Below the pieces are notes generated by a model. The model was not told the origin of the DNA, made no database searches, and saw only the letters and a program-made list of their open reading frames with translations. Positions 1 through 64,000 of a stretch of 64,000 nucleotides of DNA are shown piece by piece; position 1 is the first letter of the stretch, and every line of letters begins with the position of its first letter. The stretch comes from an uncultured Granulosicoccaceae bacterium (GTDB taxonomy: Bacteria > Pseudomonadota > Gammaproteobacteria > Granulosicoccales > Granulosicoccaceae), in NCBI GenBank assembly GCA_937930305.1, contig CALGLE010000007.1, positions 62,001 through 126,000 on the forward strand, given 5' to 3'. A program made the position numbers and the translations under genes.

Positions 1-830
1 ATGTTGGCAGCGAAACGCTTATCCATTAGTTCACACAATAGATTAACGATATCAATATTGGCCCATTCATTCACTCCACCAATATTATAAGTTTCTCCAA
101 TCTGCCCTTTTTGCAGTACCAGTTCAATCCCGCGCGCGTGATCTTCTACGTACAACCAATCTCGAATATTTTTTCCATCACCATAAATCGGCAACCCTTT
201 GCCGTGAAGAATATTAATTATCGTGAGCGGTATTAATTTTTCGGGAAAATGATAAGGCCCATAATTATTAGAACAATTGCTGGTGGTGACGTTTAAGCCA
301 TAGGTGTGATGATAGGCGCGAACCAGAAAATCAGAACTGGCTTTACTTGCTGAATAAGGGGAATTCGGGGCATAGGGTGTTTTTTCCGTAAACGCAGGAT
401 CTTCCGCGCTTAAAGTGCCATACACTTCATCGGTAGAAACATGATGAAATCGATGCGCATCCAGGGCTTGCGCTTCCACTTGCCATACTTGACGGGCGGC
501 TTTTAATAGACTGTGTGTTCCCAGCACGTTGGCTTCAATAAACACATCAGGGCCTTCGATTGAGCGATCAACGTGACTTTCAGCAGCAAAGTGAACCACA
601 GTATTTAACTGATGCTCGCGCAACAATTCCATCACGCGATCTGTGTTGTTGATGTCCACCCGTTCTAGTAAGCAGGATTTATCCAGCAAGCCATCTAAAT
701 TGTGCGGGTTTCCGGCATAGGTGAGTGAGTCAACCACCACGATGTGATCATTCGGGTGTTGCTGGAGCCAATAACGAACGAAATTGGCACCAATAAAACC
801 GGCAGCGCCAGTGACCAGTAGTCGACTCAT
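1..830 (-). CDS. rmlB: dTDP-glucose 4,6-dehydratase (partial, 3' end off window)
   Basis: It converts dTDP-glucose to dTDP-4-keto-6-deoxyglucose, the second step of dTDP-L-rhamnose synthesis. The start ATG is at 830-828 and overlaps the rmlD stop as ATGA. About 276 codons are visible; the family is usually 340-360 residues, so roughly the last 80 residues lie outside the window. Visible motifs are the N-terminal Rossmann loop VTGAAGFIGANF (residues 6-17), STDEVYG near residue 132, and the extended-SDR catalytic YSASKASSD. It is the last visible gene of a minus-strand rmlC-rmlD-rmlB cluster. The fourth pathway gene, rmlA, lies about 27 kb away inside the capsule locus. Confidence 0.95.
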   Translation of the reverse strand, partial: MSRLLVTGAAGFIGANFVRYWLQQHPNDHIVVVDSLTYAGNPHNLDGLLDKSCLLERVDINNTDRVMELLREHQLNTVVHFAAESHVDRSIEGPDVFIEANVLGTHSLLKAARQVWQVEAQALDAHRFHHVSTDEVYGTLSAEDPAFTEKTPYAPNSPYSASKASSDFLVRAYHHTYGLNVTTSNCSNNYGPYHFPEKLIPLTIINILHGKGLPIYGDGKNIRDWLYVEDHARGIELVLQKGQIGETYNIGGVNEWANIDIVNLLCELMDKRFAAN

Positions 831-1699
831 GAGAGTTCCTGCAACATTAAACGAAGATCTTCGCGCCAATGTGGCGCGCGTAAGCCAAATGCATCCCAAG
901 TTTTGCTTAGCTCCAGCACGCTGTAGCTGGGCCTCACTGCGGGTGTGGGGTATTGATCGGTGCGTAAGGGGTTCACGATGACGTCTTTTTCAATCAGCCC
1001 CATGGCTTTACCTTCTTCAGCAATGGCCACCGCAAAATCATACCAACTGCAAGCCCCCGCACCGGTCCAATGCCAAATACCGGGCACCGCGCGATCGGTG
1101 GTTTGCCACATCGCTGTAGCAAGACTCTTAGCCCAAGTAGGCGTGCCGATTTGATCAGCTATCACACCCACCTCACCGCGTTCATTCATTAGTCGCAGCA
1201 TGGTTTTCACAAAATTATTGCCGTTCGAGGAATACACCCAAGCGGTTCTGATGACAGTGCCAGTCTGCGGCAAGGTGTTCAAAACGATTTGTTCAGCCGC
1301 CTGTTTTGTTTTCCCATACACGCTGATGGGAGCGGTGGGTGAATCAATGGAAAACGGCTGCCCATTGCTTTGACCAAAAACAAAATCGGTGGAGATTTGT
1401 ATCAGTTTCGCCTGCACACCCCTTGCCGCTTCAGCCAAAGTTTGCACAGCTTTCGTGTTAACTGCATGCGCGTTATCAGGATCCGTTTCTGCTTTGTCCA
1501 CCCCCGTATAAGCCGCTGCATTGAAAATAACATCCGGCTTATGCGTGGCGATAAAGTTTGTGACTGCCTGCGTATCGGTAATATCCAACCGGGCACTTGA
1601 TGCTGTGCTAGTATCCAAAATCGTGGCATGAGCCGGCGCGGTTCTAAGCAGCTCATACACCAATTGCCCACGGCTGCTTCCTGTTATCAGAACGTTCAT
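827..1699 (-). CDS. rmlD: dTDP-4-dehydrorhamnose reductase
   Basis: It catalyses the last step of dTDP-L-rhamnose synthesis, the NAD(P)H-dependent reduction of dTDP-4-keto-L-rhamnose. The 290-residue protein has the usual family length. It starts MNVLITGSSRGQLV, carries the SDR motif YGKTKQAAE around residue 128 and ISTDFVFG near residue 102, and has the RmlD C-terminal region with RPSYSVLE. It overlaps rmlB by 4 bp and follows rmlC after 8 bp, so the three are very likely co-transcribed. Confidence 0.94.
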   Translation of the reverse strand: MNVLITGSSRGQLVYELLRTAPAHATILDTSTASSARLDITDTQAVTNFIATHKPDVIFNAAAYTGVDKAETDPDNAHAVNTKAVQTLAEAARGVQAKLIQISTDFVFGQSNGQPFSIDSPTAPISVYGKTKQAAEQIVLNTLPQTGTVIRTAWVYSSNGNNFVKTMLRLMNERGEVGVIADQIGTPTWAKSLATAMWQTTDRAVPGIWHWTGAGACSWYDFAVAIAEEGKAMGLIEKDVIVNPLRTDQYPTPAVRPSYSVLELSKTWDAFGLRAPHWREDLRLMLQELS

Positions 1700-1707
1700 G
1701 CTAGCCC

Positions 1708-2256
1708 TTACTCAAACGCATCAATTTGGGTTAATCGCTCACCGTCTCTATCCTTTGCGGACAGTTGCGGTTCGGTACCAGCAAGAATAGGCCATTCCAC
1801 CCCCACCGCTCCATCGTTCCACAACAAGCTGCGTTCGTGCTCAGGTGCGTAGTAGTCTGTGCATTTATATTGAAAGTCAGCCGACTTACTTAACACATAA
1901 AAACCGTGCGCAAACCCCGGGGGCACCCAAAACAATCGTTTATTCGATTCCGATAAAACGACTCCTGTCCACTGCCCAAACTGCGGAGAGCTTTTACGCA
2001 TGTCCACAGCAACATCAAACACTTCACCTTGAGTGACGCGCACTAACTTACCTTGAGTTTGTTTTAATTGATAATGCAAGCCTCGCAGCACACCTTGGCC
2101 GCTGCGGCTGTGGTTGTCTTGCACGAAAACCGAAGGGATTCCCGCCTCTTTGAAACGACTTTCGTTATAAGACTCTAAAAAAAATCCGCGCTCATCACCG
2201 AAAACTTGAGGCTCAATGATTTTGACGTCGGCCAATGCCGTGTCAACTATTTTCAT
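1708..2256 (-). CDS. rmlC: dTDP-4-dehydrorhamnose 3,5-epimerase
   Basis: This cupin-fold epimerase acts on dTDP-4-keto-6-deoxyglucose in the rhamnose pathway. I take the internal ATG at 2256 (MKIVDTALADVKIIEP) because RmlC alignments begin there; an upstream in-frame start at 2319 would add 21 unrelated residues. With this start it has 182 residues, which is typical. Motifs are GDERGFFLESYN, the QDNHSRS catalytic His region, LRGLHYQ, and WVPPGFAHGFYVLS. It is the first gene of the rmlC-rmlD-rmlB unit. Confidence 0.93.
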   Translation of the reverse strand: MKIVDTALADVKIIEPQVFGDERGFFLESYNESRFKEAGIPSVFVQDNHSRSGQGVLRGLHYQLKQTQGKLVRVTQGEVFDVAVDMRKSSPQFGQWTGVVLSESNKRLFWVPPGFAHGFYVLSKSADFQYKCTDYYAPEHERSLLWNDGAVGVEWPILAGTEPQLSAKDRDGERLTQIDAFE

Positions 2257-2350
2257 ACCGAAAACACTTCCGTTCAATGACCTAGCAGAATTGCAGGCTG
2301 AGATCGCCAAGTATAGCAATCTGCGTCAGATCATCGCCGGTGTTGTAAAA

Positions 2351-2812
2351 TTAGCGAGCCAAATTGCGAACTATGCGCCATTCATCAGCCGTGACCGGCA
2401 TGATCGATAAGCGGTTACCACGACGTAACAACTGCATCGCTTCCAAACCCGGCACCTCTTTCAGTTGGTTAAGCGAAATCACCTCGGCGTATTGTTTGGT
2501 CGCTTGCACATCCACCATGCACCAACGCGGGTTTTCCGGGGTGGCTTTTGGGTCATAGTATTTGGATTTTTTTTCTAGAGCGGTGAAGTCATCGTAGGCG
2601 GCTGAGACAATTTTTACCTCCCCAACAACGCCAGGCACCTTACAGCTGGAATGGTAAAAAAATCCTTTATCGCCTTTTTTCATCGCATCACGCATCAGAT
2701 TTCTGGCTTGGTAATTACGAATTCCATCCCAATGATCGGTAGCATTGGGCATGGCGAATAAATCATCAATTGAGAACGCGTCGGGTTCCGACTTGAACAA
2801 CCAATATTGCAT
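2351..2812 (-). CDS. EVE domain-containing protein
   Basis: This 153-residue protein is essentially one EVE domain, a PUA-like fold found in thymocyte nuclear protein 1 relatives and thought to bind modified bases. Diagnostic segments are the start MQYWLFKSEPDAFSIDDL, WDGIRNYQARNLMRD, GFFYHSSCKVPGVVGEV, YYDPKA and PRWCMVDV. The start at 2812 is the only sensible one. It lies 94 bp downstream of the rmlC start and is divergent from the ferredoxin-like gene at 2900. The family is well recognised, but the substrate is not known from sequence. Confidence 0.88.
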   Translation of the reverse strand: MQYWLFKSEPDAFSIDDLFAMPNATDHWDGIRNYQARNLMRDAMKKGDKGFFYHSSCKVPGVVGEVKIVSAAYDDFTALEKKSKYYDPKATPENPRWCMVDVQATKQYAEVISLNQLKEVPGLEAMQLLRRGNRLSIMPVTADEWRIVRNLAR

Positions 2813-2899
2813 GTCAAAGACTCAATTCAAGCAGGCAAACTGGCCCCAGTGTGCCATGATCGACAAAGCCAGTCCAACCAACACAACCTAGGAATTGTC

Positions 2900-3640
2900 A
2901 TGCCGACTGAATCGATCTCCGCTTGGCTGGAAACCCATGGGCTCAGGTTGTGTGCGTTTCATTGGAAAGATTTGCCAGACACCATCTGTGAACTGATTCA
3001 AACGGCGCTCCCCCAAAACACCAACACAACACACACTCAATTATTACTTCTGTCGAACGCTGGGCCTAATTTTTGGCGCTGTTTGCAAGGTTCTGAACTA
3101 GCCCAGCACGCAGAGCCCGTTGATGCGTTCAGTTTATCGCTTGCCACAAATCTACAACAAACCTTTATCAAAACGGCGCCGTTTGTTCAGCTATACCCCA
3201 CGCCAATAGGACAACAACATATTCCGTTAATGCGCTTGGGGGGATTAGCCGGTTGGAATATTCCCTCCCCTTTGGGCTTAGGCTTAGATCCACAATTTGG
3301 CCCCTGGTCAGCCTATCGTGTGGCGTGGCTAACGCAAGCAACCGAGTTACCTAAGTCGTTCTATGTGCTGCGCGATGCGTTTAAATTAATTGATTTAGAC
3401 GCACTGCAACGCTCGGCCGAACTGTGCGTATCCTGTGATGCACCCTGTGAAGCAGCATGCCCGGCAAACGCTGTAACGCTGGGAGAGAGCTTTAACATCC
3501 AGCGTTGTTATGAACATCGACAACCCGAACACTCGGCCTGCCACACCCATTGCTTTGCACGAAAAGCCTGCCCGATTGGGTCTGAGTATCAATACGATGA
3601 CGCTCAGCTAGCCCATCACATGTCTATGACGTGGCGATAA
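2900..3640 (+). CDS. Cys-rich ferredoxin-like protein of unknown function
   Basis: This protein of about 246 residues has a C-terminal region rich in cysteine. C176-x2-C179-x3-C183-x3-C187-Pro is followed by C203, then C214-x3-C218-x5-C224-Pro, a pattern able to hold one or two Fe-S clusters. The layout recalls the ferredoxin-like tail of epoxyqueuosine reductase-type proteins, but I do not recognise its N-terminal 170 residues. The ATG at 2900 was chosen because AGGAAT lies just upstream; an open frame back to 2807 would overlap the divergent EVE gene. It converges with the homocysteine methyltransferase gene at 3643 with a gap of only 2 bp. Confidence 0.75.
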   Translation: MPTESISAWLETHGLRLCAFHWKDLPDTICELIQTALPQNTNTTHTQLLLLSNAGPNFWRCLQGSELAQHAEPVDAFSLSLATNLQQTFIKTAPFVQLYPTPIGQQHIPLMRLGGLAGWNIPSPLGLGLDPQFGPWSAYRVAWLTQATELPKSFYVLRDAFKLIDLDALQRSAELCVSCDAPCEAACPANAVTLGESFNIQRCYEHRQPEHSACHTHCFARKACPIGSEYQYDDAQLAHHMSMTWR

Positions 3641-3642
3641 GA

Positions 3643-4524
3643 TCAAGTGACCACAAATCGACGATACAACTCGGCTATATGTTCCGGCCCAACGCAGCAA
3701 CAACCGCCGACCACACTCGCACCCACCGCTACCCATTGTTCAGCGAAATCCGCGTATTGATTGGCGTCTAAATCTTCCCTCTCTTCGAGCAAATCCACCG
3801 AAGCACCCGGTTTTTGAAAGGCTTTGTCTATTTTGGTAAATCCATTCGCATAAGCACCTAGCGGCGCGCTGGCACCGATTAACAACGGCACAGTCTTAGT
3901 AATACTTTCCGGCGTCGAGCAGTTAACCAGCAACCTCTCGACCGGAAATTCAGACAATAACGGTAAGACATCAACCACCGCCTCGCCGGAACGCAGTTTG
4001 GTGCCGTCGTGATCCAGAACCGTAATGGATAACCAAACGGGTTTACCAATGGCGCACGCCCCCATAAGAGCTCCACGCGCTTGATCCACTGACGCCATGG
4101 TTTCCAATAAATAGAAGTCAACGTAATCTTGCTGCAGCCTTGCCACTTCTTCAAACAAAGTGGCAGCCACATCGGTACGCGGTGCAATTTCCGGCTGATA
4201 AGAGCCACCCGTTGGCCCTAAAGATCCGGCCACCAAGCCTGAGCCATACGCATCCCGCGCGGTAACCGCGGCCTTGCAAGCCGCTTGGTTTAACGCACCC
4301 AGCTGGTCTTCTAAATTAAATCGCGCCAGACGATCACGGTGTAAGGTGTAGGTATTGGTTGTCGCGATGGCGGCACCAGCCTGAAAGTAATCCGCATGGA
4401 CTTGCTGGATTAATTCTGGCTTTTCGATCATCGTTTTGGTCGACCAAAGCCCATCGCGCGTCAGTCCCGATCGATTGACGAGCTCCTGCCCGATGCTGCC
4501 ATCGAGCAGGATAAAATCAGTCAT
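3643..4524 (-). CDS. Homocysteine S-methyltransferase family protein
   Basis: It is a Zn-dependent methyltransferase of the homocysteine S-methyltransferase/BHMT (Pfam S-methyl_trans) family, 293 residues. The probable zinc ligands are visible as C202 in LLVNCSTPES and the C-terminal Cys cluster at 275-277 (GGCCCVGPEH); BHMT uses one internal Cys and a C-terminal Cys pair. The N-terminal LLDGSIGQEL is also family-typical. The gene follows a dimethylglycine dehydrogenase-like gene after 3 bp. This suggests, without proving it, that the methyl donor is a methylated amine such as glycine betaine rather than S-methylmethionine. Confidence 0.85.
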   Translation of the reverse strand: MTDFILLDGSIGQELVNRSGLTRDGLWSTKTMIEKPELIQQVHADYFQAGAAIATTNTYTLHRDRLARFNLEDQLGALNQAACKAAVTARDAYGSGLVAGSLGPTGGSYQPEIAPRTDVAATLFEEVARLQQDYVDFYLLETMASVDQARGALMGACAIGKPVWLSITVLDHDGTKLRSGEAVVDVLPLLSEFPVERLLVNCSTPESITKTVPLLIGASAPLGAYANGFTKIDKAFQKPGASVDLLEEREDLDANQYADFAEQWVAVGASVVGGCCCVGPEHIAELYRRFVVT

Positions 4525-4527
4525 GAC

Positions 4528-6984
4528 TTAAGAGCGCATGCGTTGCGCACGCGGATCATACTGCGCACCCAAACTGGCTGTGGCCGAGTACGGTGTACCA
4601 GCAATGTCAATTTTCCAATCGGCACTTTCAATCAACCCCTTGTCTATTTTCTCATTCAACTTAACGTAGCCTAAACCCACCGAGCCGCCTAGGGTGTGCC
4701 CGTAGTTTCCGGAGGATAAATAGCCCACGACTTTACCGTTCATGATGATCGGTTCGTGGTGATACAACTGTGGCTCAGGGTCGTTAATCAAAAACTGTAA
4801 CAATCGTTTATTAAAATGTGCGCCACTCTCTTTTTGCTTGGCAATGGCGTTGTGTCCAATAAACTCAATTGGCTTATCCATCGCACACACAAACCCCACG
4901 CCAGCTTCCAAGGGTGTGTCCTCATCCGCCACATCGTGCCCGAAGTGCAGAAATTTCTTTTCAATTCGGCAGCTATCCAGCGCATGCAAGCCAGCCAGCT
5001 TCAGTTCGTGCGCAGTTCCAGCCTGAAGAATGCGATCAAATACCGGCATGGCCATGTCTACCGGTACATAGATCTCCCAGCCAAGCTCTCCGACGAAAGA
5101 CACTCGCGTCACACGCACAGGCCAGTAGCCGATCTCTGCCTCTTTGCTGCAACCAAATGGGAATACCTCATTGGCTAATGAAATTCCCAGCAAGGGCTCT
5201 AGCAGCGCTCGGCTGCGTGGCCCCATCACGCCAAACACCGCCCATTGATTGGTTACATCGGTTACAAAGGTGTGGCTATCGGGGTCGATGTTGCGGTTTA
5301 ACCAATCTAAATCTTTGTGCGTGGTGGCCGCCGCACTCACCGCCATATACTGATTTTCATCTAACCTTGTCACGGTAAGATCGGCCTCGATACCGCCTAG
5401 ATCATTGAGCCAATGGGTGTACACGATTCGATCGGGTTCCACGTCAATGTCGGCACTACAAATTCGTTGTAGGTTCTTGGCCGCCTCTTTTCCTTGAATA
5501 AGGTACTTCGAAAAAGAAGACTGATCAAACAACACCACACCTTCACGCGCGGCTTTATGTTCCGCTGCTGAATAGTCAAACCAATTTTGCTTACCAAAGC
5601 TGTATTCGTATTCTGGCTTAACCCCCTCTGGCGCAAACCAATTAGGGCGCTCCCAACCGGCGACTGAACCAAAACAGGCGTTCGCTTCTTGTAGGCGTTG
5701 GTGAATCGGTGAGAAACGCACACCACGAGCTGTTTCAAATTGTAAGAACGGGTAGTGACGCGCATAAAGTAACCCTAAGCTCTCTTCAACACGTTCCTGA
5801 ATAAATTGTTGCGTTCCCATAAAGGGATACACACGGCGAATATCGTTACCCCAAAGGTCTAGCGGTGCACGACCTTTTTCCATCCAATCCGCGCAGGCTT
5901 TTCCCAGTGCGCCAGCCGACTGGATACCCACAGAATTTAGACCACAGGCGACAAAATAATTTTTAACGTTAGGCACCTCACCCACATGCCATTGGTCATC
6001 CGGGGTGAAGGATTCTGGGCCACAGAAGAACGTTCGCCAACCCACATCACCCAGTAACGGAATACGTTCCATGGCATGTTCCAGCACCGGCATCAATTGT
6101 TCTTCCGGGTGACCCGCCAGTTCATCGAAGGCAAAATCTTTGGGAATTCCGTCTTGCCCCCACGCGCGCGCTTTGGGTTCAAAAATTCCCACTAACAAAC
6201 TGCCCGCGTCCTCTTTAACGTAAGTGCAGCGATCATAATCTCGAAAGACCGGTAAATCAGGCGTGACATCAGGGTGTTTTTCCGTGACCGCGTAATAGTG
6301 TTCGCAAGCGTGCAAGGGAATGTTGACGTTGTGTTGTCGGCCTAAATTTCTTGCCCAAAGGCCCGCGCAATTCACTACAAAATCACTCTGTATCGTGCCT
6401 TGCTGAGTGGCGACACCTGTGACCTTACCGTTCTCAATTAAGATGTCATCCACTTCAATGCCTTCAAGACAAAGTGCACCGCGTTTACGAGCCGATTTAA
6501 TAAACGCCATGGTGACATCGGTTGGATTAGCCTTGCCATCTTGTTCAACGAATGTGGCGCCCAAGATGCCCTCTTCGTTCATCAACGGAAACTTGGCTTT
6601 CGCTTCAGCCGTGGTGAGGGTGTCAACTCGCGTTACACCAAACGCATTATTCATCGCCGCCACTCGACGAAGTTCTTGCCAGCGATCTTCACTGTGCGCA
6701 ATGGACAGACTGCCCACTTGCCGAAAACCGGTCGATTGACCCGATTCTTCTTCAATCTCACCCAACAAGTTCATGGAATATTCCAATAAACGTGCGTGTG
6801 ATTCGTTTGCGCGCATGGTGCCAATCAGTCCAGCGGCATGCCATGTGGTGCCACACGCAAATTGTTTACGCTCCAGTAACACCACATCTTGCCAACCTTG
6901 TCGCGCCAAATGATAGGCAACGCTGGCGCCAGTAACGCCACCACCCACGATGACCGCACTGGCTTTTTTCGGTAACTCTTGCAT
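4528..6984 (-). CDS. FAD-dependent dimethylglycine/sarcosine dehydrogenase-like protein with GcvT domain
   Basis: This 818-residue flavoprotein oxidatively demethylates an N-methyl amino acid and passes the one-carbon unit to tetrahydrofolate in characterised relatives. The N-terminal half is a DAO-type FAD domain with the dinucleotide-binding VGGGVTGASVAYHL at 13-26. TTWHAAGLIG follows, whose His (about residue 49) matches the covalent FAD site of dimethylglycine dehydrogenase. From about residue 430 onward there is an aminomethyltransferase (GcvT-like) folate-binding half, with FGVMGPRSRALLEPL and GELGWEIYVP. It sits 15 bp downstream of a nitronate monooxygenase gene and 3 bp upstream of the homocysteine methyltransferase. 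The exact substrate (dimethylglycine, sarcosine or another methylamine) cannot be fixed by eye. Confidence 0.87.
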   Translation of the reverse strand: MQELPKKASAVIVGGGVTGASVAYHLARQGWQDVVLLERKQFACGTTWHAAGLIGTMRANESHARLLEYSMNLLGEIEEESGQSTGFRQVGSLSIAHSEDRWQELRRVAAMNNAFGVTRVDTLTTAEAKAKFPLMNEEGILGATFVEQDGKANPTDVTMAFIKSARKRGALCLEGIEVDDILIENGKVTGVATQQGTIQSDFVVNCAGLWARNLGRQHNVNIPLHACEHYYAVTEKHPDVTPDLPVFRDYDRCTYVKEDAGSLLVGIFEPKARAWGQDGIPKDFAFDELAGHPEEQLMPVLEHAMERIPLLGDVGWRTFFCGPESFTPDDQWHVGEVPNVKNYFVACGLNSVGIQSAGALGKACADWMEKGRAPLDLWGNDIRRVYPFMGTQQFIQERVEESLGLLYARHYPFLQFETARGVRFSPIHQRLQEANACFGSVAGWERPNWFAPEGVKPEYEYSFGKQNWFDYSAAEHKAAREGVVLFDQSSFSKYLIQGKEAAKNLQRICSADIDVEPDRIVYTHWLNDLGGIEADLTVTRLDENQYMAVSAAATTHKDLDWLNRNIDPDSHTFVTDVTNQWAVFGVMGPRSRALLEPLLGISLANEVFPFGCSKEAEIGYWPVRVTRVSFVGELGWEIYVPVDMAMPVFDRILQAGTAHELKLAGLHALDSCRIEKKFLHFGHDVADEDTPLEAGVGFVCAMDKPIEFIGHNAIAKQKESGAHFNKRLLQFLINDPEPQLYHHEPIIMNGKVVGYLSSGNYGHTLGGSVGLGYVKLNEKIDKGLIESADWKIDIAGTPYSATASLGAQYDPRAQRMRS

Positions 6985-6999
6985 GAGGGAAATGCGCTC

Positions 7000-7953
7000 C
7001 TAGGCAGGCCGAGCTGCCCGATTTGCAGCCCGTTCTAAAGCTGCGTGATATTGTGTTTTCAGTTCGTTAATTAAAGATGCTACCGGCACCGTGTTGTGTA
7101 TGTTGCCAACGCCATGGCCGGCAGACCAAATATCTTTCCAAGCTTTCGCATCGCCATCGGCAGGTGCTAATAATTCCTTCCCAAAATCGATGGGCTTACC
7201 CTCACCATGTGCGTCCTCATCCGATTGCGCAGCTGCCAAACTGGCACCTAAAAAGTTGGCGTAAACCCCCGACACTTTATCGGTGTACACTATGTCTTTG
7301 GCACTCGCCTGCTCAATCATCTTTTTATATTCCATGGCAGCACGGCTTTCATCGGTGCATATAAAACGGGTGCCCATGTAGGCGTAATCAGCTCCGGCTG
7401 CAATGGCAGAAGCCACATCAGCGCCAGTGGACAAACAACCCGCCATGCACACCGTGCCATTAAAAATTTTTCTTATCTCACCCAGTAAAGCTAGGGGATG
7501 CAGTGTACCGGCATGCCCTCCCGCTCCAGCACTTACCGCAATCAAACCATCCACGCCTGCATCCGCGGCTTTTTGCGCATGCCGTAAATTGGTGACGTCA
7601 TGAAATACCTGCCCACCGTAGCTGTGCACCGCATCCACCAAATCTTTTACAGCCCCCAACGAGGTAATAACCAGCGGCACCTCATGTTTAACGCACAGCG
7701 CAAGGTCTTGTTGTAATCGTGGGTTGGTATCGTGCACGATAAGGTTTACGCCATAACCTGGATGGGTTATGCCAGCCAAGTTTTGTTTAATTGTGTTCAG
7801 CCAATCCTCAAAGCCTTCGCTGGTGCGTTGATTCAGCGCTGGAAAGGTGCCCACCACACCGTTCTTACAGCAAGCCGCGACGATCTCAGGCCCAGACACA
7901 AGAAACATGGGAGCGGCAATAACCGGTAAGGAATTATTTTCAGGTTGAAGCAT
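7000..7953 (-). CDS. Nitronate monooxygenase family protein
   Basis: This FMN-dependent TIM-barrel enzyme of the 2-nitropropane dioxygenase/NMO family is about 317 residues. Motifs are the N-terminal VIAAPMFLVSGPEIV, VDGLIAVSAGAGGHAGT (flavin-site His region) and IAAGADYAYMGTRFICT. The ATG at 7953 is preferred over a GTG at 7983, because it starts 10 bp after the Nudix stop and matches the family N-terminus. It lies in a minus operon with the Nudix, dehydrogenase and methyltransferase genes. The physiological role is probably detoxification of nitronate such as propionate-3-nitronate, which is inference from the family. Confidence 0.87.
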   Translation of the reverse strand: MLQPENNSLPVIAAPMFLVSGPEIVAACCKNGVVGTFPALNQRTSEGFEDWLNTIKQNLAGITHPGYGVNLIVHDTNPRLQQDLALCVKHEVPLVITSLGAVKDLVDAVHSYGGQVFHDVTNLRHAQKAADAGVDGLIAVSAGAGGHAGTLHPLALLGEIRKIFNGTVCMAGCLSTGADVASAIAAGADYAYMGTRFICTDESRAAMEYKKMIEQASAKDIVYTDKVSGVYANFLGASLAAAQSDEDAHGEGKPIDFGKELLAPADGDAKAWKDIWSAGHGVGNIHNTVPVASLINELKTQYHAALERAANRAARPA

Positions 7954-7963
7954 GGGTTTGTCT

Positions 7964-8473
7964 CTAGGTGTTTTTGCGAGCACGATACACAGGCCAAACC
8001 GTTTTCAGATCAGGTGTTAACGCATTATCCCCACTGGCCACCCAGGTATCCACCGCTTCTGGTGTAAACCACCGCGCTTCACTGATTTCACGTGGACAAG
8101 GCGTCAGCGTTTGATCGGTGATGATGGCGTAATAACGCTGGAACTCAAAGCCATTTTCCGGAACCGGATCTAAGCGGAAAAATTCATGGAAGTCGCCTGC
8201 GCTGAGCTCAACCCCCAATTCTTCCGTCACCTCCCGGATCGCCGCCTGTAAATAGCCTTCGCCGGCATCCACATGTCCGGCGGCACTGGAATCCCAGCGA
8301 TTGGGGTTCATGTCTTTGCTTGGGGCGCGTTTTTGTAAATAAATTTCACCAGCTGAATTGGCCACCAGCATGTGTACAGCCCGGTGCAAACGTTGTGTGC
8401 GATGGATTTCAGAGCGCGTTGCACGGCCCAAAACCCGGTCTTTTTCGTCGACAATATTCAACAATTCATGCAT
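7964..8473 (-). CDS. Nudix hydrolase (YfcD/IPP isomerase-like)
   Basis: This 169-residue protein carries a complete Nudix box between residues 66 and 90: Gly66, five residues, Glu72, then REVTEELG with the metal-binding glutamates. The N-terminus ELLNIVDEKDRVLG and the segment HRAVHMLV resemble E. coli YfcD and isopentenyl-diphosphate isomerase-like Nudix proteins. It is the first gene of the four-gene minus operon that runs to 3643 and is divergent from dgt. The substrate is unknown. Confidence 0.87.
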   Translation of the reverse strand: MHELLNIVDEKDRVLGRATRSEIHRTQRLHRAVHMLVANSAGEIYLQKRAPSKDMNPNRWDSSAAGHVDAGEGYLQAAIREVTEELGVELSAGDFHEFFRLDPVPENGFEFQRYYAIITDQTLTPCPREISEARWFTPEAVDTWVASGDNALTPDLKTVWPVYRARKNT

Positions 8474-8555
8474 CTACCATTGATATCAGCATGCTTGTGA
8501 GGGTGCCAGTACAATAGCGGCAACATGAGCTGCGCTCGCGCCAGCCTCATAACCC

Positions 8556-9923
8556 TTGTCACGCATCCGGAAAACCTACCCAGTGAACCAGTGGCTAGAA
8601 CGACGATCGGCCAGCAGTAATGAGGACCCGCGTGGGTTCAACAGCACGCACGATGACAGCGAGTTCCAGCGTGATCGTGCCCGCATCATTCACAGCGCCT
8701 CGTTTCGAAGTCTGCAATCCAAAACCCAAGTATTGGGTATGGGCGAATCCGACTTTTACCGCACCCGCCTCACCCATTCATTGGAAGTGGCCCAAATAGG
8801 TTCTGGCATATGCGAAGTGTTACGTGCTCGACGCGAAAATGATGACTTCAAAGCGCTCATCCCTTCGTTTAGTTTGATTGAAGCCATTTGCTTGGCGCAT
8901 GACATTGGGCACTCCCCGTTTGGCCATGGCGGGGAAGTGGCCATGAACACAATGATGATTCAACACGGTGGTTTTGAGGCCAATGGACAAACCCTACGCA
9001 TCATCGCCCGCCTGGGTGAATTTTCTGCCAATCACGGATTGGACCTAACCCGGCGCACCATGTTGGGCACCATTAAGTACCCAGCAACATACTCACAAGT
9101 TGTGCGCTATCACGATGAGCAAAACGGGCATTTGGCCTTAGCTGATGCCATCCCAACCGATTTAACGAACATTGATCGCTGGGCACCGCCAAAATGTGTG
9201 TACGACGCCGAGCAGGATGTGATGGATTGGCTAGTTGCACCGCTGCCCAAAGCCGATATTGATCGCTTCTTTGATCTGAACACACCAGACAGTGGTCATT
9301 TAAAAACTCGCTACAAACCCTTTGATACCAGCATCATGGAACTCGCTGATGACATCGCCTACGGCGTGCACGATTTAGAAGATGCGCTGGCCTTGGGCTT
9401 TGTTAATCGTGAGCAATGGCAAAGCCAAGTGGTTGAACCTATTTTGATCTTGAACGATGGCACCATCAGCCCGCGAATAGATGAGTACACCGCGAAGTTA
9501 TTTAGCCAGTCTGCCAAAGACAGAAAGCACGCCATCAGTTGGCTGGTTAGTTACTTTATTCGGCAAATTGCCCTGACTGAAGACGAAGGCTTTGAGCACG
9601 AACTGTTGCGGATGCAGGTGGCCATGGAACCCACCGCTTATCGGATATTGCGATTGATAAAAGACTTTGTCATGCACTACGTGATCTTCAAACCTGAACT
9701 GCAAATGTTGCAGTACAAAGGTCAGCAAGTGGTTGTGAAACTGTTTGAAATATTCTTAGCGAATCCGAAACGCCTATTGCCTGTTACTGTGTTTGCCGAG
9801 TATGAAGTGGAAGGGCCTCGCGCCATTGCCGATTACCTATCAGCGATGACCGATGTGTCGGCAGGCAAGCTGTATCACAAATTATTAAGCCCAACAGCCG
9901 GGTCGATTTTTGATCGCTCTTAG
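8556..9923 (+). CDS. dgt: dGTP triphosphohydrolase-like HD-domain protein
   Basis: It hydrolyses dNTPs, classically dGTP, to the nucleoside and triphosphate. HD-fold metal ligands are evident: RTRLTHSLEV with His74 and the HD pair at 115-116 in CLAHDIGHSPFGHGG, plus the later DDIAYGVHDLEDA. It resembles the long (about 450 residues) Vibrio-type dGTPase-like proteins rather than E. coli Dgt. Related dNTPases can restrict phage by depleting dNTPs, but nothing nearby marks this as a defence locus. The start is a TTG at 8556; a GTG at 8583 is an alternative. A bidirectional terminator follows at 9951. Confidence 0.9.
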   Translation: MSRIRKTYPVNQWLERRSASSNEDPRGFNSTHDDSEFQRDRARIIHSASFRSLQSKTQVLGMGESDFYRTRLTHSLEVAQIGSGICEVLRARRENDDFKALIPSFSLIEAICLAHDIGHSPFGHGGEVAMNTMMIQHGGFEANGQTLRIIARLGEFSANHGLDLTRRTMLGTIKYPATYSQVVRYHDEQNGHLALADAIPTDLTNIDRWAPPKCVYDAEQDVMDWLVAPLPKADIDRFFDLNTPDSGHLKTRYKPFDTSIMELADDIAYGVHDLEDALALGFVNREQWQSQVVEPILILNDGTISPRIDEYTAKLFSQSAKDRKHAISWLVSYFIRQIALTEDEGFEHELLRMQVAMEPTAYRILRLIKDFVMHYVIFKPELQMLQYKGQQVVVKLFEIFLANPKRLLPVTVFAEYEVEGPRAIADYLSAMTDVSAGKLYHKLLSPTAGSIFDRS

Positions 9924-9950
9924 TCAACTACACATTGTCGGCAGCATGAA

Positions 9951-9976
9951 AAAAGGCTAGCAGAAGCTAGCCTTTT
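9951..9976. terminator. Bidirectional rho-independent terminator between dgt and rpsI
   Basis: The stem GGCTAGC (9955-9961) pairs with GCTAGCC (9966-9972) around the loop AGAA. Upstream A4 and downstream T4 extend the pairing, giving U-tracts on both strands. It lies 27 bp after the dgt stop and 83 bp after the rpsI stop, so it can serve both convergent units. Confidence 0.8.
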
Positions 9977-10058
9977 CTCGATTGATCCCACGGTGCAAAG
10001 CCGTCGATGCCAATCACAAGCCCCTGGGCCTAAGCCACGTGGGAGCCTTCCAAACTGA

Positions 10059-10451
10059 TTAACGCTTAGAGTATTGAGTTGCCTTACGTGCTTTACGTAA
10101 GCCCACTTTCTTACGTTCCACTTCACGCGCATCTCGCGTTAAGTAGCCAGCACCACGCAAAGCGCCACGCATGGTTTCGTCATATTGCAACAATGCGCGG
10201 GCAATACCCAAACGAATCGCGCCAGCTTGACCACTGCCACCACCACCGCGAACCGTGATGTTGATGTCGAAGTTTGCCAGAGTTTCTGTTCGCTCAAGCG
10301 GCTGACGAATAATCATGTGAGCCGTCTTACGACCGAAGTAATCTTCTAACGACTTGCTGTTGACGTTGATTTTGCCACTGCCTGAGCGCATGAATACGCG
10401 AGCGGTTGAAGACTTTCGTCGGCCAGTGCCGTAGTACTGTTGAACTGCCAT
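10059..10451 (-). CDS. rpsI: 30S ribosomal protein S9
   Basis: This 130-residue small-subunit protein begins [19 protein letters not shown] and ends with the invariant basic tail [14 protein letters not shown] that reaches the P-site tRNA. It follows rplM with a 3-bp gap, the universally conserved rplM-rpsI pair. Confidence 0.98.
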
Positions 10452-10454
10452 GGA

Positions 10455-10889
10455 TTAAATCTCCAGCAAGGTCGGCTGCTGCGCCGCGTGATTATGATTC
10501 GGGCCTTTCACAACGCGCAATTTGCGATACATATCGCGCCCCAAGGAGTTCTTCGGCAACATACCTTTAATGGCAGTTTCGATGATGCGCTCCGGATGGG
10601 TGGCCTGCAGCTTCTCGAAGCTGATGGATTTTAAGTTACCGATGTAACCGGTGTGGTGGTGATACATCTTGTTCTTGGCTTTGTTGCCAGTCACTTCCAC
10701 CTTCTCAGCATTGATGATGACGATGTAGTCGCCGGTATCAACGTGTGGGGTGTAGATGGCTTTGTGTTTGCCGCGCAGTCGACGAGCCGCTTCTGTTGCA
10801 ATGTTGCCTAGCGTCTTGCCTTCGGCATCGATCACGAACCATTCCCGCTTTACTTCTGCAGGTTTGGCGCTGATGGTGGTTTTATTCAC
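10455..10889 (-). CDS. rplM: 50S ribosomal protein L13
   Basis: This large-subunit protein has 144 residues when started at the GTG at 10889, which matches the usual length of about 142. The start is supported by GAGG a few bases upstream and by alignment with other L13 N-termini ([14 protein letters not shown]). A longer open frame to 11024 would read through the promoter. Motifs include [33 protein letters not shown] and the C-terminal [14 protein letters not shown]. It is transcribed with rpsI from the promoter at 10930-10958. Confidence 0.97.
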
Positions 10890-10929
10890 TTCGGGCCTCG
10901 AACTTAGGCGAATTCTCTGGTAGCCCGCC

Positions 10930-10958
10930 ATTGTAGGCGTAACCGACGACGAACTCAA
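10930..10958 (-). promoter_or_regulatory. Sigma70-type promoter for rplM-rpsI
   Basis: On the minus strand TTGAGT (10958-10953) and TACAAT (10935-10930) are separated by exactly 17 bp, a near-consensus sigma70 promoter. The predicted start near 10923 leaves a 5' UTR of about 34 nt before the rplM GTG. Confidence 0.7.
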
Positions 10959-11003
10959 CCACATCACGGTGAATCGGAGGCCTAAGAACCTGTCCCCCGG
11001 GCA

Positions 11004-11184
11004 CAAAAAAAAGCGGCGTGGCAATTAAGGGCCACGCCGCAATCCATCTTAGGAGGAGGATGGGAGGAGAAAAACTATGCACTTACCCTGTTGCAATCGC
11101 GGTGCCAATCCAATGGATTCGAGGGATGAAACGCTCACAATTACTCATACCTTTTACCAACTCGCTTACTAATCAAGGTGTTAC
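11004..11184 (-). ncRNA. Candidate small RNA with anti-Shine-Dalgarno loop
   Basis: This is a prediction only. On the minus strand a possible promoter (TTGACG at 11220-11215, 17-bp spacer, TTTTAT at 11197-11192) would give a transcript of about 180 nt ending at the strong terminator with a T8 tail. Just before the terminator, CCATC (11063-11059) and GATGG (11048-11044) can pair and expose the loop CTCCTCCTAA. That loop resembles the 16S rRNA anti-SD sequence, and a second CTCCTCCC lies just upstream. No family is recognised. On the opposite strand the same stretch is a purine-rich SD followed by a 31-codon open frame from ATG 11077, which is an alternative reading. Confidence 0.3.
11005..11040 (-). 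terminator. Strong rho-independent terminator (minus strand)
   Basis: A perfect 10-bp GC-rich stem (11013-11022 with 11031-11040, sequence GCGGCGTGGC) encloses an 8-base loop. On the minus strand it is followed directly by eight T residues. It lies upstream of the rplM promoter, so it ends either osmC-like read-through or the separate short transcript proposed at 11004-11184. Confidence 0.85.
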
Positions 11185-11301
11185 GAATGCCATAAAATGT
11201 AAGTCAAAGCGAATCGTCAAAATAATTACAGTCACAACGCACTCGAAAAGTCCGATTCTGTGACGCTTTTAACAATCAACACCCGATCCACAGCCATCGC
11301 G

Positions 11302-11736
11302 TCAAGATTCAGCGTCAATTTTCACATCCACAATTTCATGGGTATGGGTGATTTCTGCAGTCTTCTCCAGCATTTTGGACGCCGAGCAGTACTTCTCCGC
11401 CGATAGCTGCACGGCCCGGGCGACTTGCTTGGCGGATAGGTCGGTTCCGGAGATCACAAAATGCACTCTTATATGAGTAAACACCGCAGGAACCTCGTCT
11501 GAGCGGTCTGAATCGAGCAGAACTTCGATATCGACGACCTTTTGGCGAGACTTTTGCAACATCAGCGCAACATCGAACGCTGTGCAGCCACCCATGCCGA
11601 TGAGCACCATCTCCATGGGCCGGATGCCTAGATTGCGCCCTCCGTGGTCAGGAGAGCCATCCATGACAACTGAATGACCGCTGCCAGATTCACCGACGAA
11701 ACTCATATGATCCAACCATTTAACACGAGCTTTCAA
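11302..11736 (-). CDS. OsmC/Ohr family protein (YhfA-like)
   Basis: This 144-residue OsmC-fold protein has the two family cysteines at C51 (GMGGCTAFDV) and C117 (EKYCSASKM). The family includes thiol-dependent peroxidases, although YhfA-type members have no clear function. In E. coli yhfA is also divergent from crp, so the neighbourhood supports a YhfA-type identity. About 157 bp separate the two starts. Confidence 0.87.
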   Translation of the reverse strand: MKARVKWLDHMSFVGESGSGHSVVMDGSPDHGGRNLGIRPMEMVLIGMGGCTAFDVALMLQKSRQKVVDIEVLLDSDRSDEVPAVFTHIRVHFVISGTDLSAKQVARAVQLSAEKYCSASKMLEKTAEITHTHEIVDVKIDAES

Positions 11737-11893
11737 CGAAAGGTTCCTCCCAGGGGCTTATTCAGTAAGCGGTTTCAGTCAGAAATTTGTTCAAGGTATC
11801 AAATTTTCGGCCGATTCATGTTTGACGCTGTGAAATATAGCGTTGTTCCTCCTCGGGAACCCGCGCAAACATTGAGTACGGAGATCGCCTAGT

Positions 11894-12532
11894 ATGCTCG
11901 CGCCTCGTATAGCACCACCACCGGTTGAGTGGCTGGACTCCTTCTTACGAAGTAGTCACCGCCGCCAATATCCGGCCAAAACAACGATCATTCACCACGG
12001 TGATGTTCCGGAGACGTTGTATTACATCGTCGATGGTTCCGTCAGTGTGGTTATTGAAGACGACGACGGTCGAGAAATCGTTTTAGCGTATTTGAACGCT
12101 GGCGACTTTTTCGGCGAAATGGGCCTGTTCGACGAAGAAGGCAACCGCAGTGCATGGGTTGTTGCTCGTTCTAAGTGCGAACTGGCTGAGATGAATTACG
12201 ACCAGTTCCGTCGTCTCATCACTGAACACCCCGATTTATTGATGGCTTTAACCACGCAAATGGCTGCTCGTTTGCGCAAGACCAGCATAAAAGTTCGCGA
12301 CTTAGCGTTCTTGGATGTAACCGGTCGAGTTGCCTCTACGCTACTGGACTTAGCGAAGATGCCTGATGCCATTACCCATCCAGACGGTATGCAAATTCGC
12401 ATCACTCGCCAAGAGATCGCTCGCATCGTGGGCTGCTCTCGAGAAATGGTGGGACGCGTTTTGAAAGAGCTAGAAGATCGCGGTCTTATCCACGCACGTG
12501 GTAAGACAATGGTCATCTACGGCACTCGCTGA
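11894..12532 (+). CDS. crp: cAMP receptor protein family transcriptional regulator (Crp/Vfr)
   Basis: This 212-residue global regulator closely resembles E. coli CRP and Pseudomonas Vfr. The cAMP pocket is complete: GEMGLF at 74-79, Arg85-Ser86, and Thr130-Ser131 in the dimer C-helix. The hinge [18 protein letters not shown] and the DNA-reading HTH at about 172-193 ([19 protein letters not shown]) are conserved, so it should recognise TGTGA-N6-TCACA-type sites. A perfect example of such a site exists upstream of kpsS in this window. It converges with trpC through a shared terminator. Confidence 0.95.
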
Positions 12533-12561
12533 GCTTTTCAATTTAGCGCCAGACCCGAGGG

Positions 12562-12609
12562 AAAACCCGGTCCTGACAACGCAATGCGCGTTGTTTAGGG
12601 CCGGGTTTT
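12562..12609. terminator. Bidirectional terminator shared by crp and trpC, overlapping trpC codons
   Basis: AAAACCCGG (12562-12570) pairs with CCGGGTTTT (12601-12609), and an inner hairpin (ACAACGC with GCGTTGT) forms between the arms. The right arm is made of the last sense codons of trpC (Lys-Thr-Arg-Pro), so its stop codon at 12595-12597 lies inside the structure. Confidence 0.75.
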
Positions 12610-13431
12610 GTTGTGTGTGTAAAACAATTCTCGTAAAGCTGCACCCGGATCAGCAGCTCGCATAAAGGCCTCGCCTACCAAGAACGCTTGTACATTCGCA
12701 TCCTGCATAGTTTGCACATCGCGCTCATTTAATATCCCGCTCTCGGTAACCACCGTTGTGTTCTTTGGAATGTCACCCAGTAACGACAAGGTGGTGTCCA
12801 AGGTGACATCGAAGGTTCGTAAGTCACGGTTGTTTATTCCCAGTAGCATCGGGTTCAACGCTAAAGCTCGGGTTAATTCGTTAGCGTCATGAACCTCCAC
12901 CAACACATCCATACCCAGTTCCACGGCCGTTTGATACAACTGCAGCATTTGCGCATCACTGAGCGCTGCAACAATTAATAGAATGCAATCTGCCCCCATC
13001 GCCCGTGCTTCATAAACTTGATATTCATCAATGATGAAGTCTTTGCGAATCACCGGTAACGAACAGGCCGCGCGTGCTGCAACCAATGCCGCTTCACTGC
13101 CTTGAAAAAAATCCTCATCCGTTAATACCGACAAACACGCAGCCCCACCATCGGCATAGCTTTGTGCAATACCCGCAGGATCAAACGGATCCCGCAAAAC
13201 ACCCTTACTTGGCGAGGCTTTTTTCACTTCCGCAATAACGGCTGGCTCCCCCGCATCAAGCCGAGCTTGCATGGAAAGTTTGAAGCCACGTAGCGCATCT
13301 TGCTGAGTAATACGATCTTGCAATGCTGCCATGGGTACCGCTTTTGAGCGAGTGGCATTTTCTGTCACTTTAACTTCAAGAATGCGTTTGAGTACATCAG
13401 GCATATCCGCTGGATTTGTGGAAGTACTCAT
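12595..13431 (-). CDS. trpC: Indole-3-glycerol phosphate synthase
   Basis: This TIM-barrel enzyme of tryptophan synthesis closes the indole ring from CdRP. It has 278 residues as a single-function protein, not fused to TrpF as in E. coli. Catalytic regions visible are [44 protein letters not shown] and VVTESGI. It is the last gene of trpEGDC and overlaps trpD by 4 bp. An internal Met (MPDVLKRIL, residue 10) is an alternative start. Confidence 0.96.
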
Positions 13432-14462
13432 GCGGATTTGTCCTCAACCAAGGCTTGAGATAGTTCGGCTAATTGTTTTAACACCTGGGCTGCTTTGCCG
13501 CTGTCAATCGCGGCCTTCGCAGCTTCTATACCGTCGGCGATGGTCGGTGCTGCACCACCGACATAGATGGCTGCACCACTGTTCAATAAAACGATGTCAC
13601 GAGCCGCGCCCGCTTCTTTATTCAATACCGAATTAATCATCGTTAAACTCTCGTCAGCGCCACTGACTTGAATCGCGCTTAACGGTTGTAACGCGAACCC
13701 AAAGTCGGTGGGATCAATGGTTAGATCATGTACCGCCCCGTCTTTAAGTTCTGCAACCACTGAAGGCCCAGACAAACTCAATTCATCCATGCCGTCGTGC
13801 CCATGTACCACCAACACGTGTTCACTGTTTAGTTTCAACATCGCCTCAGCCACCGGTCGTACCCAAGCCTCATCAAATACGCCCAACACTTGGCGCGTAA
13901 CACCGGCTGGGTTAGTCATGGGGCCTAATAAATTAAACACCGTGCGTGTACCCATTTCTCGGCGAGGGCCGATGGCGTGACGCATCGCACTGTGATGATT
14001 CGGTGCGAACATAAACCCCACGCCCACCTCTTTAATGCAACGCGCCACCGCTTGCGGGCTTAAATCCAAGGCCACGCCCGCGGTTTCCAAAAAGTCTGCA
14101 GCACCAGACTTACTCGACACCGAGCGGTTGCCGTGTTTCGCCACCTTCACACCCGCAGCTGCCGTTACCAAGGAACAACAGGTTGACACATTAAACGTAT
14201 GAGACGCATCCCCTCCGGTACCGACAATATCGACCGCAACGATGCCTGCCAAATCCACCGGTGTTGCCAGTTCTCGCATAACAGCCGCAGCCGCTGACAC
14301 CTCACCCACCGACTCGCCTTTGGTGCGTAAAGCCCCCAACAAAGCGCCAATTTGTGCAGGCGTTGCATCCCCCGTCATGACCGATCGCATCACCTCAGTC
14401 ATAACCTCTTCGGGCAAATCTTGGCCTGAGAACACATGCTCTAAGCTTTCGGTAAAGTTCAT
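13428..14462 (-). CDS. trpD: Anthranilate phosphoribosyltransferase
   Basis: It transfers phosphoribose from PRPP to anthranilate. The 344-residue protein has the PRPP-binding [14 protein letters not shown] and the anthranilate-site [18 protein letters not shown], both intact. It is stand-alone, not fused to TrpG. It overlaps trpG and trpC by 4 bp each (ATGA), which indicates translational coupling. Confidence 0.96.
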
Positions 14463-15052
14463 CGAATGTCTCCTGTGCGCTGCAAAAAATGTTTGAGCTG
14501 CGCGTGACCGTGTTCACTGCTGATGGATTCAGGATGATACTGCACACCTTCCACATCCAGCGTGTTGTGCTTCAAACCCATAACTTCAACGCGCTTGCCA
14601 GCGGCGTCTTCTGTCCAGGCCGTCACTTCAAACACATTCGGCAAAGACGCACCTTCCAGAACCAAGGAATGGTAGCGGGTACTTCGGAACGGAGTGGGCA
14701 GCCCCGCAAAGACACCCGCGCCATCATGATGAACCTCAGAAATTTTCCCGTGCATCACCTCTTTGGCTAACACCACTTTGCCACCAAAATGCTGCCCGAT
14801 GCTTTGCAAACCCAAACACACACCAAACACCGGTATGCGGCCTGCAAAATGTTCAATGGCAGATAGGGAAATGCCGGCAGAATCGGGGTTACCCGGCCCC
14901 GGTGAAATCAGTAGCCCTGATGGCTTCAAAGCCTCCAGCTCGGCGCAGCTAATCACATCATTTCGATACACCTGCACATCAGCGCCCAGTTCGCCGAGGT
15001 ATTGCACGATGTTCCAGGTAAAAGAATCGTAGTTATCAATGACAACGATCAT
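14459..15052 (-). CDS. trpG: Anthranilate synthase component II (glutamine amidotransferase)
   Basis: This class I glutamine amidotransferase supplies ammonia to TrpE. The 197 residues contain the nucleophile Cys79 in FGVCLGLQ, the oxyanion segment SPGPGNP, and the catalytic His-Glu pair in YHPES near residue 170. Related subunits can also serve p-aminobenzoate synthase (PabA). Its place in the trp operon and 4-bp overlaps with trpE and trpD favour TrpG. Confidence 0.95.
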
Positions 15053-16572
15053 GCCCCGCCTCCTTGTTGATTGCCCGCATCGAACAAATCAGCAACAGAG
15101 TCCACACCGCGTGTCGCAATTTCAGCGGCGCGCATCACCGCTCGAGCTTTACTCACGGTTTCCGCCCATTCGCTCTCTGGCACCGAGTCGTAAACCACAC
15201 CCGCACCCGCTTGCACATGCAGTTGCTGGTCTTTAACTACACCGGTACGAATCGCGATGGCGGTATCCATGTTGCCGTTCCAGCTTAAATAGCCCACAGC
15301 CCCCGAATACACACCACGCTTCACCGTTTCCAGTTCCTGCAAAATTTCTAGCGCACGCACTTTAGGTGCACCCGATAAAGTACCCGCAGGAAAGGTGGCG
15401 CGCAGCACATCCATAGCACTCATGCCCGCTTGCAACTGACCCTCAACATTGGACACAATGTGCATAACATGCGAATAGCGCTCAATGAAGAATTGATCCG
15501 TCACTTCCACACTGCCAATCTGTGCAATACGCCCAACATCATTTCGACCTAAGTCAATTAACATCAGGTGTTCAGCAACTTCTTTTGCATCGGCTAAAAG
15601 ATCTTCCGCTAAGGCTTTGTCTTCCGCCTCATTTGCACCACGTGGGCGTGTGCCTGCGATCGGTCGGACGGTGACTTCGTTGTTCTCCAAGCGCACTAAA
15701 ATTTCAGGTGATGCCCCCACCACTTGATGATCGCCTAAGTCTAAATAGAACATATAGGGTGAAGGGTTTGTGGTGCGTAATGCGCGATATAGATTCAGCG
15801 GATGACTTTCAAACGGTGCACTCAAGCGATGCGATAGCACCACCTGCATGCATTCACCAGCGGTTATGTAGTCTTTGATGGTAAGAACCGCCGCTTTGAA
15901 TTCCGCCTCCCCCATTTCACTGACAAAGTCAGCCTCAGCCAATTCACGCTCTACATCATCAACTGGTAACGGTTGATAAGGCTCGCGCAGTTGCCGAACA
16001 ATGATACCTAAGCGTTGTTGGGCATAGTCATAAGCGTTCTCTTGTGAGGCATCAGCTAAAACCAAGACCGTGAGTTTCCCGCTTAGGTTGTCCATCACCA
16101 ACAGCTCATCCGCCACCATCAAGATAATGTCAGGTGTGTTCACAGGATCTGGATGTGGATTCTCGCCCAAGCGAGGCTCAATCAAGCGCACCGTATCGTA
16201 ACCAAAATAGCCCACTAGTCCGCCGGTTATTGGCGGCAAGCCGGGAACATCAGGCAAGTGGAACTGTTGCTGATACTCATCAATCCAAGCCAACGGATCC
16301 TCCGCCTTGACGGAACTGACTTCTTGCCCATCAATGATTTCAGTGATTTGATGGCCGCGCACCAAAATTCGGCGGTGGCTGGGTAATCCAACGATGGAGT
16401 AACGACTCCACTTCTCGCCACCTTGTACCGATTCAAACAGAAACGTAAACGGTTGGTTGGCGACTTTTAAAAAGGCGGTAAGCGGGTTGTCGAGGTCTGC
16501 CAGCATCTCCACGTGCACTGGGATGCGGTTAAAACCCTCGGCGCGATAGCGCTCGAATTCTTCGATATTCAT
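15049..16572 (-). CDS. trpE: Anthranilate synthase component I
   Basis: It converts chorismate to anthranilate with TrpG. The 507 residues include an N-terminal Trp-binding segment (FLFESVQGG at 44-52, equivalent to the LLES feedback site). The C-terminal chorismate-binding domain has [18 protein letters not shown] and [13 protein letters not shown]. It is the first gene of trpEGDC. The sequence upstream to 16849 shows no obvious Trp-rich leader peptide and attenuator, so the control mode is not evident. Confidence 0.96.
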
Positions 16573-16849
16573 GAACTGTCCAAAAAATAAAGTAACGGCG
16601 TGCTTTTAAGGTGCAGGCATTGGTTGCAGGCTTTGCATTGCAGGCAACTTAGACTGGGGCGATCGGAAAGTTAGCGTCGCCAGCGCCATCGGCACGTCAG
16701 CAATAAACAGTTCATGAGATAAAGATTGGTCGATTTCAGCGCCTAGTAAACCAAGGCTGTTCGCACCCGTCAAGGCCAAGCGGGGAGCCAAGCCGCAATT
16801 TTGCGAGTCGGGTATCCTTATCACATCATTTCAACTGGTATTTCGCTGC
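16573..16849. other. Divergent trpE / fumarase intergenic region with doubtful small ORF
   Basis: This 277-bp region separates two divergent starts and must hold both promoters. A minus-strand GTG-initiated frame of 72 codons (16824-16606) is open here and ends 33 bp before trpE. It has no recognisable domain and no Trp-rich run, so it is not a convincing leader peptide. A half CRP-like motif TCACA occurs at 16821-16825 without a matching left arm. Confidence 0.4.
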
Positions 16850-18385
16850 ATGCCTACCATCCGCCAAGATGACTTGATCGACAGCATCGCTGACGCGCTG
16901 CAGTTCATCTCCTACTACCATCCCAAAGACTATATAGACGCGGTCCATCAGGCCTACCTGCGGGAGGAATCCCAAGCAGCCAAGGACGCCATGGCGCAAA
17001 TATTGGTCAATTCTCGACTCTGCGCTGACGGCAAACGCCCTATATGCCAAGACACCGGCATCGTCACTGTGTTCGCCAAAATCGGCATGAATGTGCAATG
17101 GCAAGACGCCACGATGGACTTCAGCAGCATGGTGAACGAGGGCGTTCGACGTGCCTACACCCATCCTGACAACAAATTGCGCGCCTCCATTCTGCACGAT
17201 CCCGCAGGTGCTCGAATAAATTCTGGTGATAACACACCTGCTGTCATACACACCGAACTGGTGGCCGGCGACACTGTTGACATTCAGGTGGCAGCGAAAG
17301 GCGGTGGCTCGGAAAACAAATCGAAAATGGTCATGCTAAACCCCAGCGACAGCATTGTGGACTGGGTGGTTAAAACCGTCCCCACCATGGGAGCCGGCTG
17401 GTGCCCTCCTGGCATGTTAGGCATCGGCATCGGTGGTACCGCAGAGAAAGCGGCCGTCATGGCCAAAGAATCACTGATGGAACCGGTCAATATTCAAGAG
17501 TTAAAAGATCGCGGGCCGAACAACCGCGCCGAAGAACTTCGTCTTGAAATTTTTGAAGCTGTCAACGCATTAGGCATCGGCGCACAAGGTCTGGGCGGTT
17601 TAACAACCGTGGTGGATATCAAAGTCAAAGACTATCCCACCCATGCTGCGTCTCTTCCCGTTGCCATGATTCCAAACTGCGCTGCCACCCGGCACGCGCA
17701 CTTTACGTTAACCGGCGAAGGCCCCACCTTTCAAAAAGCCCCCTCGCTTGACGATTGGCCCTCCGTTACCTGGGAAGCGGGAGAATCCTCACGCCGCGTT
17801 AACTTAGATACCGTCACCCCAGAAGACGTCGCCAGTTGGAAGCCCGGTGAAACCCTACTGCTCAGTGGCGCCATGTTAACCGGCCGAGACGCTGCCCATA
17901 AACGCATCCAAGGACTTTTGGAAAGCGGTGAAGGCTTACCCGAAGGCGTTGACTTTAATAACCGATTTATTTATTACGTCGGCCCCGTTGATGCCGTGCG
18001 TGACGAAGCCGTTGGCCCGGCAGGTCCAACCACATCCACCCGCATGGATAAATTCACAGAAATGATGTTGGCTGACACCGGGTTACTTGGAATGATCGGA
18101 AAAGCCGAGCGAGGCCCTTCCGGCATTGAGGCCATAAAGAAGCACAAAGCGGTTTACTTGATGGCCGTGGGCGGTGCAGCCTATCTAGTGTCCAAAGCCA
18201 TAAAGTCCGCTCGTGTGGTAGCGTTCGAAGACTTAGGCATGGAAGCCATTCACGAATTTGTTGTGGAAGATATGCCCGTTACCGTTGCCGTTGATTCCAC
18301 CGGTGAAGCGGTACACCAAACAGGCCCTGCGTTATGGCGCGGGAAACTCCAAAGCGGTGAAGTTAAACCAGTTTATTTCTCATGA
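16850..18385 (+). CDS. Fumarate hydratase class I (iron-sulfur)
   Basis: This 4Fe-4S-dependent fumarase hydrates fumarate to malate in the TCA cycle. The 511-residue protein carries both FumA/FumB domains in one chain: an N-terminal alpha-type domain with ICQDTGIVTVF, NKSKMVMLNPS and PNCAATRHAHF, and a C-terminal beta-type domain with GPTTSTRMDKFTEMML and GPSGIEAIKKHKAVYLMAVG. The cysteines in CQDTG and PNCAA are candidate cluster ligands. A small lipoprotein gene overlaps its stop codon. Confidence 0.94.
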   Translation: MPTIRQDDLIDSIADALQFISYYHPKDYIDAVHQAYLREESQAAKDAMAQILVNSRLCADGKRPICQDTGIVTVFAKIGMNVQWQDATMDFSSMVNEGVRRAYTHPDNKLRASILHDPAGARINSGDNTPAVIHTELVAGDTVDIQVAAKGGGSENKSKMVMLNPSDSIVDWVVKTVPTMGAGWCPPGMLGIGIGGTAEKAAVMAKESLMEPVNIQELKDRGPNNRAEELRLEIFEAVNALGIGAQGLGGLTTVVDIKVKDYPTHAASLPVAMIPNCAATRHAHFTLTGEGPTFQKAPSLDDWPSVTWEAGESSRRVNLDTVTPEDVASWKPGETLLLSGAMLTGRDAAHKRIQGLLESGEGLPEGVDFNNRFIYYVGPVDAVRDEAVGPAGPTTSTRMDKFTEMMLADTGLLGMIGKAERGPSGIEAIKKHKAVYLMAVGGAAYLVSKAIKSARVVAFEDLGMEAIHEFVVEDMPVTVAVDSTGEAVHQTGPALWRGKLQSGEVKPVYFS

Positions 18386-18702
18386 TGATCAGATCCTTAC
18401 TACTTTCTATCGTGGTTTCACTAGCTGTGATTGGTTGTGCAACCGACGGCGGCGGCTCCTACAGTGGTGGTGGCTCACGCGCCGCCTCGTGTAAAGCCGG
18501 CGATCAAGCCATCGCCTCAGCCAGTCAGTGCTTACAAGATGATGCCGCGTGTTACCAATTGTCCAATGATAGCTGGTGCACCGGCGAACGCGGTTTATCC
18601 TGCCCAACCGGCTCATCCGAACTGTTAGCAGGTGCGCCCTGCCCTCGCGGCGCACGTTGTTTCAAAGCCAGTGAAAGCTTGATGTGCGCCGTAAATTATT
18701 AA
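18382..18702 (+). CDS. Small Cys-rich lipoprotein
   Basis: This 106-residue protein has a type II signal: a basic start, a hydrophobic stretch and the lipobox LAVIGC with Cys19. The mature part is Gly/Ser-rich and then contains eight further cysteines (for example ASCKAG, SQCLQDDAACYQL, WCTGERGLSCP), which suggests disulfides in the periplasm. The family is not recognised. The start overlaps the fumarase stop (ATGATGA), so either of two consecutive Met codons could be used. Confidence 0.72.
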   Translation: MMIRSLLLSIVVSLAVIGCATDGGGSYSGGGSRAASCKAGDQAIASASQCLQDDAACYQLSNDSWCTGERGLSCPTGSSELLAGAPCPRGARCFKASESLMCAVNY

Positions 18703-18790
18703 TCCGCCAAGTCGCATCTTTACAAGACGCTTAATTTAGCGGAGTTTGGAAACAGATAAGAATTTTCAGAAAAAAACCAAAGGATAAAAT

Positions 18791-19651
18791 ATGAACACTT
18801 GGAATCTTGCAAACACGCTGAAAGTACAGGCTCAGCTCAGCATTAAAACACTGTGCACCTCTTTAGTGGTAGCCACCGCAGTGCTAGGCGCGACATTCAC
18901 CATGACTTCACTCGCCGTAGCCGCTGACTTACCCGATCTCGGCGGCAAAGAAGTGGTCGTGGTTACTGAAAATGCTTATCCGCCTCTGCAATTTGTTGAC
19001 CCCAAAACAGGGGATGCCATTGGCTGGGAATACGATGCCATGAACGAATTGGCAACACGGCTTAACTTCACCGTGGTCATTCAGAACACCAGTTGGGATG
19101 CCATGATTCCGGCAGTCAGCGAAGCCCAATTTGATATTGGCATGACGGGAATTACCATCAAAGAGGAGCGCAAAGAGAAAGTGGATTTCTCCGATGCCTA
19201 CCTACGTAGCGAAATGTTCATGCTGGTGCGTGCCGATGAAGATCGCTTTGCAGACGGTGCAAGCTTTGCTGGATTCGAAGACGGCTTAGTTGGCGCACAA
19301 GCGGGCACCACGCCTTTCTACGTCGCAGTTTATGACATGTTAGACGGTGACGAAGCGAACCCTCGTATCAAGCTATTCGAAACATTTGGTGCTTCCGTGC
19401 AAGCCTTGCGGGTGGGCGATGTAGATGTGGTGTTGACCGATGGAACCGCTGGCCAAGGCTACGTAGATGCCAACCCCGATACATTCAAGTTAGTTGGGGA
19501 CTCCATGGGCACCGAAGATTTTGGATTCATTTTCCCCAAAGGATCAGAGCTCGTCGCCCCAATCAACGCAGGCATCGCAGCCATGAAAACTGATGGCACT
19601 TTGGACGCCTTGAATAAAAAGTGGTTCTTGGACTACAAAATCGGTGACTAG
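18791..19651 (+). CDS. Amino-acid ABC transporter, periplasmic substrate-binding protein
   Basis: This class 3 solute-binding protein (GlnH/HisJ/FliY-like) has 286 residues. A signal peptide spans roughly residues 1-44 and ends in SLAVAADLP; its N-terminal part is unusually long. Domain signatures are [58 protein letters not shown] and the C-terminal [12 protein letters not shown]. The ATG follows a good AAAGGAT Shine-Dalgarno. It is followed after 11 bp by its permease; the ligand is probably a polar amino acid. Confidence 0.9.
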
Positions 19652-19662
19652 ATTAAGAACCA

Positions 19663-20481
19663 TTGACGTTGCTTAAAGTCAAAAGCATCCGAGCGGGTGA
19701 TACCCCACCCGCTCAAGACTTCCCCTGGTGGTTGGTAGCCACCCTACTCATCGGCGTCTATCTGGGCTGGCGTATCTACACCGATGAGTTGTATACCGAA
19801 ATATTTCGAGTCATCGCCCGAGGCGTTACTGTCACAGCTTTTGTCACACTCGTGGCATTCGCTATCGCCTCTTGCATCGGCTTGTTGTTGTCGGTCGCTG
19901 TTCTATCAAAATCCAAGGTGCTCAGACAATGCGCCAGGTTCTACATCGAAGTGGTGCGCGGCATACCCATGTTGGTGTTGCTGTTTTACATCGCCTTCGT
20001 CGGTGCGCCCGCCTTTGTCAACCTCTACAACGCCATCGTAGAGCCCATCGGATTAGAACCGCTAAGAACACGCGATATTTCCTTTTTATGGCGAGCGATC
20101 TTTGCATTAACCATTGGCTACTCAGCCTTCATCGCCGAGGTTTTCCGCGCCGGCATACAGTCCATTGATACCGGCCAAATTGAAGCCTCTAAGGCGCTCG
20201 GGTTGTCTAGCTGGCACCGCTTTCGATTTATCATTTTCCCACAAGCGATTCGCCGAATCCTGCCCCCACTGGGCAACGACTTCATCGCTATGATTAAAGA
20301 CAGTTCTTTGGTTTCAGTTTTAGGCGTTGCCGATATCACACAGTTGGCAAAAGTGTATGCCGCCGGAAGCTTTCGATTTTTTGAAACCTACAACATCGTA
20401 GCCTATGTGTATTTACTGCTGACTATTTTGTTGTCTTTGGGGTTGCGGCGGTTTGAAAGTTACCTCGCCCGTAAACACTGA
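19663..20481 (+). CDS. Amino-acid ABC transporter permease (HisM/GlnP type)
   Basis: This inner-membrane permease has 272 residues and several hydrophobic segments. The EAA loop is present as EASKALGLSSWHRFRFIIFPQA around residues 172-192, and the family segment EVVRGIPMLVLLFYIAF is clear. It starts at TTG 19663. No ATP-binding subunit lies next to it: the following gene is on the other strand and unrelated. The transporter must therefore borrow an ATPase encoded elsewhere. Confidence 0.88.
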   Translation: MTLLKVKSIRAGDTPPAQDFPWWLVATLLIGVYLGWRIYTDELYTEIFRVIARGVTVTAFVTLVAFAIASCIGLLLSVAVLSKSKVLRQCARFYIEVVRGIPMLVLLFYIAFVGAPAFVNLYNAIVEPIGLEPLRTRDISFLWRAIFALTIGYSAFIAEVFRAGIQSIDTGQIEASKALGLSSWHRFRFIIFPQAIRRILPPLGNDFIAMIKDSSLVSVLGVADITQLAKVYAAGSFRFFETYNIVAYVYLLLTILLSLGLRRFESYLARKH

Positions 20482-20506
20482 CCCCAGCACTCAGCCAGAC
20501 AAACGG

Positions 20507-20998
20507 TTATCGAATAAAGCCAACCGAAACCAACACTGATAATCGAGCGTCTCGATCACCAAACTCAGAATCATCTGACGACGAATGACCACTCAACTGG
20601 GTCAAATCCAATCCTACCGACCATCCGCCGCGTCGCGCATCTTCGAAATAGTAATTCACGTTAACGCCGTTTCCACGCCAGAAGTACGAATAGAAGGTTT
20701 GCACACCCACACTGAGTTTTTTTGTGGGTACGAGGTCTAGCCCAGCGGTAATTCCGCCAAAACCCAAAGCACCGCGCAATCGAACACGCTTCCATTGCAG
20801 GCCGGCTTGTGTGCCCAAAAAGCCGTATTGCATGCCAAGACCTACCCCGGCAAACGCGCGAATAGGATTTGGGTTTGTGGCAACCTCTTCCCGTGTTTCG
20901 CCAAAAGTAGTCCCGGGAAGCTGAGTATCCTGCGCCGAGGCGACGGAAGCGCTCAGAATACCAATCACAATGAGTAGTACGGATAGGCGGTATGGCAT
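20507..20998 (-). CDS. Small exported beta-barrel-like protein
   Basis: This 163-residue protein has a clear signal peptide (ending SASVASAQ at about residue 23). The rest is built of short alternating hydrophobic and aromatic strands such as GVGLGMQYGFLGTQAGLQW and VGVQTFYSYFW, and it ends in IR after VSVGF. This fits a small outer-membrane barrel. No family is recognised. It converges with the ABC permease gene with a gap of 25 bp. Confidence 0.65.
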   Translation of the reverse strand: MPYRLSVLLIVIGILSASVASAQDTQLPGTTFGETREEVATNPNPIRAFAGVGLGMQYGFLGTQAGLQWKRVRLRGALGFGGITAGLDLVPTKKLSVGVQTFYSYFWRGNGVNVNYYFEDARRGGWSVGLDLTQLSGHSSSDDSEFGDRDARLSVLVSVGFIR

Positions 20999-21182
20999 GG
21001 TTCGGGTGACCTTGACGCTAACGGCACGTTAAATCGCCGATGCATCATTCAACGTCATTCGACTTAAAAATAGCGATAAAAGCCAACACCTCCTGCAGTC
21101 GGCTCGATAGCATCACAACCGCAATATCCGTACCGATAAGATCGTCAAAGCAGCCCGGCCGAGAATAGCGAAAAGGGTCAGT

Positions 21183-21863
21183 TTAAGAGAGTTGAGCACG
21201 CAACTCATTAATCACCGAATCATACCGATTAGGATCAGCCTCAGAACCTGCATTGAAAATGGCTGAACCTGCCACGAAGGTATCTGCTCCCGCATCTTGA
21301 ATTTGGCGAATGTTGCCCACTTTAACCCCGCCGTCGACCTCTAATCGTATGGCTTTCCCTGTCGCATCAATGCGCTTACGCACAGATTCAATCTTGGGCA
21401 ATGTGGACGGAATAAAGGACTGCCCCCCAAACCCTGGATTCACAGACATAAGCAGCACTATATCTAGAGATTCCAGCACATGATCCAAATAATGCAGAGG
21501 GGTGGCTGGGTTAAGTACCAGCCCACACTGTAAACCGGCATCACGGATCAACTGCAACGAGCGATCAATGTGTTGTGACGCCTCAGGGTGAAACGTGATT
21601 GAAGTCGCACCAGCGGAAATAAACCCTTCAATAACTGAATCAACCGGACTCACCATTAAATGCACATCAATAGGGGCGACAACCCCGTGTTTTCTTAATG
21701 CATCACAAACCATCGGCCCAATTGTGAGGTTCGGCACATAGTGATTATCCATCACATCAAAATGAATCCAATCCGCCCCACTTTTTAGAACAGCGTCTAC
21801 CTCATCGCCCAATTTAGCGAAGTTTGCGGACAGTATTGAGGGGGCAATAATGGCAGGTGACAT
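21183..21863 (-). CDS. rpe: Ribulose-phosphate 3-epimerase
   Basis: It interconverts ribulose-5-phosphate and xylulose-5-phosphate in the pentose phosphate pathway. The 226 residues include the metal and catalytic segments [48 protein letters not shown] and RLEVDGGV. It stands alone here, without the gph-trpE linkage common in gammaproteobacteria. The stop codon is followed by ACTGACC, a motif also seen at the ends of kpsS and kpsC. Confidence 0.95.
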
Positions 21864-22028
21864 GTCTATTTTCTTTAGTCAGATAGGGTAAGAGAGTAAC
21901 TGTTTTAGCCATGCTATGTGAAGATAGCCAAGAAACTTGAAGTACTTCACCGCACTGGAACTTTCGCACAGGCTTTACCAACTGCCGCCGCTAAAACCAT
22001 TGTTACAAGATTACAGCAAGAGCGCTAG

Positions 22029-23264
22029 ATGTCGACTGCTCAGTCGTTTAAATCCGCTGCAGAAAACGTCCAACCCCACAGCCCTATAGACGCCGTGGAT
22101 TTGCGGCAGGCACAATCAGGCTTAACCGCGCCTGAATGTGAATGCTTAGAGGCGTTTTTCGACAGCCTAGTAAAGCAAGATGTGTTGAATGCCAGAATCT
22201 CTGACGGCAACGACGCAATGCGCTGCCAACTACAAAAGCTTAATGGTGTGCAAGAGTTTAGGGATCAAGATTCGTTACTCATCACCGCCCTAACCGCTCT
22301 GCGTAATTTAGCCTCAGAGAGGCTCGATAGTTCCACGAATTTCGGCGGTCTGACCGTTCAAATCAACACAGAAAAATACAACATAGACGTCAATTGCGTT
22401 TATGTGGAATCGGCTCACGGTGACCAATGGATAATACGAGCTCGCGAAGTTGAGGCAGTACCCACTGTATTGGACACACTAGGCTTAGGAGTTGATGAAC
22501 TACGGCACATTCGGAAAGCGCTTAATCAGCCTCGCGGATTGATCAGCATCGGAACCCCTCACCGCAAACATTTGGAAGACTGGCAACGTGCTGTCAGTCG
22601 TGAATTATGCGCTCCCGATCGAAGCACTTTATCACTCGCCCCCAGGGTGCTCGAGAATATGCCCGGTGTCTCGCAAACCGTATTACCCCCCGGTGAGCGT
22701 TGGGACCAGCAACTTTGGCAATTGGCAGGACATACGGAAGCCGATGTCATTGTCCTTTGCGATGATGGGACACACGGCTTCGCACCGGATCAGCTTGGTG
22801 TGTTGGCAGATAGCCGCTTGGTCGTGCAAATTCTGCAGACGCCTGACATCAACTCTCTTGCTAGACGCACTCCGGCAGGGTCGAGCGTGCACAGAGTTAT
22901 CATGCACCACGCAATACGAGGTTTGTGCAAAAGCTGCAGTGAACCTCACACTAACCCCTCCCGCCTAGAGTACGGATTTCTAGACCGAGCCCTACCCACA
23001 CTTTCTGATGGTGTTAGCGCTTGGTTGTCCGCTAGTCAGTCCACACAGTTTAGGAAACCAAATGGCTGTGACAGTTGCTCAGCCGAAGGCTATTCTGGTG
23101 AACTCTGTGTTGTTGACTCAGTCGGTGAACCCACAACGCTAAAGAACGTTACCGAGCTTTTGGACGAAAGCGTATTGGTAGCAACCCGTTCCTCAAACTT
23201 AATGGATATGGCGGGGCGTGGGGATGTTTGCTTGGATGAGGTAAAACGGCTTATTTCCGGCTAA
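22029..23264 (+). CDS. GspE/PilB-like pseudo-ATPase (orphan, Walker A lost)
   Basis: This 411-residue protein follows the plan of type II secretion/type IV pilus assembly ATPases, but its nucleotide site is broken. An N2-like part lies at about 105-152. LGLGVDELRHIRKALNQPRG matches the segment before the P-loop. Where GPTGSGKST is expected there is GTPHRKHL (175-182), without the Lys-Ser/Thr. The Walker B region reads ADVIVLCDD instead of DVIMVGEIRD. The zinc site survives: C300-x2-C303 and C347-x2-C350 in GCDSCSAEGYSGEL. No gsp or pil gene is nearby. The gene is full-length and open, so it is probably a non-catalytic regulatory or scaffold protein rather than a decayed gene. Confidence 0.7.
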   Translation: MSTAQSFKSAAENVQPHSPIDAVDLRQAQSGLTAPECECLEAFFDSLVKQDVLNARISDGNDAMRCQLQKLNGVQEFRDQDSLLITALTALRNLASERLDSSTNFGGLTVQINTEKYNIDVNCVYVESAHGDQWIIRAREVEAVPTVLDTLGLGVDELRHIRKALNQPRGLISIGTPHRKHLEDWQRAVSRELCAPDRSTLSLAPRVLENMPGVSQTVLPPGERWDQQLWQLAGHTEADVIVLCDDGTHGFAPDQLGVLADSRLVVQILQTPDINSLARRTPAGSSVHRVIMHHAIRGLCKSCSEPHTNPSRLEYGFLDRALPTLSDGVSAWLSASQSTQFRKPNGCDSCSAEGYSGELCVVDSVGEPTTLKNVTELLDESVLVATRSSNLMDMAGRGDVCLDEVKRLISG

Positions 23265-23449
23265 ACTGACTCCAGGAAAAGGTCGGGTATCGGGCCGATG
23301 TGAGTGTCATAGGCCGTAAGCAATTTTTAACCCGGCGTATAGATAATATCCTCTCAAACGCCTTCATCGTCACTGCCAAACACGCAAGCTTATCCGCGTT
23401 AGTGGAGCGCTTTGAGATAACAAGCTAAATTGGGATTAGAGCAACACCG

Positions 23450-23479
23450 AAGAAGGTCAGTTTAAGCTGCCTTCTTTTT
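23450..23479 (+). terminator. Rho-independent terminator of the pseudo-ATPase gene, inside the kpsS 3' end
   Basis: AAGAAGG (23450-23456) pairs with CCTTCTT (23470-23476), with an inner CAG/CTG pairing, and T residues continue on the plus strand to 23479. The right arm encodes the last Lys codons of convergent kpsS, and its stop codon lies in the loop. Confidence 0.5.
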
Positions 23480-24793
23480 ATCCTCAACCTCAGCCTCACC
23501 CGCACGCTCAACATCCAGACCACCCACAACACGTAACGTGGGTTGCTGGATTGGGTCAACACGATCAGGCACGTAGCGATGTTCTTCAGCTAAAGCGTCT
23601 GACCAACGTAGGCCTGTGACCGATGCTTTATTCAAACGCGCTGTAAAGCTGCCGTTGAGCTGATTGCTATCTACTAGGTATTGACGAAAGGCTGCAAAGA
23701 AATTCTGATTGACGGAGCCTGGGCGGCCCCAGAAGGATTCTAAAGATCGTTGTGTCGTAAGACCTGGTAAATCATAGATCGCTTTGCCCATGGTCTTCAC
23801 AGGGGTGCCATGAAACAGCGAGGACATCCCTACAGTGCTGTTTATGAGCACTGTACCTTCAGCATGCTTTAACAACGTGGGCAAACACACATCGTGTACG
23901 TAGAAAACACGGCCTTGTAAACCCAGTTCACCCACTAAATTTTCAAATAACAAGCTGTAGTCTTTATAAGCCCGATCCATCGGATGATGCTTGAACACTA
24001 TGGCTTTATTTGATGAGGCATGTCGGGCAAAAGATGTCAACACATCTCCTATAAAGTGTTCAATGGAATTAAATTTGGAATGAACGACCACTTGCATGTC
24101 GCAGTGAACTTGAAGTGGACAAACAAAATAGTTTTTATCGTACTCTGCAACCACTTGTTGCAAAACGCCATTCTCTGATCGTTGAAATCTAAGTTTTCGA
24201 AAACCACTGCGAATCCAACGAGCACCCTCTGCCACTACTTTCATCGTGCGATGGTGCTGATACTCTGGAAACCGATTTCTCCAGATTCGGCAAGCAACGT
24301 AGTAAGCGATTGAGAAGCTAGCTGATCGAAAAAATGTTTTCTTGGGTAGGACATTCTCGTTGGAAGAAATGTCATCGAATGCTGCGTCAGGGAAATCTGA
24401 AAAATCTAACTTTTGGTTTAGCATGGGCGAGTGCCCATTGACGCCATGCTCTTCTAGTGTGATGTAGTTCGGTCGAATATAGCCTTCTTCAAAGACAAAC
24501 ACGCGGATTCCGCGACGTTTTGCTACTTTCCGAGCAACTCGGTGATACGCTCTACAATCACCATATAGGTATATACGCCCGATCGATTTATTCACGATCA
24601 AACGATCGAGGTAGGAATCCCAGTCTTTAAAATTTCCTGAATAATCAATGGACTGATCGTTGTTGTAAAACAAGCGATCACCACCGTTAAAATTAACTTT
24701 CCATACGTTAAAACCGCGGTCAGTCAACTCACCAGCAAAGCGTCTAAAAAACGGGCCAATGGGGCCTTGTAAGAGCAGCACGTTAGGGTGCAT
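23462..24793 (-). CDS. kpsS: Capsular polysaccharide export/initiation protein KpsS (Kdo transferase)
   Basis: KpsS-type enzymes add the first Kdo to phosphatidylglycerol when building the poly-Kdo linker of ABC-exported capsules. This 443-residue protein starts MHPNVLLLQGPIGPFFRRFA and carries FEEGYIRP at 101-108, FKHHPMDR at 267-274 and INSTVGMSSLFHGTPV around 317-332, all diagnostic of the Capsule_synth family. The C-terminal tail is charged (EDKKKAA). It lies downstream of kpsC and a GT14 gene on the same strand. The 326-bp gap before it holds a perfect CRP site, so it may have its own promoter. Confidence 0.9.
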   Translation of the reverse strand: MHPNVLLLQGPIGPFFRRFAGELTDRGFNVWKVNFNGGDRLFYNNDQSIDYSGNFKDWDSYLDRLIVNKSIGRIYLYGDCRAYHRVARKVAKRRGIRVFVFEEGYIRPNYITLEEHGVNGHSPMLNQKLDFSDFPDAAFDDISSNENVLPKKTFFRSASFSIAYYVACRIWRNRFPEYQHHRTMKVVAEGARWIRSGFRKLRFQRSENGVLQQVVAEYDKNYFVCPLQVHCDMQVVVHSKFNSIEHFIGDVLTSFARHASSNKAIVFKHHPMDRAYKDYSLLFENLVGELGLQGRVFYVHDVCLPTLLKHAEGTVLINSTVGMSSLFHGTPVKTMGKAIYDLPGLTTQRSLESFWGRPGSVNQNFFAAFRQYLVDSNQLNGSFTARLNKASVTGLRWSDALAEEHRYVPDRVDPIQQPTLRVVGGLDVERAGEAEVEDKKKAA

Positions 24794-25119
24794 ATTGACA
24801 ACCTTTAACCATGTTTACCACTTTGGTCTGTTCCCTGTGCATCCAGCTTTCCGATGCCTTGATTGTTTGACCAGCTTTATTTTTTTTTCAGTGCTCAAGG
24901 ACCTTATAAATGTGATGCATATCACATCAATCCCAAACGCAAAGTGCTGCTGATGTGGCTTAACCCTCATCATCCCCCACTTTTGGCTCTCGCCGTATGG
25001 AGACTTGCTTTGTATCGGCAGGAAGTTTCCATAAATCCTCCTGCATACCCAACCTGTAACGGCCGAATTAACAATCTTTTGAGCCCTACTTCGCACGTTA
25101 TTTTGGCCCCCGAAATCAA
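24794..25119 (-). other. Intergenic region upstream of kpsS
   Basis: There is no convincing gene in this stretch. A minus-strand frame of 102 codons (25123-24815) is open and starts as GTGA overlapping the GT14 stop, but it has no recognisable features. The region contains the CRP palindrome at 24911-24926 and a plus-strand T9 tract at 24879-24888. It most likely holds the kpsS promoter. Confidence 0.5.
24911..24926. promoter_or_regulatory. Perfect CRP-binding palindrome TGTGA-N6-TCACA
   Basis: TGTGA (24911-24915), six bases TGCATA, then TCACA (24922-24926), flanked by AAA on the left. Both arms match the CRP consensus exactly. The centre is about 125 bp upstream of the kpsS start. A CRP family gene with a conserved recognition helix is present at 11894. 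Confidence 0.75.
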
Positions 25120-26067
25120 TCACGCGGCCCGCGCCAACACCTTATTAACAATCTCAGCATCATGATTGATATCGAATTTGCGTCCAAATAACTCATTCGA
25201 GGCATCAATATCCTCCCAATCTGACATTTCAAAGACCTTCACCCTCGGTACCGGACCCGGACGTAATATCAGCCGACCATAATCGTTGCTAGTTTTTTCT
25301 CGAAATGCCGAATTTTTAATGTAGGTTTGAAAATAACTTTCGTCGGGAATGAATGTGGTGCGCAGCACATCAAACAGTTCGTAAGCGAACGGATCGTTCC
25401 TCATATGTTCCAGCATGGCTCGGTGTAGATTGAACCAATTTGCGCCGACAGCAAAATCGTATTTTGAGAAGAATTCTTGTCGGCGTCGCAGCAGGAGTGG
25501 GTCACAAGTTCCAACATAAACCTCACCTTTCTCGCCGACTTCTGTGACATCAACCAACCAGCGCACGGCGGTTGCATCCTTGGGATGAATGGTCCCAGGG
25601 TTGCCAAATATTTTAGTGTGACCTCGATCACCCCATTGCACGATTTTCTGCGTTTTATTGAAGACTTCGTGATCTTCAATTTTCTCTGGAGGCAGCTTAC
25701 AGGCGCGAATGTAACTAATCTGATCCTCTAAGCCTTTCGCTAATCGCTCTTTAATTGCATCAGGGGATTGCAGTGGTAAGTCTTGTCCACTCAAGTTAAC
25801 AAAATAGTCCCACCGTTTATCCGCGTCGAGCAGAAAAAAGGCTGCATTGATGGATTTTCGCAAAGTCCCCGCTCCACCCCAGCCAATATTTTTATCTCTT
25901 AGAATATGAACATTATCGTGAGCCCCAAACCGTTCGATTGCAGTTGTATTGGGCTTATTGCCGTCGTCTATATCAATTAGGAATACATCCTCGGGCGAAT
26001 ACAGAGCTTCCATGAGTCTGGCCACTTGAGGGAAATTGTTATGGCAAAGAATATGGTAGGCAATCAC
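25120..26067 (-). CDS. GT14 family glycosyltransferase (Core-2/I-branching or xylosyltransferase-like)
   Basis: This 315-residue protein belongs to the Branch (Core-2/I-Branching) family, which in animals holds beta-1,6-GlcNAc transferases and peptide O-xylosyltransferases. Matching segments are the N-terminal AYHILCHNN, WGGAG (63-67), FVNLSGQDLPL (89-99), a Cys-containing GTCDPLLLRR and PDESYFQT (241-248). Bacterial members occur in polysaccharide clusters. It starts at GTG 26067, between kpsC and kpsS on the same strand. A UDP-xylose synthase nearby makes xylose transfer one plausible activity, but donor specificity cannot be read from sequence. Confidence 0.85.
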   Translation of the reverse strand: MIAYHILCHNNFPQVARLMEALYSPEDVFLIDIDDGNKPNTTAIERFGAHDNVHILRDKNIGWGGAGTLRKSINAAFFLLDADKRWDYFVNLSGQDLPLQSPDAIKERLAKGLEDQISYIRACKLPPEKIEDHEVFNKTQKIVQWGDRGHTKIFGNPGTIHPKDATAVRWLVDVTEVGEKGEVYVGTCDPLLLRRRQEFFSKYDFAVGANWFNLHRAMLEHMRNDPFAYELFDVLRTTFIPDESYFQTYIKNSAFREKTSNDYGRLILRPGPVPRVKVFEMSDWEDIDASNELFGRKFDINHDAEIVNKVLARAA

Positions 26068-26171
26068 GGGTGGGAGTCTCTAGCTGACATCATGATGAGA
26101 CATACAGATACCATGCCATTGGGAATTATTATTCATGATTCGATAAGGCAGCAACCCTGCATGGGGTCAGT

Positions 26172-28280
26172 TTATGAGGCTTTGTAAGTCAGCGCCTTGG
26201 AAATATTGTTAGCTTTTCGCAAAAGGTTCAGGCCAAACCTGCCCGCACGCGTTGGGATTATGTGTCGATTTGGCTTTGAGTTCGGTCGGGAGAACAGGTC
26301 AATTAAATCTTCCGGGCGAATGAATTCGCCACTGGCAAAATCTAGATACTTCGGATAGGCCACTAAACAGCAATAAACTAATTCTTCTAAGGTTCTCACT
26401 CGAGAGCGGCGTTCGATGGTGTGCCGGTCTTGGGTTAATCCCCATCCGGCGTAGAACGGAAGTCCGTAGGTGACAACACGCTTTCTTCGCAACAGGGCTT
26501 CAAAGCCCGACTGGGAGGTGATGGTATGAATCTCATCGCAGTGTTCAAAGCATTCCACGATATTGATATCGGTTGCCACTTCATCAACAATGGTTAGAGC
26601 CACATCCTCAGGAATGGCTCCATCGCGGTTTCCACTGACGACATCTGGGTGAGGTTTAAATACGATGTGAGCACTGGGATTAGCGGCACGAACGGCTTCA
26701 CACAAGGACAAGTTGCTGCGGATATCCACAGCTCCCCGCCTTATCGATTCATCGTCAGATACTTGGCCAACAACTAATAAAGTGGTTTCTTCAGATTTTT
26801 CAGATAAGGAAGTATTCGACTGCCCAACATTATATTTACTCATACCCGTTGCAAGCATCGTCTTAATCAGTTGAGCCGCTCGCTTGGTTTGCTCTAAGGT
26901 GCAATCGTGTGTTTGTAGCAACACTTCCAAGTCACTGGGTGCTGATGGGTCGAAATATATACCTTTGCTATCCACCACAATGGATGCTGGCGCTACAAAG
27001 TCTGAACCCAATCCTTTTGAACGCAAAAATCCATCTTCGATTCGGTGAATCGATTTCTTTTGATTGGTTTCAAGGCTTTGGCTTGTATTCGCTTGCAGGT
27101 CACGGAAACTCCATGTCAAGCGGGTTTCATGATCGTTAATGCTGCTGGAGCTTGAGAAGCGTACAGAGCCCTTGGGTGAACGCAGAAACTGCTTTAAATA
27201 CCGCCTCTTCCACAAGGTAATACTCTCACCAACAAAATGGTGTGCGTTTCTTTCAAATTCGTGTTTTTGTAAACACACATGCTGCAAACATTCGCGCAAT
27301 GTGCATTCTGTACCTGTCACCGGATGGCAATAGCGCGCAATTTTCATATGAGCGGCGAAGAACAATTCGTCCACGGTTCGCTTCTGTATTCTGCGTGGTA
27401 GCTCTTGGTAATCCGTTGTTAAGCCCCAGCCTGCATAAAACGGCAAACCAAATACATGGACTTCGGCGCCACATAGCAGGGCTTCATAACCAATTTGGGA
27501 GGTGCCCACATACACTTTACTGGCCTTTTTAAGCCAATCCATTGGGTTATCACCTATCGCACTGACTTCCAAACCCCATTGTTGAGCAAGCTCTGTCAAA
27601 TATCCAGATTTACGACCGGATACTACATCGGGGTGTGTGCGAACAACCAAGCGCGCATCCGGGTTGTCATCGACGGCAGCGATTAACATATTTTTAAAAC
27701 CTTCAGCAGTCATGCCTCCGTTCGTTAGAGATGCATCGCCTACGGTTTGATCAACAATCAATATCAGCGGTTTGTTGTCTTTCAGGATCTCAGATGGGTC
27801 TACACTTTTGCAGAAGTTGTATTTGGTAATGCTATGACATACCAAAAGTTCACGACACTGTTTGGCTTCCTGTTGTTGTTCGGGTCCAAATAGTCGAGCC
27901 AAGTCTGTATCACTAAGATTCAGTAAATTCTCCAACTCAGAAGGAGAATGGCAATCGTAATAAACACCTGCATTATCAACCAACAAGGAATAGACACGCC
28001 GAGAATGCGCGTCGGCGGAGGCAGTTCTAATCCATCCGTCTTCGATATACACCACTGGAATGTTGTGCTCGTTGGCATACATCAGAGCTTTTTGGGAAGT
28101 CTCTTTTCGCCCCCACACGACGACCATAGAAACGTTTAGATTTTCTTGACGAGCAACAGAAGGCGCTACGACAGAATCTACGCCGAGAAAACTGGATAAA
28201 TTGACGATTCCCCGGATGCCCGCAGAGCAAGCCACTGCGTGAACGCGTTCTATCGCTGTGCACTGGGAATGGGCGGCCAA
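26172..28280 (-). CDS. kpsC: Capsular polysaccharide biosynthesis protein KpsC (dual Kdo transferase)
   Basis: KpsC carries two Kdo transferase modules that extend the poly-Kdo linker on lyso-phosphatidylglycerol. The duplication is plain: EDGWIRT (80-86) and EDGFLRS (about 398), THPDVVSGRKSG and KPHPDVVSGNRDG, and GLPFYAGWGLT in both halves. The 702-residue length compares with 675 in E. coli. The extreme 5' start is TTG at 28280; a GTG at 28235 gives an N-terminus that lines up better with E. coli KpsC (ACSAGIRGIVNLSSFLG). It is the first gene of kpsC-GT14-kpsS and is divergent from the GT29-like gene. Confidence 0.93.
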   Translation of the reverse strand: MAAHSQCTAIERVHAVACSAGIRGIVNLSSFLGVDSVVAPSVARQENLNVSMVVVWGRKETSQKALMYANEHNIPVVYIEDGWIRTASADAHSRRVYSLLVDNAGVYYDCHSPSELENLLNLSDTDLARLFGPEQQQEAKQCRELLVCHSITKYNFCKSVDPSEILKDNKPLILIVDQTVGDASLTNGGMTAEGFKNMLIAAVDDNPDARLVVRTHPDVVSGRKSGYLTELAQQWGLEVSAIGDNPMDWLKKASKVYVGTSQIGYEALLCGAEVHVFGLPFYAGWGLTTDYQELPRRIQKRTVDELFFAAHMKIARYCHPVTGTECTLRECLQHVCLQKHEFERNAHHFVGESITLWKRRYLKQFLRSPKGSVRFSSSSSINDHETRLTWSFRDLQANTSQSLETNQKKSIHRIEDGFLRSKGLGSDFVAPASIVVDSKGIYFDPSAPSDLEVLLQTHDCTLEQTKRAAQLIKTMLATGMSKYNVGQSNTSLSEKSEETTLLVVGQVSDDESIRRGAVDIRSNLSLCEAVRAANPSAHIVFKPHPDVVSGNRDGAIPEDVALTIVDEVATDINIVECFEHCDEIHTITSQSGFEALLRRKRVVTYGLPFYAGWGLTQDRHTIERRSRVRTLEELVYCCLVAYPKYLDFASGEFIRPEDLIDLFSRPNSKPNRHIIPTRAGRFGLNLLRKANNISKALTYKAS

Positions 28281-28292
28281 GTAGGAAGTCTC

Positions 28293-29453
28293 ATGGTAAT
28301 TGGATCACATCATTCAAATAGCAGTATCTGCGCCATGGGGCGGTGTCAATTTTCTCGTTATAGCTCGTACAAAACTTGCTCGTACACCCTATCATTCTCC
28401 TTGTTGCCACATGAACTGAAGCTCTTGACGTCAACTCTCAAAAAAGCCTTTGGACAAGGTGACTGGCATCCATCCTTGTGTGATGAGTTGTTGGCCGCTG
28501 CGTGGCAACAACCTAATGCGAAAAATCTAATGCTGGCGTTGGACGCTGTGCACTCCATTAAGGGTGTGGATGCCGCTCTGATCGATCGTGTGGATGCCCT
28601 AGTGGCGGGTCGATTGATCCCTCACTGGCCGCTGCTCTATCGATTATGTTCTTTTGACATTGCGCTCAATCGCACCGCACACGTAGAGGCCAGATTAGGC
28701 CAGCTGCCCTCTAGCGCGGGCCAATTTTTTCAGCACAGAGCGATCACTCAATTTCCTCGAGTTCTGCACTACCTCGCAGGCAAAAACGTCTTGCCAAAAA
28801 AGCTGCATGCGCAGGCTCAAATTGCTGAAAAACTGCTGAAAAACACCCGTTTCATGCAAACAACTTTGAATGAATTGATTGCTAAAACAAAGTCACCCAC
28901 TGTTGCAGTTGTTGGCAATGGACCCTCCATGCATGGCAGTAAAGCGGGTCAGGAAATCGATGCTAAAGATTTGGTTATTCGGTTTAATAACACAGGAATC
29001 AACGCAACTTACGACAATGATCTAGGCAAAAAAACACATCTGTGGGTCATGTCCCCAAATGTACCTGTGTCTGATAACGCGCCTGCAAGCAGCATTTGCG
29101 CGATTACAGGCCCCGACCCTTGGACCCGCCCCTCACGTTACTGGAAGCAAGTAGCACGCTACCGTGAAACCTCAACAACGTTTGAGATTACCCGCTGGCA
29201 TGCGTTGGTGAGCGCCCTATCAGCCCCACCGAGTGCCGGGATATTAATGTTGGATTCACTTCGGGAAGCGGGTATAAAGCCGAGATTTATGAACGTCAAA
29301 GGATTCGATCGATTAACGAACCTTACGTCAGATGAGACTTCAGCAAACCACACCAACGACGAAGCCAATCATTATCGCGATACACAGAAAACCTCCTCGC
29401 GACACAATTGGGCGGCCGAGGCCAAGCTATTCCAGCGCTGGATGAAGGAGTAG
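28293..29453 (+). CDS. GT29 (sialyltransferase-like) family glycosyltransferase
   Basis: Numbering here follows the longest open frame, which begins at GTG 28239. The C-terminal half shows sialylmotif-like segments: VAVVGNGPSMHGSK with EIDAKDLVIRFNNTG (222-253, L-like), PSAGILMLDSLREAG (331-345, S-like) and HNWAAE (389-394, the HX4E VS-like motif). The N-terminal half is helical and not recognised. The start is uncertain: ATG 28293 has AGGAAG just upstream but crowds kpsC, and ATG 28335 is possible. GT29 enzymes use CMP-sialic acid in animals. No sialic acid synthesis genes are visible, so CMP-Kdo or another donor is possible. It lies divergent from kpsC. Confidence 0.75.
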   Translation: MVIGSHHSNSSICAMGRCQFSRYSSYKTCSYTLSFSLLPHELKLLTSTLKKAFGQGDWHPSLCDELLAAAWQQPNAKNLMLALDAVHSIKGVDAALIDRVDALVAGRLIPHWPLLYRLCSFDIALNRTAHVEARLGQLPSSAGQFFQHRAITQFPRVLHYLAGKNVLPKKLHAQAQIAEKLLKNTRFMQTTLNELIAKTKSPTVAVVGNGPSMHGSKAGQEIDAKDLVIRFNNTGINATYDNDLGKKTHLWVMSPNVPVSDNAPASSICAITGPDPWTRPSRYWKQVARYRETSTTFEITRWHALVSALSAPPSAGILMLDSLREAGIKPRFMNVKGFDRLTNLTSDETSANHTNDEANHYRDTQKTSSRHNWAAEAKLFQRWMKE

Positions 29454-29489
29454 AAACCGGTTTTTTCAAGAGCGCCAGCTAGGCGTCGA

Positions 29490-30389
29490 TCAACTGGCTA
29501 AGCGCAATGGCGAGCGGGCCAATCTCTCATGTGCCAAAGTTTTTAAATATTGCCCATACGCATTCTTAGACATGGGCTCACTGAGCTTAAGTAGCTCGTC
29601 GGTGCTGATCCAGTCTTTGCGCCAGGAGATCTCTTCCGGGCAAGCGATTTTTATGCCTTGACGGCGTTCCAAGGTTTCAACAAACTGCCCCGCTTCGAGT
29701 AAAGATTTGCCTGTTCCAGTATCTAACCAAGCAAAACCTCGGCTCATGGTTTCCACCATCAGATCGCCGCGTGCCAAATAGCGTTTATTGACATCGGTGA
29801 TTTCAAGCTCGCCACGTGCGGAAGGTTTGATGTCTTTCGCGATAGAGACAACGTCGTTGTCATAAAAATATAAACCCGTCACAGCGAAGTTAGACGCAGG
29901 CTTTGCAGGCTTTTCTTCGATATCTAGAACACGTTCATTCTCATCGAAGCTCACCACGCCGTAGCGTTCAGGATCACTGACGTGATAGGCAAATACCGTT
30001 GCACCGGTTTCTCTTTTCGAGGCGTTTTCAAAAAGACCGGTTAAGTCATTGCCGTAGAAAATATTGTCGCCCAAAATCAATGCGACGTTGTCATCACCAA
30101 TAAACTCTTCACCCAGTAAAAACGATTGGGCAAGCCCATCTGGCGAAGGTTGTACAGTGTAGGAAAGGTTAATGCCCCACTGACTGCCGTCTCCCAGCAG
30201 ATGCTGAAATAGCGGCACGTCACGCGGGGTAGAAATCAACAGAATGTCACGAATTCCAGCCAGCATTAACGTTGTCAATGGGTAGTAAACCATTGGCTTG
30301 TCATAAACCGGAAGCAGCTGCTTGGAAACCACTTGAGTGATCGGGTGCAACCGTGTACCCGATCCCCCAGCTAGGATTATTCCTTTCAT
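29490..30389 (-). CDS. rmlA: Glucose-1-phosphate thymidylyltransferase
   Basis: It makes dTDP-glucose from dTTP and glucose-1-phosphate, the entry to dTDP-rhamnose. The 299-residue protein has the nucleotidyltransferase signature [16 protein letters not shown] at 3-18, the site [23 protein letters not shown] and FAWLDTGT. It follows the UDP-xylose synthase gene on the minus strand after 28 bp. The other rml genes are about 27 kb away, so this copy may either complete that pathway or serve the capsule separately. Confidence 0.95.
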
Positions 30390-30417
30390 AATGCGGTGAA
30401 ACGCCTATCGCAGCCAG

Positions 30418-31422
30418 TTAGCCGCGAACCGCCATTTGACTGACCGTCGCAGATTTATCCGACAAAAGCTGATCAAAATACTCAATCGTTTTCTTAAGGC
30501 CTTCATCCAAAGACACTTTAGGCTCCCATCCCAGTTGCTCTTTCGCCAAGGTGATGTCAGGGCGACGTTGGGTCGGATCATCACTTGGAAGATCTTTAAA
30601 GACCAATTCAGAAGACGAATTCGTCATTTCAATCACTTTTTCTGCCAACTGACGAATAGTGAATTCACCGGGATTACCGATGTTAATCGGGCCAGTGACC
30701 GAATCGTCTGAATTCATGAGTCTTACGAACGACTCAATGAGGTCTAAGCAGTAACAAAATGATCGAGTTTGCTCGCCTTCGCCATAGATTGTGATCGGCG
30801 TGCCGGTGAGCGCTTGTACGATAAAGTTGGACACCACACGGCCATCGTTTGGATGCATGCGAGGCCCGTAAGTATTGAAGATTCGCCCCACTTTGATTCG
30901 CAGATTGTGTTGACGGTGGTAGTCAAAGAATAGTGTTTCGGCGCAGCGCTTGCCTTCGTCGTAGCACGAACGAAAGCCAATTGGATTGACGTGGCCCCAG
31001 TAGCTTTCCTGTTGCGGATGTACTTTAGGGTCACCATACACTTCACTGGTCGATGCTTGGAATATCTTCGCACCCGTTCGTTTTGCCAAGCCGAGCATGT
31101 TGATCGCACCGTGAACACTGGTCTTGGTGGTCTGCACCGGATCGTGTTGATAATGAATCGGTGACGCAGGACAGGCCAAGTTATATATTTCATCAACTTC
31201 GAGATATACCGGGAAGGTGACGTCATGACGCATCAATTCAAACGAAGAATTGTCCATCAAGTGGTGGATGTTCTGCTTAGTTCCGGTGAAATAGTTATCC
31301 ATACAGATAACTTCATTTCCCTCGTTGAGTAAACGCTCGCATAGGTGAGAGCCCAGAAAACCGGCCCCTCCAGTTACGAGGATGCGCTTACGGATTCCCA
31401 TCGATGAAGCTATATCAGTCAT
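30418..31422 (-). CDS. UDP-glucuronate decarboxylase (UDP-xylose synthase)
   Basis: This extended-SDR enzyme of 334 residues converts UDP-glucuronate to UDP-xylose. It has the NAD loop [12 protein letters not shown] at 16-27, the UXS-typical [22 protein letters not shown], and the catalytic pair in [10 protein letters not shown] near residue 154, followed by [22 protein letters not shown]. These features separate UXS from the 4-epimerases. It heads a two-gene unit with rmlA. The product would supply xylose for the GT14 and GT61 enzymes of this locus, which is inference. Confidence 0.92.
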
Positions 31423-31565
31423 TTTGTGTTCTTTAACCCGATAAATGTAAAGTGTAGAGGCGGATTGGCTTGCCGCGTCTGTCCTGCCTATCTACAACAA
31501 TGATAGACCGCACTGTCGTTGAAGCAGCTCGCAATTACTAAGCCAGAAATAGTTAGTGCTATGAG

Positions 31566-31612
31566 CCACCTGCATAAGGTGGTCAGTCACGAAAGCTAGG
31601 CATAAGTATGCC
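31566..31612. promoter_or_regulatory. Two small inverted repeats in a divergent promoter region
   Basis: Between UXS (minus) and the GT2 gene (plus) lie CCACCT-gcata-AGGTGG (31566-31582) and GGCATA-ag-TATGCC (31599-31612), both perfect. They are candidate operators for divergently transcribed polysaccharide genes. No known regulator site is recognised. The remainder of the 297-bp intergenic region shows nothing else clear. Confidence 0.35.
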
Positions 31613-31719
31613 AGCCTAAAACGCCTGCCATTACCCCGTCACAAACGGTTCCAGTTTCTGCTGCCCGTACCCGCATCGCAAGCTTAGCCGTTATCGTCGC
31701 CTGTGTATTAGTCAAAATC

Positions 31720-33948
31720 GTGACAAATCAGAATCCCCGTAAACAACCGTTAACTACACTTGATTCAACCACTTGTCTTGTTGCAAAACAATTGAACAAA
31801 TTTAAACGCTTGCGGCGAAGCGCCCTGCAGTATCTTCGAGGAACATTAGGCCTTGGAATTGCGCTTGATCGGGATGCCTTTACAGCGCTACTTAAGGTCG
31901 ATGAGGCACAACACGAGAATCCGCCGGTCGATTCGATTGTGCTTTTTCGGCTGCCACACAAGGTGAAACCTGGCTGGTACGTTCTTTCTGTGCAGCCTGG
32001 CGCTCATGCTCTTGGCTCTCACTTGAGTCTCGGGCAGGCATCCAGGGCAGTTACGCTGCCGCTTATCCACCCCGAGACAAACAAACGAATCGTACGCATC
32101 ATTAGCTCAGACGAGATCATTGTATCTGCGGATAGCCCAAAACGTCATTTTATTGACTGCTCTCTTTCCTTCGTGCGAGTCACCCAAGGCTTTGCACTCA
32201 ACCGCCAATTACAAAAAATTGCAAACAATGCGCAATGCCCAGCGCCTTTGTTTCAACTGCGAAAGCAAACGCTTGGTGAGCTAACTCACGCCGGTGTCAA
32301 ACCATCAGGCACGCAAGCATCATCGATCAATGACTGCTACAACGCTCTGATTGAACGTCGTGTGCGCCCCTATCCGTACGACTCGTGGACTCAAATGCAC
32401 ACAACGAGTCACACAATGTTCTGCACGGACGATGATAAGTTCACCCCCGAGCCAGTAGCTATCAATCAACTACCCCTTAACTGCCCCATCACATCATTGC
32501 CGGGTAATATTTCAGAACCGGTTATGTTGATTGACCCATCCGTTATGGCAGATTCCGCACAGTCGCTCGATCAATCTATCCAATGGGATAACCATACCCA
32601 ACAAATAATCAACCGGTGTTTGCATGAAAATCCCGATACCGAAGTGCTCTACTTTGATCATGACACTCAGGATGAACACGGTAAGAAACTGAAGCCTGTC
32701 TATAAGCCTGCTTGGAACCCTCGATTACTGTTATCAGGAAATTATATCGGTGCCGCGATAGTTATCCGACCTTGGGCGTACGCGCAAGCAATCAATAACA
32801 TAAAGAATCATCGCACCGACCACTCTCACACATCGCTTTATCAATGGCTTCTGGCCTTACGCACTCTGCTTAAAAACGACCAAGTCTTTCGAATTCCTCG
32901 TGTTTTGTACACCGTTACAGTTCCAAACGACGAAACGGTTCCCAATGCACACTGCGAAGCCACGGGAATGCTTTGCCATCCCTCAGACTTAGACGAATTA
33001 ACACAGCATTTAAATGACAATAAGATCGGTGCGAAAGCCCGTATTCACAACACACTGCCCAGTCTGGATATACAGTTTGACACTCTGTCGAAACCGCCTT
33101 CTGTGGATATTATAATTCCAACGCGAGATCGAATCGACCTTCTATCACAGTGTGTTGAGCCGCTGATCGCATTGACGGAGTATTCGAATTACACCATTAC
33201 CATTGTTGATAACAACAGCCAGGAAGCGGGTACAGAATCCTATTTGAAGTCACTGGTGAAGAAGCATGGTGGCCTTGTTAAAGTGCTGTCTTGGCCCAAG
33301 GAATTTAACTATTCGGCCATCAACAATTACGCCGCATCGGTAAGCCAACAAGACGTTCTCGTCCTATTGAATAACGACACAGAAATCACCCATTCAAACT
33401 GGCTACACGAACTGATTAGTGAACTCGAAATGCCCAATACTGGATGCGTGGGAGCAAAATTACTCTACCCCTCAGGCCGTATTCAACACGCTGGGATAAT
33501 GACCGGTGAACGCGCGGTCGCCGGCCACGCTTACCGATTTTTCAGTGAAATCGATACAGGTTACCTAGGCCGTTTGAAATCGCCCCATAACGTGGCTGCG
33601 GTGACTGCCGCTTGTTTGGCCATTCGCAAAAAATTATTCGACAAAATCGGTGGGTTAGACGAGCAGCATCTAAGTGTGGCATTCAATGATGTGGATTTGT
33701 GCCTCAAAGTGCGTGCGCAAGGTTTTGACGTAACGTGGACCCCTAAAGTACAGTTGAATCACCACGAATCGGTGTCTCGCGGGCTGGATGAAACGGAAGC
33801 GAAAGCGAAGCGATTCGCTGCCGAAATCCAGTACATGCGATTCCATTGGGGGGATTTTTTAGATCAAGATTGCGCCTGGCATCCTATCTTTGATCTGCAA
33901 AATGATCACTGGGAAATCGCCCCTTGGTGCCGGGTAGAAACGCCCTAA
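31720..33948 (+). CDS. GT2 family glycosyltransferase with long N-terminal region
   Basis: This is a 742-residue protein. Its C-terminal part, from about residue 460, is a GT-A GT2 domain: VDIIIPTRDRIDLL, ITIVDNNSQEAGT, FNYSAINNYA, VLLNNDTEI (the DXD-like site), the acceptor segment AACLAIRKKLFDKIGGLDE and FNDVDLCLKVRAQG. The first 450 residues include a helical and beta-rich region found in some large O-antigen or capsule GT2 enzymes but not assignable here. The start is GTG 31720. It begins a plus-strand three-gene unit of polysaccharide genes. Donor and linkage are unknown. Confidence 0.85.
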   Translation: MTNQNPRKQPLTTLDSTTCLVAKQLNKFKRLRRSALQYLRGTLGLGIALDRDAFTALLKVDEAQHENPPVDSIVLFRLPHKVKPGWYVLSVQPGAHALGSHLSLGQASRAVTLPLIHPETNKRIVRIISSDEIIVSADSPKRHFIDCSLSFVRVTQGFALNRQLQKIANNAQCPAPLFQLRKQTLGELTHAGVKPSGTQASSINDCYNALIERRVRPYPYDSWTQMHTTSHTMFCTDDDKFTPEPVAINQLPLNCPITSLPGNISEPVMLIDPSVMADSAQSLDQSIQWDNHTQQIINRCLHENPDTEVLYFDHDTQDEHGKKLKPVYKPAWNPRLLLSGNYIGAAIVIRPWAYAQAINNIKNHRTDHSHTSLYQWLLALRTLLKNDQVFRIPRVLYTVTVPNDETVPNAHCEATGMLCHPSDLDELTQHLNDNKIGAKARIHNTLPSLDIQFDTLSKPPSVDIIIPTRDRIDLLSQCVEPLIALTEYSNYTITIVDNNSQEAGTESYLKSLVKKHGGLVKVLSWPKEFNYSAINNYAASVSQQDVLVLLNNDTEITHSNWLHELISELEMPNTGCVGAKLLYPSGRIQHAGIMTGERAVAGHAYRFFSEIDTGYLGRLKSPHNVAAVTAACLAIRKKLFDKIGGLDEQHLSVAFNDVDLCLKVRAQGFDVTWTPKVQLNHHESVSRGLDETEAKAKRFAAEIQYMRFHWGDFLDQDCAWHPIFDLQNDHWEIAPWCRVETP

Positions 33949-34095
33949 TTTCGTGGCACACTAGTTGCGCTTTGACTTTCGCAATGTATATCGAAAGTGA
34001 GAAACAGGTGTTTACAAGAAATCTCTTTGCCTGGCTGAGTACAATAAGGCTTATCAAACACAATGATCTGTATTGGTTGCGGTTAAATTTCTGAT

Positions 34096-35214
34096 ATGCA
34101 TGTACTGTTTGTATCCAGTGCGCGATTCAACAACTTCCCTTACGGGGATGGTTCGACCCGTTATCGCTGCTTTAATGTGGGCGAAGCGCTGGTGGAAAAA
34201 GGTCATCAATTCAGCGTCGCAAGCATTGATACCTTATCGGATGAGCATCTACACTACGCCGATGTCATCAGCGTACTCAGGCCACGCTACAGTAAAAAAC
34301 TGGCTCGCTTTGTAACAGCGGCGAAAAAGCGTGGAATCCACACCGTCGTCGATTTCGATGATCTTATATTTCATCCAGTAAAAGCGGCAGAATCTCCGTT
34401 GGTCGTAAACGGCTTTTCAAATGTTGAAAGAGTGACACAAACCTTTGAAAAACACGCTCAAGCGGCCGCGCTCTTTGATGAAGTCACCGTATCTACCAAC
34501 GCGCTATTGGGCTCAGCGCAGGAAGCCTTACCCAATCTTGAAGCGCACCTTCTAAGAAACGGCTTATCAAAGCTCTGGCTTAACCAGGCCGATCAGAATA
34601 TACAAGCCATTTCATCCCAAGAATTAGAACCATCCTCTCGTCAACGCATCACCTATCTACCCGGAACACTTGGACATGATGAGGATTTTCGGCAAATCCA
34701 AGCAGTGCTTCTCGAATGGCTAGCAGTAAATGAGCAACGAACTCTGTGCGTTGTTGGCAACATGAATCTGGATAAACATTGGACAAATCATTCCCAGCTT
34801 GAACGATGGCCATTAGTGGATTATTTTTCACTGCCTGAATGGATCCGTCGCAGTGACGTGACCATCGCCCCGTTGGTACGCAATGAATTTAACAACGCAA
34901 AGTCACACATCAAATTCTTAGAGTCCGCTGCTTTTGGCGTGCCAACGGTGTGCAGTCCGAACTCAGATCTTGAAGACCATACCAACCCAATAGGCCTATA
35001 TTTGGCCTCAGATCCTGAACAGTGGCGTCTTGCATTAACCCAGGTTGCAGAAAATTTTGGTCATCCAGAATATTCATCGTCGGTAAAGGCAGACATTCGC
35101 GAACGATGTCATACCCGATGTTATTCAACGGCCACAATAGAGCGCTGGGCAGATCGCGTGGAAAAACGCGCTCAACGTGTTGTTGAGGCCAGCAGCGAGC
35201 ACCGAATCTCGTGA
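34096..35214 (+). CDS. GT4-like glycosyltransferase (GT-B fold)
   Basis: This 372-residue protein begins MHVLFVSSARFNNFPYGDG and contains YRCFNVGEALVEKGH, VVDFDDLIFHP, and a C-terminal nucleotide-sugar region SDVTIAPLVRNEFNNAKSHIKFLESAAFGVPTV. The conserved Lys and Glu pattern (KFLESAAFG) is typical of GT4/GT1 folds. It overlaps the next gene by 4 bp (GTGA) and is probably in one unit with the GT2 gene at 31720. Acceptor and donor are unknown. Confidence 0.8.
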   Translation: MHVLFVSSARFNNFPYGDGSTRYRCFNVGEALVEKGHQFSVASIDTLSDEHLHYADVISVLRPRYSKKLARFVTAAKKRGIHTVVDFDDLIFHPVKAAESPLVVNGFSNVERVTQTFEKHAQAAALFDEVTVSTNALLGSAQEALPNLEAHLLRNGLSKLWLNQADQNIQAISSQELEPSSRQRITYLPGTLGHDEDFRQIQAVLLEWLAVNEQRTLCVVGNMNLDKHWTNHSQLERWPLVDYFSLPEWIRRSDVTIAPLVRNEFNNAKSHIKFLESAAFGVPTVCSPNSDLEDHTNPIGLYLASDPEQWRLALTQVAENFGHPEYSSSVKADIRERCHTRCYSTATIERWADRVEKRAQRVVEASSEHRIS

Positions 35215-36185
35215 ATTCTCAATATAAACTGCAAACAATACTGTTGCACAAAGCGCTGAGTGACATCGATAAATCGCTACCTGAAACCGCGATCCTAGAG
35301 CCATTGTTCCCTGGCAGCCTCACTCTCAGGCAAGCCCGCCTAAGCACTCAAAAAATAAGTGATGAAATTGGTGAGTTCCAGCGCCAGCACACAAACACAA
35401 ACACAAACACAAACAAGCAAATCTCACTATTGCCTGATCCGCATGCCTGGTATATCGCTCATCGAGCGGTTCCCGATATTTATTTAGAGCCTGTGAAAGA
35501 TAAACACTTACCGTATATTTTGGTTAGCCACAAATGCGCACTTAACAGCACATCCAATGAACTGGCTAAATTACTCAGCAAACTAGCCCGTAGCCCGTGT
35601 AATTTGTTTGTTATGCAGGAAGGTGAAACTGAGGGCCTGGCCTTCAGTAGATTTCAGCAAAAGCTAAAACAATCAGCCCCGACTATCCAAGGCATTTATT
35701 CAGCGGAAGGAGAAAACGGCGCTAACAAGCTGTCTCTTATTCGGCACGCAAAAACAGTTGTTGGTGAGGGCATCGCAGAAATAGCGGATGCTGTTGCTTT
35801 AGGGGTCCCTAGTGTTTGGTTCCTAGGTGGCAACAAATGGAGCTTAGATAGTCGCACATCAATGGGTGAATCGGAACGATTGCAAAACGCTCAACACGCT
35901 CTGCAACAGTACGCGGTTGATAGATTGAAAAGCTATTCGTTAATAGTGACACTACAAGATTTAGCGACTGAATTGAACAAACCCCTCTCGCCGGCAAGCC
36001 CTTACTCAGAGGACACCTCGAGCCGGGCCATCATGCCACTCGCCCTACCCCAACATACGCTTACTCAGCGGCAAAAACGTGCTCTTGCCGTATCGACTGT
36101 GGTTAGAAAATTCAAAAAATTCCGTGAATCACCCAAGCGTTTCATTCAAGACAGCAAATTTTACTTGTTCAAGGTGTTCAGCTAA
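35211..36185 (+). CDS. Capsule-locus protein of unknown function with (Thr-Asn) repeat
   Basis: This 324-residue protein has no recognised catalytic domain. It starts at GTG 35211 and is translationally coupled to the GT4 gene. A hexanucleotide repeat (ACAAAC, four copies near 35393-35416) encodes alternating Thr-Asn around residues 61-68. The middle (VVGEGIAEIADAVALGVPSVWFLGG) looks like a Rossmann-type strand and loop as in GT-B or pyruvyl-transferase folds. The C-terminus is very basic (KFKKFRESPKRFIQDSKF), a tail style I associate with capsule polymerases and transferases. It may be a divergent transferase. Confidence 0.6.
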   Translation: MNSQYKLQTILLHKALSDIDKSLPETAILEPLFPGSLTLRQARLSTQKISDEIGEFQRQHTNTNTNTNKQISLLPDPHAWYIAHRAVPDIYLEPVKDKHLPYILVSHKCALNSTSNELAKLLSKLARSPCNLFVMQEGETEGLAFSRFQQKLKQSAPTIQGIYSAEGENGANKLSLIRHAKTVVGEGIAEIADAVALGVPSVWFLGGNKWSLDSRTSMGESERLQNAQHALQQYAVDRLKSYSLIVTLQDLATELNKPLSPASPYSEDTSSRAIMPLALPQHTLTQRQKRALAVSTVVRKFKKFRESPKRFIQDSKFYLFKVFS

Positions 36186-36254
36186 TCACAGCCGCACTAG
36201 TGAGTGGGGGCAGTGGCCAGTAGCACGCAAGAAAAAACGTTTTGCTTTAATAAA

Positions 36255-37601
36255 CTAGGCTGAGTGAGCCAAATGTATATGCGACACTGCAGCATTATCA
36301 TTTTCTCTCAGCAACGATTGGTACAGTTCCAGGTGTTGATGATACGGATCACGCCCAGAGTACGAATTCGAAATACGTGAAGCGTATACACGTTGTTCAG
36401 CTCGGTTGTTGAGTGCCCAAAGTATCTGTTCAGCTAATGATTCTTCCCGACGGGCTGAGAAGTGCCGCCCGGTCTCACCGTGGGTGATTTTTTCTGCCAT
36501 GCCGCCAATATCGGAACAGATAACCGGCACACCGTATTTTTTGGCTTCTAAAATTACCACGGGAGAGTTTTCCCACCATACGGAAGGGACGATAACCCAA
36601 TCGGTGGCCGCCATCATAGAAGGCAGTTCTTCTGATGTGTAACGACCCCGTAAACTGACCGAACCGTTTAGAGCAGCGAAATGTTTTTTCACTAGCTGCT
36701 GAAAGTGCTGGCTTTGATGCTCAAGACCACTACCATTAATGGATAAATTTATCTTCTCTCTGTCCTGCTTTGATAACAACCTCATCGCTTTTAACAATAC
36801 ATCGATACCTTTGAATCTATTGATTTGGCCAAAAAACGCCAAGTTAAGTCGGTCATTGGTATCAATAGCCTTCTCTATGGTGCCTTTCTCGGCATTGACT
36901 TGTTTACTCTCGTCTTCGGTGTCCAGTAAGTTCTCAATCACCGTAACTCGACTCTCTTTAATACCCCAATCAATGTAACGCTTAGCCAGAAAGTGACTGG
37001 GCGCAATGAACTGATCAACCACATCGAAATGTGATTGGATGAATTGTTTTCTTAAAAAGAAATCCTGCGGTGTTTTATTCGCAAAGCAGCGAGAACAACT
37101 GGATGGGGAGGATTCGTGACATAGCATCGGTTGTGCCGTTGGTTTAGCATCATCCACTCGTTTTACCATCTGGCCTTCGTTATTGCAGATGGCCATGTAC
37201 TCGTGCAACGTCACCACAATTTTTATAGAAGGATCAAAATTGCGAACCTCACTGATAAGCTCTAAGCCCAGTTGAAAATAGTGATGGAAATGTACCACTT
37301 GGGGTTTTTGCTTAGACAGAAATTCACGAAAATCTCGCCATACTCTGGCTTTATCGGGTTGAGAAAAACGAAACCAATCTGGCATGGTGCTGTAAAACAA
37401 CACCTCGCCTGGGCGTCCGGTTCCACCAAACGGAGTGCCGCCATGAATAAGATCCGTTTCACCATGTCGAGCAAAATACACACTGGCATGCCCATCAGCT
37501 TTTAATGCTTCGTGCAAACGATAGGAAGCAATTTCAGCTCCTCCCGCATTGAAGTCTGGATGGCCATGTGACACAGTCAAAATACGCAGTGAATTATCCA
37601 T
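36255..37601 (-). CDS. GT4 family glycosyltransferase
   Basis: This 448-residue GT-B enzyme begins with the Gly-rich acceptor loop VSHGHPDFNAGGAEIASYRL at 10-29. It has a Cys-rich insert (HESSPSSCSRCFANKTP) seen in many bacterial GT4s that start ILTVSH. The C-terminal donor domain contains LAFFGQINRFKGIDVLLKAM, SVWWENSPVVILEAKKYGVPVICSD and GGMAEKI, with the EX7E pattern. It is the last gene of a long minus-strand unit that begins at kpsT, and its start overlaps the upstream GT2 gene by 8 bp. Confidence 0.88.
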   Translation of the reverse strand: MDNSLRILTVSHGHPDFNAGGAEIASYRLHEALKADGHASVYFARHGETDLIHGGTPFGGTGRPGEVLFYSTMPDWFRFSQPDKARVWRDFREFLSKQKPQVVHFHHYFQLGLELISEVRNFDPSIKIVVTLHEYMAICNNEGQMVKRVDDAKPTAQPMLCHESSPSSCSRCFANKTPQDFFLRKQFIQSHFDVVDQFIAPSHFLAKRYIDWGIKESRVTVIENLLDTEDESKQVNAEKGTIEKAIDTNDRLNLAFFGQINRFKGIDVLLKAMRLLSKQDREKINLSINGSGLEHQSQHFQQLVKKHFAALNGSVSLRGRYTSEELPSMMAATDWVIVPSVWWENSPVVILEAKKYGVPVICSDIGGMAEKITHGETGRHFSARREESLAEQILWALNNRAEQRVYASRISNSYSGRDPYHQHLELYQSLLRENDNAAVSHIHLAHSA

Positions 37602-39045
37602 AGGCCACCTCCAACTGTGTTTCTTGCTTCATACTGACAATGTCGGAATGCCACTTACCGTGGTGTTGCCAGCAATTAAAATACGTCACTTCTTGCTTCC
37701 AGCGATCCGCTGCCACTAAAGATTGCGAAAGCCGTTCTAAATGAAACAATTGAACCGCTGGGGCAAGCTGGACCGTTAGCCCTTGACGACGAGCAGCCAA
37801 ACACAAATCTGAATCTTCAAAGTCACCTAAAATATACTGCTCGTTCAAGCCTTGCAGGCTAGTGTAGTTTTCTCGCGTCATCAACAAACAAGCACCCGTA
37901 ACCGCTTCTCTTGGCACTAAGGAAGCCTCATCATGAAAGACGTCTAATGGCATACCTTTGCCAGGATGAATATTGGTCCAAAGATCGTTCATAAATGGGG
38001 ATGCGAAGAATTTCATTCCATCGTGTTGAACTGTGCTGTCTTCGTATAACAGGCGAGCACCTGTGATACTGGTGGCGAGACTATCGCCTACTGTGTCTAA
38101 CATGAGTCGTAACCAACCCGGAGCAGCAGGCATAACATCAGAATTCAACAGCAACACATTTACCCCACGAGCATGTGATACACCAATGTTGTTGGCACCG
38201 GCATAGCCCATGTTTCTTTCGAGGAACAGCACACGAAATGGTATGGGATAAATTCTAGACAGTGCGTCACAGCTCATTCTAACTTCTGCCAAAAGACGCG
38301 GATCGTCAATCACGTAGATCAATTCATGTCGACCCATATCGGGGTCCCTTATGAATGAACTTAATTGATATTCAATGAAATCATAACGCCCATAGATAGG
38401 AACGATGATAGACACATCCGGTTCAGCGATGGCCAACTGTTTGTTGTAATGCTGCTCTTCAACCGTTGGCCATTGCACATCGCGCGATTGCCAAATGGCT
38501 TGAACGGCCGGACCAAATAACGTATCAAACATGTCTCGCTTTGCATCAGACTCTGCCGGTACTTTGGCTAGAATTTTTTGAACATGTTGCAATGGTTGAT
38601 TATTTGAGTCTGTCCAAGTCAATTTCTGATCGATGACTTTCCCGTTCCGTAAACGCAGTCTTAAACCTACAGGCTCACATGAGGTATTACCGTCCTTTGG
38701 GTATTTTGCATAAACCGAAAAACCTGCTGGCAATTGATTTGGGCCACGCGCGGATATACCGAACAGGGTGTTGCTCGAAAAGCGCACCATATTTGGCATT
38801 AAATCCAAGCACTGCCCATCATCAAGCAATAGCTCTAAACCAGTCAGTTTGCCCTTTAAGTCAATGATATTACCCGACACATACACGCCCTGACCAGCGA
38901 TGTGAACCACATGTTTAGGTTTAACTGACGGACGAATTTTTAAACGAAACGCAGCTCGTCGAGCAGCGATATTCCAACGCCGGGATCGTTGTTCACCGAC
39001 AAGTTTCTTTATTCGACGATAAGCTTTTTTATTGAGTGAACCCAT
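37594..39045 (-). CDS. GT2 family glycosyltransferase with N-terminal beta domain
   Basis: This 483-residue protein has a basic N-terminus (about 1-40), then a beta-rich module (45-150). The GT-A domain begins near residue 210: VSIIVPIYGRYDFIEYQL, IYVIDDPRL, NMGYAGANNIG, VLLLNSDVMP (metal-binding region), GACLLMTRENYTSLQGLNE and GDFEDSDLCLAARRQG. The pattern is typical of rhamnosyl or galactofuranosyl-type GT2 enzymes, but the sugar cannot be determined. It sits between the sulfotransferase and GT4 genes, spaced 12 bp and overlapping respectively. Confidence 0.87.
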   Translation of the reverse strand: MGSLNKKAYRRIKKLVGEQRSRRWNIAARRAAFRLKIRPSVKPKHVVHIAGQGVYVSGNIIDLKGKLTGLELLLDDGQCLDLMPNMVRFSSNTLFGISARGPNQLPAGFSVYAKYPKDGNTSCEPVGLRLRLRNGKVIDQKLTWTDSNNQPLQHVQKILAKVPAESDAKRDMFDTLFGPAVQAIWQSRDVQWPTVEEQHYNKQLAIAEPDVSIIVPIYGRYDFIEYQLSSFIRDPDMGRHELIYVIDDPRLLAEVRMSCDALSRIYPIPFRVLFLERNMGYAGANNIGVSHARGVNVLLLNSDVMPAAPGWLRLMLDTVGDSLATSITGARLLYEDSTVQHDGMKFFASPFMNDLWTNIHPGKGMPLDVFHDEASLVPREAVTGACLLMTRENYTSLQGLNEQYILGDFEDSDLCLAARRQGLTVQLAPAVQLFHLERLSQSLVAADRWKQEVTYFNCWQHHGKWHSDIVSMKQETQLEVAYG

Positions 39046-39057
39046 CGAATTAGGAAC

Positions 39058-39915
39058 CTAAACCGCGTAGCCTAACTGGGAAAGCTCGTTACCAATTTGA
39101 TTAGCAAATATGTCTTGTACTTCATCACTGAGCTCATCTCGCCAGCGCTCTACTGATGTAGAAGCATCCGAACTAGTCATATGAATTTTACGAATAGACT
39201 TATCTTTGGATACCCCTTTCGTGTTCAGAGATACGCCTAACCATTCTGACAAACGCTTCACCGTCGCATCTTCGTTTCGAATTAAGTCTTCATAACGAAT
39301 CGCAATGCGCCGGTCGTTTTCATCAAATTCGATCATATGCTGCATGAATTGCTGGCGGTTTTTGCACATTTTCTGGGCGTATGACACGTCGTTATCATCT
39401 TCCAACCAGCCAAAGGAATGAAAACCACGCTTCGCGTTAAAACTCTTTATTGACACCATTTCATCGCGCGGATCTCGAAGTAGAAAAATGTTTTTCGCTT
39501 TTAAAATCTGATTGGCCGTGTTGGCCACATAGGGCGGGACTTTCTCAGCGTAAAATCCTAAGCAATCCGGTGCTAGTCCACTTTTGTCACGCATTTCTGC
39601 AGAGAAATTATTCCATAGTGAAACAAAAGCACGCTCAGACAACCTCTCACGATCAATCAGTTCAACTCGACCATAGGGAAGGCAACCCACCATCCGCTGT
39701 TTGCCACGGAACAGTACATCGTTGTCCCAAGGCTCATCCACCTTAGCTGGTAAACTTAAGACACGAGACATATTGTAAACGTAAGCTAAATACCGATGTT
39801 CAAACGGGTACTGTCTCTCAAAACAGATTTGACCGCTCGAGCCGAGAATTTGCATCAACAGAGTAGACCCTGTTCTGCCAAATGTTCGAATCATAACCGG
39901 TACCAATGTGTCCAC
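39058..39915 (-). CDS. PAPS-dependent sulfotransferase family protein
   Basis: This 285-residue protein matches the P-loop-like sulfotransferase fold: the 5'-phosphosulfate loop RTFGRTGSTLL at 10-20 and the 3'-phosphate segment LLRDPRDEMVS at 145-155, followed by IAIRYEDLI and a C-terminal SVERWRDELS. These enzymes transfer sulfate from PAPS to hydroxyls of sugars or lipids. Its place inside the capsule operon suggests the exported polysaccharide is sulfated. PAPS synthesis genes are not in the window. Confidence 0.82.
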   Translation of the reverse strand: MDTLVPVMIRTFGRTGSTLLMQILGSSGQICFERQYPFEHRYLAYVYNMSRVLSLPAKVDEPWDNDVLFRGKQRMVGCLPYGRVELIDRERLSERAFVSLWNNFSAEMRDKSGLAPDCLGFYAEKVPPYVANTANQILKAKNIFLLRDPRDEMVSIKSFNAKRGFHSFGWLEDDNDVSYAQKMCKNRQQFMQHMIEFDENDRRIAIRYEDLIRNEDATVKRLSEWLGVSLNTKGVSKDKSIRKIHMTSSDASTSVERWRDELSDEVQDIFANQIGNELSQLGYAV

Positions 39916-40061
39916 AGATTGCCTCTCAGCTATTACTATTTATTCTCGCCAAGAAAATGCCGTATTTTAAAAAACAGGCTACATTTAAAGGCATGTGTGG
40001 AATGGGGAGCAAAAATCACGCCTGTACATAAGTGTGGATAAAGAAGAAATTGGCTACTTTT

Positions 40062-40745
40062 TCAAGTTAGCATCCATAGCAAAGCCATGGCCATGAGAAC
40101 ACCTAATATCAAATCCCTGATAAGAGCAATTCGGTTACTACGACCCTCATCTTGGGTATTTTCTTCAATAACAGGTAGAACAGATTCAGGCTTTTCTTGT
40201 GCCGTATTGAGTATGTCGCCTAACTGATCCATGGGTATCTCGGCAGCTATTGCATAGGCTAAAAAAGAGTTCACCACTTTCTCACCACCATCACCAGGGT
40301 TCTGACGAATCATGTTAGTCAACGCATTCAGAGCAGGAAGGCTTAGACCTAATTCGCGCGCGATTTTCCTCGCGTGTGCCATGTCGTGTTCTAAATTAGT
40401 CAGCTCCTGCAATTGCATCTGAAATTTCGTTTTTACTGATTCTTCAACGTAGCCTCCACCTATCTCGGATAAGCAGGAAAGCATTAGCTGTTCTTGCTCC
40501 TTGGTCCGAGCGTTAAACCCCATTTCAATTAAAACGGTTAGGGTTTGAGTAGGCACTCCCATTGCAATGAGATTTTCCCTTAAATTGTGCATCTCATTGT
40601 GCAAAGCACAAAATTCTTTAATACTGCTGCGCACAATATTTTCGTCTGATGAATTCAATCCATCAGATTCTGACGCACCATCTGATTCAAGTAAATCATG
40701 GTTGTCTTGTGAACTTATTATTCGTAGTGCATTGCTAGAAGACAC
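40062..40745 (-). CDS. Capsule-operon protein with C-terminal membrane anchor and internal repeat
   Basis: This 227-residue protein matches no family I know. Residues 1-40 are acidic, Ser-rich and probably disordered. Two similar helical units follow: one from LHNEMHNLRENLIAMGV (48-64) and one from LEHDMAHARKIARELGL (118-134), each followed by a T-L-x-x-L- or A-L-N-A-L-type helix. A single hydrophobic segment at about 208-226 ends the chain, so the bulk should face the cytoplasm. It lies 15 bp after kpsD, within the export gene block, and may assemble or tether the biosynthetic enzymes at the membrane. That role is speculation. Confidence 0.65.
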   Translation of the reverse strand: MSSSNALRIISSQDNHDLLESDGASESDGLNSSDENIVRSSIKEFCALHNEMHNLRENLIAMGVPTQTLTVLIEMGFNARTKEQEQLMLSCLSEIGGGYVEESVKTKFQMQLQELTNLEHDMAHARKIARELGLSLPALNALTNMIRQNPGDGGEKVVNSFLAYAIAAEIPMDQLGDILNTAQEKPESVLPVIEENTQDEGRSNRIALIRDLILGVLMAMALLWMLT

Positions 40746-40760
40746 TGAACAAGACCTCAG

Positions 40761-42422
40761 TTATAACGTTAGTGCAACGGAGGCCGCTACTGCCACTTTG
40801 TAAATAATGTCAACAATAGTGGAAGCTATCTGCAGGTTTTTAACAGGTACTTTTGGCAGAACGATAATTTCATCTCCACGCAACACCCTTGGATTACGAC
40901 CACTGGAAACTTCCCCATTGGCGTGCAACAGTACAACTTTTTCTGTCAATGCCTGCGGGGTAAAACCACCCGATCGTTCAATGTAATCCAAAGCTCGCTG
41001 CCCTGGTTTATGCAACATCGCTTGGGATACCAACACTTCACCGCTAAGCAGAATGGAATCGTTCTTAGAAGGAATAGAAATAGTATCCCCTTGCTGTAAA
41101 AGTACATCAGCAATTTTTCCTGCGTTTGCTACAACCAGCCGGCCACTTGGATTTACATTTCTGGCTCGTTTGACAAACTGGCCTATGAGTTCCGCTTCTT
41201 TTGTTCGTATAACTGATTCATTATCAGTTTGAGACGATGCAGTTAAATAAGTCGCCTCAAGACGCTGTAATCGTTCCTCCAGAGCAAGCTTTTGGCGATT
41301 TGCAATCGTTTTACGGCGTAAACTGATCGATCCGATATCAGCTAACTCGGTGTTCACTTCAATAAAATCTAAAACTGCATTCAACCGGGTTCCTACTGGT
41401 ACTGTGTACTGCGAAGGGCCTCGATGTGCACCTTCTACTGAAACAACAATAACCTCATCCTGTTGATCAGCTCTAAAATGCACTACGTCGCCGTTTCTTA
41501 GTAAGACATTACGAAATTTTTCTATCGGTAAATACCTTGCGAATGGCTTGCTGTCTCGGTATCCCGAAATACCGGCGTAATTTACATTAACTTGCAACTG
41601 TGCATAAGCCATTAATTCTTGCCCAGACATTGTGGGCTCTAGAAACTCAAAGGCCGCGGGGTTGGCGGCATCTCCATCGGTCATCACTACATTGCCACGC
41701 TTACCTACCACGATAGTGTCACCATCTTGAAATTGCACATCAGAGACAATGCCACGCAATAAGAAACTGTAAAGATCGATGTCGGCAATTAGTTTGGATT
41801 GGCGCATCACCTGAATATTACGATAGCTGCCTCGTGCCGCATCAATACCCCCTGCACGGTCTAAAAAATACAAGGGCGAATTAGATGGTACTCCGGCAAA
41901 TCGTCCAGGGTTGGTAACAAATCCCGTTACAAAAACCGCTACTGGCTGCGAATTGTTCAAGCTGGTATAAACCTTCACATTATCAGTGAATATTTTTCCA
42001 ACAGCTTGGCTCACACGTCCGTTCAGCCCAGAGTTAGTGGTTCCTGCCACTTTTATCGGCCCAACAGAGGGAATAAAGATATTACCTTGCGGGTCAACGA
42101 CCAGTCGATCATTGAACTCTGTCGCCCCCCAAATCCTCACACTAACCGAATCTCCACTTTGCACGACATAATTTGGGTTTAGTCCGTCCTCACCATCGCT
42201 ACTGAATCCCCCTTGAAACAAGGCAGAGCCAAATGGAGCAATACCTTGTAGTGAAGAAGATTGCGCATTCGCGTTTCTTTGCTGCAGAATGGTTGCCGCT
42301 TCCTCCACTGGAACTTGTGAGTCCAGTTCGGAACCACTAAGTGACTGTGCGGGTGCGGAGGCGCTTGCGAACCAGCCAGTTAACAAGATTCCTATCGTTA
42401 AAATCAACTTGATGTTTTTCAT
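40761..42422 (-). CDS. kpsD: Polysaccharide export outer-membrane protein KpsD/Wza type
   Basis: This periplasmic and outer-membrane export component has 553 residues from ATG 42422; E. coli KpsD has 558. The start follows AGGAGA and opens a signal peptide ending near ASASAPAQS; a longer frame to 42470 lacks this. The Poly_export domain is visible (NYVVQSGDSVSVRIWGATEF, VVDPQGNIFIPSVGPIKVAG), followed by SLBB-like repeats (VFVTGFVTNPGRF, VVSVEGAHRGPSQYTV, ILLSGEVLVSQAML). It follows kpsE by 14 bp. Confidence 0.92.
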   Translation of the reverse strand: MKNIKLILTIGILLTGWFASASAPAQSLSGSELDSQVPVEEAATILQQRNANAQSSSLQGIAPFGSALFQGGFSSDGEDGLNPNYVVQSGDSVSVRIWGATEFNDRLVVDPQGNIFIPSVGPIKVAGTTNSGLNGRVSQAVGKIFTDNVKVYTSLNNSQPVAVFVTGFVTNPGRFAGVPSNSPLYFLDRAGGIDAARGSYRNIQVMRQSKLIADIDLYSFLLRGIVSDVQFQDGDTIVVGKRGNVVMTDGDAANPAAFEFLEPTMSGQELMAYAQLQVNVNYAGISGYRDSKPFARYLPIEKFRNVLLRNGDVVHFRADQQDEVIVVSVEGAHRGPSQYTVPVGTRLNAVLDFIEVNTELADIGSISLRRKTIANRQKLALEERLQRLEATYLTASSQTDNESVIRTKEAELIGQFVKRARNVNPSGRLVVANAGKIADVLLQQGDTISIPSKNDSILLSGEVLVSQAMLHKPGQRALDYIERSGGFTPQALTEKVVLLHANGEVSSGRNPRVLRGDEIIVLPKVPVKNLQIASTIVDIIYKVAVAASVALTL

Positions 42423-42436
42423 ATTATTGATTTCTC

Positions 42437-43528
42437 CTAGAGGCGCAGATGATCGCGTAGAGCAGACCACATCAACCCACCAATTAAATAGGCAATAAAG
42501 GCAGAAATGAATACTGTCAGAACTTGATAAAAACGCCGTGGTTCAACCGCTTCATCTGGCAGGCTTGGTTCGATAAACGTGATCAGATATTGTTTTTTTC
42601 TTTGCGCTTCTAATCGCGCCACCTCTAACGACGTTAGTGCTGATGCGTATTGTTGTTGAGCCAATTCCTGATCCAGAACTAACGGTTGGTAAGCATCTAT
42701 CAAGCCACTTAACTCAGCGCCGTTTTTATTACCTGAAACACGTCCTTTTTCTATTTTTAATTGACGCTTCAGCGCATTTTCTTTATTCAACAATGAAACC
42801 ATTTCAGGGGCATTGCGCCTCATATATGCACCTTTTTCGGATAATTCTGTTCGCACTTCAAGTATCTTTTGCTCCATACCAGACACCAACCCCACATAGG
42901 CTTCAGATTCGGCAGCAGGATTCAAAGATTGATTGTCATTGCGAAAGCCACGAATATTATTAGACGCGACCCGTAACTTTTCGCTTGTTCTCTCCACCTC
43001 TTTCTTCGCCACAGATAATGCATCCGCTTCGATTCGATTGGACATTCGATTAACTAAATCCTCACTCAATCTAATGATCAAGTTGGCAAGATCTTGCGAG
43101 AACTGAGCGTCGAATGCATGCACCTTTAGCGTTATCACATCGCTGGCTGTGTCGTGCAATAATTGAACTCGATCACTATAATAATCAAGCAATTCTTCAT
43201 TTGTGGCGTTTTCATCTAAGCGCGCCAAGAAGTCATTCGATTTGTTTGAGTAGTGCGATCGCAATGCAAGACTGTGCTGAATACTAAGCAGCATATCCTG
43301 GGATTTGACATAGTCTGCAACTACCATCACATCTTGACCACCTGACGACATAATGGGAGAAACAAGAAAATCAGCAAGACCACCACCACCACCGCCTGAG
43401 TTAGCAGAACGAATTGAAAACCTCGCTTCTGACACATAGACATCTGATGCTATTGCACCAAAATACAATGATGCGATCAGCGTGGGTATGCCGCATACAA
43501 TTAAAAAACTTCTCAATATGGCATTCAT
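42437..43528 (-). CDS. kpsE: Capsule export inner-membrane protein KpsE
   Basis: This polysaccharide co-polymerase/adaptor of 363 residues links the KpsMT transporter with KpsD. It has an N-terminal membrane helix (about 5-27) and a C-terminal one (about 336-357) bracketing a coiled-coil-rich periplasmic part (for example KKEVERTSEKLRVASNNIRG). After YVSEARFSIRS there is a Gly6 run at 46-51 before LADFL. The EPSLPDEAVEPRRFYQVL segment before the second helix is the usual PCP Pro-rich motif. It lies in the kpsT-kpsF-LysM-kpsE-kpsD block. Confidence 0.92.
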   Translation of the reverse strand: MNAILRSFLIVCGIPTLIASLYFGAIASDVYVSEARFSIRSANSGGGGGGLADFLVSPIMSSGGQDVMVVADYVKSQDMLLSIQHSLALRSHYSNKSNDFLARLDENATNEELLDYYSDRVQLLHDTASDVITLKVHAFDAQFSQDLANLIIRLSEDLVNRMSNRIEADALSVAKKEVERTSEKLRVASNNIRGFRNDNQSLNPAAESEAYVGLVSGMEQKILEVRTELSEKGAYMRRNAPEMVSLLNKENALKRQLKIEKGRVSGNKNGAELSGLIDAYQPLVLDQELAQQQYASALTSLEVARLEAQRKKQYLITFIEPSLPDEAVEPRRFYQVLTVFISAFIAYLIGGLMWSALRDHLRL

Positions 43529-43652
43529 AATCAGGCAGCAAATGTCCGAAGTAATCGGTAATTCATACTAGAGTCTGTCAAGTTTTTACTTTGTGTGTTA
43601 CTTGCCAGATCAAGGTTCACCGCCAATTGGCGAAGGGCTCTGGTATTGAATA

Positions 43653-44486
43653 TCACTGGATTTCAACCGGGACTGGTTGTTCAATAGCGGCCTTAAGCAT
43701 TGATTCAATTATCAGTACTTTCGGCACTCCAAGGTCTTGGCCCCCACTCAAAGTGCGAGCATCTTGAATTCCATTGACCTTAGCTATCTCGCGCCAATTC
43801 TCGCCATGTCCAGTTACTCGCCGAGAGAAGGACCAGAGTGTTTCACCGACCTTTAGCTTCAGTGTCTTATTGTCATAGATGGATTTTTGAGGTGTTACAT
43901 TTGATGTATCACCATCTAAATTGATATGTCGTTTAGCTGTTTCAAATTGTTCTTCTGTAGCCACACCATCCTGGCCTGTTTGAAGCACAGCATTCAAATC
44001 TTCTGATGGATTTGAACCCTCCGTGGAATTTATGAAGTTTGCATCAACTTCAATAACCTCAGTCCCACCAACAACTTCGTTCTTTGATGGTGATGGAATG
44101 CCAACGTTACTTATAAGTTGGGGTTCCATCGCTTCTTTGAGCAATGTTAGCGGAGGTTGAATAACCCATCTTCCTTGATCAATGCGGCAAACTACTTGTT
44201 GAAGGCTTTGTTGATTCAAATCCGTTAGGCGTTTGCATTCACGCCCACTGGCAGACAGGTAATTCCTACCTACTGTTATCGTTCGCAGACCACTTCCTTC
44301 TGAAGTTTCCAATGATAAGGTTTCACCCGGCTGGGCTTCACCTAATCGCTCCGACACATGCAACATATGTTCAGAAGCAGACATTGAAAACACTTCAGAT
44401 GAATACATCTTACTCGGGTTTTGACAACCTACGACGAAAACGGCCATAAGCATCAAACACAGCAGTCTAAGAATCTTATTGTTCAT
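43653..44486 (-). CDS. LysM-domain lipoprotein in the capsule operon
   Basis: The protein starts at ATG 44486, with a lipoprotein signal ending FVVGC (Cys21), 277 residues. Residues around 45-85 (HVSERLGEAQPGETLSLET and ITVGRNYLSASGRECKR) resemble the C-terminal part of 17-kDa/common-antigen-like outer-membrane lipoproteins. An acidic linker follows. Near 215-260 there is a LysM-like domain (LKVGETLWSFSRRVTGHGENW, REIAKVNGIQDARTL). It therefore appears to be membrane-anchored and able to bind peptidoglycan. It sits between kpsF and kpsE, a position with no counterpart in E. coli group 2 capsule loci. Confidence 0.75.
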   Translation of the reverse strand: MNNKILRLLCLMLMAVFVVGCQNPSKMYSSEVFSMSASEHMLHVSERLGEAQPGETLSLETSEGSGLRTITVGRNYLSASGRECKRLTDLNQQSLQQVVCRIDQGRWVIQPPLTLLKEAMEPQLISNVGIPSPSKNEVVGGTEVIEVDANFINSTEGSNPSEDLNAVLQTGQDGVATEEQFETAKRHINLDGDTSNVTPQKSIYDNKTLKLKVGETLWSFSRRVTGHGENWREIAKVNGIQDARTLSGGQDLGVPKVLIIESMLKAAIEQPVPVEIQ

Positions 44487-44528
44487 GAATGCATACATGC
44501 AAGTTATGTGCGACAAATCGCAAAAAAA

Positions 44529-45527
44529 CTACTCGCGTTCAGCAAAAATTTCTAGCAATCCGACTACCTGATCTTCTGCACCTTCCCGGGCGTCCGTAAC
44601 AACCAAAGCCCTGATCTTGTATTTTCGCATGAGGATTTCCGCATCGGAGACCATAGAACTCGCTGAAATAGTGACTGGGACTGGCGTCATAAAATCCCGA
44701 ACACGTTTCTCCATCATTGTTGGATCCATAATGAGAGCACGACGTAAATCACCATCGGTCAAAATACCAAGTAAGCGGCTATCCTCAATAACAATCGCTA
44801 GCCCTAGTCGGCCTGACGTCATACAAAATATGGCATCTCGGACTGTATCTTCAGGGCTAATCATTGGTAAATTATCAGTGATCATTACATCACCAACACG
44901 CGATAACAAACGTCGACCCAACATACCACCAGGATGGAATTGAGCAAAATCGGAAGGTTTGAAGTCTCGCGCTTTTATTAAGCAAACCGCAAGAGCATCT
45001 CCAAGTGCCATTATCGCCAACGCAGAAGTGGTAGGCGCTAAGTTATTAGGGCACACTTCGCGCTCTATATCCACTTCTAAGCAGACGTTGGCTTGGCGCC
45101 CCAGAGTGGTTTCATTTGATCCTACAATACCTATAATTCTATTCCCAAAGTACTTCAAGGAAGGAACCATTTTTTTTATTTCTTCTGTTTCACCGCTGTA
45201 TGAAATCAGCACAATTAGATCATCCGCAGTAATCATACCCAAATCACCGTGGATGGCTTCGCCTGGATGAACATAGAAACTGGGGGTACCGGTAGAGGCA
45301 AAAGTTGCCGCCATTTTTTTCCCAACAATGCCCGATTTTCCCATCCCTGAAACAATCACCCTTCCCTTACATGAAAGTATCAAATTAACGGCATCATCGA
45401 ATCCACCTCCCAATCGAGACGCAATTGTTGTCAAAGCATTACTTTGCATTGTCAATGATTCAACGGCGGTCGGAATAAAGCTGGCCGAGTCGTCGCGGGC
45501 ATTTTGAGTACTTTGAGCTAAATTCAT
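44529..45527 (-). CDS. kpsF: D-arabinose-5-phosphate isomerase (KpsF/KdsD)
   Basis: It converts ribulose-5-phosphate to arabinose-5-phosphate, the first step of Kdo synthesis. It has 332 residues from ATG 45527; a TTG further upstream would add 13 residues. The SIS domain has GRVIVSGMGKSGIVGKKMAATFASTGTP and the catalytic His in HPGEAIHGDLGMI. Two CBS repeats follow (VGDVMITDNLPMISPEDTV and VRDFMTPVPVTISASSMV). Its presence supports a poly-Kdo-linked capsule. It is followed by the LysM lipoprotein gene. Confidence 0.93.
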   Translation of the reverse strand: MNLAQSTQNARDDSASFIPTAVESLTMQSNALTTIASRLGGGFDDAVNLILSCKGRVIVSGMGKSGIVGKKMAATFASTGTPSFYVHPGEAIHGDLGMITADDLIVLISYSGETEEIKKMVPSLKYFGNRIIGIVGSNETTLGRQANVCLEVDIEREVCPNNLAPTTSALAIMALGDALAVCLIKARDFKPSDFAQFHPGGMLGRRLLSRVGDVMITDNLPMISPEDTVRDAIFCMTSGRLGLAIVIEDSRLLGILTDGDLRRALIMDPTMMEKRVRDFMTPVPVTISASSMVSDAEILMRKYKIRALVVTDAREGAEDQVVGLLEIFAERE

Positions 45528-45745
45528 GGAAGATAAAAACCGAATGCGAAAAAAGAATCTTCCCAAAGGTTGCTAATTCCATACCAATCCAAGGCACAGT
45601 TCAAACTAAATTAACCAGCGAACAAGGTCGCGTTTGTTTGCTGGGAAGAATCTCCAAAGATTCCCCCGTAAAAAATCAATTTCAGCGAACCATATTTTTA
45701 AGCGTGATGTGCACGATCAAGTAGTCTTAAGTAAAGATCATGCCT

Positions 45746-46408
45746 TTAGTGTGCGAGAGTCTGCAAGTACTGATAGCGCTCAAGCGCTTCCCTCAAATCC
45801 GTGTACATTACTAATTGACCATCGTACAAAATTGCGGCCATATCGCAGTTACGGCGAATCGTCTGTTCGTTGTGAGAAACCAAAATTACGGATGCTTCTG
45901 CTTTTCTTTCTTCAAAAGCACGCCGAAATTTTTCTTTGTATCGAGCGTCACCAGTCTCAAGTGCTTCATCCACTAAATAATAATCAAAGTTACACGCTAG
46001 ACTTACCGAAAATGCGAATCGCCCTCGCATTCCTGCGGAGTAATTGCGCAGAGGCACGTCAAAGTACTCTCCCAACTCAGAAAATTCTTCGGTAAATTGT
46101 TCGATATATTGTGTCGTGTAACCGTAGATGCGCGCAACAAAACGGGCATTTTCGCGCGCAGTCAAATTGGTTTGGAACCCACCGGTATAACCCAATGGCC
46201 AAGAAACATTTCCAAGTCTATCAATACGCCCAGAGTCTGCAGGTTCAGCATCCCCAATTATTCTGATCAATGTCGATTTGCCAGCGCCATTCATTCCCAA
46301 TATACCAACACTGCGACCTTTGGGGAATTCACAGGAAACGTTGTCCAAAACTGTCTTTGTTCCAGACGAGGTGTAATACCTTTTTGACACGTTGATTAAG
46401 CGAATCAC
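45746..46408 (-). CDS. kpsT: Capsule ABC transporter ATP-binding protein KpsT
   Basis: This 220-residue ATPase of the polysaccharide exporter has Walker A GMNGAGKST (38-46), a signature-like YSAGMRGR (123-130), Walker B YYLVDE (143-148), and the H-loop ILVSHNEQTIRRNC. It lacks the extra C-terminal carbohydrate-binding domain of Wzt-type proteins, as expected for KpsT. It is the first gene of the long minus-strand block. Its membrane partner kpsM is about 6.4 kb away on the opposite strand. Confidence 0.94.
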   Translation of the reverse strand: MIRLINVSKRYYTSSGTKTVLDNVSCEFPKGRSVGILGMNGAGKSTLIRIIGDAEPADSGRIDRLGNVSWPLGYTGGFQTNLTARENARFVARIYGYTTQYIEQFTEEFSELGEYFDVPLRNYSAGMRGRFAFSVSLACNFDYYLVDEALETGDARYKEKFRRAFEERKAEASVILVSHNEQTIRRNCDMAAILYDGQLVMYTDLREALERYQYLQTLAH

Positions 46409-46824
46409 TGAACTTTGCCTCTACACGAAACACATTTAAGCCCATTAAACTCTAAGCCTATCGATAACACCTTATCCACCTGAAAATCCCCTCCCTAAAA
46501 TAGAATTTTTGGGATCGGAAATACGAACAGCGCTTCGTCCACCTACAAGTACTCGCCAAGCCAAATATCAATGAGTAGCATTTGACAAAAGCGTGTTCAT
46601 TTGTGATTCGCTACCACCGAAGCTTTCTAAGACCCAGGGATGCTTTAGAGCCTATCTTCGCTCTAGTGGACTTAAATTGCGTGCAAACGAAAACCACAAG
46701 CACTATTGGTCCCGTCAATTCACTATCAGCATTACAAAAGCAAAAAGTGTGCAACAAAGCACTCTTTCGCAATTACCGAGCCTGCGCGTGGGCCCGGCCG
46801 TGGGAAAATCTAAAAGTTGCGCTT

Positions 46825-46834
46825 CCCCCCCCCC
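46825..46834. repeat. Poly-C (C10) tract
   Basis: Ten consecutive C, followed by TTTT, about 86 bp upstream of the -35 element at 46920. Tracts of this length can slip during replication and alter promoter spacing or a reading frame. Here it lies outside any convincing gene. Confidence 0.8.
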
Positions 46835-46919
46835 TTTTGCTAGGTCTGGCGATCAGCTTTGATTTATATACGGCATGAAAACAATCTCTTGCGAAAGTGC
46901 GTTTTTATCAGCCAATATA

Positions 46920-46949
46920 TTGACATCAAGACGGCTCAGGGCATATATT
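46920..46949 (+). promoter_or_regulatory. Sigma70-type promoter for the secreted-protein gene
   Basis: TTGACA (46920-46925, perfect -35) is followed after 18 bp by TATATT (46944-46949), or after 17 bp by ATATAT. Transcription would start near 46956, giving a 5' UTR of about 26 nt before ATG 46982. Confidence 0.65.
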
Positions 46950-46981
46950 CGCTCTCTCACCTGTAATTCGATTTATCTAGA

Positions 46982-48775
46982 ATGAATTTCTCCCAACGCT
47001 TAGCGTCTGATTGTGAAAAAAGCACCAAAGGTTCCCAAAATTTTGGTTTGGAACGGGTTTTTTTTACCCCATTGCTTTTATCAGTAATTATGTTGCCCGC
47101 ACTATTTACAGTTGCGCCTCTGGCAACGGCGCAAAGCAGCTCTGGGCAATGTTCCGTAACTGAAAACAGCTTGGCTGCTGCTCGACAAGCTTTTGCGAAC
47201 CAATGTGCGGTTAATTTGGTCGATTGTGATCCGCTGGGGAATCAATGGCAGTGCGCTAGCTTTCAACTTGGCAACGCCAGTCCAGCCAACACCAACCTAA
47301 CAATCAGTTCGGGTGCACCTGCCCAGCCAGTAGCACCTAATACACATCAGGCTTCGCCAGCACCCACTGCGCTCAATCACTCGCCGACTTGCGCGGTAAG
47401 TGCGAGTAGCTTGAGTGCATCTCGAGAACTTTATTCAGTTAGCTGTGCGCTACCTAGGGTCGATTGTGATCTTCTCGATGGGCGATGGACCTGTGCCGCT
47501 TTTGCAATGGGTACAGCGCCCGCTTCACAGCAGATAAACCCAAGTAGCAGTGGGAGCAATACTGGAATAACCTATGGAGGCAATTTCGGGCCACCGCAGC
47601 GAAGTTGGATGGATAGCTACTCAGCTAACGGTCGCTGCTTTGTCGCCAGTAATTTTGATCATGGTATAGCGGATGTTCTCGTTCAGACACCCGCCGGCAT
47701 GTTAACCGTCAAAGCAGTTGCTGAAGCACTCGGTACTGGCCCCGGTGTGGGCAACAATCCAATTTATAACGATGTGCAATGTGGTCATGGGCCAGCGAAT
47801 AATGCTGGAGATGAAGACGTGAATCAATGTCCAGGCCGGGTTGATTTAGGCGCAGCGGGCTGCTCAATGCGAGGACCTTTATGGGATCTCAGCATTTTCG
47901 AGGCACCCGATTCAGATAACAATTCTCCTGAATCCAACACTATGCAGCCAATTATTGAGCCTGTGGTTGCTCCTAGCGTGACGAGTCCGAACTTCGTCTC
48001 AAACGGAATATCCGCATTACCTGATCGCAGCAGATTTGCACATGGGGATCTTTTATCAATTCACTACGACAATGCCGGAGATCGGGACGATGGAATTGCC
48101 GCAGCAGCCACTATTATGGTGTTGGACTATTTTGGACTTAAGAACAGCATTCATGTGGTGAATGGAACATACGATGAACGCACACCACACTTTTATCAAT
48201 CAGCTTCTGAACCACTTATGCGAGAAGTGTTTGGCGCGGAAAACCAAGCATCGGGCTGGTGGAATGCCCATACAAGGTACGAAGAGAGCGTGAGAAAAAC
48301 TCTCGAAATTTGGCGTGCGACTCTGCAATCCGGCAACAAGGTTTGGGTTGCGGAAGGGGGAACTTCAGATTTCACCTCCGAAGTCCTGCGCCGAATGCGC
48401 AATCAGCAAATAAACAATTTGAAGAGTATTTTTGTAATTCAGCACAGTCAGTACAACAATAACTTCACTGTTCCTAAAAACCTGGAAGATACGAAGAATA
48501 TCGCCTCACACATGTCTATTCCTGACGGCAATTACGTTGGTAACGGCACAACAGGCTTAAATCAGCAAAATGACGCGGTTGCGCGAAGTTTCCTCAATAG
48601 TCCAACTTATAGTGATGTATGGAGAAGTGCATACAATTATTTGCCTGCAATCAATTGCGGCAACCCGTCGCAACAGTGCAAATTCGATGGGTCAGACGCT
48701 GTTGCGGTTTTGTATATTGTAGGGGACGAGATGCTGCGTGATTGGACAGAATTCAGTTATCGCTACTACCGGTAA
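46982..48775 (+). CDS. Secreted protein with twin Cys-rich repeats and nucleoside-hydrolase-like C-terminal domain
   Basis: This 597-residue protein has an internal-start signal peptide (hydrophobic 27-49, ending ATAQ). Two repeats follow with identical cysteine spacing: C57, C75, C82, C91 and C137, C155, C162, C171 (gaps 18, 7, 9 in both), joined by Pro/Ala/Ser-rich linkers. A third Cys-containing region spans about 207-307. The C-terminal part (about 350-597) has IHYDNAGDRDDGIAAAA and KVWVAEGGTSDFTSEVL, which recall the Asp-rich metal site of inosine/uridine nucleoside hydrolase (DUF1593-like) proteins. That resemblance is by eye only. It has its own promoter and its 3' end overlaps the GT61 gene by 23 bp. 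Confidence 0.7.
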   Translation: MNFSQRLASDCEKSTKGSQNFGLERVFFTPLLLSVIMLPALFTVAPLATAQSSSGQCSVTENSLAAARQAFANQCAVNLVDCDPLGNQWQCASFQLGNASPANTNLTISSGAPAQPVAPNTHQASPAPTALNHSPTCAVSASSLSASRELYSVSCALPRVDCDLLDGRWTCAAFAMGTAPASQQINPSSSGSNTGITYGGNFGPPQRSWMDSYSANGRCFVASNFDHGIADVLVQTPAGMLTVKAVAEALGTGPGVGNNPIYNDVQCGHGPANNAGDEDVNQCPGRVDLGAAGCSMRGPLWDLSIFEAPDSDNNSPESNTMQPIIEPVVAPSVTSPNFVSNGISALPDRSRFAHGDLLSIHYDNAGDRDDGIAAAATIMVLDYFGLKNSIHVVNGTYDERTPHFYQSASEPLMREVFGAENQASGWWNAHTRYEESVRKTLEIWRATLQSGNKVWVAEGGTSDFTSEVLRRMRNQQINNLKSIFVIQHSQYNNNFTVPKNLEDTKNIASHMSIPDGNYVGNGTTGLNQQNDAVARSFLNSPTYSDVWRSAYNYLPAINCGNPSQQCKFDGSDAVAVLYIVGDEMLRDWTEFSYRYYR

Positions 48776-49862
48776 AATACTTATTTGCTGTTGCAACAAC
48801 ACGTTCAATATCCACCGTAAAGTTTTTATCGCGAACTTCGCCATCATAACTCGTTGGCAACAGCTGACCCCTATCGTCAATACCTGCAGCAAATGCTTCG
48901 TAGTTAAGATCGTTTAAGGTTGCCACTATTCGAAAGTGCCCCGTAATGTAATGGCCACCAAATTCCAACAACTTGGTATCGGGTTTGCAAAAAGCAATAT
49001 TTGCTAGCCCTGCACCGTGTGAACCTAAAACGTAATCGGCCATAGAAAATGCTTCCGCCTGTTCTTGCAAGCTCATTCGATGGGGTTCAATGATTTCGTA
49101 ACCCTCAGAACTGAGTCGATCCATAAGTTCCGCTTCGTTATAAATTGAACGTCTCGCGTTGCCTCGGGCGACGTATATTCGCTTTTCAGTTGATTCGCGA
49201 GACGACAAATTTTCAGCCAACTCATCTTTAAGATAAGTATTTTTTAGATAATCCATAGCCCACGGGGCTGGCCAAAACCCTCCATCCATTCGAAACATTG
49301 GGATAAGTAAATCCTCAACGACAAAGTGATTTTTGCGGCCATTGTCTAAGAAGAGTACACGTGAATCCTCAATACCCAAAGCATGCAGGTGCTCACGTTG
49401 AAAATTATTCTCCATCCGGTGAATATAAAAGTTATCAATTGAGTCTAATGTATGGCCGCCAAGTTCCAAAACACCAGGAAACGCCAGCGTATCAATAAGC
49501 CAATGGTAGTAATTATATGGATCAAGGTGCGGCAACAAAACAGTGCTGCCTGACAAGGTTTCAATAGGTATTTCTGAAACGCAGTTGAAATCAAAAGAAT
49601 CATCAACAAGGCTTACCGAGTCGATAATCTGATTTTCCTCGGTATACACACAAATAGCTTGATAGTCAGTCCATACGCGGACATTTTTTAATCGATGTAA
49701 CGATACTGCCGAGTAGTGAACATCCTGCGCTTTATGCCAATCAATCAATCGTTCATTTTCGGGTATGATCTTTTTATACTGACGGCGCCCTTCTGCATAA
49801 AATTCAATGCGTTCGTATTCGGGGCCGGTACATTCATGCAAAGCTGCCGCATTACTACCCAT
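48753..49862 (-). CDS. GT61 family (DUF563) glycosyltransferase
   Basis: This 369-residue protein has the DUF563/GT61 core: NYYHWLID at 117-124, KRIYVARGNARRSIYNE at about 227-243 and SHGAGLANIAFCKPDTKLLEF from 281. The eukaryotic family includes beta-1,2-xylosyltransferase and EOGT; bacterial members occur in capsule and LPS clusters. With UDP-xylose synthase in the same locus, xylose transfer is a reasonable hypothesis. It follows a GT4 gene after 2 bp on the minus strand. Confidence 0.85.
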   Translation of the reverse strand: MGSNAAALHECTGPEYERIEFYAEGRRQYKKIIPENERLIDWHKAQDVHYSAVSLHRLKNVRVWTDYQAICVYTEENQIIDSVSLVDDSFDFNCVSEIPIETLSGSTVLLPHLDPYNYYHWLIDTLAFPGVLELGGHTLDSIDNFYIHRMENNFQREHLHALGIEDSRVLFLDNGRKNHFVVEDLLIPMFRMDGGFWPAPWAMDYLKNTYLKDELAENLSSRESTEKRIYVARGNARRSIYNEAELMDRLSSEGYEIIEPHRMSLQEQAEAFSMADYVLGSHGAGLANIAFCKPDTKLLEFGGHYITGHFRIVATLNDLNYEAFAAGIDDRGQLLPTSYDGEVRDKNFTVDIERVVATANKYFTGSSDN

Positions 49863-49864
49863 TA

Positions 49865-51877
49865 TTAGCTCACCTGTCTCAATTTGCTATCTACCGCAAA
49901 TAATTTAGGCGTTTTAATCGGTTCAGCAAAACACCCAGCTGATTCCAGTGCCTTCACAAATGATTCCCAACTGTGTCGTTGTTCTGCCAATGCTTGGCCT
50001 GCACGTGCTCGATTACGCGCTACCTCAGCATGAATGAAGAGCTGACGAATCTCAGTAATATAAGATTCAGGATCTGCGTCATGAGGTACTGGCCATCCAG
50101 TTTCGCTTGTGACTAATTCGCTAATGCCACCAGCTTTCGAAGTTACTATTGGCAAACCAGCACCCATCAACTGAATAATCATTGTAGGCAACCCTTCCCA
50201 AGCAGATGTATTCAAGTAGAACGAAAATTCGGATAAATCGAGCTCATCGAAACTTGTGTATACACCTCTGTAATCGATATTGGGCAATTGCGCATCGACT
50301 ATCATATCTGCTACGGCTGAATCACCAACAGGGCCGTAGGCGACAAACTGATGATCACTCATACGTCGCGCTATTTCGACCAACAATTCCGGCCGCTTCT
50401 GACGGGCAAGACGGCCAATCCATAAGATGGGTTTTTCCATAGAAGCTGTATTTGCAATATCCGGTTTCGCTAAATTGTTGGGCATTGGAACGTAGACCGT
50501 TTGAAATTTCTTCATTTGGTCATCAGCAAATCCGTATAGCTCTCTCATCTCATCAATAACGGTAGCATTGTCGCAAAACACATGAGTCATATATTGGATA
50601 GTATTCGGAACATAGTCGCGGATATAACCCGCTTTATTCATGTTTGCGTCGTAGTCAAAGCAAAATAGATATGCGTTCATCTCCAACGCCTGGGATAGTT
50701 GATTCCCGAAGTGATAGTACATACCCCAACACGCATGAGAATTCACATTGATGATTTTTTTAGGCGCTAAATACCCAATGACAGAATGAAGCAAACGAAT
50801 ACGCTCCCCTAAATCCGTTACGCTCTGGCTTTCGTCCAAGAATACAATATTGGATTCTGAATCGACCCATTTCTGCACACCATGTTCACACCGATCTGTT
50901 ACCAACATCAACACTTCATCTCGACCGTATCGGTCCTCAAGTGCCTTAAGTACATAGGTAGCAATTAAATCGGACCCTCCCAGCGATAAGAATGGCAAAC
51001 ACATGACGATACTAGGGCGCTTTGAAAAGCGGCGTTGCATAAGTTTCGGAATAAACGTTTCTGCTCGTAAGAAAGGATAACGGTTTACACGATTTATCAT
51101 CTCACCAACAAGTTCTAAATCAGGTTCGATTGCCGAGAGTTCAGACAATTCTCGACTTAAATACTTCGGGACTTTGTTTTCATAACGCACACGCCCCTCT
51201 TTATGACCAATTTCTACAAAGTGCTGCAAGTAACCCGTAGAGGCATTAGCATCAGGATTTACTTTGGCGTAATACTTCGCGTTAAACTTTTCAGAAGCGT
51301 TTATTTCAAATTTTGACTCTAACTCTAGATACGCAATTATGGGCAAATCATATTCGGCAATCTCATCCGCATAGTTTTCGGATACATACGCGCTAGAAAA
51401 CCAAGGATTAGGATCAAAATCAGCATAAATTCCGAACTGCTGATAATGTTCAAATGCTTGTTCATTTGACAACGATTCATGACCGTACCGAAATCGGTAA
51501 TACTCAGGAAGAAACACTGCTCGCAATTTGTGTGCGTAGGCTGTAACTAAGGGACAGTAATTCAATACTTCTTTTTGAAATTCAAAATTTGACTCAGCAT
51601 GTCGCATACTAACTTTGCTAACTCGCTTCTTCCCCTTACGTAACTTTTTTAGTCGCACGCGAAAACCACAGTCAGCGGCGATGCCATACTTTTCTACCAC
51701 ATCTTCTCTTAACCTTGATGCAACGATAGGTTTTTTTGTCTTAAAGGCAGACCCATCCACTTGCAATGAAAGTTTTTGAGAACGATTTCCTGGCAGGTGG
51801 AACCATCCCACGAGCAAATCACCATAAATTCCATCGATGAATCCTTGAGGTTCTTTCTGCTGTTTCAGTTCAGACAT
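49865..51877 (-). CDS. Large GT4 glycosyltransferase with N-terminal accessory modules
   Basis: This 670-residue protein has three parts. The N-terminal 15-105 is a beta module (GFIDGIYGDLLVGWF, ASRLREDV, CGFRVRL) common at the front of large bacterial transferases. Residues about 120-230 hold two FxxxYYxxxxPD-type units ending GIYADFDPNPWFSSAY and GHKEGRVRYE. From about 285 there is a GT-B domain with FLSLGGSDLIATYVL, ILWIGRLARQKRPELL, YLNTSAWEGLPTMIIQLMGAGLPIV and GGISELV. Sugar specificity is unknown. It lies downstream of the GT2 gene at 51925 and upstream of GT61. Confidence 0.87.
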   Translation of the reverse strand: MSELKQQKEPQGFIDGIYGDLLVGWFHLPGNRSQKLSLQVDGSAFKTKKPIVASRLREDVVEKYGIAADCGFRVRLKKLRKGKKRVSKVSMRHAESNFEFQKEVLNYCPLVTAYAHKLRAVFLPEYYRFRYGHESLSNEQAFEHYQQFGIYADFDPNPWFSSAYVSENYADEIAEYDLPIIAYLELESKFEINASEKFNAKYYAKVNPDANASTGYLQHFVEIGHKEGRVRYENKVPKYLSRELSELSAIEPDLELVGEMINRVNRYPFLRAETFIPKLMQRRFSKRPSIVMCLPFLSLGGSDLIATYVLKALEDRYGRDEVLMLVTDRCEHGVQKWVDSESNIVFLDESQSVTDLGERIRLLHSVIGYLAPKKIINVNSHACWGMYYHFGNQLSQALEMNAYLFCFDYDANMNKAGYIRDYVPNTIQYMTHVFCDNATVIDEMRELYGFADDQMKKFQTVYVPMPNNLAKPDIANTASMEKPILWIGRLARQKRPELLVEIARRMSDHQFVAYGPVGDSAVADMIVDAQLPNIDYRGVYTSFDELDLSEFSFYLNTSAWEGLPTMIIQLMGAGLPIVTSKAGGISELVTSETGWPVPHDADPESYITEIRQLFIHAEVARNRARAGQALAEQRHSWESFVKALESAGCFAEPIKTPKLFAVDSKLRQVS

Positions 51878-51924
51878 TTTGATCTTCGTTAATGTTAATT
51901 TTCTGATACCGTTGCGACTTCGAT

Positions 51925-52662
51925 CTATGCCACATTTTGGAGTCTGTAAAGATCTAGAACACGCGGTACTGAGTTACCGCCATTTTCTGTTTCACGTACA
52001 GAGTGTGTGGTTTTTCCCCAGCGAATAAAGTGCGATGTTCCCGGTGCTATTTTATGAATCACGCCTTTCTGAATGGTCTCGTGATTCCAAGTCCAGTCCT
52101 CGTAACCAAAGCCGTCTTTTAGTGAGCATTTTATATAAGGCGTATCAATATAGGTTTTGCGCGCTGCAAAAGACAACGCGGTCCAATAATTCTGGGACAA
52201 AAAGTATTCAGTCTCGTAATCCGATGATTCCATATCTACATGATGCAGTGTGTGTGCGTGCTCATTGCCGAAGTAAACGCTATATTCGGGATGAACTACT
52301 AGCTCGCGAGTTTGGCTTGAGCACAGTAAGTAAGCATCCACCAACCAGCTACGGCACCACAAATCATCACCATCCAGGAATGCAACATAGTGTCCAGTCG
52401 CTATACTGGCACCGTGGTTTCTAGATGTGGCTGTATCACCGAATGCCACTTTGTGCACATGGCCATCCTCGCCAACTTCGCGACGCGCAATACTCTCAGT
52501 GTCAGCATCTGGGTGATCCAATATTACGATTAGTTCGACCGTCAAGCCACAGGCGCGAGCATAGTCAATTGATCGCCGAGCACTTTTTATGCAGCGATAA
52601 ATCAAGGAACCTTCTCGATGCCCATTGATTACACATGTGATTGTATGAGCTTGATCATTCAT
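51925..52662 (-). CDS. GT2 family glycosyltransferase
   Basis: This compact GT-A enzyme of 245 residues has TITCVINGHREGSLIYRCIKS near the N-terminus, SRNHGASIATGHYVAFLDGDDLW (DXD-type metal site) around 81-103, and FGYEDWTWNHETIQKG at about 186-201 as the catalytic ED motif. It is the first gene of a three-gene minus unit (GT2-GT4-GT61) and divergent from kpsM. The substrate is unknown. Confidence 0.85.
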   Translation of the reverse strand: MNDQAHTITCVINGHREGSLIYRCIKSARRSIDYARACGLTVELIVILDHPDADTESIARREVGEDGHVHKVAFGDTATSRNHGASIATGHYVAFLDGDDLWCRSWLVDAYLLCSSQTRELVVHPEYSVYFGNEHAHTLHHVDMESSDYETEYFLSQNYWTALSFAARKTYIDTPYIKCSLKDGFGYEDWTWNHETIQKGVIHKIAPGTSHFIRWGKTTHSVRETENGGNSVPRVLDLYRLQNVA

Positions 52663-52770
52663 AGTGATAGATTAAGTTTGAGTGCTGAATGTACAGATAC
52701 GGAGGTGCTGCAACATATAGGCCATTCGAAACCTTAATAAAATTGGTATAAATCTCGCATCGAGGCCTGA

Positions 52771-53580
52771 ATGAATATCACCCCGCTTACGGTGCAGCAC
52801 CTTCTAGATGCGATGACAACGCAAATGCGCGTGATTGGCGCATTGGTTCTTCGCGAAACTATGACGCGCTATGGTGAATATAAAATCGGATTCTTGTGGG
52901 CATTTATCGAGCCGATGTTGCTGGTTATTGTCATATCAGCAATTTTCACAGGTATGGGCACGCAAATTCCAGGCGGAATGCCGGTGGCAACTTTTATGGT
53001 CACGGGGTTTGTGCCATACACCATTTTTAGAGACACAATGCAGCAACTACAAGGCGCGATTCAGTCGAACCACAGTCTAATGGCTTTTCCCCAGGTAACA
53101 ACCTTTGACGTTATTGTGGCCCGCGCACTTTTAGAGTTAGCTGTGCTGATGGTTGTTTTCGCTATCATGCTGCTTGGCGCGGGCGCGCTCGGCTACGACA
53201 TTCGAGTGGAAGACCCTTTGAAGGTTTTCGCAGCTTGCGGGCTATTGTCGATCACCGGCTTAGGAATGGGATTTATTTTCGCCTCGCTTTCACCCATTTT
53301 ACCTTCATCGCGCCAAGTAGTTAATCAAGTATTGGGAAGGCCTCTGTTTTTGGGTTCTGGATTGTTTTACACGGCGGAAACTCTGCCAACCTGGCTGCGT
53401 GAATGGTTATTGTTTAATCCGCTCTTGCATATGATTGAGTTAGTGAGATCCGCCTATTTCGTAGAGTTTGAATCGCAGCACGGCTCTTGGTCCTACGCTA
53501 CATTTTGGGCGTTTGCGATACTTGCTATGGGCCTATTGGTGCACCAAGCTTTACGCCGACGGGCTATCGTTGGGCTTTAG
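52771..53580 (+). CDS. kpsM: Capsule ABC transporter permease KpsM
   Basis: This ABC-2 type membrane protein of 269 residues has about six hydrophobic segments. Family segments include VLRETMTRYGEYKIGFLWAFIEP near the N-terminus, FMVTGFVPYTIFRD, and LFLGSGLFYTAETLPTWLREWLLFNPLLHMIELVRS. It would pair with KpsT to export the polysaccharide. It is alone on the plus strand, and its 3' end overlaps the GlyGly-CTERM-like gene by 17 bp. Confidence 0.93.
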   Translation: MNITPLTVQHLLDAMTTQMRVIGALVLRETMTRYGEYKIGFLWAFIEPMLLVIVISAIFTGMGTQIPGGMPVATFMVTGFVPYTIFRDTMQQLQGAIQSNHSLMAFPQVTTFDVIVARALLELAVLMVVFAIMLLGAGALGYDIRVEDPLKVFAACGLLSITGLGMGFIFASLSPILPSSRQVVNQVLGRPLFLGSGLFYTAETLPTWLREWLLFNPLLHMIELVRSAYFVEFESQHGSWSYATFWAFAILAMGLLVHQALRRRAIVGL

Positions 53581-55219
53581 AAATCGCTAAGTGTCTACGT
53601 CTACGCAATAAGATTAACCCCATTAGGCCTACTAAGCCTACCGTGCCGGTTGCACCTGACATCGAATCGCCAACCTCAGAATTCGAAATGTCTTCATCAG
53701 GATCAGCCGTAGGGTCGACCTCGGGTAGATCTTGAATGGGCTTAACTGAAATAAAGTCTGTTAATTCCGTCGCTTCCGTTTCGCTGTTAACGTAAGTCAC
53801 TGTAGCTTGCACAGGATACAAACCCGCGCGTTCACCAATCAGAAAAAATGTCAGGGTTTTTGATTCCCCTGGATCCAGATCCGCCAGCTCACATTTATAC
53901 TGAATCAATTCAATACAGCTACTTGGAAACAACCGTACATCCAAGCTTTCAGGAAAGTCAACGAGCACTACTGGCATCAAAGCCCTGTGTTCGCCAGAAT
54001 TTTTTACCACTGAGCTAACTGAGAATATTTCGAGCTCTTCGATTGGTGAGTCGGGTGCAGTCAGTTCACTAGCTAAGGTAGTGAATTCAATTCTATTTTC
54101 AACACTAACGGTTGTCGCTACAGAATTGTTAATACTTACTTGATCTAGGCTACTGCTATCAACTGAAACTCTTACATTGCTATCGCCTTCGCTTAGCGCC
54201 GTTGCATGTATTGCAATTTCAACGTTACCCGATACCGCCTCTGGCTCCATCGAGCCTAGATCACAATCCACAGTCGATCCGGAAACCTGACAATTTCCCG
54301 GAAATTGAGTCACTTCCCAGTGAGTTCCGATATCTAAGTCAAAAGTCAATGTCGCGTTATTTGCTGTATCAGCACTATCTGTATTTTCTGCAACCGCCGT
54401 AAATACGAAAACATCGTCCACCAATCCAGCCAATCGATTCGACTCCAGCGTTACTGCAAGGTCTACAAAATCATCTTGCATTGCGATACTTCCATCAACA
54501 CAGTTGATGTTGTTCTCGCCACTTGGGCGACAAATTCGAGTGTTACTAGAACGATCTTTAATCAGTATAAACCGATCAATTTCAAATCCATCTTCACGAG
54601 CTGTAAATGTCACGGTGTGTTGACCCGGAGACGGTACTTGGAGCCAAATAGTTTTTTCAACTCCACAGGGATGCTCCTCGTCTCCCCGTTGTGCACTCGA
54701 CCACTTCCAACCCAAGTTTGCAGTGCACCACTGCATGCGCTGACCGTGGCTAGGAAAATTTCCATTCAAACCAACGTGTATGCCGTTGTCTTCCGTGCCA
54801 GTAGACAAAGCCCGGACGTGAACATAGTACCGGCCAGCCTCCGGAAAATTTATGCTGTAGTTTAGGTCTGGCCCTTGGCCACCATTTCCCCAATAGGCTG
54901 CGGGAGGTCCCGCAGGATCTGCGTGCGTTACACGGACATCGGGCAATAGTTCCAAATACGCTTGTCCAACAGCCTGGGCAGAATGATTTGGATCTGGATC
55001 GTCTGCCGTTTGCTCTGTAGATGGGTCAGTAAGAGTCCAGCGGGAATCACCACTATCTAAGTCCTCCGCTTCTACATCAATCGCAATATAGTCTTCGGTA
55101 ATTCGCGTTTCCGCAGCCACAGAATCAGTAACTAGTAGAACGGCAGTCCCGAGGAATAATAGGCCAACCGCGGGCGCAAAACGTTCGATTAGCGTAGGTG
55201 ACGCAGTTTGAATAGTCAT
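53564..55219 (-). CDS. Surface protein with carbohydrate-binding-like and DUF11-like domains and GlyGly-CTERM-like tail
   Basis: It starts at ATG 55219 with AGGATC upstream (551 residues) and has a signal peptide ending near DSVAAE. Residues about 40-230 look like a beta-sandwich carbohydrate-binding module (DYIAIDVEAEDLDSGDS, PDLNYSINFPEAGRYYVHVRA, GQHTVTFTAREDGFEIDRF). Two or more DUF11/CARDB-like repeats follow, with paired cysteines (GNCQVSGSTVDCDLG). The C-terminus has a Gly-rich hydrophobic helix and RRRR, like GlyGly-CTERM sorting tails processed by rhombosortase. The protein is thus probably surface-displayed and may bind capsule, which is inference from position. Confidence 0.72.
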   Translation of the reverse strand: MTIQTASPTLIERFAPAVGLLFLGTAVLLVTDSVAAETRITEDYIAIDVEAEDLDSGDSRWTLTDPSTEQTADDPDPNHSAQAVGQAYLELLPDVRVTHADPAGPPAAYWGNGGQGPDLNYSINFPEAGRYYVHVRALSTGTEDNGIHVGLNGNFPSHGQRMQWCTANLGWKWSSAQRGDEEHPCGVEKTIWLQVPSPGQHTVTFTAREDGFEIDRFILIKDRSSNTRICRPSGENNINCVDGSIAMQDDFVDLAVTLESNRLAGLVDDVFVFTAVAENTDSADTANNATLTFDLDIGTHWEVTQFPGNCQVSGSTVDCDLGSMEPEAVSGNVEIAIHATALSEGDSNVRVSVDSSSLDQVSINNSVATTVSVENRIEFTTLASELTAPDSPIEELEIFSVSSVVKNSGEHRALMPVVLVDFPESLDVRLFPSSCIELIQYKCELADLDPGESKTLTFFLIGERAGLYPVQATVTYVNSETEATELTDFISVKPIQDLPEVDPTADPDEDISNSEVGDSMSGATGTVGLVGLMGLILLRRRRHLAISKAQR

Positions 55220-55436
55220 CAAGATCCTGTTCTTGTCGTTATGTTTCAGGCTCAAAAAACCCAAATTATCAAGAACAGATAGCGACTGAAAGACGAGTAA
55301 AGAGCAGCGATCGCGTCAAAAAAACAACAGAAACACGTCGCAAAATTGTTTCTTTCACCCGCGCCCTGTGATACGACGCACCACGAGTTACTCCGAACGC
55401 AAAGACTGCAGCCAAATTCGGAACACCCGATACCCA

Positions 55437-55643
55437 TTAGTCACCTAGTAAATTTAACATCGAGACAGGGCTCAATAAGGAGGCGTCTCCTGCTGGCAAA
55501 CCACAAAGCATACGAACCTGTTGTTCAAATTGACAAGTGGCGGTTGCTTCCAACGTAAAGTGACCACTATTGTGAGGACGAGGTGCCATTTCATTAAAAT
55601 ACACCGCTCCATCTAATGCTATAAAAAACTCTACTCCTAAGGC
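55437..55643 (-). pseudogene. Remnant of a second purK (internal fragment)
   Basis: About 67 codons match the purK segment from LGVEFFIA to LLGD, including [13 protein letters not shown] and [13 protein letters not shown]. They differ from the neighbouring purK at about a dozen residues and at many silent positions. Both ends of the gene are missing: a stop follows LLGD at 55437, and upstream of 55643 the similarity ends abruptly in unrelated sequence. It lies 34 bp beyond the stop of the intact purK. It cannot encode an ATP-grasp enzyme. Confidence 0.85.
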
Positions 55644-55677
55644 CATGCGCCGAAAGGCCGTTGTTGGTTTGTAGCGC

Positions 55678-56877
55678 TTACTTAAGGGCTTGATGTAGGC
55701 GCTCAGCAACGGCAAGACTGGTTTCAGCCGATGCTGATAAACAATTCACATGCCCCATCTTTCTACCAGGTCGCGCCTCACCTTTACCGTACAAATGCAG
55801 TTTTGCACCATCGGCTGACAATACCTGAGACCAATCCGGTTTTCCCGAATGCGCAGGCCCATCCTGATTTTCGTCCGTTACGCATTCACGCCAACTGTCA
55901 CCTAAAATATTCACCATCGTCACAGGAGTCAGTAACTGTGCGCTACCTGCGGTTAAACCACACAGCATACGAACCTGTTGTTCAAACTGACAAGTCACCG
56001 TGGCATCGAGTGTGTAGTGACCACTGTTGTGCGGACGTGGCGCCATCTCATTAAAATACACCGACCCATCCTTAGCGATAAAAAATTCCACACCTAAAAC
56101 ACCCACGTAATCGATGCCATTGGCCAAGTTAATGGCTTGCTCTAGCACGATGTGTTGTAACTTTTCATCGATGTGCGCAGGTACTGTGCTGGTGTGCAAA
56201 ATGCCATTGACGTGCACGTTTTCAGCAATGGGAAAGCATTGGCACTTGCCATCGCGACCTCGGCTTAACACAACCGATACTTCAATATCTAAATCAATTC
56301 GCTGTTCCAATACACACGGCACATGTTTTAAATTCTCAAACGCAAGACTCACTTCCGCTTCAGAATGACAAACAACTTGCCCTTTACCATCGTAACCTTG
56401 TGTTGCGGTTTTTAAGATGGCCGGTAAACCCGTTGCATTAACAGCAAGCGCCACCTCAGCGCTTGATTCAATGGTCGCGTTCGCACATGGGGTGAGCCCA
56501 TAATCCAACGCGATGCGCTTTTCGATACGACGATCTTGCGCAATTCGCGCACACTCTGGTGAGGGCGCCACCAGTACTTTATTAGAAAGCCAAGCCAAAC
56601 TTTCAAACGGCACATTCTCAAATTCAATCGTGATCGCATCACTGACGGACGCCAACTGGGCCAGAGCCTGTTCATCGTCATAGGCCGCCACGATTTTATG
56701 TGAGGCCAGTTGCATCGCTGGCGCGTCAGCCGATGGATCGAGTACCGCGACGTCGTACCCTAACTTACGCGCCTCGATAACAAAGTACCGACCTAATTGG
56801 CCGCCACCGATCATGCCTAATGTGGCACCGGGCAATAGCGGTTCGAGTATTTCAGACACGGGCTTGGCCTCTGTCAT
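55678..56877 (-). CDS. purK: N5-carboxyaminoimidazole ribonucleotide synthase
   Basis: This ATP-grasp enzyme of purine synthesis forms N5-CAIR from AIR, bicarbonate and ATP. The 399-residue protein has the N-terminal [20 protein letters not shown], the ATP-grasp segments [14 protein letters not shown] and [23 protein letters not shown], and a full C-terminal domain. Its start overlaps the purE stop by one base (TGATG). A fragment of a second purK lies just downstream. Confidence 0.96.
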
Positions 56878-57395
56878 CAGTTGCTAGCACCACTTGCGGG
56901 CGCAGGTAGCGGTGGTAGAACCATCGCACTGGCCTTGTCGGTGAGCGCTGCTCGGTATTCATCCAGCTGAACGGCCAACGCCTCATCGGTTGTGGCTAGC
57001 ATCGCAACGGCCAGCAGGGCCGCATTGGTGGCACCGGCTTCCCCAATGGCCAAGGTGCCCACAGGAACGCCTTTGGGCATTTGCACAATCGAGTGTAAGG
57101 AATCCACACCCGATAAATGTTTGGAGGCCACGGGCACGCCCAGCACAGGAACCGGCGTTTTGGCCGCCAACATGCCCGGCAAATGGGCCGCCCCACCTGC
57201 CCCTGCGATGATGCAACACAGGCCTTTGGATCTTGCGCTTTCGGCATAGGCAAACATCGCGTCAGGCATCCGATGCGCAGAAACTACCTGCGCTTCGTAG
57301 GGCACGTTGAAGTGTTCAAGGATTTGTACCGCGCATTCCATGGTGGACCAATCGCTGTCGCTGCCCATTACTACACCCACCTTCACATCACTCAT
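56877..57395 (-). CDS. purE: N5-carboxyaminoimidazole ribonucleotide mutase
   Basis: This class I PurE converts N5-CAIR to CAIR after PurK. The 172 residues contain GSDSDWSTM, the active-site [27 protein letters not shown] and PVLGVPV. It is translationally coupled to purK and divergent from purC, from which it is separated by about 45 bp. Confidence 0.96.
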
Positions 57396-57439
57396 TGACC
57401 CTGCACTCGCGTGTAATTTTCGACGAGGAGTATACTTGA

Positions 57440-58360
57440 GTGAACCGTACCGCTTCGCTTCATTTTATGACTGCCACCGGCCTTCACACCACTCAGATTC
57501 AATCCATCCCATTGGTTTATCGCGGCAAAGTGCGCGATATCTACGCCATTGACGAAACGCATTGGTTGATCATCGCCACCGATCGAATATCGGCTTTCGA
57601 CGTGATTCTGCCCAACACCATCCCCGGTAAGGGTAAGTTGTTAACGGAACTTGCGCTTTTTTGGTTTGCAAAAACCGCCGGCACCCTGCCGAATCACTTG
57701 GCCGACATTCCCTTAGAACAGGTGCTGCCCGATCCAGACGAATACGCTCAAGCCGTTGGGCGTTGCATGATTGCAAAACGCCTCAAACCACTCCCCGTTG
57801 AAGCCGTTGTCCGAGGCTACATCACAGGTTCGGGCTGGAAGGAATACCAGGCGACGGGCAAAGTGTGTGGAATCGTTCTCCCCAGCGGATTGCAACAAGC
57901 CGAACAGTTGCCTGAGGTGATATTCACGCCCGCCACCAAGGCGGAAATTGGGGATCACGATGAAAACATTAGCTTCGAGAAAATGTGCTCCATCATCGGT
58001 GAGGAATTAGCCCAACAAATACGCACATTCAGCCTAGCCTTGTACAAAGACGCCGCCGCCTATGCCCTAGAGCGCAACATCATTATTGCCGATACAAAAT
58101 TCGAATTTGGTCTCGATGACCAAGGCAAGCTGACATTAATGGATGAAATTTTCACCCCCGACTCATCACGATTCTGGGAGGCCACAAGATGGAAAATTGG
58201 CACCTCCCCTAGCAGCTACGATAAGCAGTTCGTGCGCGACTGGCTCGGCACCTTGGATTGGAATAAAGAAGCGCCAGGGCCTGAGCTACCAGCTGATGTG
58301 ATAGCAGGCACTTTGTCAAGATATAAAGAAGCCATAGAGCGGCTCACAACCTCAACTTAA
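57440..58360 (+). CDS. purC: Phosphoribosylaminoimidazole-succinocarboxamide (SAICAR) synthase
   Basis: It condenses CAIR with aspartate. The 306-residue protein is of the longer type. Motifs are YRGKVRDIY, the ATP-site [14 protein letters not shown], the substrate loop [14 protein letters not shown], and [10 protein letters not shown] with [14 protein letters not shown]. The GTG at 57440 is supported by GAGGAG nine bases upstream; a Met nine codons downstream is an alternative. It is divergent from purE-purK, so all three CAIR-branch genes flank one short promoter region. Confidence 0.95.
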
Positions 58361-58391
58361 AAAAAAGGAGGTTCGCGATCAACGAACCTCC
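58359..58391 (-). terminator. Rho-independent terminator downstream of fba
   Basis: GGAGGTTCG (58367-58375) and CGAACCTCC (58383-58391) form a perfect 9-bp stem with a 7-base loop. On the minus strand the hairpin is followed by at least eight T, so it ends the fba transcript; on the plus strand it may also weakly terminate purC. Confidence 0.8.
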
Positions 58392-58423
58392 CTTACGCTA
58401 CGCTAAGAGCAAAAATGCAGCCC

Positions 58424-59473
58424 TTAAGCAATCGTTATACGATCATCCAAATAAACATCCTGGATAGCGTTCAACAATTCCACGCCTTCGTTCATCGGCT
58501 TTTGGAACGCTTTGCGCCCCGAAATTAAACCCATACCACCCGCTCGCTTATTGATAACAGCAGTACGTACCGCTTGGGATAAATCGTGATCACCCGAGCC
58601 ACCACCGGAGTTAATTAATCCTGCGCGTCCCATGTAGCAATTGGCGACTTGATAACGCACTAAATCAATTGGGTTGTCGGTGGTGAGTTCGTCGTACACC
58701 TTTGGATGGGTATTACCGAAGTTGATATCTACGTAACCGCCGTTATTCTCCGCTTGCTTCTGCTTAACGATGTCGGCTTGAATGGTGGCGGCGATGTGAT
58801 TGGCTTGCCCGGTTAAATCGGCCGATACGTGGTAGTCTTTGCCGTCTTTCTTAAACGCTGAATTACGCAAATAAGCCCACAGGACAGTGACCATACCCAG
58901 CTCATGGGCACGATAAAACGCTTCAGAGATTTCTTGAATTTGGCGTCGGCTGTCTTCAGAGCCAAAATAAATGGTTGCGCCAACAGAAACTGCACCTAAG
59001 TCAAACGCCTGCTCAACCTGAGCGAACAGTGTCTGTTCATACATGGCGGGGTACGTGAGTGTCTCGTTGTGGTTCAACTTCACCATGAACGGAATACGAT
59101 GCGCGTAACGGCGAGATACCGATCCCAGCACACCCAATGTGGACGCGACGCAATTACAGCCGCCCTCAATGGCCAGTTCAACAATGTTCGCCGGATCAAA
59201 ATAAATTGGGTTCGGAGCGAAGGATGCGCCGCCCGAATGCTCGATTCCCTGGTCAACAGGTAGTATTGATACATAACCTGTTCCGCTTAATCGGCCCGAA
59301 TTGAACACTTGCTGCATTGAGCGCAATGTGGCCAAACCACGGTCCGTGTCCACCATCACCCGGTCAACATAATCTGGGCCTGGGACGTGCAGCATCTCCT
59401 TAGGAATGCCTTTGCACTGGTGTTCTAGTAAGGATTCTGATTCGCTGCCTAACAGCGATACTACGTCGTTCAT
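58424..59473 (-). CDS. fbaB: Class I fructose-bisphosphate aldolase (FbaB/DhnA type)
   Basis: This Schiff-base aldolase of glycolysis and gluconeogenesis has 349 residues. Diagnostic segments are [56 protein letters not shown] and [14 protein letters not shown]. These belong to the DhnA/FbaB family rather than to class II Zn-aldolases. It follows pgk on the same strand after 90 bp that contain a terminator-like hairpin. Confidence 0.94.
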
Positions 59474-59499
59474 GCGCGCTCCAATGATCTTGATGGAAG

Positions 59500-59535
59500 C
59501 TAAAAAGAAGCTCCAATCAGACTGATTAGCTTAGG
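59500..59535 (-). terminator. Intercistronic terminator-like hairpin between pgk and fba
   Basis: On the minus strand an AAGCT...AGCTT outer stem and an AATCAG/CTGATT inner stem are followed by CTTTTT. It lies 27 bp before fba and could end or attenuate transcription from tkt-gap-pgk. Confidence 0.5.
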
Positions 59536-59563
59536 TAGCAATCAGGCGCAAGGTTCGGGCCAA

Positions 59564-60739
59564 TCAACTGTTGTGACGGCTTTCCAGCATGACAACGGCC
59601 GGTAGTTTTTTTCCCTCAACAAATTCAAGGAAAGCACCACCGCCTGTGGAAATATAAGACACCTGTTCTTCGATCTGATATTTGTCCACTGCCGCCAAAG
59701 TATCGCCGCCACCGGCAATGCTGAACGCTTCCGATTCAGCGATCGCTTTGGACAGGGTTTCTGTGCCACCACCGAAGGCATCAAATTCAAATACGCCTAC
59801 TGGTCCGTTCCAAATGATCGTGCCGGCTTGCTTCAGTAGCTCTGCCAAGGTGGCCGCGGTTTCTGGGCCAATATCCAGAATTAGATCGTTTTCAGCCACA
59901 TCCGTAACCGATTTTGTCGTGGCAGGTGCTGAATCACTGAATTCGGTTGCGGTAACCACATCCGTGGGTACCGGGATGCTGGCACCACGCGCATGGGCCT
60001 TTTCCATGAGACGTTTGGCCTCATCCACCAAATCTTCCTCATATAGCGATTGACCCACACCGTGCCCGCTGGCTGCAATGAAGGTATTAGCAATACCGCC
60101 ACCTACAATCAATTGATCCACTTTCTCGGACAGCGATTCCAGCACAGTCAATTTGGTCGACACTTTAGATCCACCCACAATGGCAACCAATGGGCGTGCA
60201 GGGTTTTTAAGCGCTTTACCTAATGCATCCAATTCAGCGGCAAGTAGAGGCCCAGCGCACGATACTGGCGAATGCAAACCCACGCCATGCGTAGACGCTT
60301 GCGCGCGATGCGCCGTACCAAACGCATCCATCGCGTACACATCACACAGGCTAGCGTATTGTTTTGCCAGCGTTGCATCGTCCTTTTTTTCACCGACGTT
60401 AAAACGCACATTTTCAAGTAACACCACTTCACCGTCTTGTACGTCTGGCGGTGTGGTTAAGTAATCGGTAATCAGTCGAACCTCTTGGCCCAACAATTCG
60501 CTTAAGCGTTTGGCTACCGGTGCTAAGGAGCTTTCTGCATTGGGTTCGCCCTCAGTCGGGCGACCCAAATGCGACATGATGAGTGTTTTAGCACCTGCCT
60601 GAATTGCCAAACGCAAGGTGGGCACGGACGCCCGTATGCGTTTATCTGACGACACCTCACCATTGTCGAGAGGCACGTTCAAATCTTGTCGAATCAATAC
60701 ACGTTGACCCGACAAGGGCAATTCAGTCAGCAGTTTCAT
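59564..60739 (-). CDS. pgk: Phosphoglycerate kinase
   Basis: It interconverts 1,3-bisphosphoglycerate and 3-phosphoglycerate. It has 391 residues from ATG 60739, where ATGA overlaps the gap stop; a longer frame reaches 60814 but reads back through gap. Motifs are [51 protein letters not shown] and [10 protein letters not shown]. It is coupled to gap. Confidence 0.97.
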
Positions 60740-61737
60740 TTTGCAGCCATCATGGCCTGCGCAGTATCGAGCATGCGGCAAGAGAAGCCCCATTCGTTGT
60801 CGTACCAAGCGCAAGCTTTCACAAGGTTTCCTGACATCACGCGAGTCATGTCAGCATCGAAGTTAGAAGAGGCGCTGTTGTGATTAAAATCAATCGACAC
60901 CAACGGCGCATCGTTATAAGCCAAAATCTTGCCATCAGAGGCCGACTTCACAATGCGGTTGATCTCTTCCACGCTGGTGTCTCTACCGGCGGTGAAGGTT
61001 AAATCCACAAACGACACATTGATGGTTGGCACGCGCATGGCGAAGCCGTCCAGTTTACCCTTTAATTCAGGCAACACCAATCCCACCGCTTTGGCTGCAC
61101 CCGTGGTGGTGGGTATCATCGACATAGTCGCGGAACGTGCGCGGCGTAGATCCGTGTGATACACATCCGTTAGCACTTGATCGTTAGTGTAGGCGTGGAT
61201 GGTGGTCATTAAACCCGACTCAATGCCCACGGCATCATTCAAGGCTTTCGCTAAGGGAGCCAAGCAGTTGGTGGTGCACGATGCGTTAGACACCAATTGA
61301 TCAGACGCGGTTAAGGCACCATCGTTAACACCGTAAACCACAGTGGCATCAATGTCAGTACCTGGCGCGGAAATAAGGACTTTTTTCGCACCCGCAGCGA
61401 TATGCATGCCCGCTTTCTCACGGGTCTTGAATCGACCCGTGCATTCGAGCACAACATCCACGTCTAACTCTTTCCAAGGCAGTTTTAATGGATCCCGTTC
61501 AGCGAATACTCGAAACCGATCTTTGTTCACAACCAGGTGATCGCCGTCCACTTTTACGTCGGCGTTCAAGCGCCCGTGGGCGGTATCGTATTGAGTCAGG
61601 TGCGCATTGGTTTCGGGGTCACCTAAATCATTAATGGCAACCACATCGAATTCACTCGCGCGATTGTTCTCCACGATAGCTCGAAGAATGTTGCGACCGA
61701 TGCGACCGTAACCGTTAATTGCAATGCGTACTGCCAT
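60736..61737 (-). CDS. gap: Glyceraldehyde-3-phosphate dehydrogenase
   Basis: This type I GAPDH has 333 residues. The NAD loop [14 protein letters not shown] is at 6-19, the catalytic Cys lies in [12 protein letters not shown] near residue 153, and [15 protein letters not shown] ends the catalytic domain. It lies between tkt and pgk on the minus strand and overlaps pgk by 4 bp. The cofactor is probably NAD, judged from INDLGD after the second strand. Confidence 0.96.
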
Positions 61738-61831
61738 TTGGAACTACCCCTTTATTTAGTATCGATTTGTTTTAAGAACAAAGACATCAATAGTCAGGGC
61801 AGTTCCGGCATGCACCAAAACTGTCCTGAAG

Positions 61832-63832
61832 TTAAACGTTGGCAACAACTGACCGAACTTTTTCCACCAAGTTGTCTACCGTAAATCCAAAGTGTTTAAA
61901 CACTTCCGCGCCTGGGCCAGACTCACCAAAGCCTTCCATGCCTAACACATCCCCATCCAATCCCACGTACTTACGCCACAAGTCCGTAGCCCCTGCTTCC
62001 ACCGCCACTCGAGCGGTGATTTCAGTGGGTAATACTGAGCGTTTGTAGGCGACATCTTGCGCATCAAACGTATCGGTTGACGGCATGGATACCACGCGTG
62101 TGGGCAAACCTGAATCGTTTAATGCAGCGGCTGCATCCATGGTTAACCCCACTTCAGAGCCGGTAGAAATTAGGATCGCCTGTGGCGTTTCGGCCGGTTC
62201 ATGCAGCACATAACCACCCTTTGCAATATTGGCCAGTTGCTCATCAGTTCGAACCTGATGATGTAAGTTTTGGCGACTGAAAATCATGCTGATCGGATTC
62301 TCTTTGCGCTCTAGCGCAATCTTCCAAGCCACCGCCGACTCCACCGCATCACAAGGACGCCACACCGACATATTGGGCAATAAACGCAATGTGGCGGTTT
62401 GCTCCACCGGTTGGTGGGTAGGCCCATCTTCACCCACACCAATGGAATCGTGCGTGTACACAAAAATGGACGGTAGCTTCATCAATGCGGCCATGCGAAG
62501 CGCGTTACGCGCGTATTCAGAGAACATTAAAAACGTGGCCGAATAAGGCTTAAAACCACCGTGCAACACCATGCCGTTTTGCATAGCCGACATACCAAAT
62601 TCACGCACACCGTAGTAAATGTAATTTCCGGCTGGATCGTTTTGTACGCCCACAGAACCTGACCATAAGGTGTTGTTAGAACCCGCTAAATCCGCAGATC
62701 CGCCCAACATCTCTGGCAACAACGGACCGTATCCGTTCAAGGCATTTTGCGAGGCTTTGCGAGAGGCAATGGTTTCCGCTTTATCCACCACACTGCCAAT
62801 GAAGGCATCGGCTTCTTTTGACCAGTTAGCCGGCATGTCCCCTGCCATTCGGCGAGTGAATTCCGCCGCTAAATCAGCATGATCTTTGGCATAGGCTTCA
62901 AACGCTGACTGCCAAGCGCTTTCCGCATCCGCACCCGCATTCGTTGCATCCCAGCCATCACGGATGTCGTTCGGAATTTCAAAAGGTGGGTGCGACCAAC
63001 CCAGCGCTTCACGCGTCGCGGCAATTTCTTCATCCCCAAGCGGAGAACCGTGACTGCTGGCCGTACCCGCTTTAGTTGGCGCACCAAAACCAATCGTGGT
63101 GCGACAACAGATTAATGTCGGTTTGGATTCATCAGCTTTAGCCGTGGCTATCGCGTTAGAAATAGCACCGGCATCATGCCCATCCACATCACGGATCACC
63201 TGCCAACCGTAGGCTTCAAAACGTGCTGGGGTGTCATCGGTAAACCACCCTTGCACTTCCCCATCAATGGAGATGCCATTGTCATCATAGAAGGCGATTA
63301 ATTTGCCCAGCTTTAAGGTGCCCGCAAATGAACACACTTCGTGCGAGATGCCTTCCATTAAACAACCATCACCCATGAAGCAATAGGTGTGATGGTCGAC
63401 GATGTTGTGCTCACCGCGATTAAACTGCGCAGCCAAGGTTTTCTCAGCTAATGCCATACCCACAGCATTCGCAATACCTTGACCCAGCGGGCCCGTGGTG
63501 GTTTCCACGCCTGGTGCGTAGCCGTATTCAGGGTGCCCTGGTGTTTTCGAATGCAACTGACGAAAGTTTTTCAGCTCTGCAATCGGTAAGTCGTAACCGG
63601 TGAGGTGCAATAGGGAGTACAGCAGCATCGAGCCATGGCCATTGGACAACACAAACCGGTCACGATTAACCCAGTCGGGGTTGGCTGGGTTATGACTCAA
63701 AAAGTCATTCCACAGCACTTCGGCCATATCCGCCATGCCCATGGGCGCACCCGGGTGGCCAGAATTGGCTTGCTGAACGGCATCCATGCTTAAAGCGCGC
63801 ACGGCGTTGGCGAGATCACGGCGCTCGGCCAT
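61832..63832 (-). CDS. tkt: Transketolase
   Basis: This thiamine-diphosphate enzyme of the non-oxidative pentose phosphate pathway has 666 residues, the typical length. It contains [20 protein letters not shown], the ThDP-binding [13 protein letters not shown] with [11 protein letters not shown], and the pyrimidine-domain [20 protein letters not shown] and [19 protein letters not shown]. The start has GAGGAG upstream, and a TATACT -10-like element lies at 63924-63919 on the minus strand without a clear -35. It heads tkt-gap-pgk-fba. Confidence 0.97.
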
Positions 63833-64000
63833 GGTGGAACTCCTCGAAACTATTCGGTTAATCGGATTGGACCAGACGGGTTAAGCGCCTGATTAGGACG
63901 AAAAATTAGCGGAGCTCAGTATAAGTCACCACCGAATTTAAGCCGCCGCATCCGTAACGTATGCAACACCTTCCGAATCGGGAGGTAATCTTACTACGTA

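Follow-up and report, generated by a model that had tools for sequence, protein, structure and literature searches.

Members of the GspE/PilB clade are known as motors. In Geobacter PilB, a type IVa pilus extension ATPase, E357 binds magnesium and H420 contacts the gamma-phosphate, and R271 and R286 are supplied to the site by the neighbouring packing unit, according to the available part of PMC5424180. The tetracysteine zinc site has been published as CxxC-X(21-40)-CxxC, and PilU is without the zinc domain (available part of PMC5061722). PilU and TfpB, both ATPases, illustrate the functional idea of a second paralogue standing beside a main motor (PMC11656802). Type IV pilus genes have been described in eight genomes of kelp Granulosicoccus; the available part of that account does not mention a pseudo-ATPase of the kind described below (PMC9238374), and the available part of PMC9956873 contains nothing on a dead PilB. 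No PilB/GspE pseudo-ATPase in print was found among the matches listed from the open-licence PMC literature.

The window analysed here is a stretch of 64,000 nucleotides on contig C7 (CALGLE010000007.1) of an uncultured Granulosicoccaceae bacterium. The features needed for what follows are listed in order of position.

16850..18385, plus strand: fumarase-like gene, the constant upstream neighbour in relatives, which we take to be FumA class I
18382..18702, plus strand: small gene with no Pfam match, found after the fumarase in most g1 loci, presumably lipoprotein-like
21183..21863, minus strand: divergent neighbour, found here in part of the genus, which we take to be rpe
22029..23264, plus strand: pseudo-ATPase gene, 411 aa, GspE/PilB clade (ORF, HMM and model)
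22086..22466, plus strand: N2-domain part, about residues 20-146, with the boundary inferred from the model
22551..22577, plus strand: ruined Walker A, GTPHRKHL at residues 175-182 (176-183 by alignment)
22743..22769, plus strand: ruined Walker B and catalytic Glu stretch, DVIVLCDDG at residues 239-247
22926..22937, plus strand: first CxxC, C300/C303
23067..23078, plus strand: second CxxC, C347/C350
23462..24793, minus strand: kpsS-like gene, Capsule_synth, convergent with the pseudo-ATPase gene
26172..28280, minus strand: kpsC-like gene, Capsule_synth

The pseudo-ATPase gene is a complete open reading frame, with an ATG start and zero internal stops. Pfam T2SSE matched its product at an E-value of 1.5e-7, above the curated cut-off, and a T2SSE match at E <= 0.01 was obtained for all 29 members of the group that were scanned (top 4.9e-30). 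The best single NCBIfam match was to GspE (E 1.8e-8, 33.5 bits), well short of the 630-bit equivalog cut-off. The EpsE chain 1p9r matched at E 4.2e-5, and the closest solved structures by sequence were EpsE/GspE and Thermus PilF. These matches relate the protein to the T2SS/T4P ATPases beyond what chance would produce. T2SSE was its sole Pfam match at E <= 10, with no N1-type domain (MshEN or GSPE_N1E), and N1 was likewise absent among the families matched by the 29 scanned members.

An AF2 model of the window protein, built with 20 genus members, had a mean pLDDT of 78.9 and a pTM of 0.77, and begins at the N2 part. Foldseek returned PilB 5tsh as the best match (E 4.0e-22), and in VIA residues 33-411 of the model aligned with chain 5tsh_F over 352 residues (Z 27.4, rmsd 3.5). 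When a g4 member only 16% identical to the window protein was modelled from an 18-row alignment headed by that member, the pLDDT was 84.0 and PilB was again the top match (E 4.3e-26). The protein therefore has what places a sequence in the GspE/PilB clade, a significant T2SSE match together with an N2D-CTD fold, the latter taken from two models. The sequence-only reading had recognized a full-length frame on the GspE/PilB plan and had proposed structure prediction as a check; both the family plan and the frame were borne out, and the check returned the PilB-type fold.

Set beside PilB, its best structural match, the window protein shares the N2 domain, the RecA-like CTD and the tetracysteine site; it differs in having no N1, in the ruin of its Walker A and B motifs, Asp box, His box and Arg fingers, and in having no T2SSE or T2SSF gene beside its own. 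The type II secretion ATPase GspE/EpsE has the same core plan, from which the pseudo-ATPase departs by the loss of its catalytic residues; the genome's own GspE (L002) also has a GSPE_N1E domain, which the pseudo-ATPase lacks. Among the top-scoring active relatives of the pseudo-ATPase profile are long MshEN extension ATPases such as L050, which, unlike the pseudo-ATPase, has MshEN and an intact GPTGSGKT, and which falls below both the PilB and the GspE cut-offs. PilU and TfpB differ from the pseudo-ATPase in being ATPases, and the genome's TfpB is a separate protein.

Residues were counted in an alignment of 34 pseudo-ATPase members with 16 active relatives. The active set comprised 15 extracted sequences and L050 (569 aa), which was moved out of the pseudo-ATPase set on account of its intact P-loop; L006, which had no profile match, and L007-L009 lie outside the 16. 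A 96-aa fragment from G026 (L097) was left out of the counts, and L114, cut by a contig end, was kept. The EpsE labels in our residue table are those that we take to apply. Geobacter PilB residue numbers, as in PMC5424180, were assigned from equal spacing along the genome's own PilB, by subtracting 3 from the L003 number, rather than from a superposition.

The P-loop GPTGSGKT of the active relatives aligned to residues 176-183 of the window protein (TPHRKHLE). Neither the Walker A Lys (K331) nor the Thr (T332) was kept in any of the 34 members, as against 16/16 each in the active relatives, and the Lys position was occupied by Leu in 18 members and Arg in 11. The sequence-only reading had placed the motif at GTPHRKHL, one residue off the alignment, and its conclusion that no Lys-Ser/Thr is present is unchanged. 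The survey of homologues that it proposed showed loss of the P-loop to be common to 34/34, and a search for G....GK[ST] elsewhere in the chain gave 0/34. Sequencing error in the P-loop was considered and set aside, as 34 genomes agree.

The losses extend to the rest of the site. The catalytic Glu after Walker B (E395), invariant in the active relatives (16/16), was kept in only two members, which form one sister pair; the window protein has Asp245 there, in agreement with the earlier remark that this Glu is missing. The Asp-box E357 was kept in 3/34, the Arg fingers R271 and R286 in 1/34 and 7/34, and the His-box residues H413 and H420 in 0/34 each, all of them being 16/16 in the active relatives. 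Among R271, R286, E357, H413 and H420, only the R286 equivalent is retained in the window protein. The losses taken together have thus destroyed the protein's own site as well as the contribution it would make to the site of an adjoining subunit. The protein does not qualify as an active GspE/PilB ATPase by its Walker A, catalytic Glu, Arg fingers, Asp box, His box or N1 region, and to judge from these residues normal ATP binding or hydrolysis would be absent.

The zinc site presents the opposite picture. Each of the four cysteines was kept in all 34 members, at exactly the positions given earlier for the window protein (C300/C303 and C347/C350). The spacer between the two pairs is 43 residues in the window protein, 42-43 in 20 of the 23 g1 members and 30-40 in the remaining 14 members, compared with 29-34 in those active proteins in which two pairs were found by pattern. 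By its cysteine pattern the site is thus a putative tetracysteine zinc site, although the 42-43 spacer falls just outside the published range of 21-40. Two Arg of the N2 domain were also kept, in 31/34 and 29/34 members; the window protein has Gln67 and Gln69 at these positions, and Arg is also missing in its two nearest relatives. Given the kept Arg pair, a residual function in assembly or towards a ligand is possible.

Profile searches and locus inspection placed the pseudo-ATPase in 34 of 48 Granulosicoccaceae genomes, one per genome (g1, 23; g4, 8; g5, 1; g6, 2), with a further contig-end fragment in G026 (g1). The members occur in Granulosicoccus and in other Granulosicoccaceae, and one is from a cultured strain, Granulosicoccaceae sp. 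I2M11 (JAUOPI010000009, locus L145). In 29 of the 34 loci a fumarase gene precedes the pseudo-ATPase gene in the same orientation, in some cases separated from it by rpe or by inserted genes; the sequence of the other five stops short of the fumarase position. Of the 13 genomes without the gene, six (G027, G035, G062, G065, G066 and G033) represent clean losses, in which fumA adjoins kpsS directly, with or without the presumed lipoprotein gene. The other seven are put down to contig ends, missing contigs or rearrangement: the locus runs into a contig end in G009 and G032 and is rearranged in G017, and no fumA match at E <= 1e-100 was obtained in G011, G028, G060 and G067. No intact homologue was found around fumA and kpsS in these 13 genomes; G034, inspected alongside them, turned out to hold a member.

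Two local insertions were seen. In two g4 loci (L096:8639-11303 and L115:4765-7474), three genes lie between the fumarase and the pseudo-ATPase, possibly marking an insertion place; one of the three presumably has a MotB-like start. In the window itself, a transporter-like pair and a small gene (18791-20998) stand between the fumarase-lipoprotein pair and rpe and are absent there in G002 and G010; we take the pair to be amino-acid ABC-transporter-like.

In a wider search, 92 of 369 genomes of the class had a match at E <= 1e-58, with at most four candidates scored per genome; four of these are family genomes with the short form, and the other 88 had frames of at least 515 aa. In a tree of the 34 members and 16 active proteins, the 16 formed one clade with a support of 100 on a long branch. 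Because of the long branches, no parent subgroup could be named.

The members have been inherited with their genomes. Tree distances of the pseudo-ATPase and of FumA were correlated (n=29, Mantel r 0.897, reached by none of 2000 permutations), and the pseudo-ATPase changes 5-7 times faster (slope 5.3, mean ratio 7.3). In all seven member pairs compared, pN was 0.09-0.32 and pS 0.58-0.80; dS was saturated in four of the pairs, and the three in which it was computable gave dN/dS values of 0.07, 0.08 and 0.08. The pseudo-ATPase descends with the genome and is under purifying selection. The rapid evolution and the six clean losses might suggest a pseudogene in decay whose stop codons are yet to come. 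This is hardly credible, however, given frames that are open in four genera, cysteines kept in every member and an omega of 0.07-0.08 wherever it was measurable, and decay was set aside on these grounds. The earlier proposal of selection for a non-catalytic form agrees with this dN/dS and with the loss of the Walker A Lys-Thr from 34/34. Because the loss of the active site is conserved, the cysteines are kept, descent is vertical and selection is purifying, we conclude that the 411-aa protein is a real, old pseudo-ATPase of the GspE/PilB clade.

The true motors of the genome are encoded elsewhere. Its PilB (C5), GspE (C37) and TfpB (C2) each score above the NCBIfam cut-off and lie on contigs other than C7, and T2SSF genes adjoin PilB and GspE. 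T2SSF (GspF/PilC) matches were found on C5, C37, C39 and C2 and none on C7, where the sole T2SSE match is the window protein. The earlier statement that its surroundings lack gsp and pil genes therefore holds for T2SSE and T2SSF on C7, and, as judged from the ORF lists, for other gsp/pil families. PilB and GspE of the genome each have an MshEN or GSPE_N1E domain. The second, TfpB-type pilus extension ATPase (L004, C2:167520-168671) scored 882 bits against a cut-off of 850. Judged by eye, with P-loops checked in part, at least one match in a frame of at least 500 aa was present in each of the 48 genomes, and loss of the pseudo-ATPase is therefore not accompanied by loss of such proteins.

The sequence-only reading had suggested that the protein perhaps regulates a true PilB/GspE hexamer or is its dominant partner, and a non-catalytic subunit might indeed mix into PilB, TfpB or GspE hexamers, all three intact in this genome, and tune or block them. 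The N2D-CTD core, which is the part that packs into hexamers, is present in the fold predicted for the monomer, and PilB-TfpB hetero-oligomers have been raised as an open question (PMC11656802). EpsE without its zinc cysteines is dominant-negative, perhaps through mixed oligomers (available part of PMC5061722), so a dead core can poison a motor. Nevertheless, such mixing is possible rather than favoured, because N1 is missing and neither half of the shared active site survives, and as originally worded the claim finds no support in the counts for R271, R286, H413 and H420. The rates of change fit poorly as well. In four g1 genomes (G010, G012, G022 and G023), GspE was 74-77% identical to that of the window genome and the pseudo-ATPase 20-23%, and in two g4 genomes (G057 and G061) the values were 70-72% and 16%; in the nearest relatives, G002 and G025, they were 91% and 85% against 58% and 59%. 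These identities are from BLAST for GspE and from the alignment for the pseudo-ATPase, with a G031 stretch (L197) left out that is 50% identical to GspE and is probably no orthologue. Identities of 70-77% against 16-23% in six genomes are hard to fit with a shared, conserved interface, GspE alone being the motor compared; a poisoning role is possible. The neighbouring capsule genes suggest another role, in which the pseudo-ATPase would belong to the capsule locus and control or aid Kps capsule export. Its position beside that locus, remarked on earlier, is real in that kpsS lies at a distance of 47-2388 bp in 30 of the 34 members, and among 64 kpsS loci found by two short KpsS patterns the profile matched in the flanks of 20 of the 23 inside the family. 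It matched in none of the 41 outside it, within flanks of up to 5 kb, several of them cut by contig ends. The two genes also dissociate, presence being discordant in 12 of 48 genomes: G008, G020, G026 and G030 carry the pseudo-ATPase with no kpsS match at E <= 1e-15, the first two and G030 keeping it near the fumarase-lipoprotein side, and eight of 39 kpsS-bearing family genomes (one kpsS being a fragment) are without it, contrary to what would be expected of a Kps component. The presence of one gene is weakly associated with that of the other (31/4 against 8/5, Fisher p 0.048, with shared ancestry and genome incompleteness ignored). As the genes are convergent, they do not form one operon. 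The link with the capsule is weak and the proposed export role doubtful; the neighbour that stays constant is the fumarase gene, so the capsule adjacency may reflect descent alone.

A further alternative is that the RecA domain, predicted to persist as a fold, keeps an unusual site for a nucleotide or another small ligand instead of serving purely as a scaffold. Of the members, 14/34 retain the first P-loop Gly and 15/34 an Asp-box Glu, but no constant charged residue has replaced the P-loop Lys, the Leu and Arg counted there being divided between members, and we regard such a site as improbable. We think it probable, instead, that this old, vertically inherited and catalytically dead member of the clade is a binding protein, a nucleotide-free mimic of the PilB core. 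The N2 domain, RecA-like CTD and zinc-type tetracysteine site would be kept as a folded scaffold from which N1, the P-loop, the catalytic Glu, the Asp-box Glu, the His box and most Arg fingers have been lost. Such a protein would neither bind nor hydrolyse ATP in the normal way, nor could it complete a neighbour's active site; it would act by protein-protein binding, permanently in the nucleotide-free state, probably on a partner that is also changing fast, its likeliest role being to regulate surface structures, either pili or polysaccharide, or to serve as an adaptor for them. Against the binding-protein reading stand the two N2-domain Arg kept in most members, the two sister members that have the catalytic Glu, the R286 equivalent of the window protein, and the six genomes that live after clean loss of the gene.

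In Myxococcus xanthus, exopolysaccharide production goes up when the active site of PilB is mutated, a Walker A mutation being among those that do so, and the substrate-free state of PilB has been suggested to be the signalling one (PMC11656802). By analogy, the pseudo-ATPase could be a pilus motor turned signalling protein, a nucleotide-free PilB core that was freed by the loss of N1 and reports to surface-polysaccharide production beside capsule genes. The M. xanthus mutants make an always-empty PilB core next to polysaccharide genes an attractive idea; we consider this specific version unlikely. A motor body kept over several genera with nearly all of its active site shed is a natural test of what such proteins do free of ATP, the candidates being docking, contacts of the zinc domain and signalling to surface polysaccharide. 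It is also a warning for annotation, since Pfam files such proteins with ATPases even though the residues for ATP turnover are missing.

The capsule region itself holds an unusual set of genes for a bacterial capsule. It includes a GT29 (sialyltransferase) match at 28239-29453 on the plus strand and, on the minus strand, a Branch (core-2/I-branching) glycosyltransferase (25120-26067), a sulfotransferase (39058-39915) and a GT61 protein (48753-49862), together with a gene at 30418-31422 that we take to be UDP-glucuronate-decarboxylase-like. At 40062-40745 the minus strand encodes a protein of 227 aa that matches no Pfam family and carries a hydrophobic stretch at its C terminus. Relatives of it (E <= 1e-5) were found at 15 loci, counting the window, and stand beside kpsC where this could be seen. 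Two of them (L106 and L107) are without the pseudo-ATPase, and this protein seems to go with kps and not with the pseudo-ATPase.
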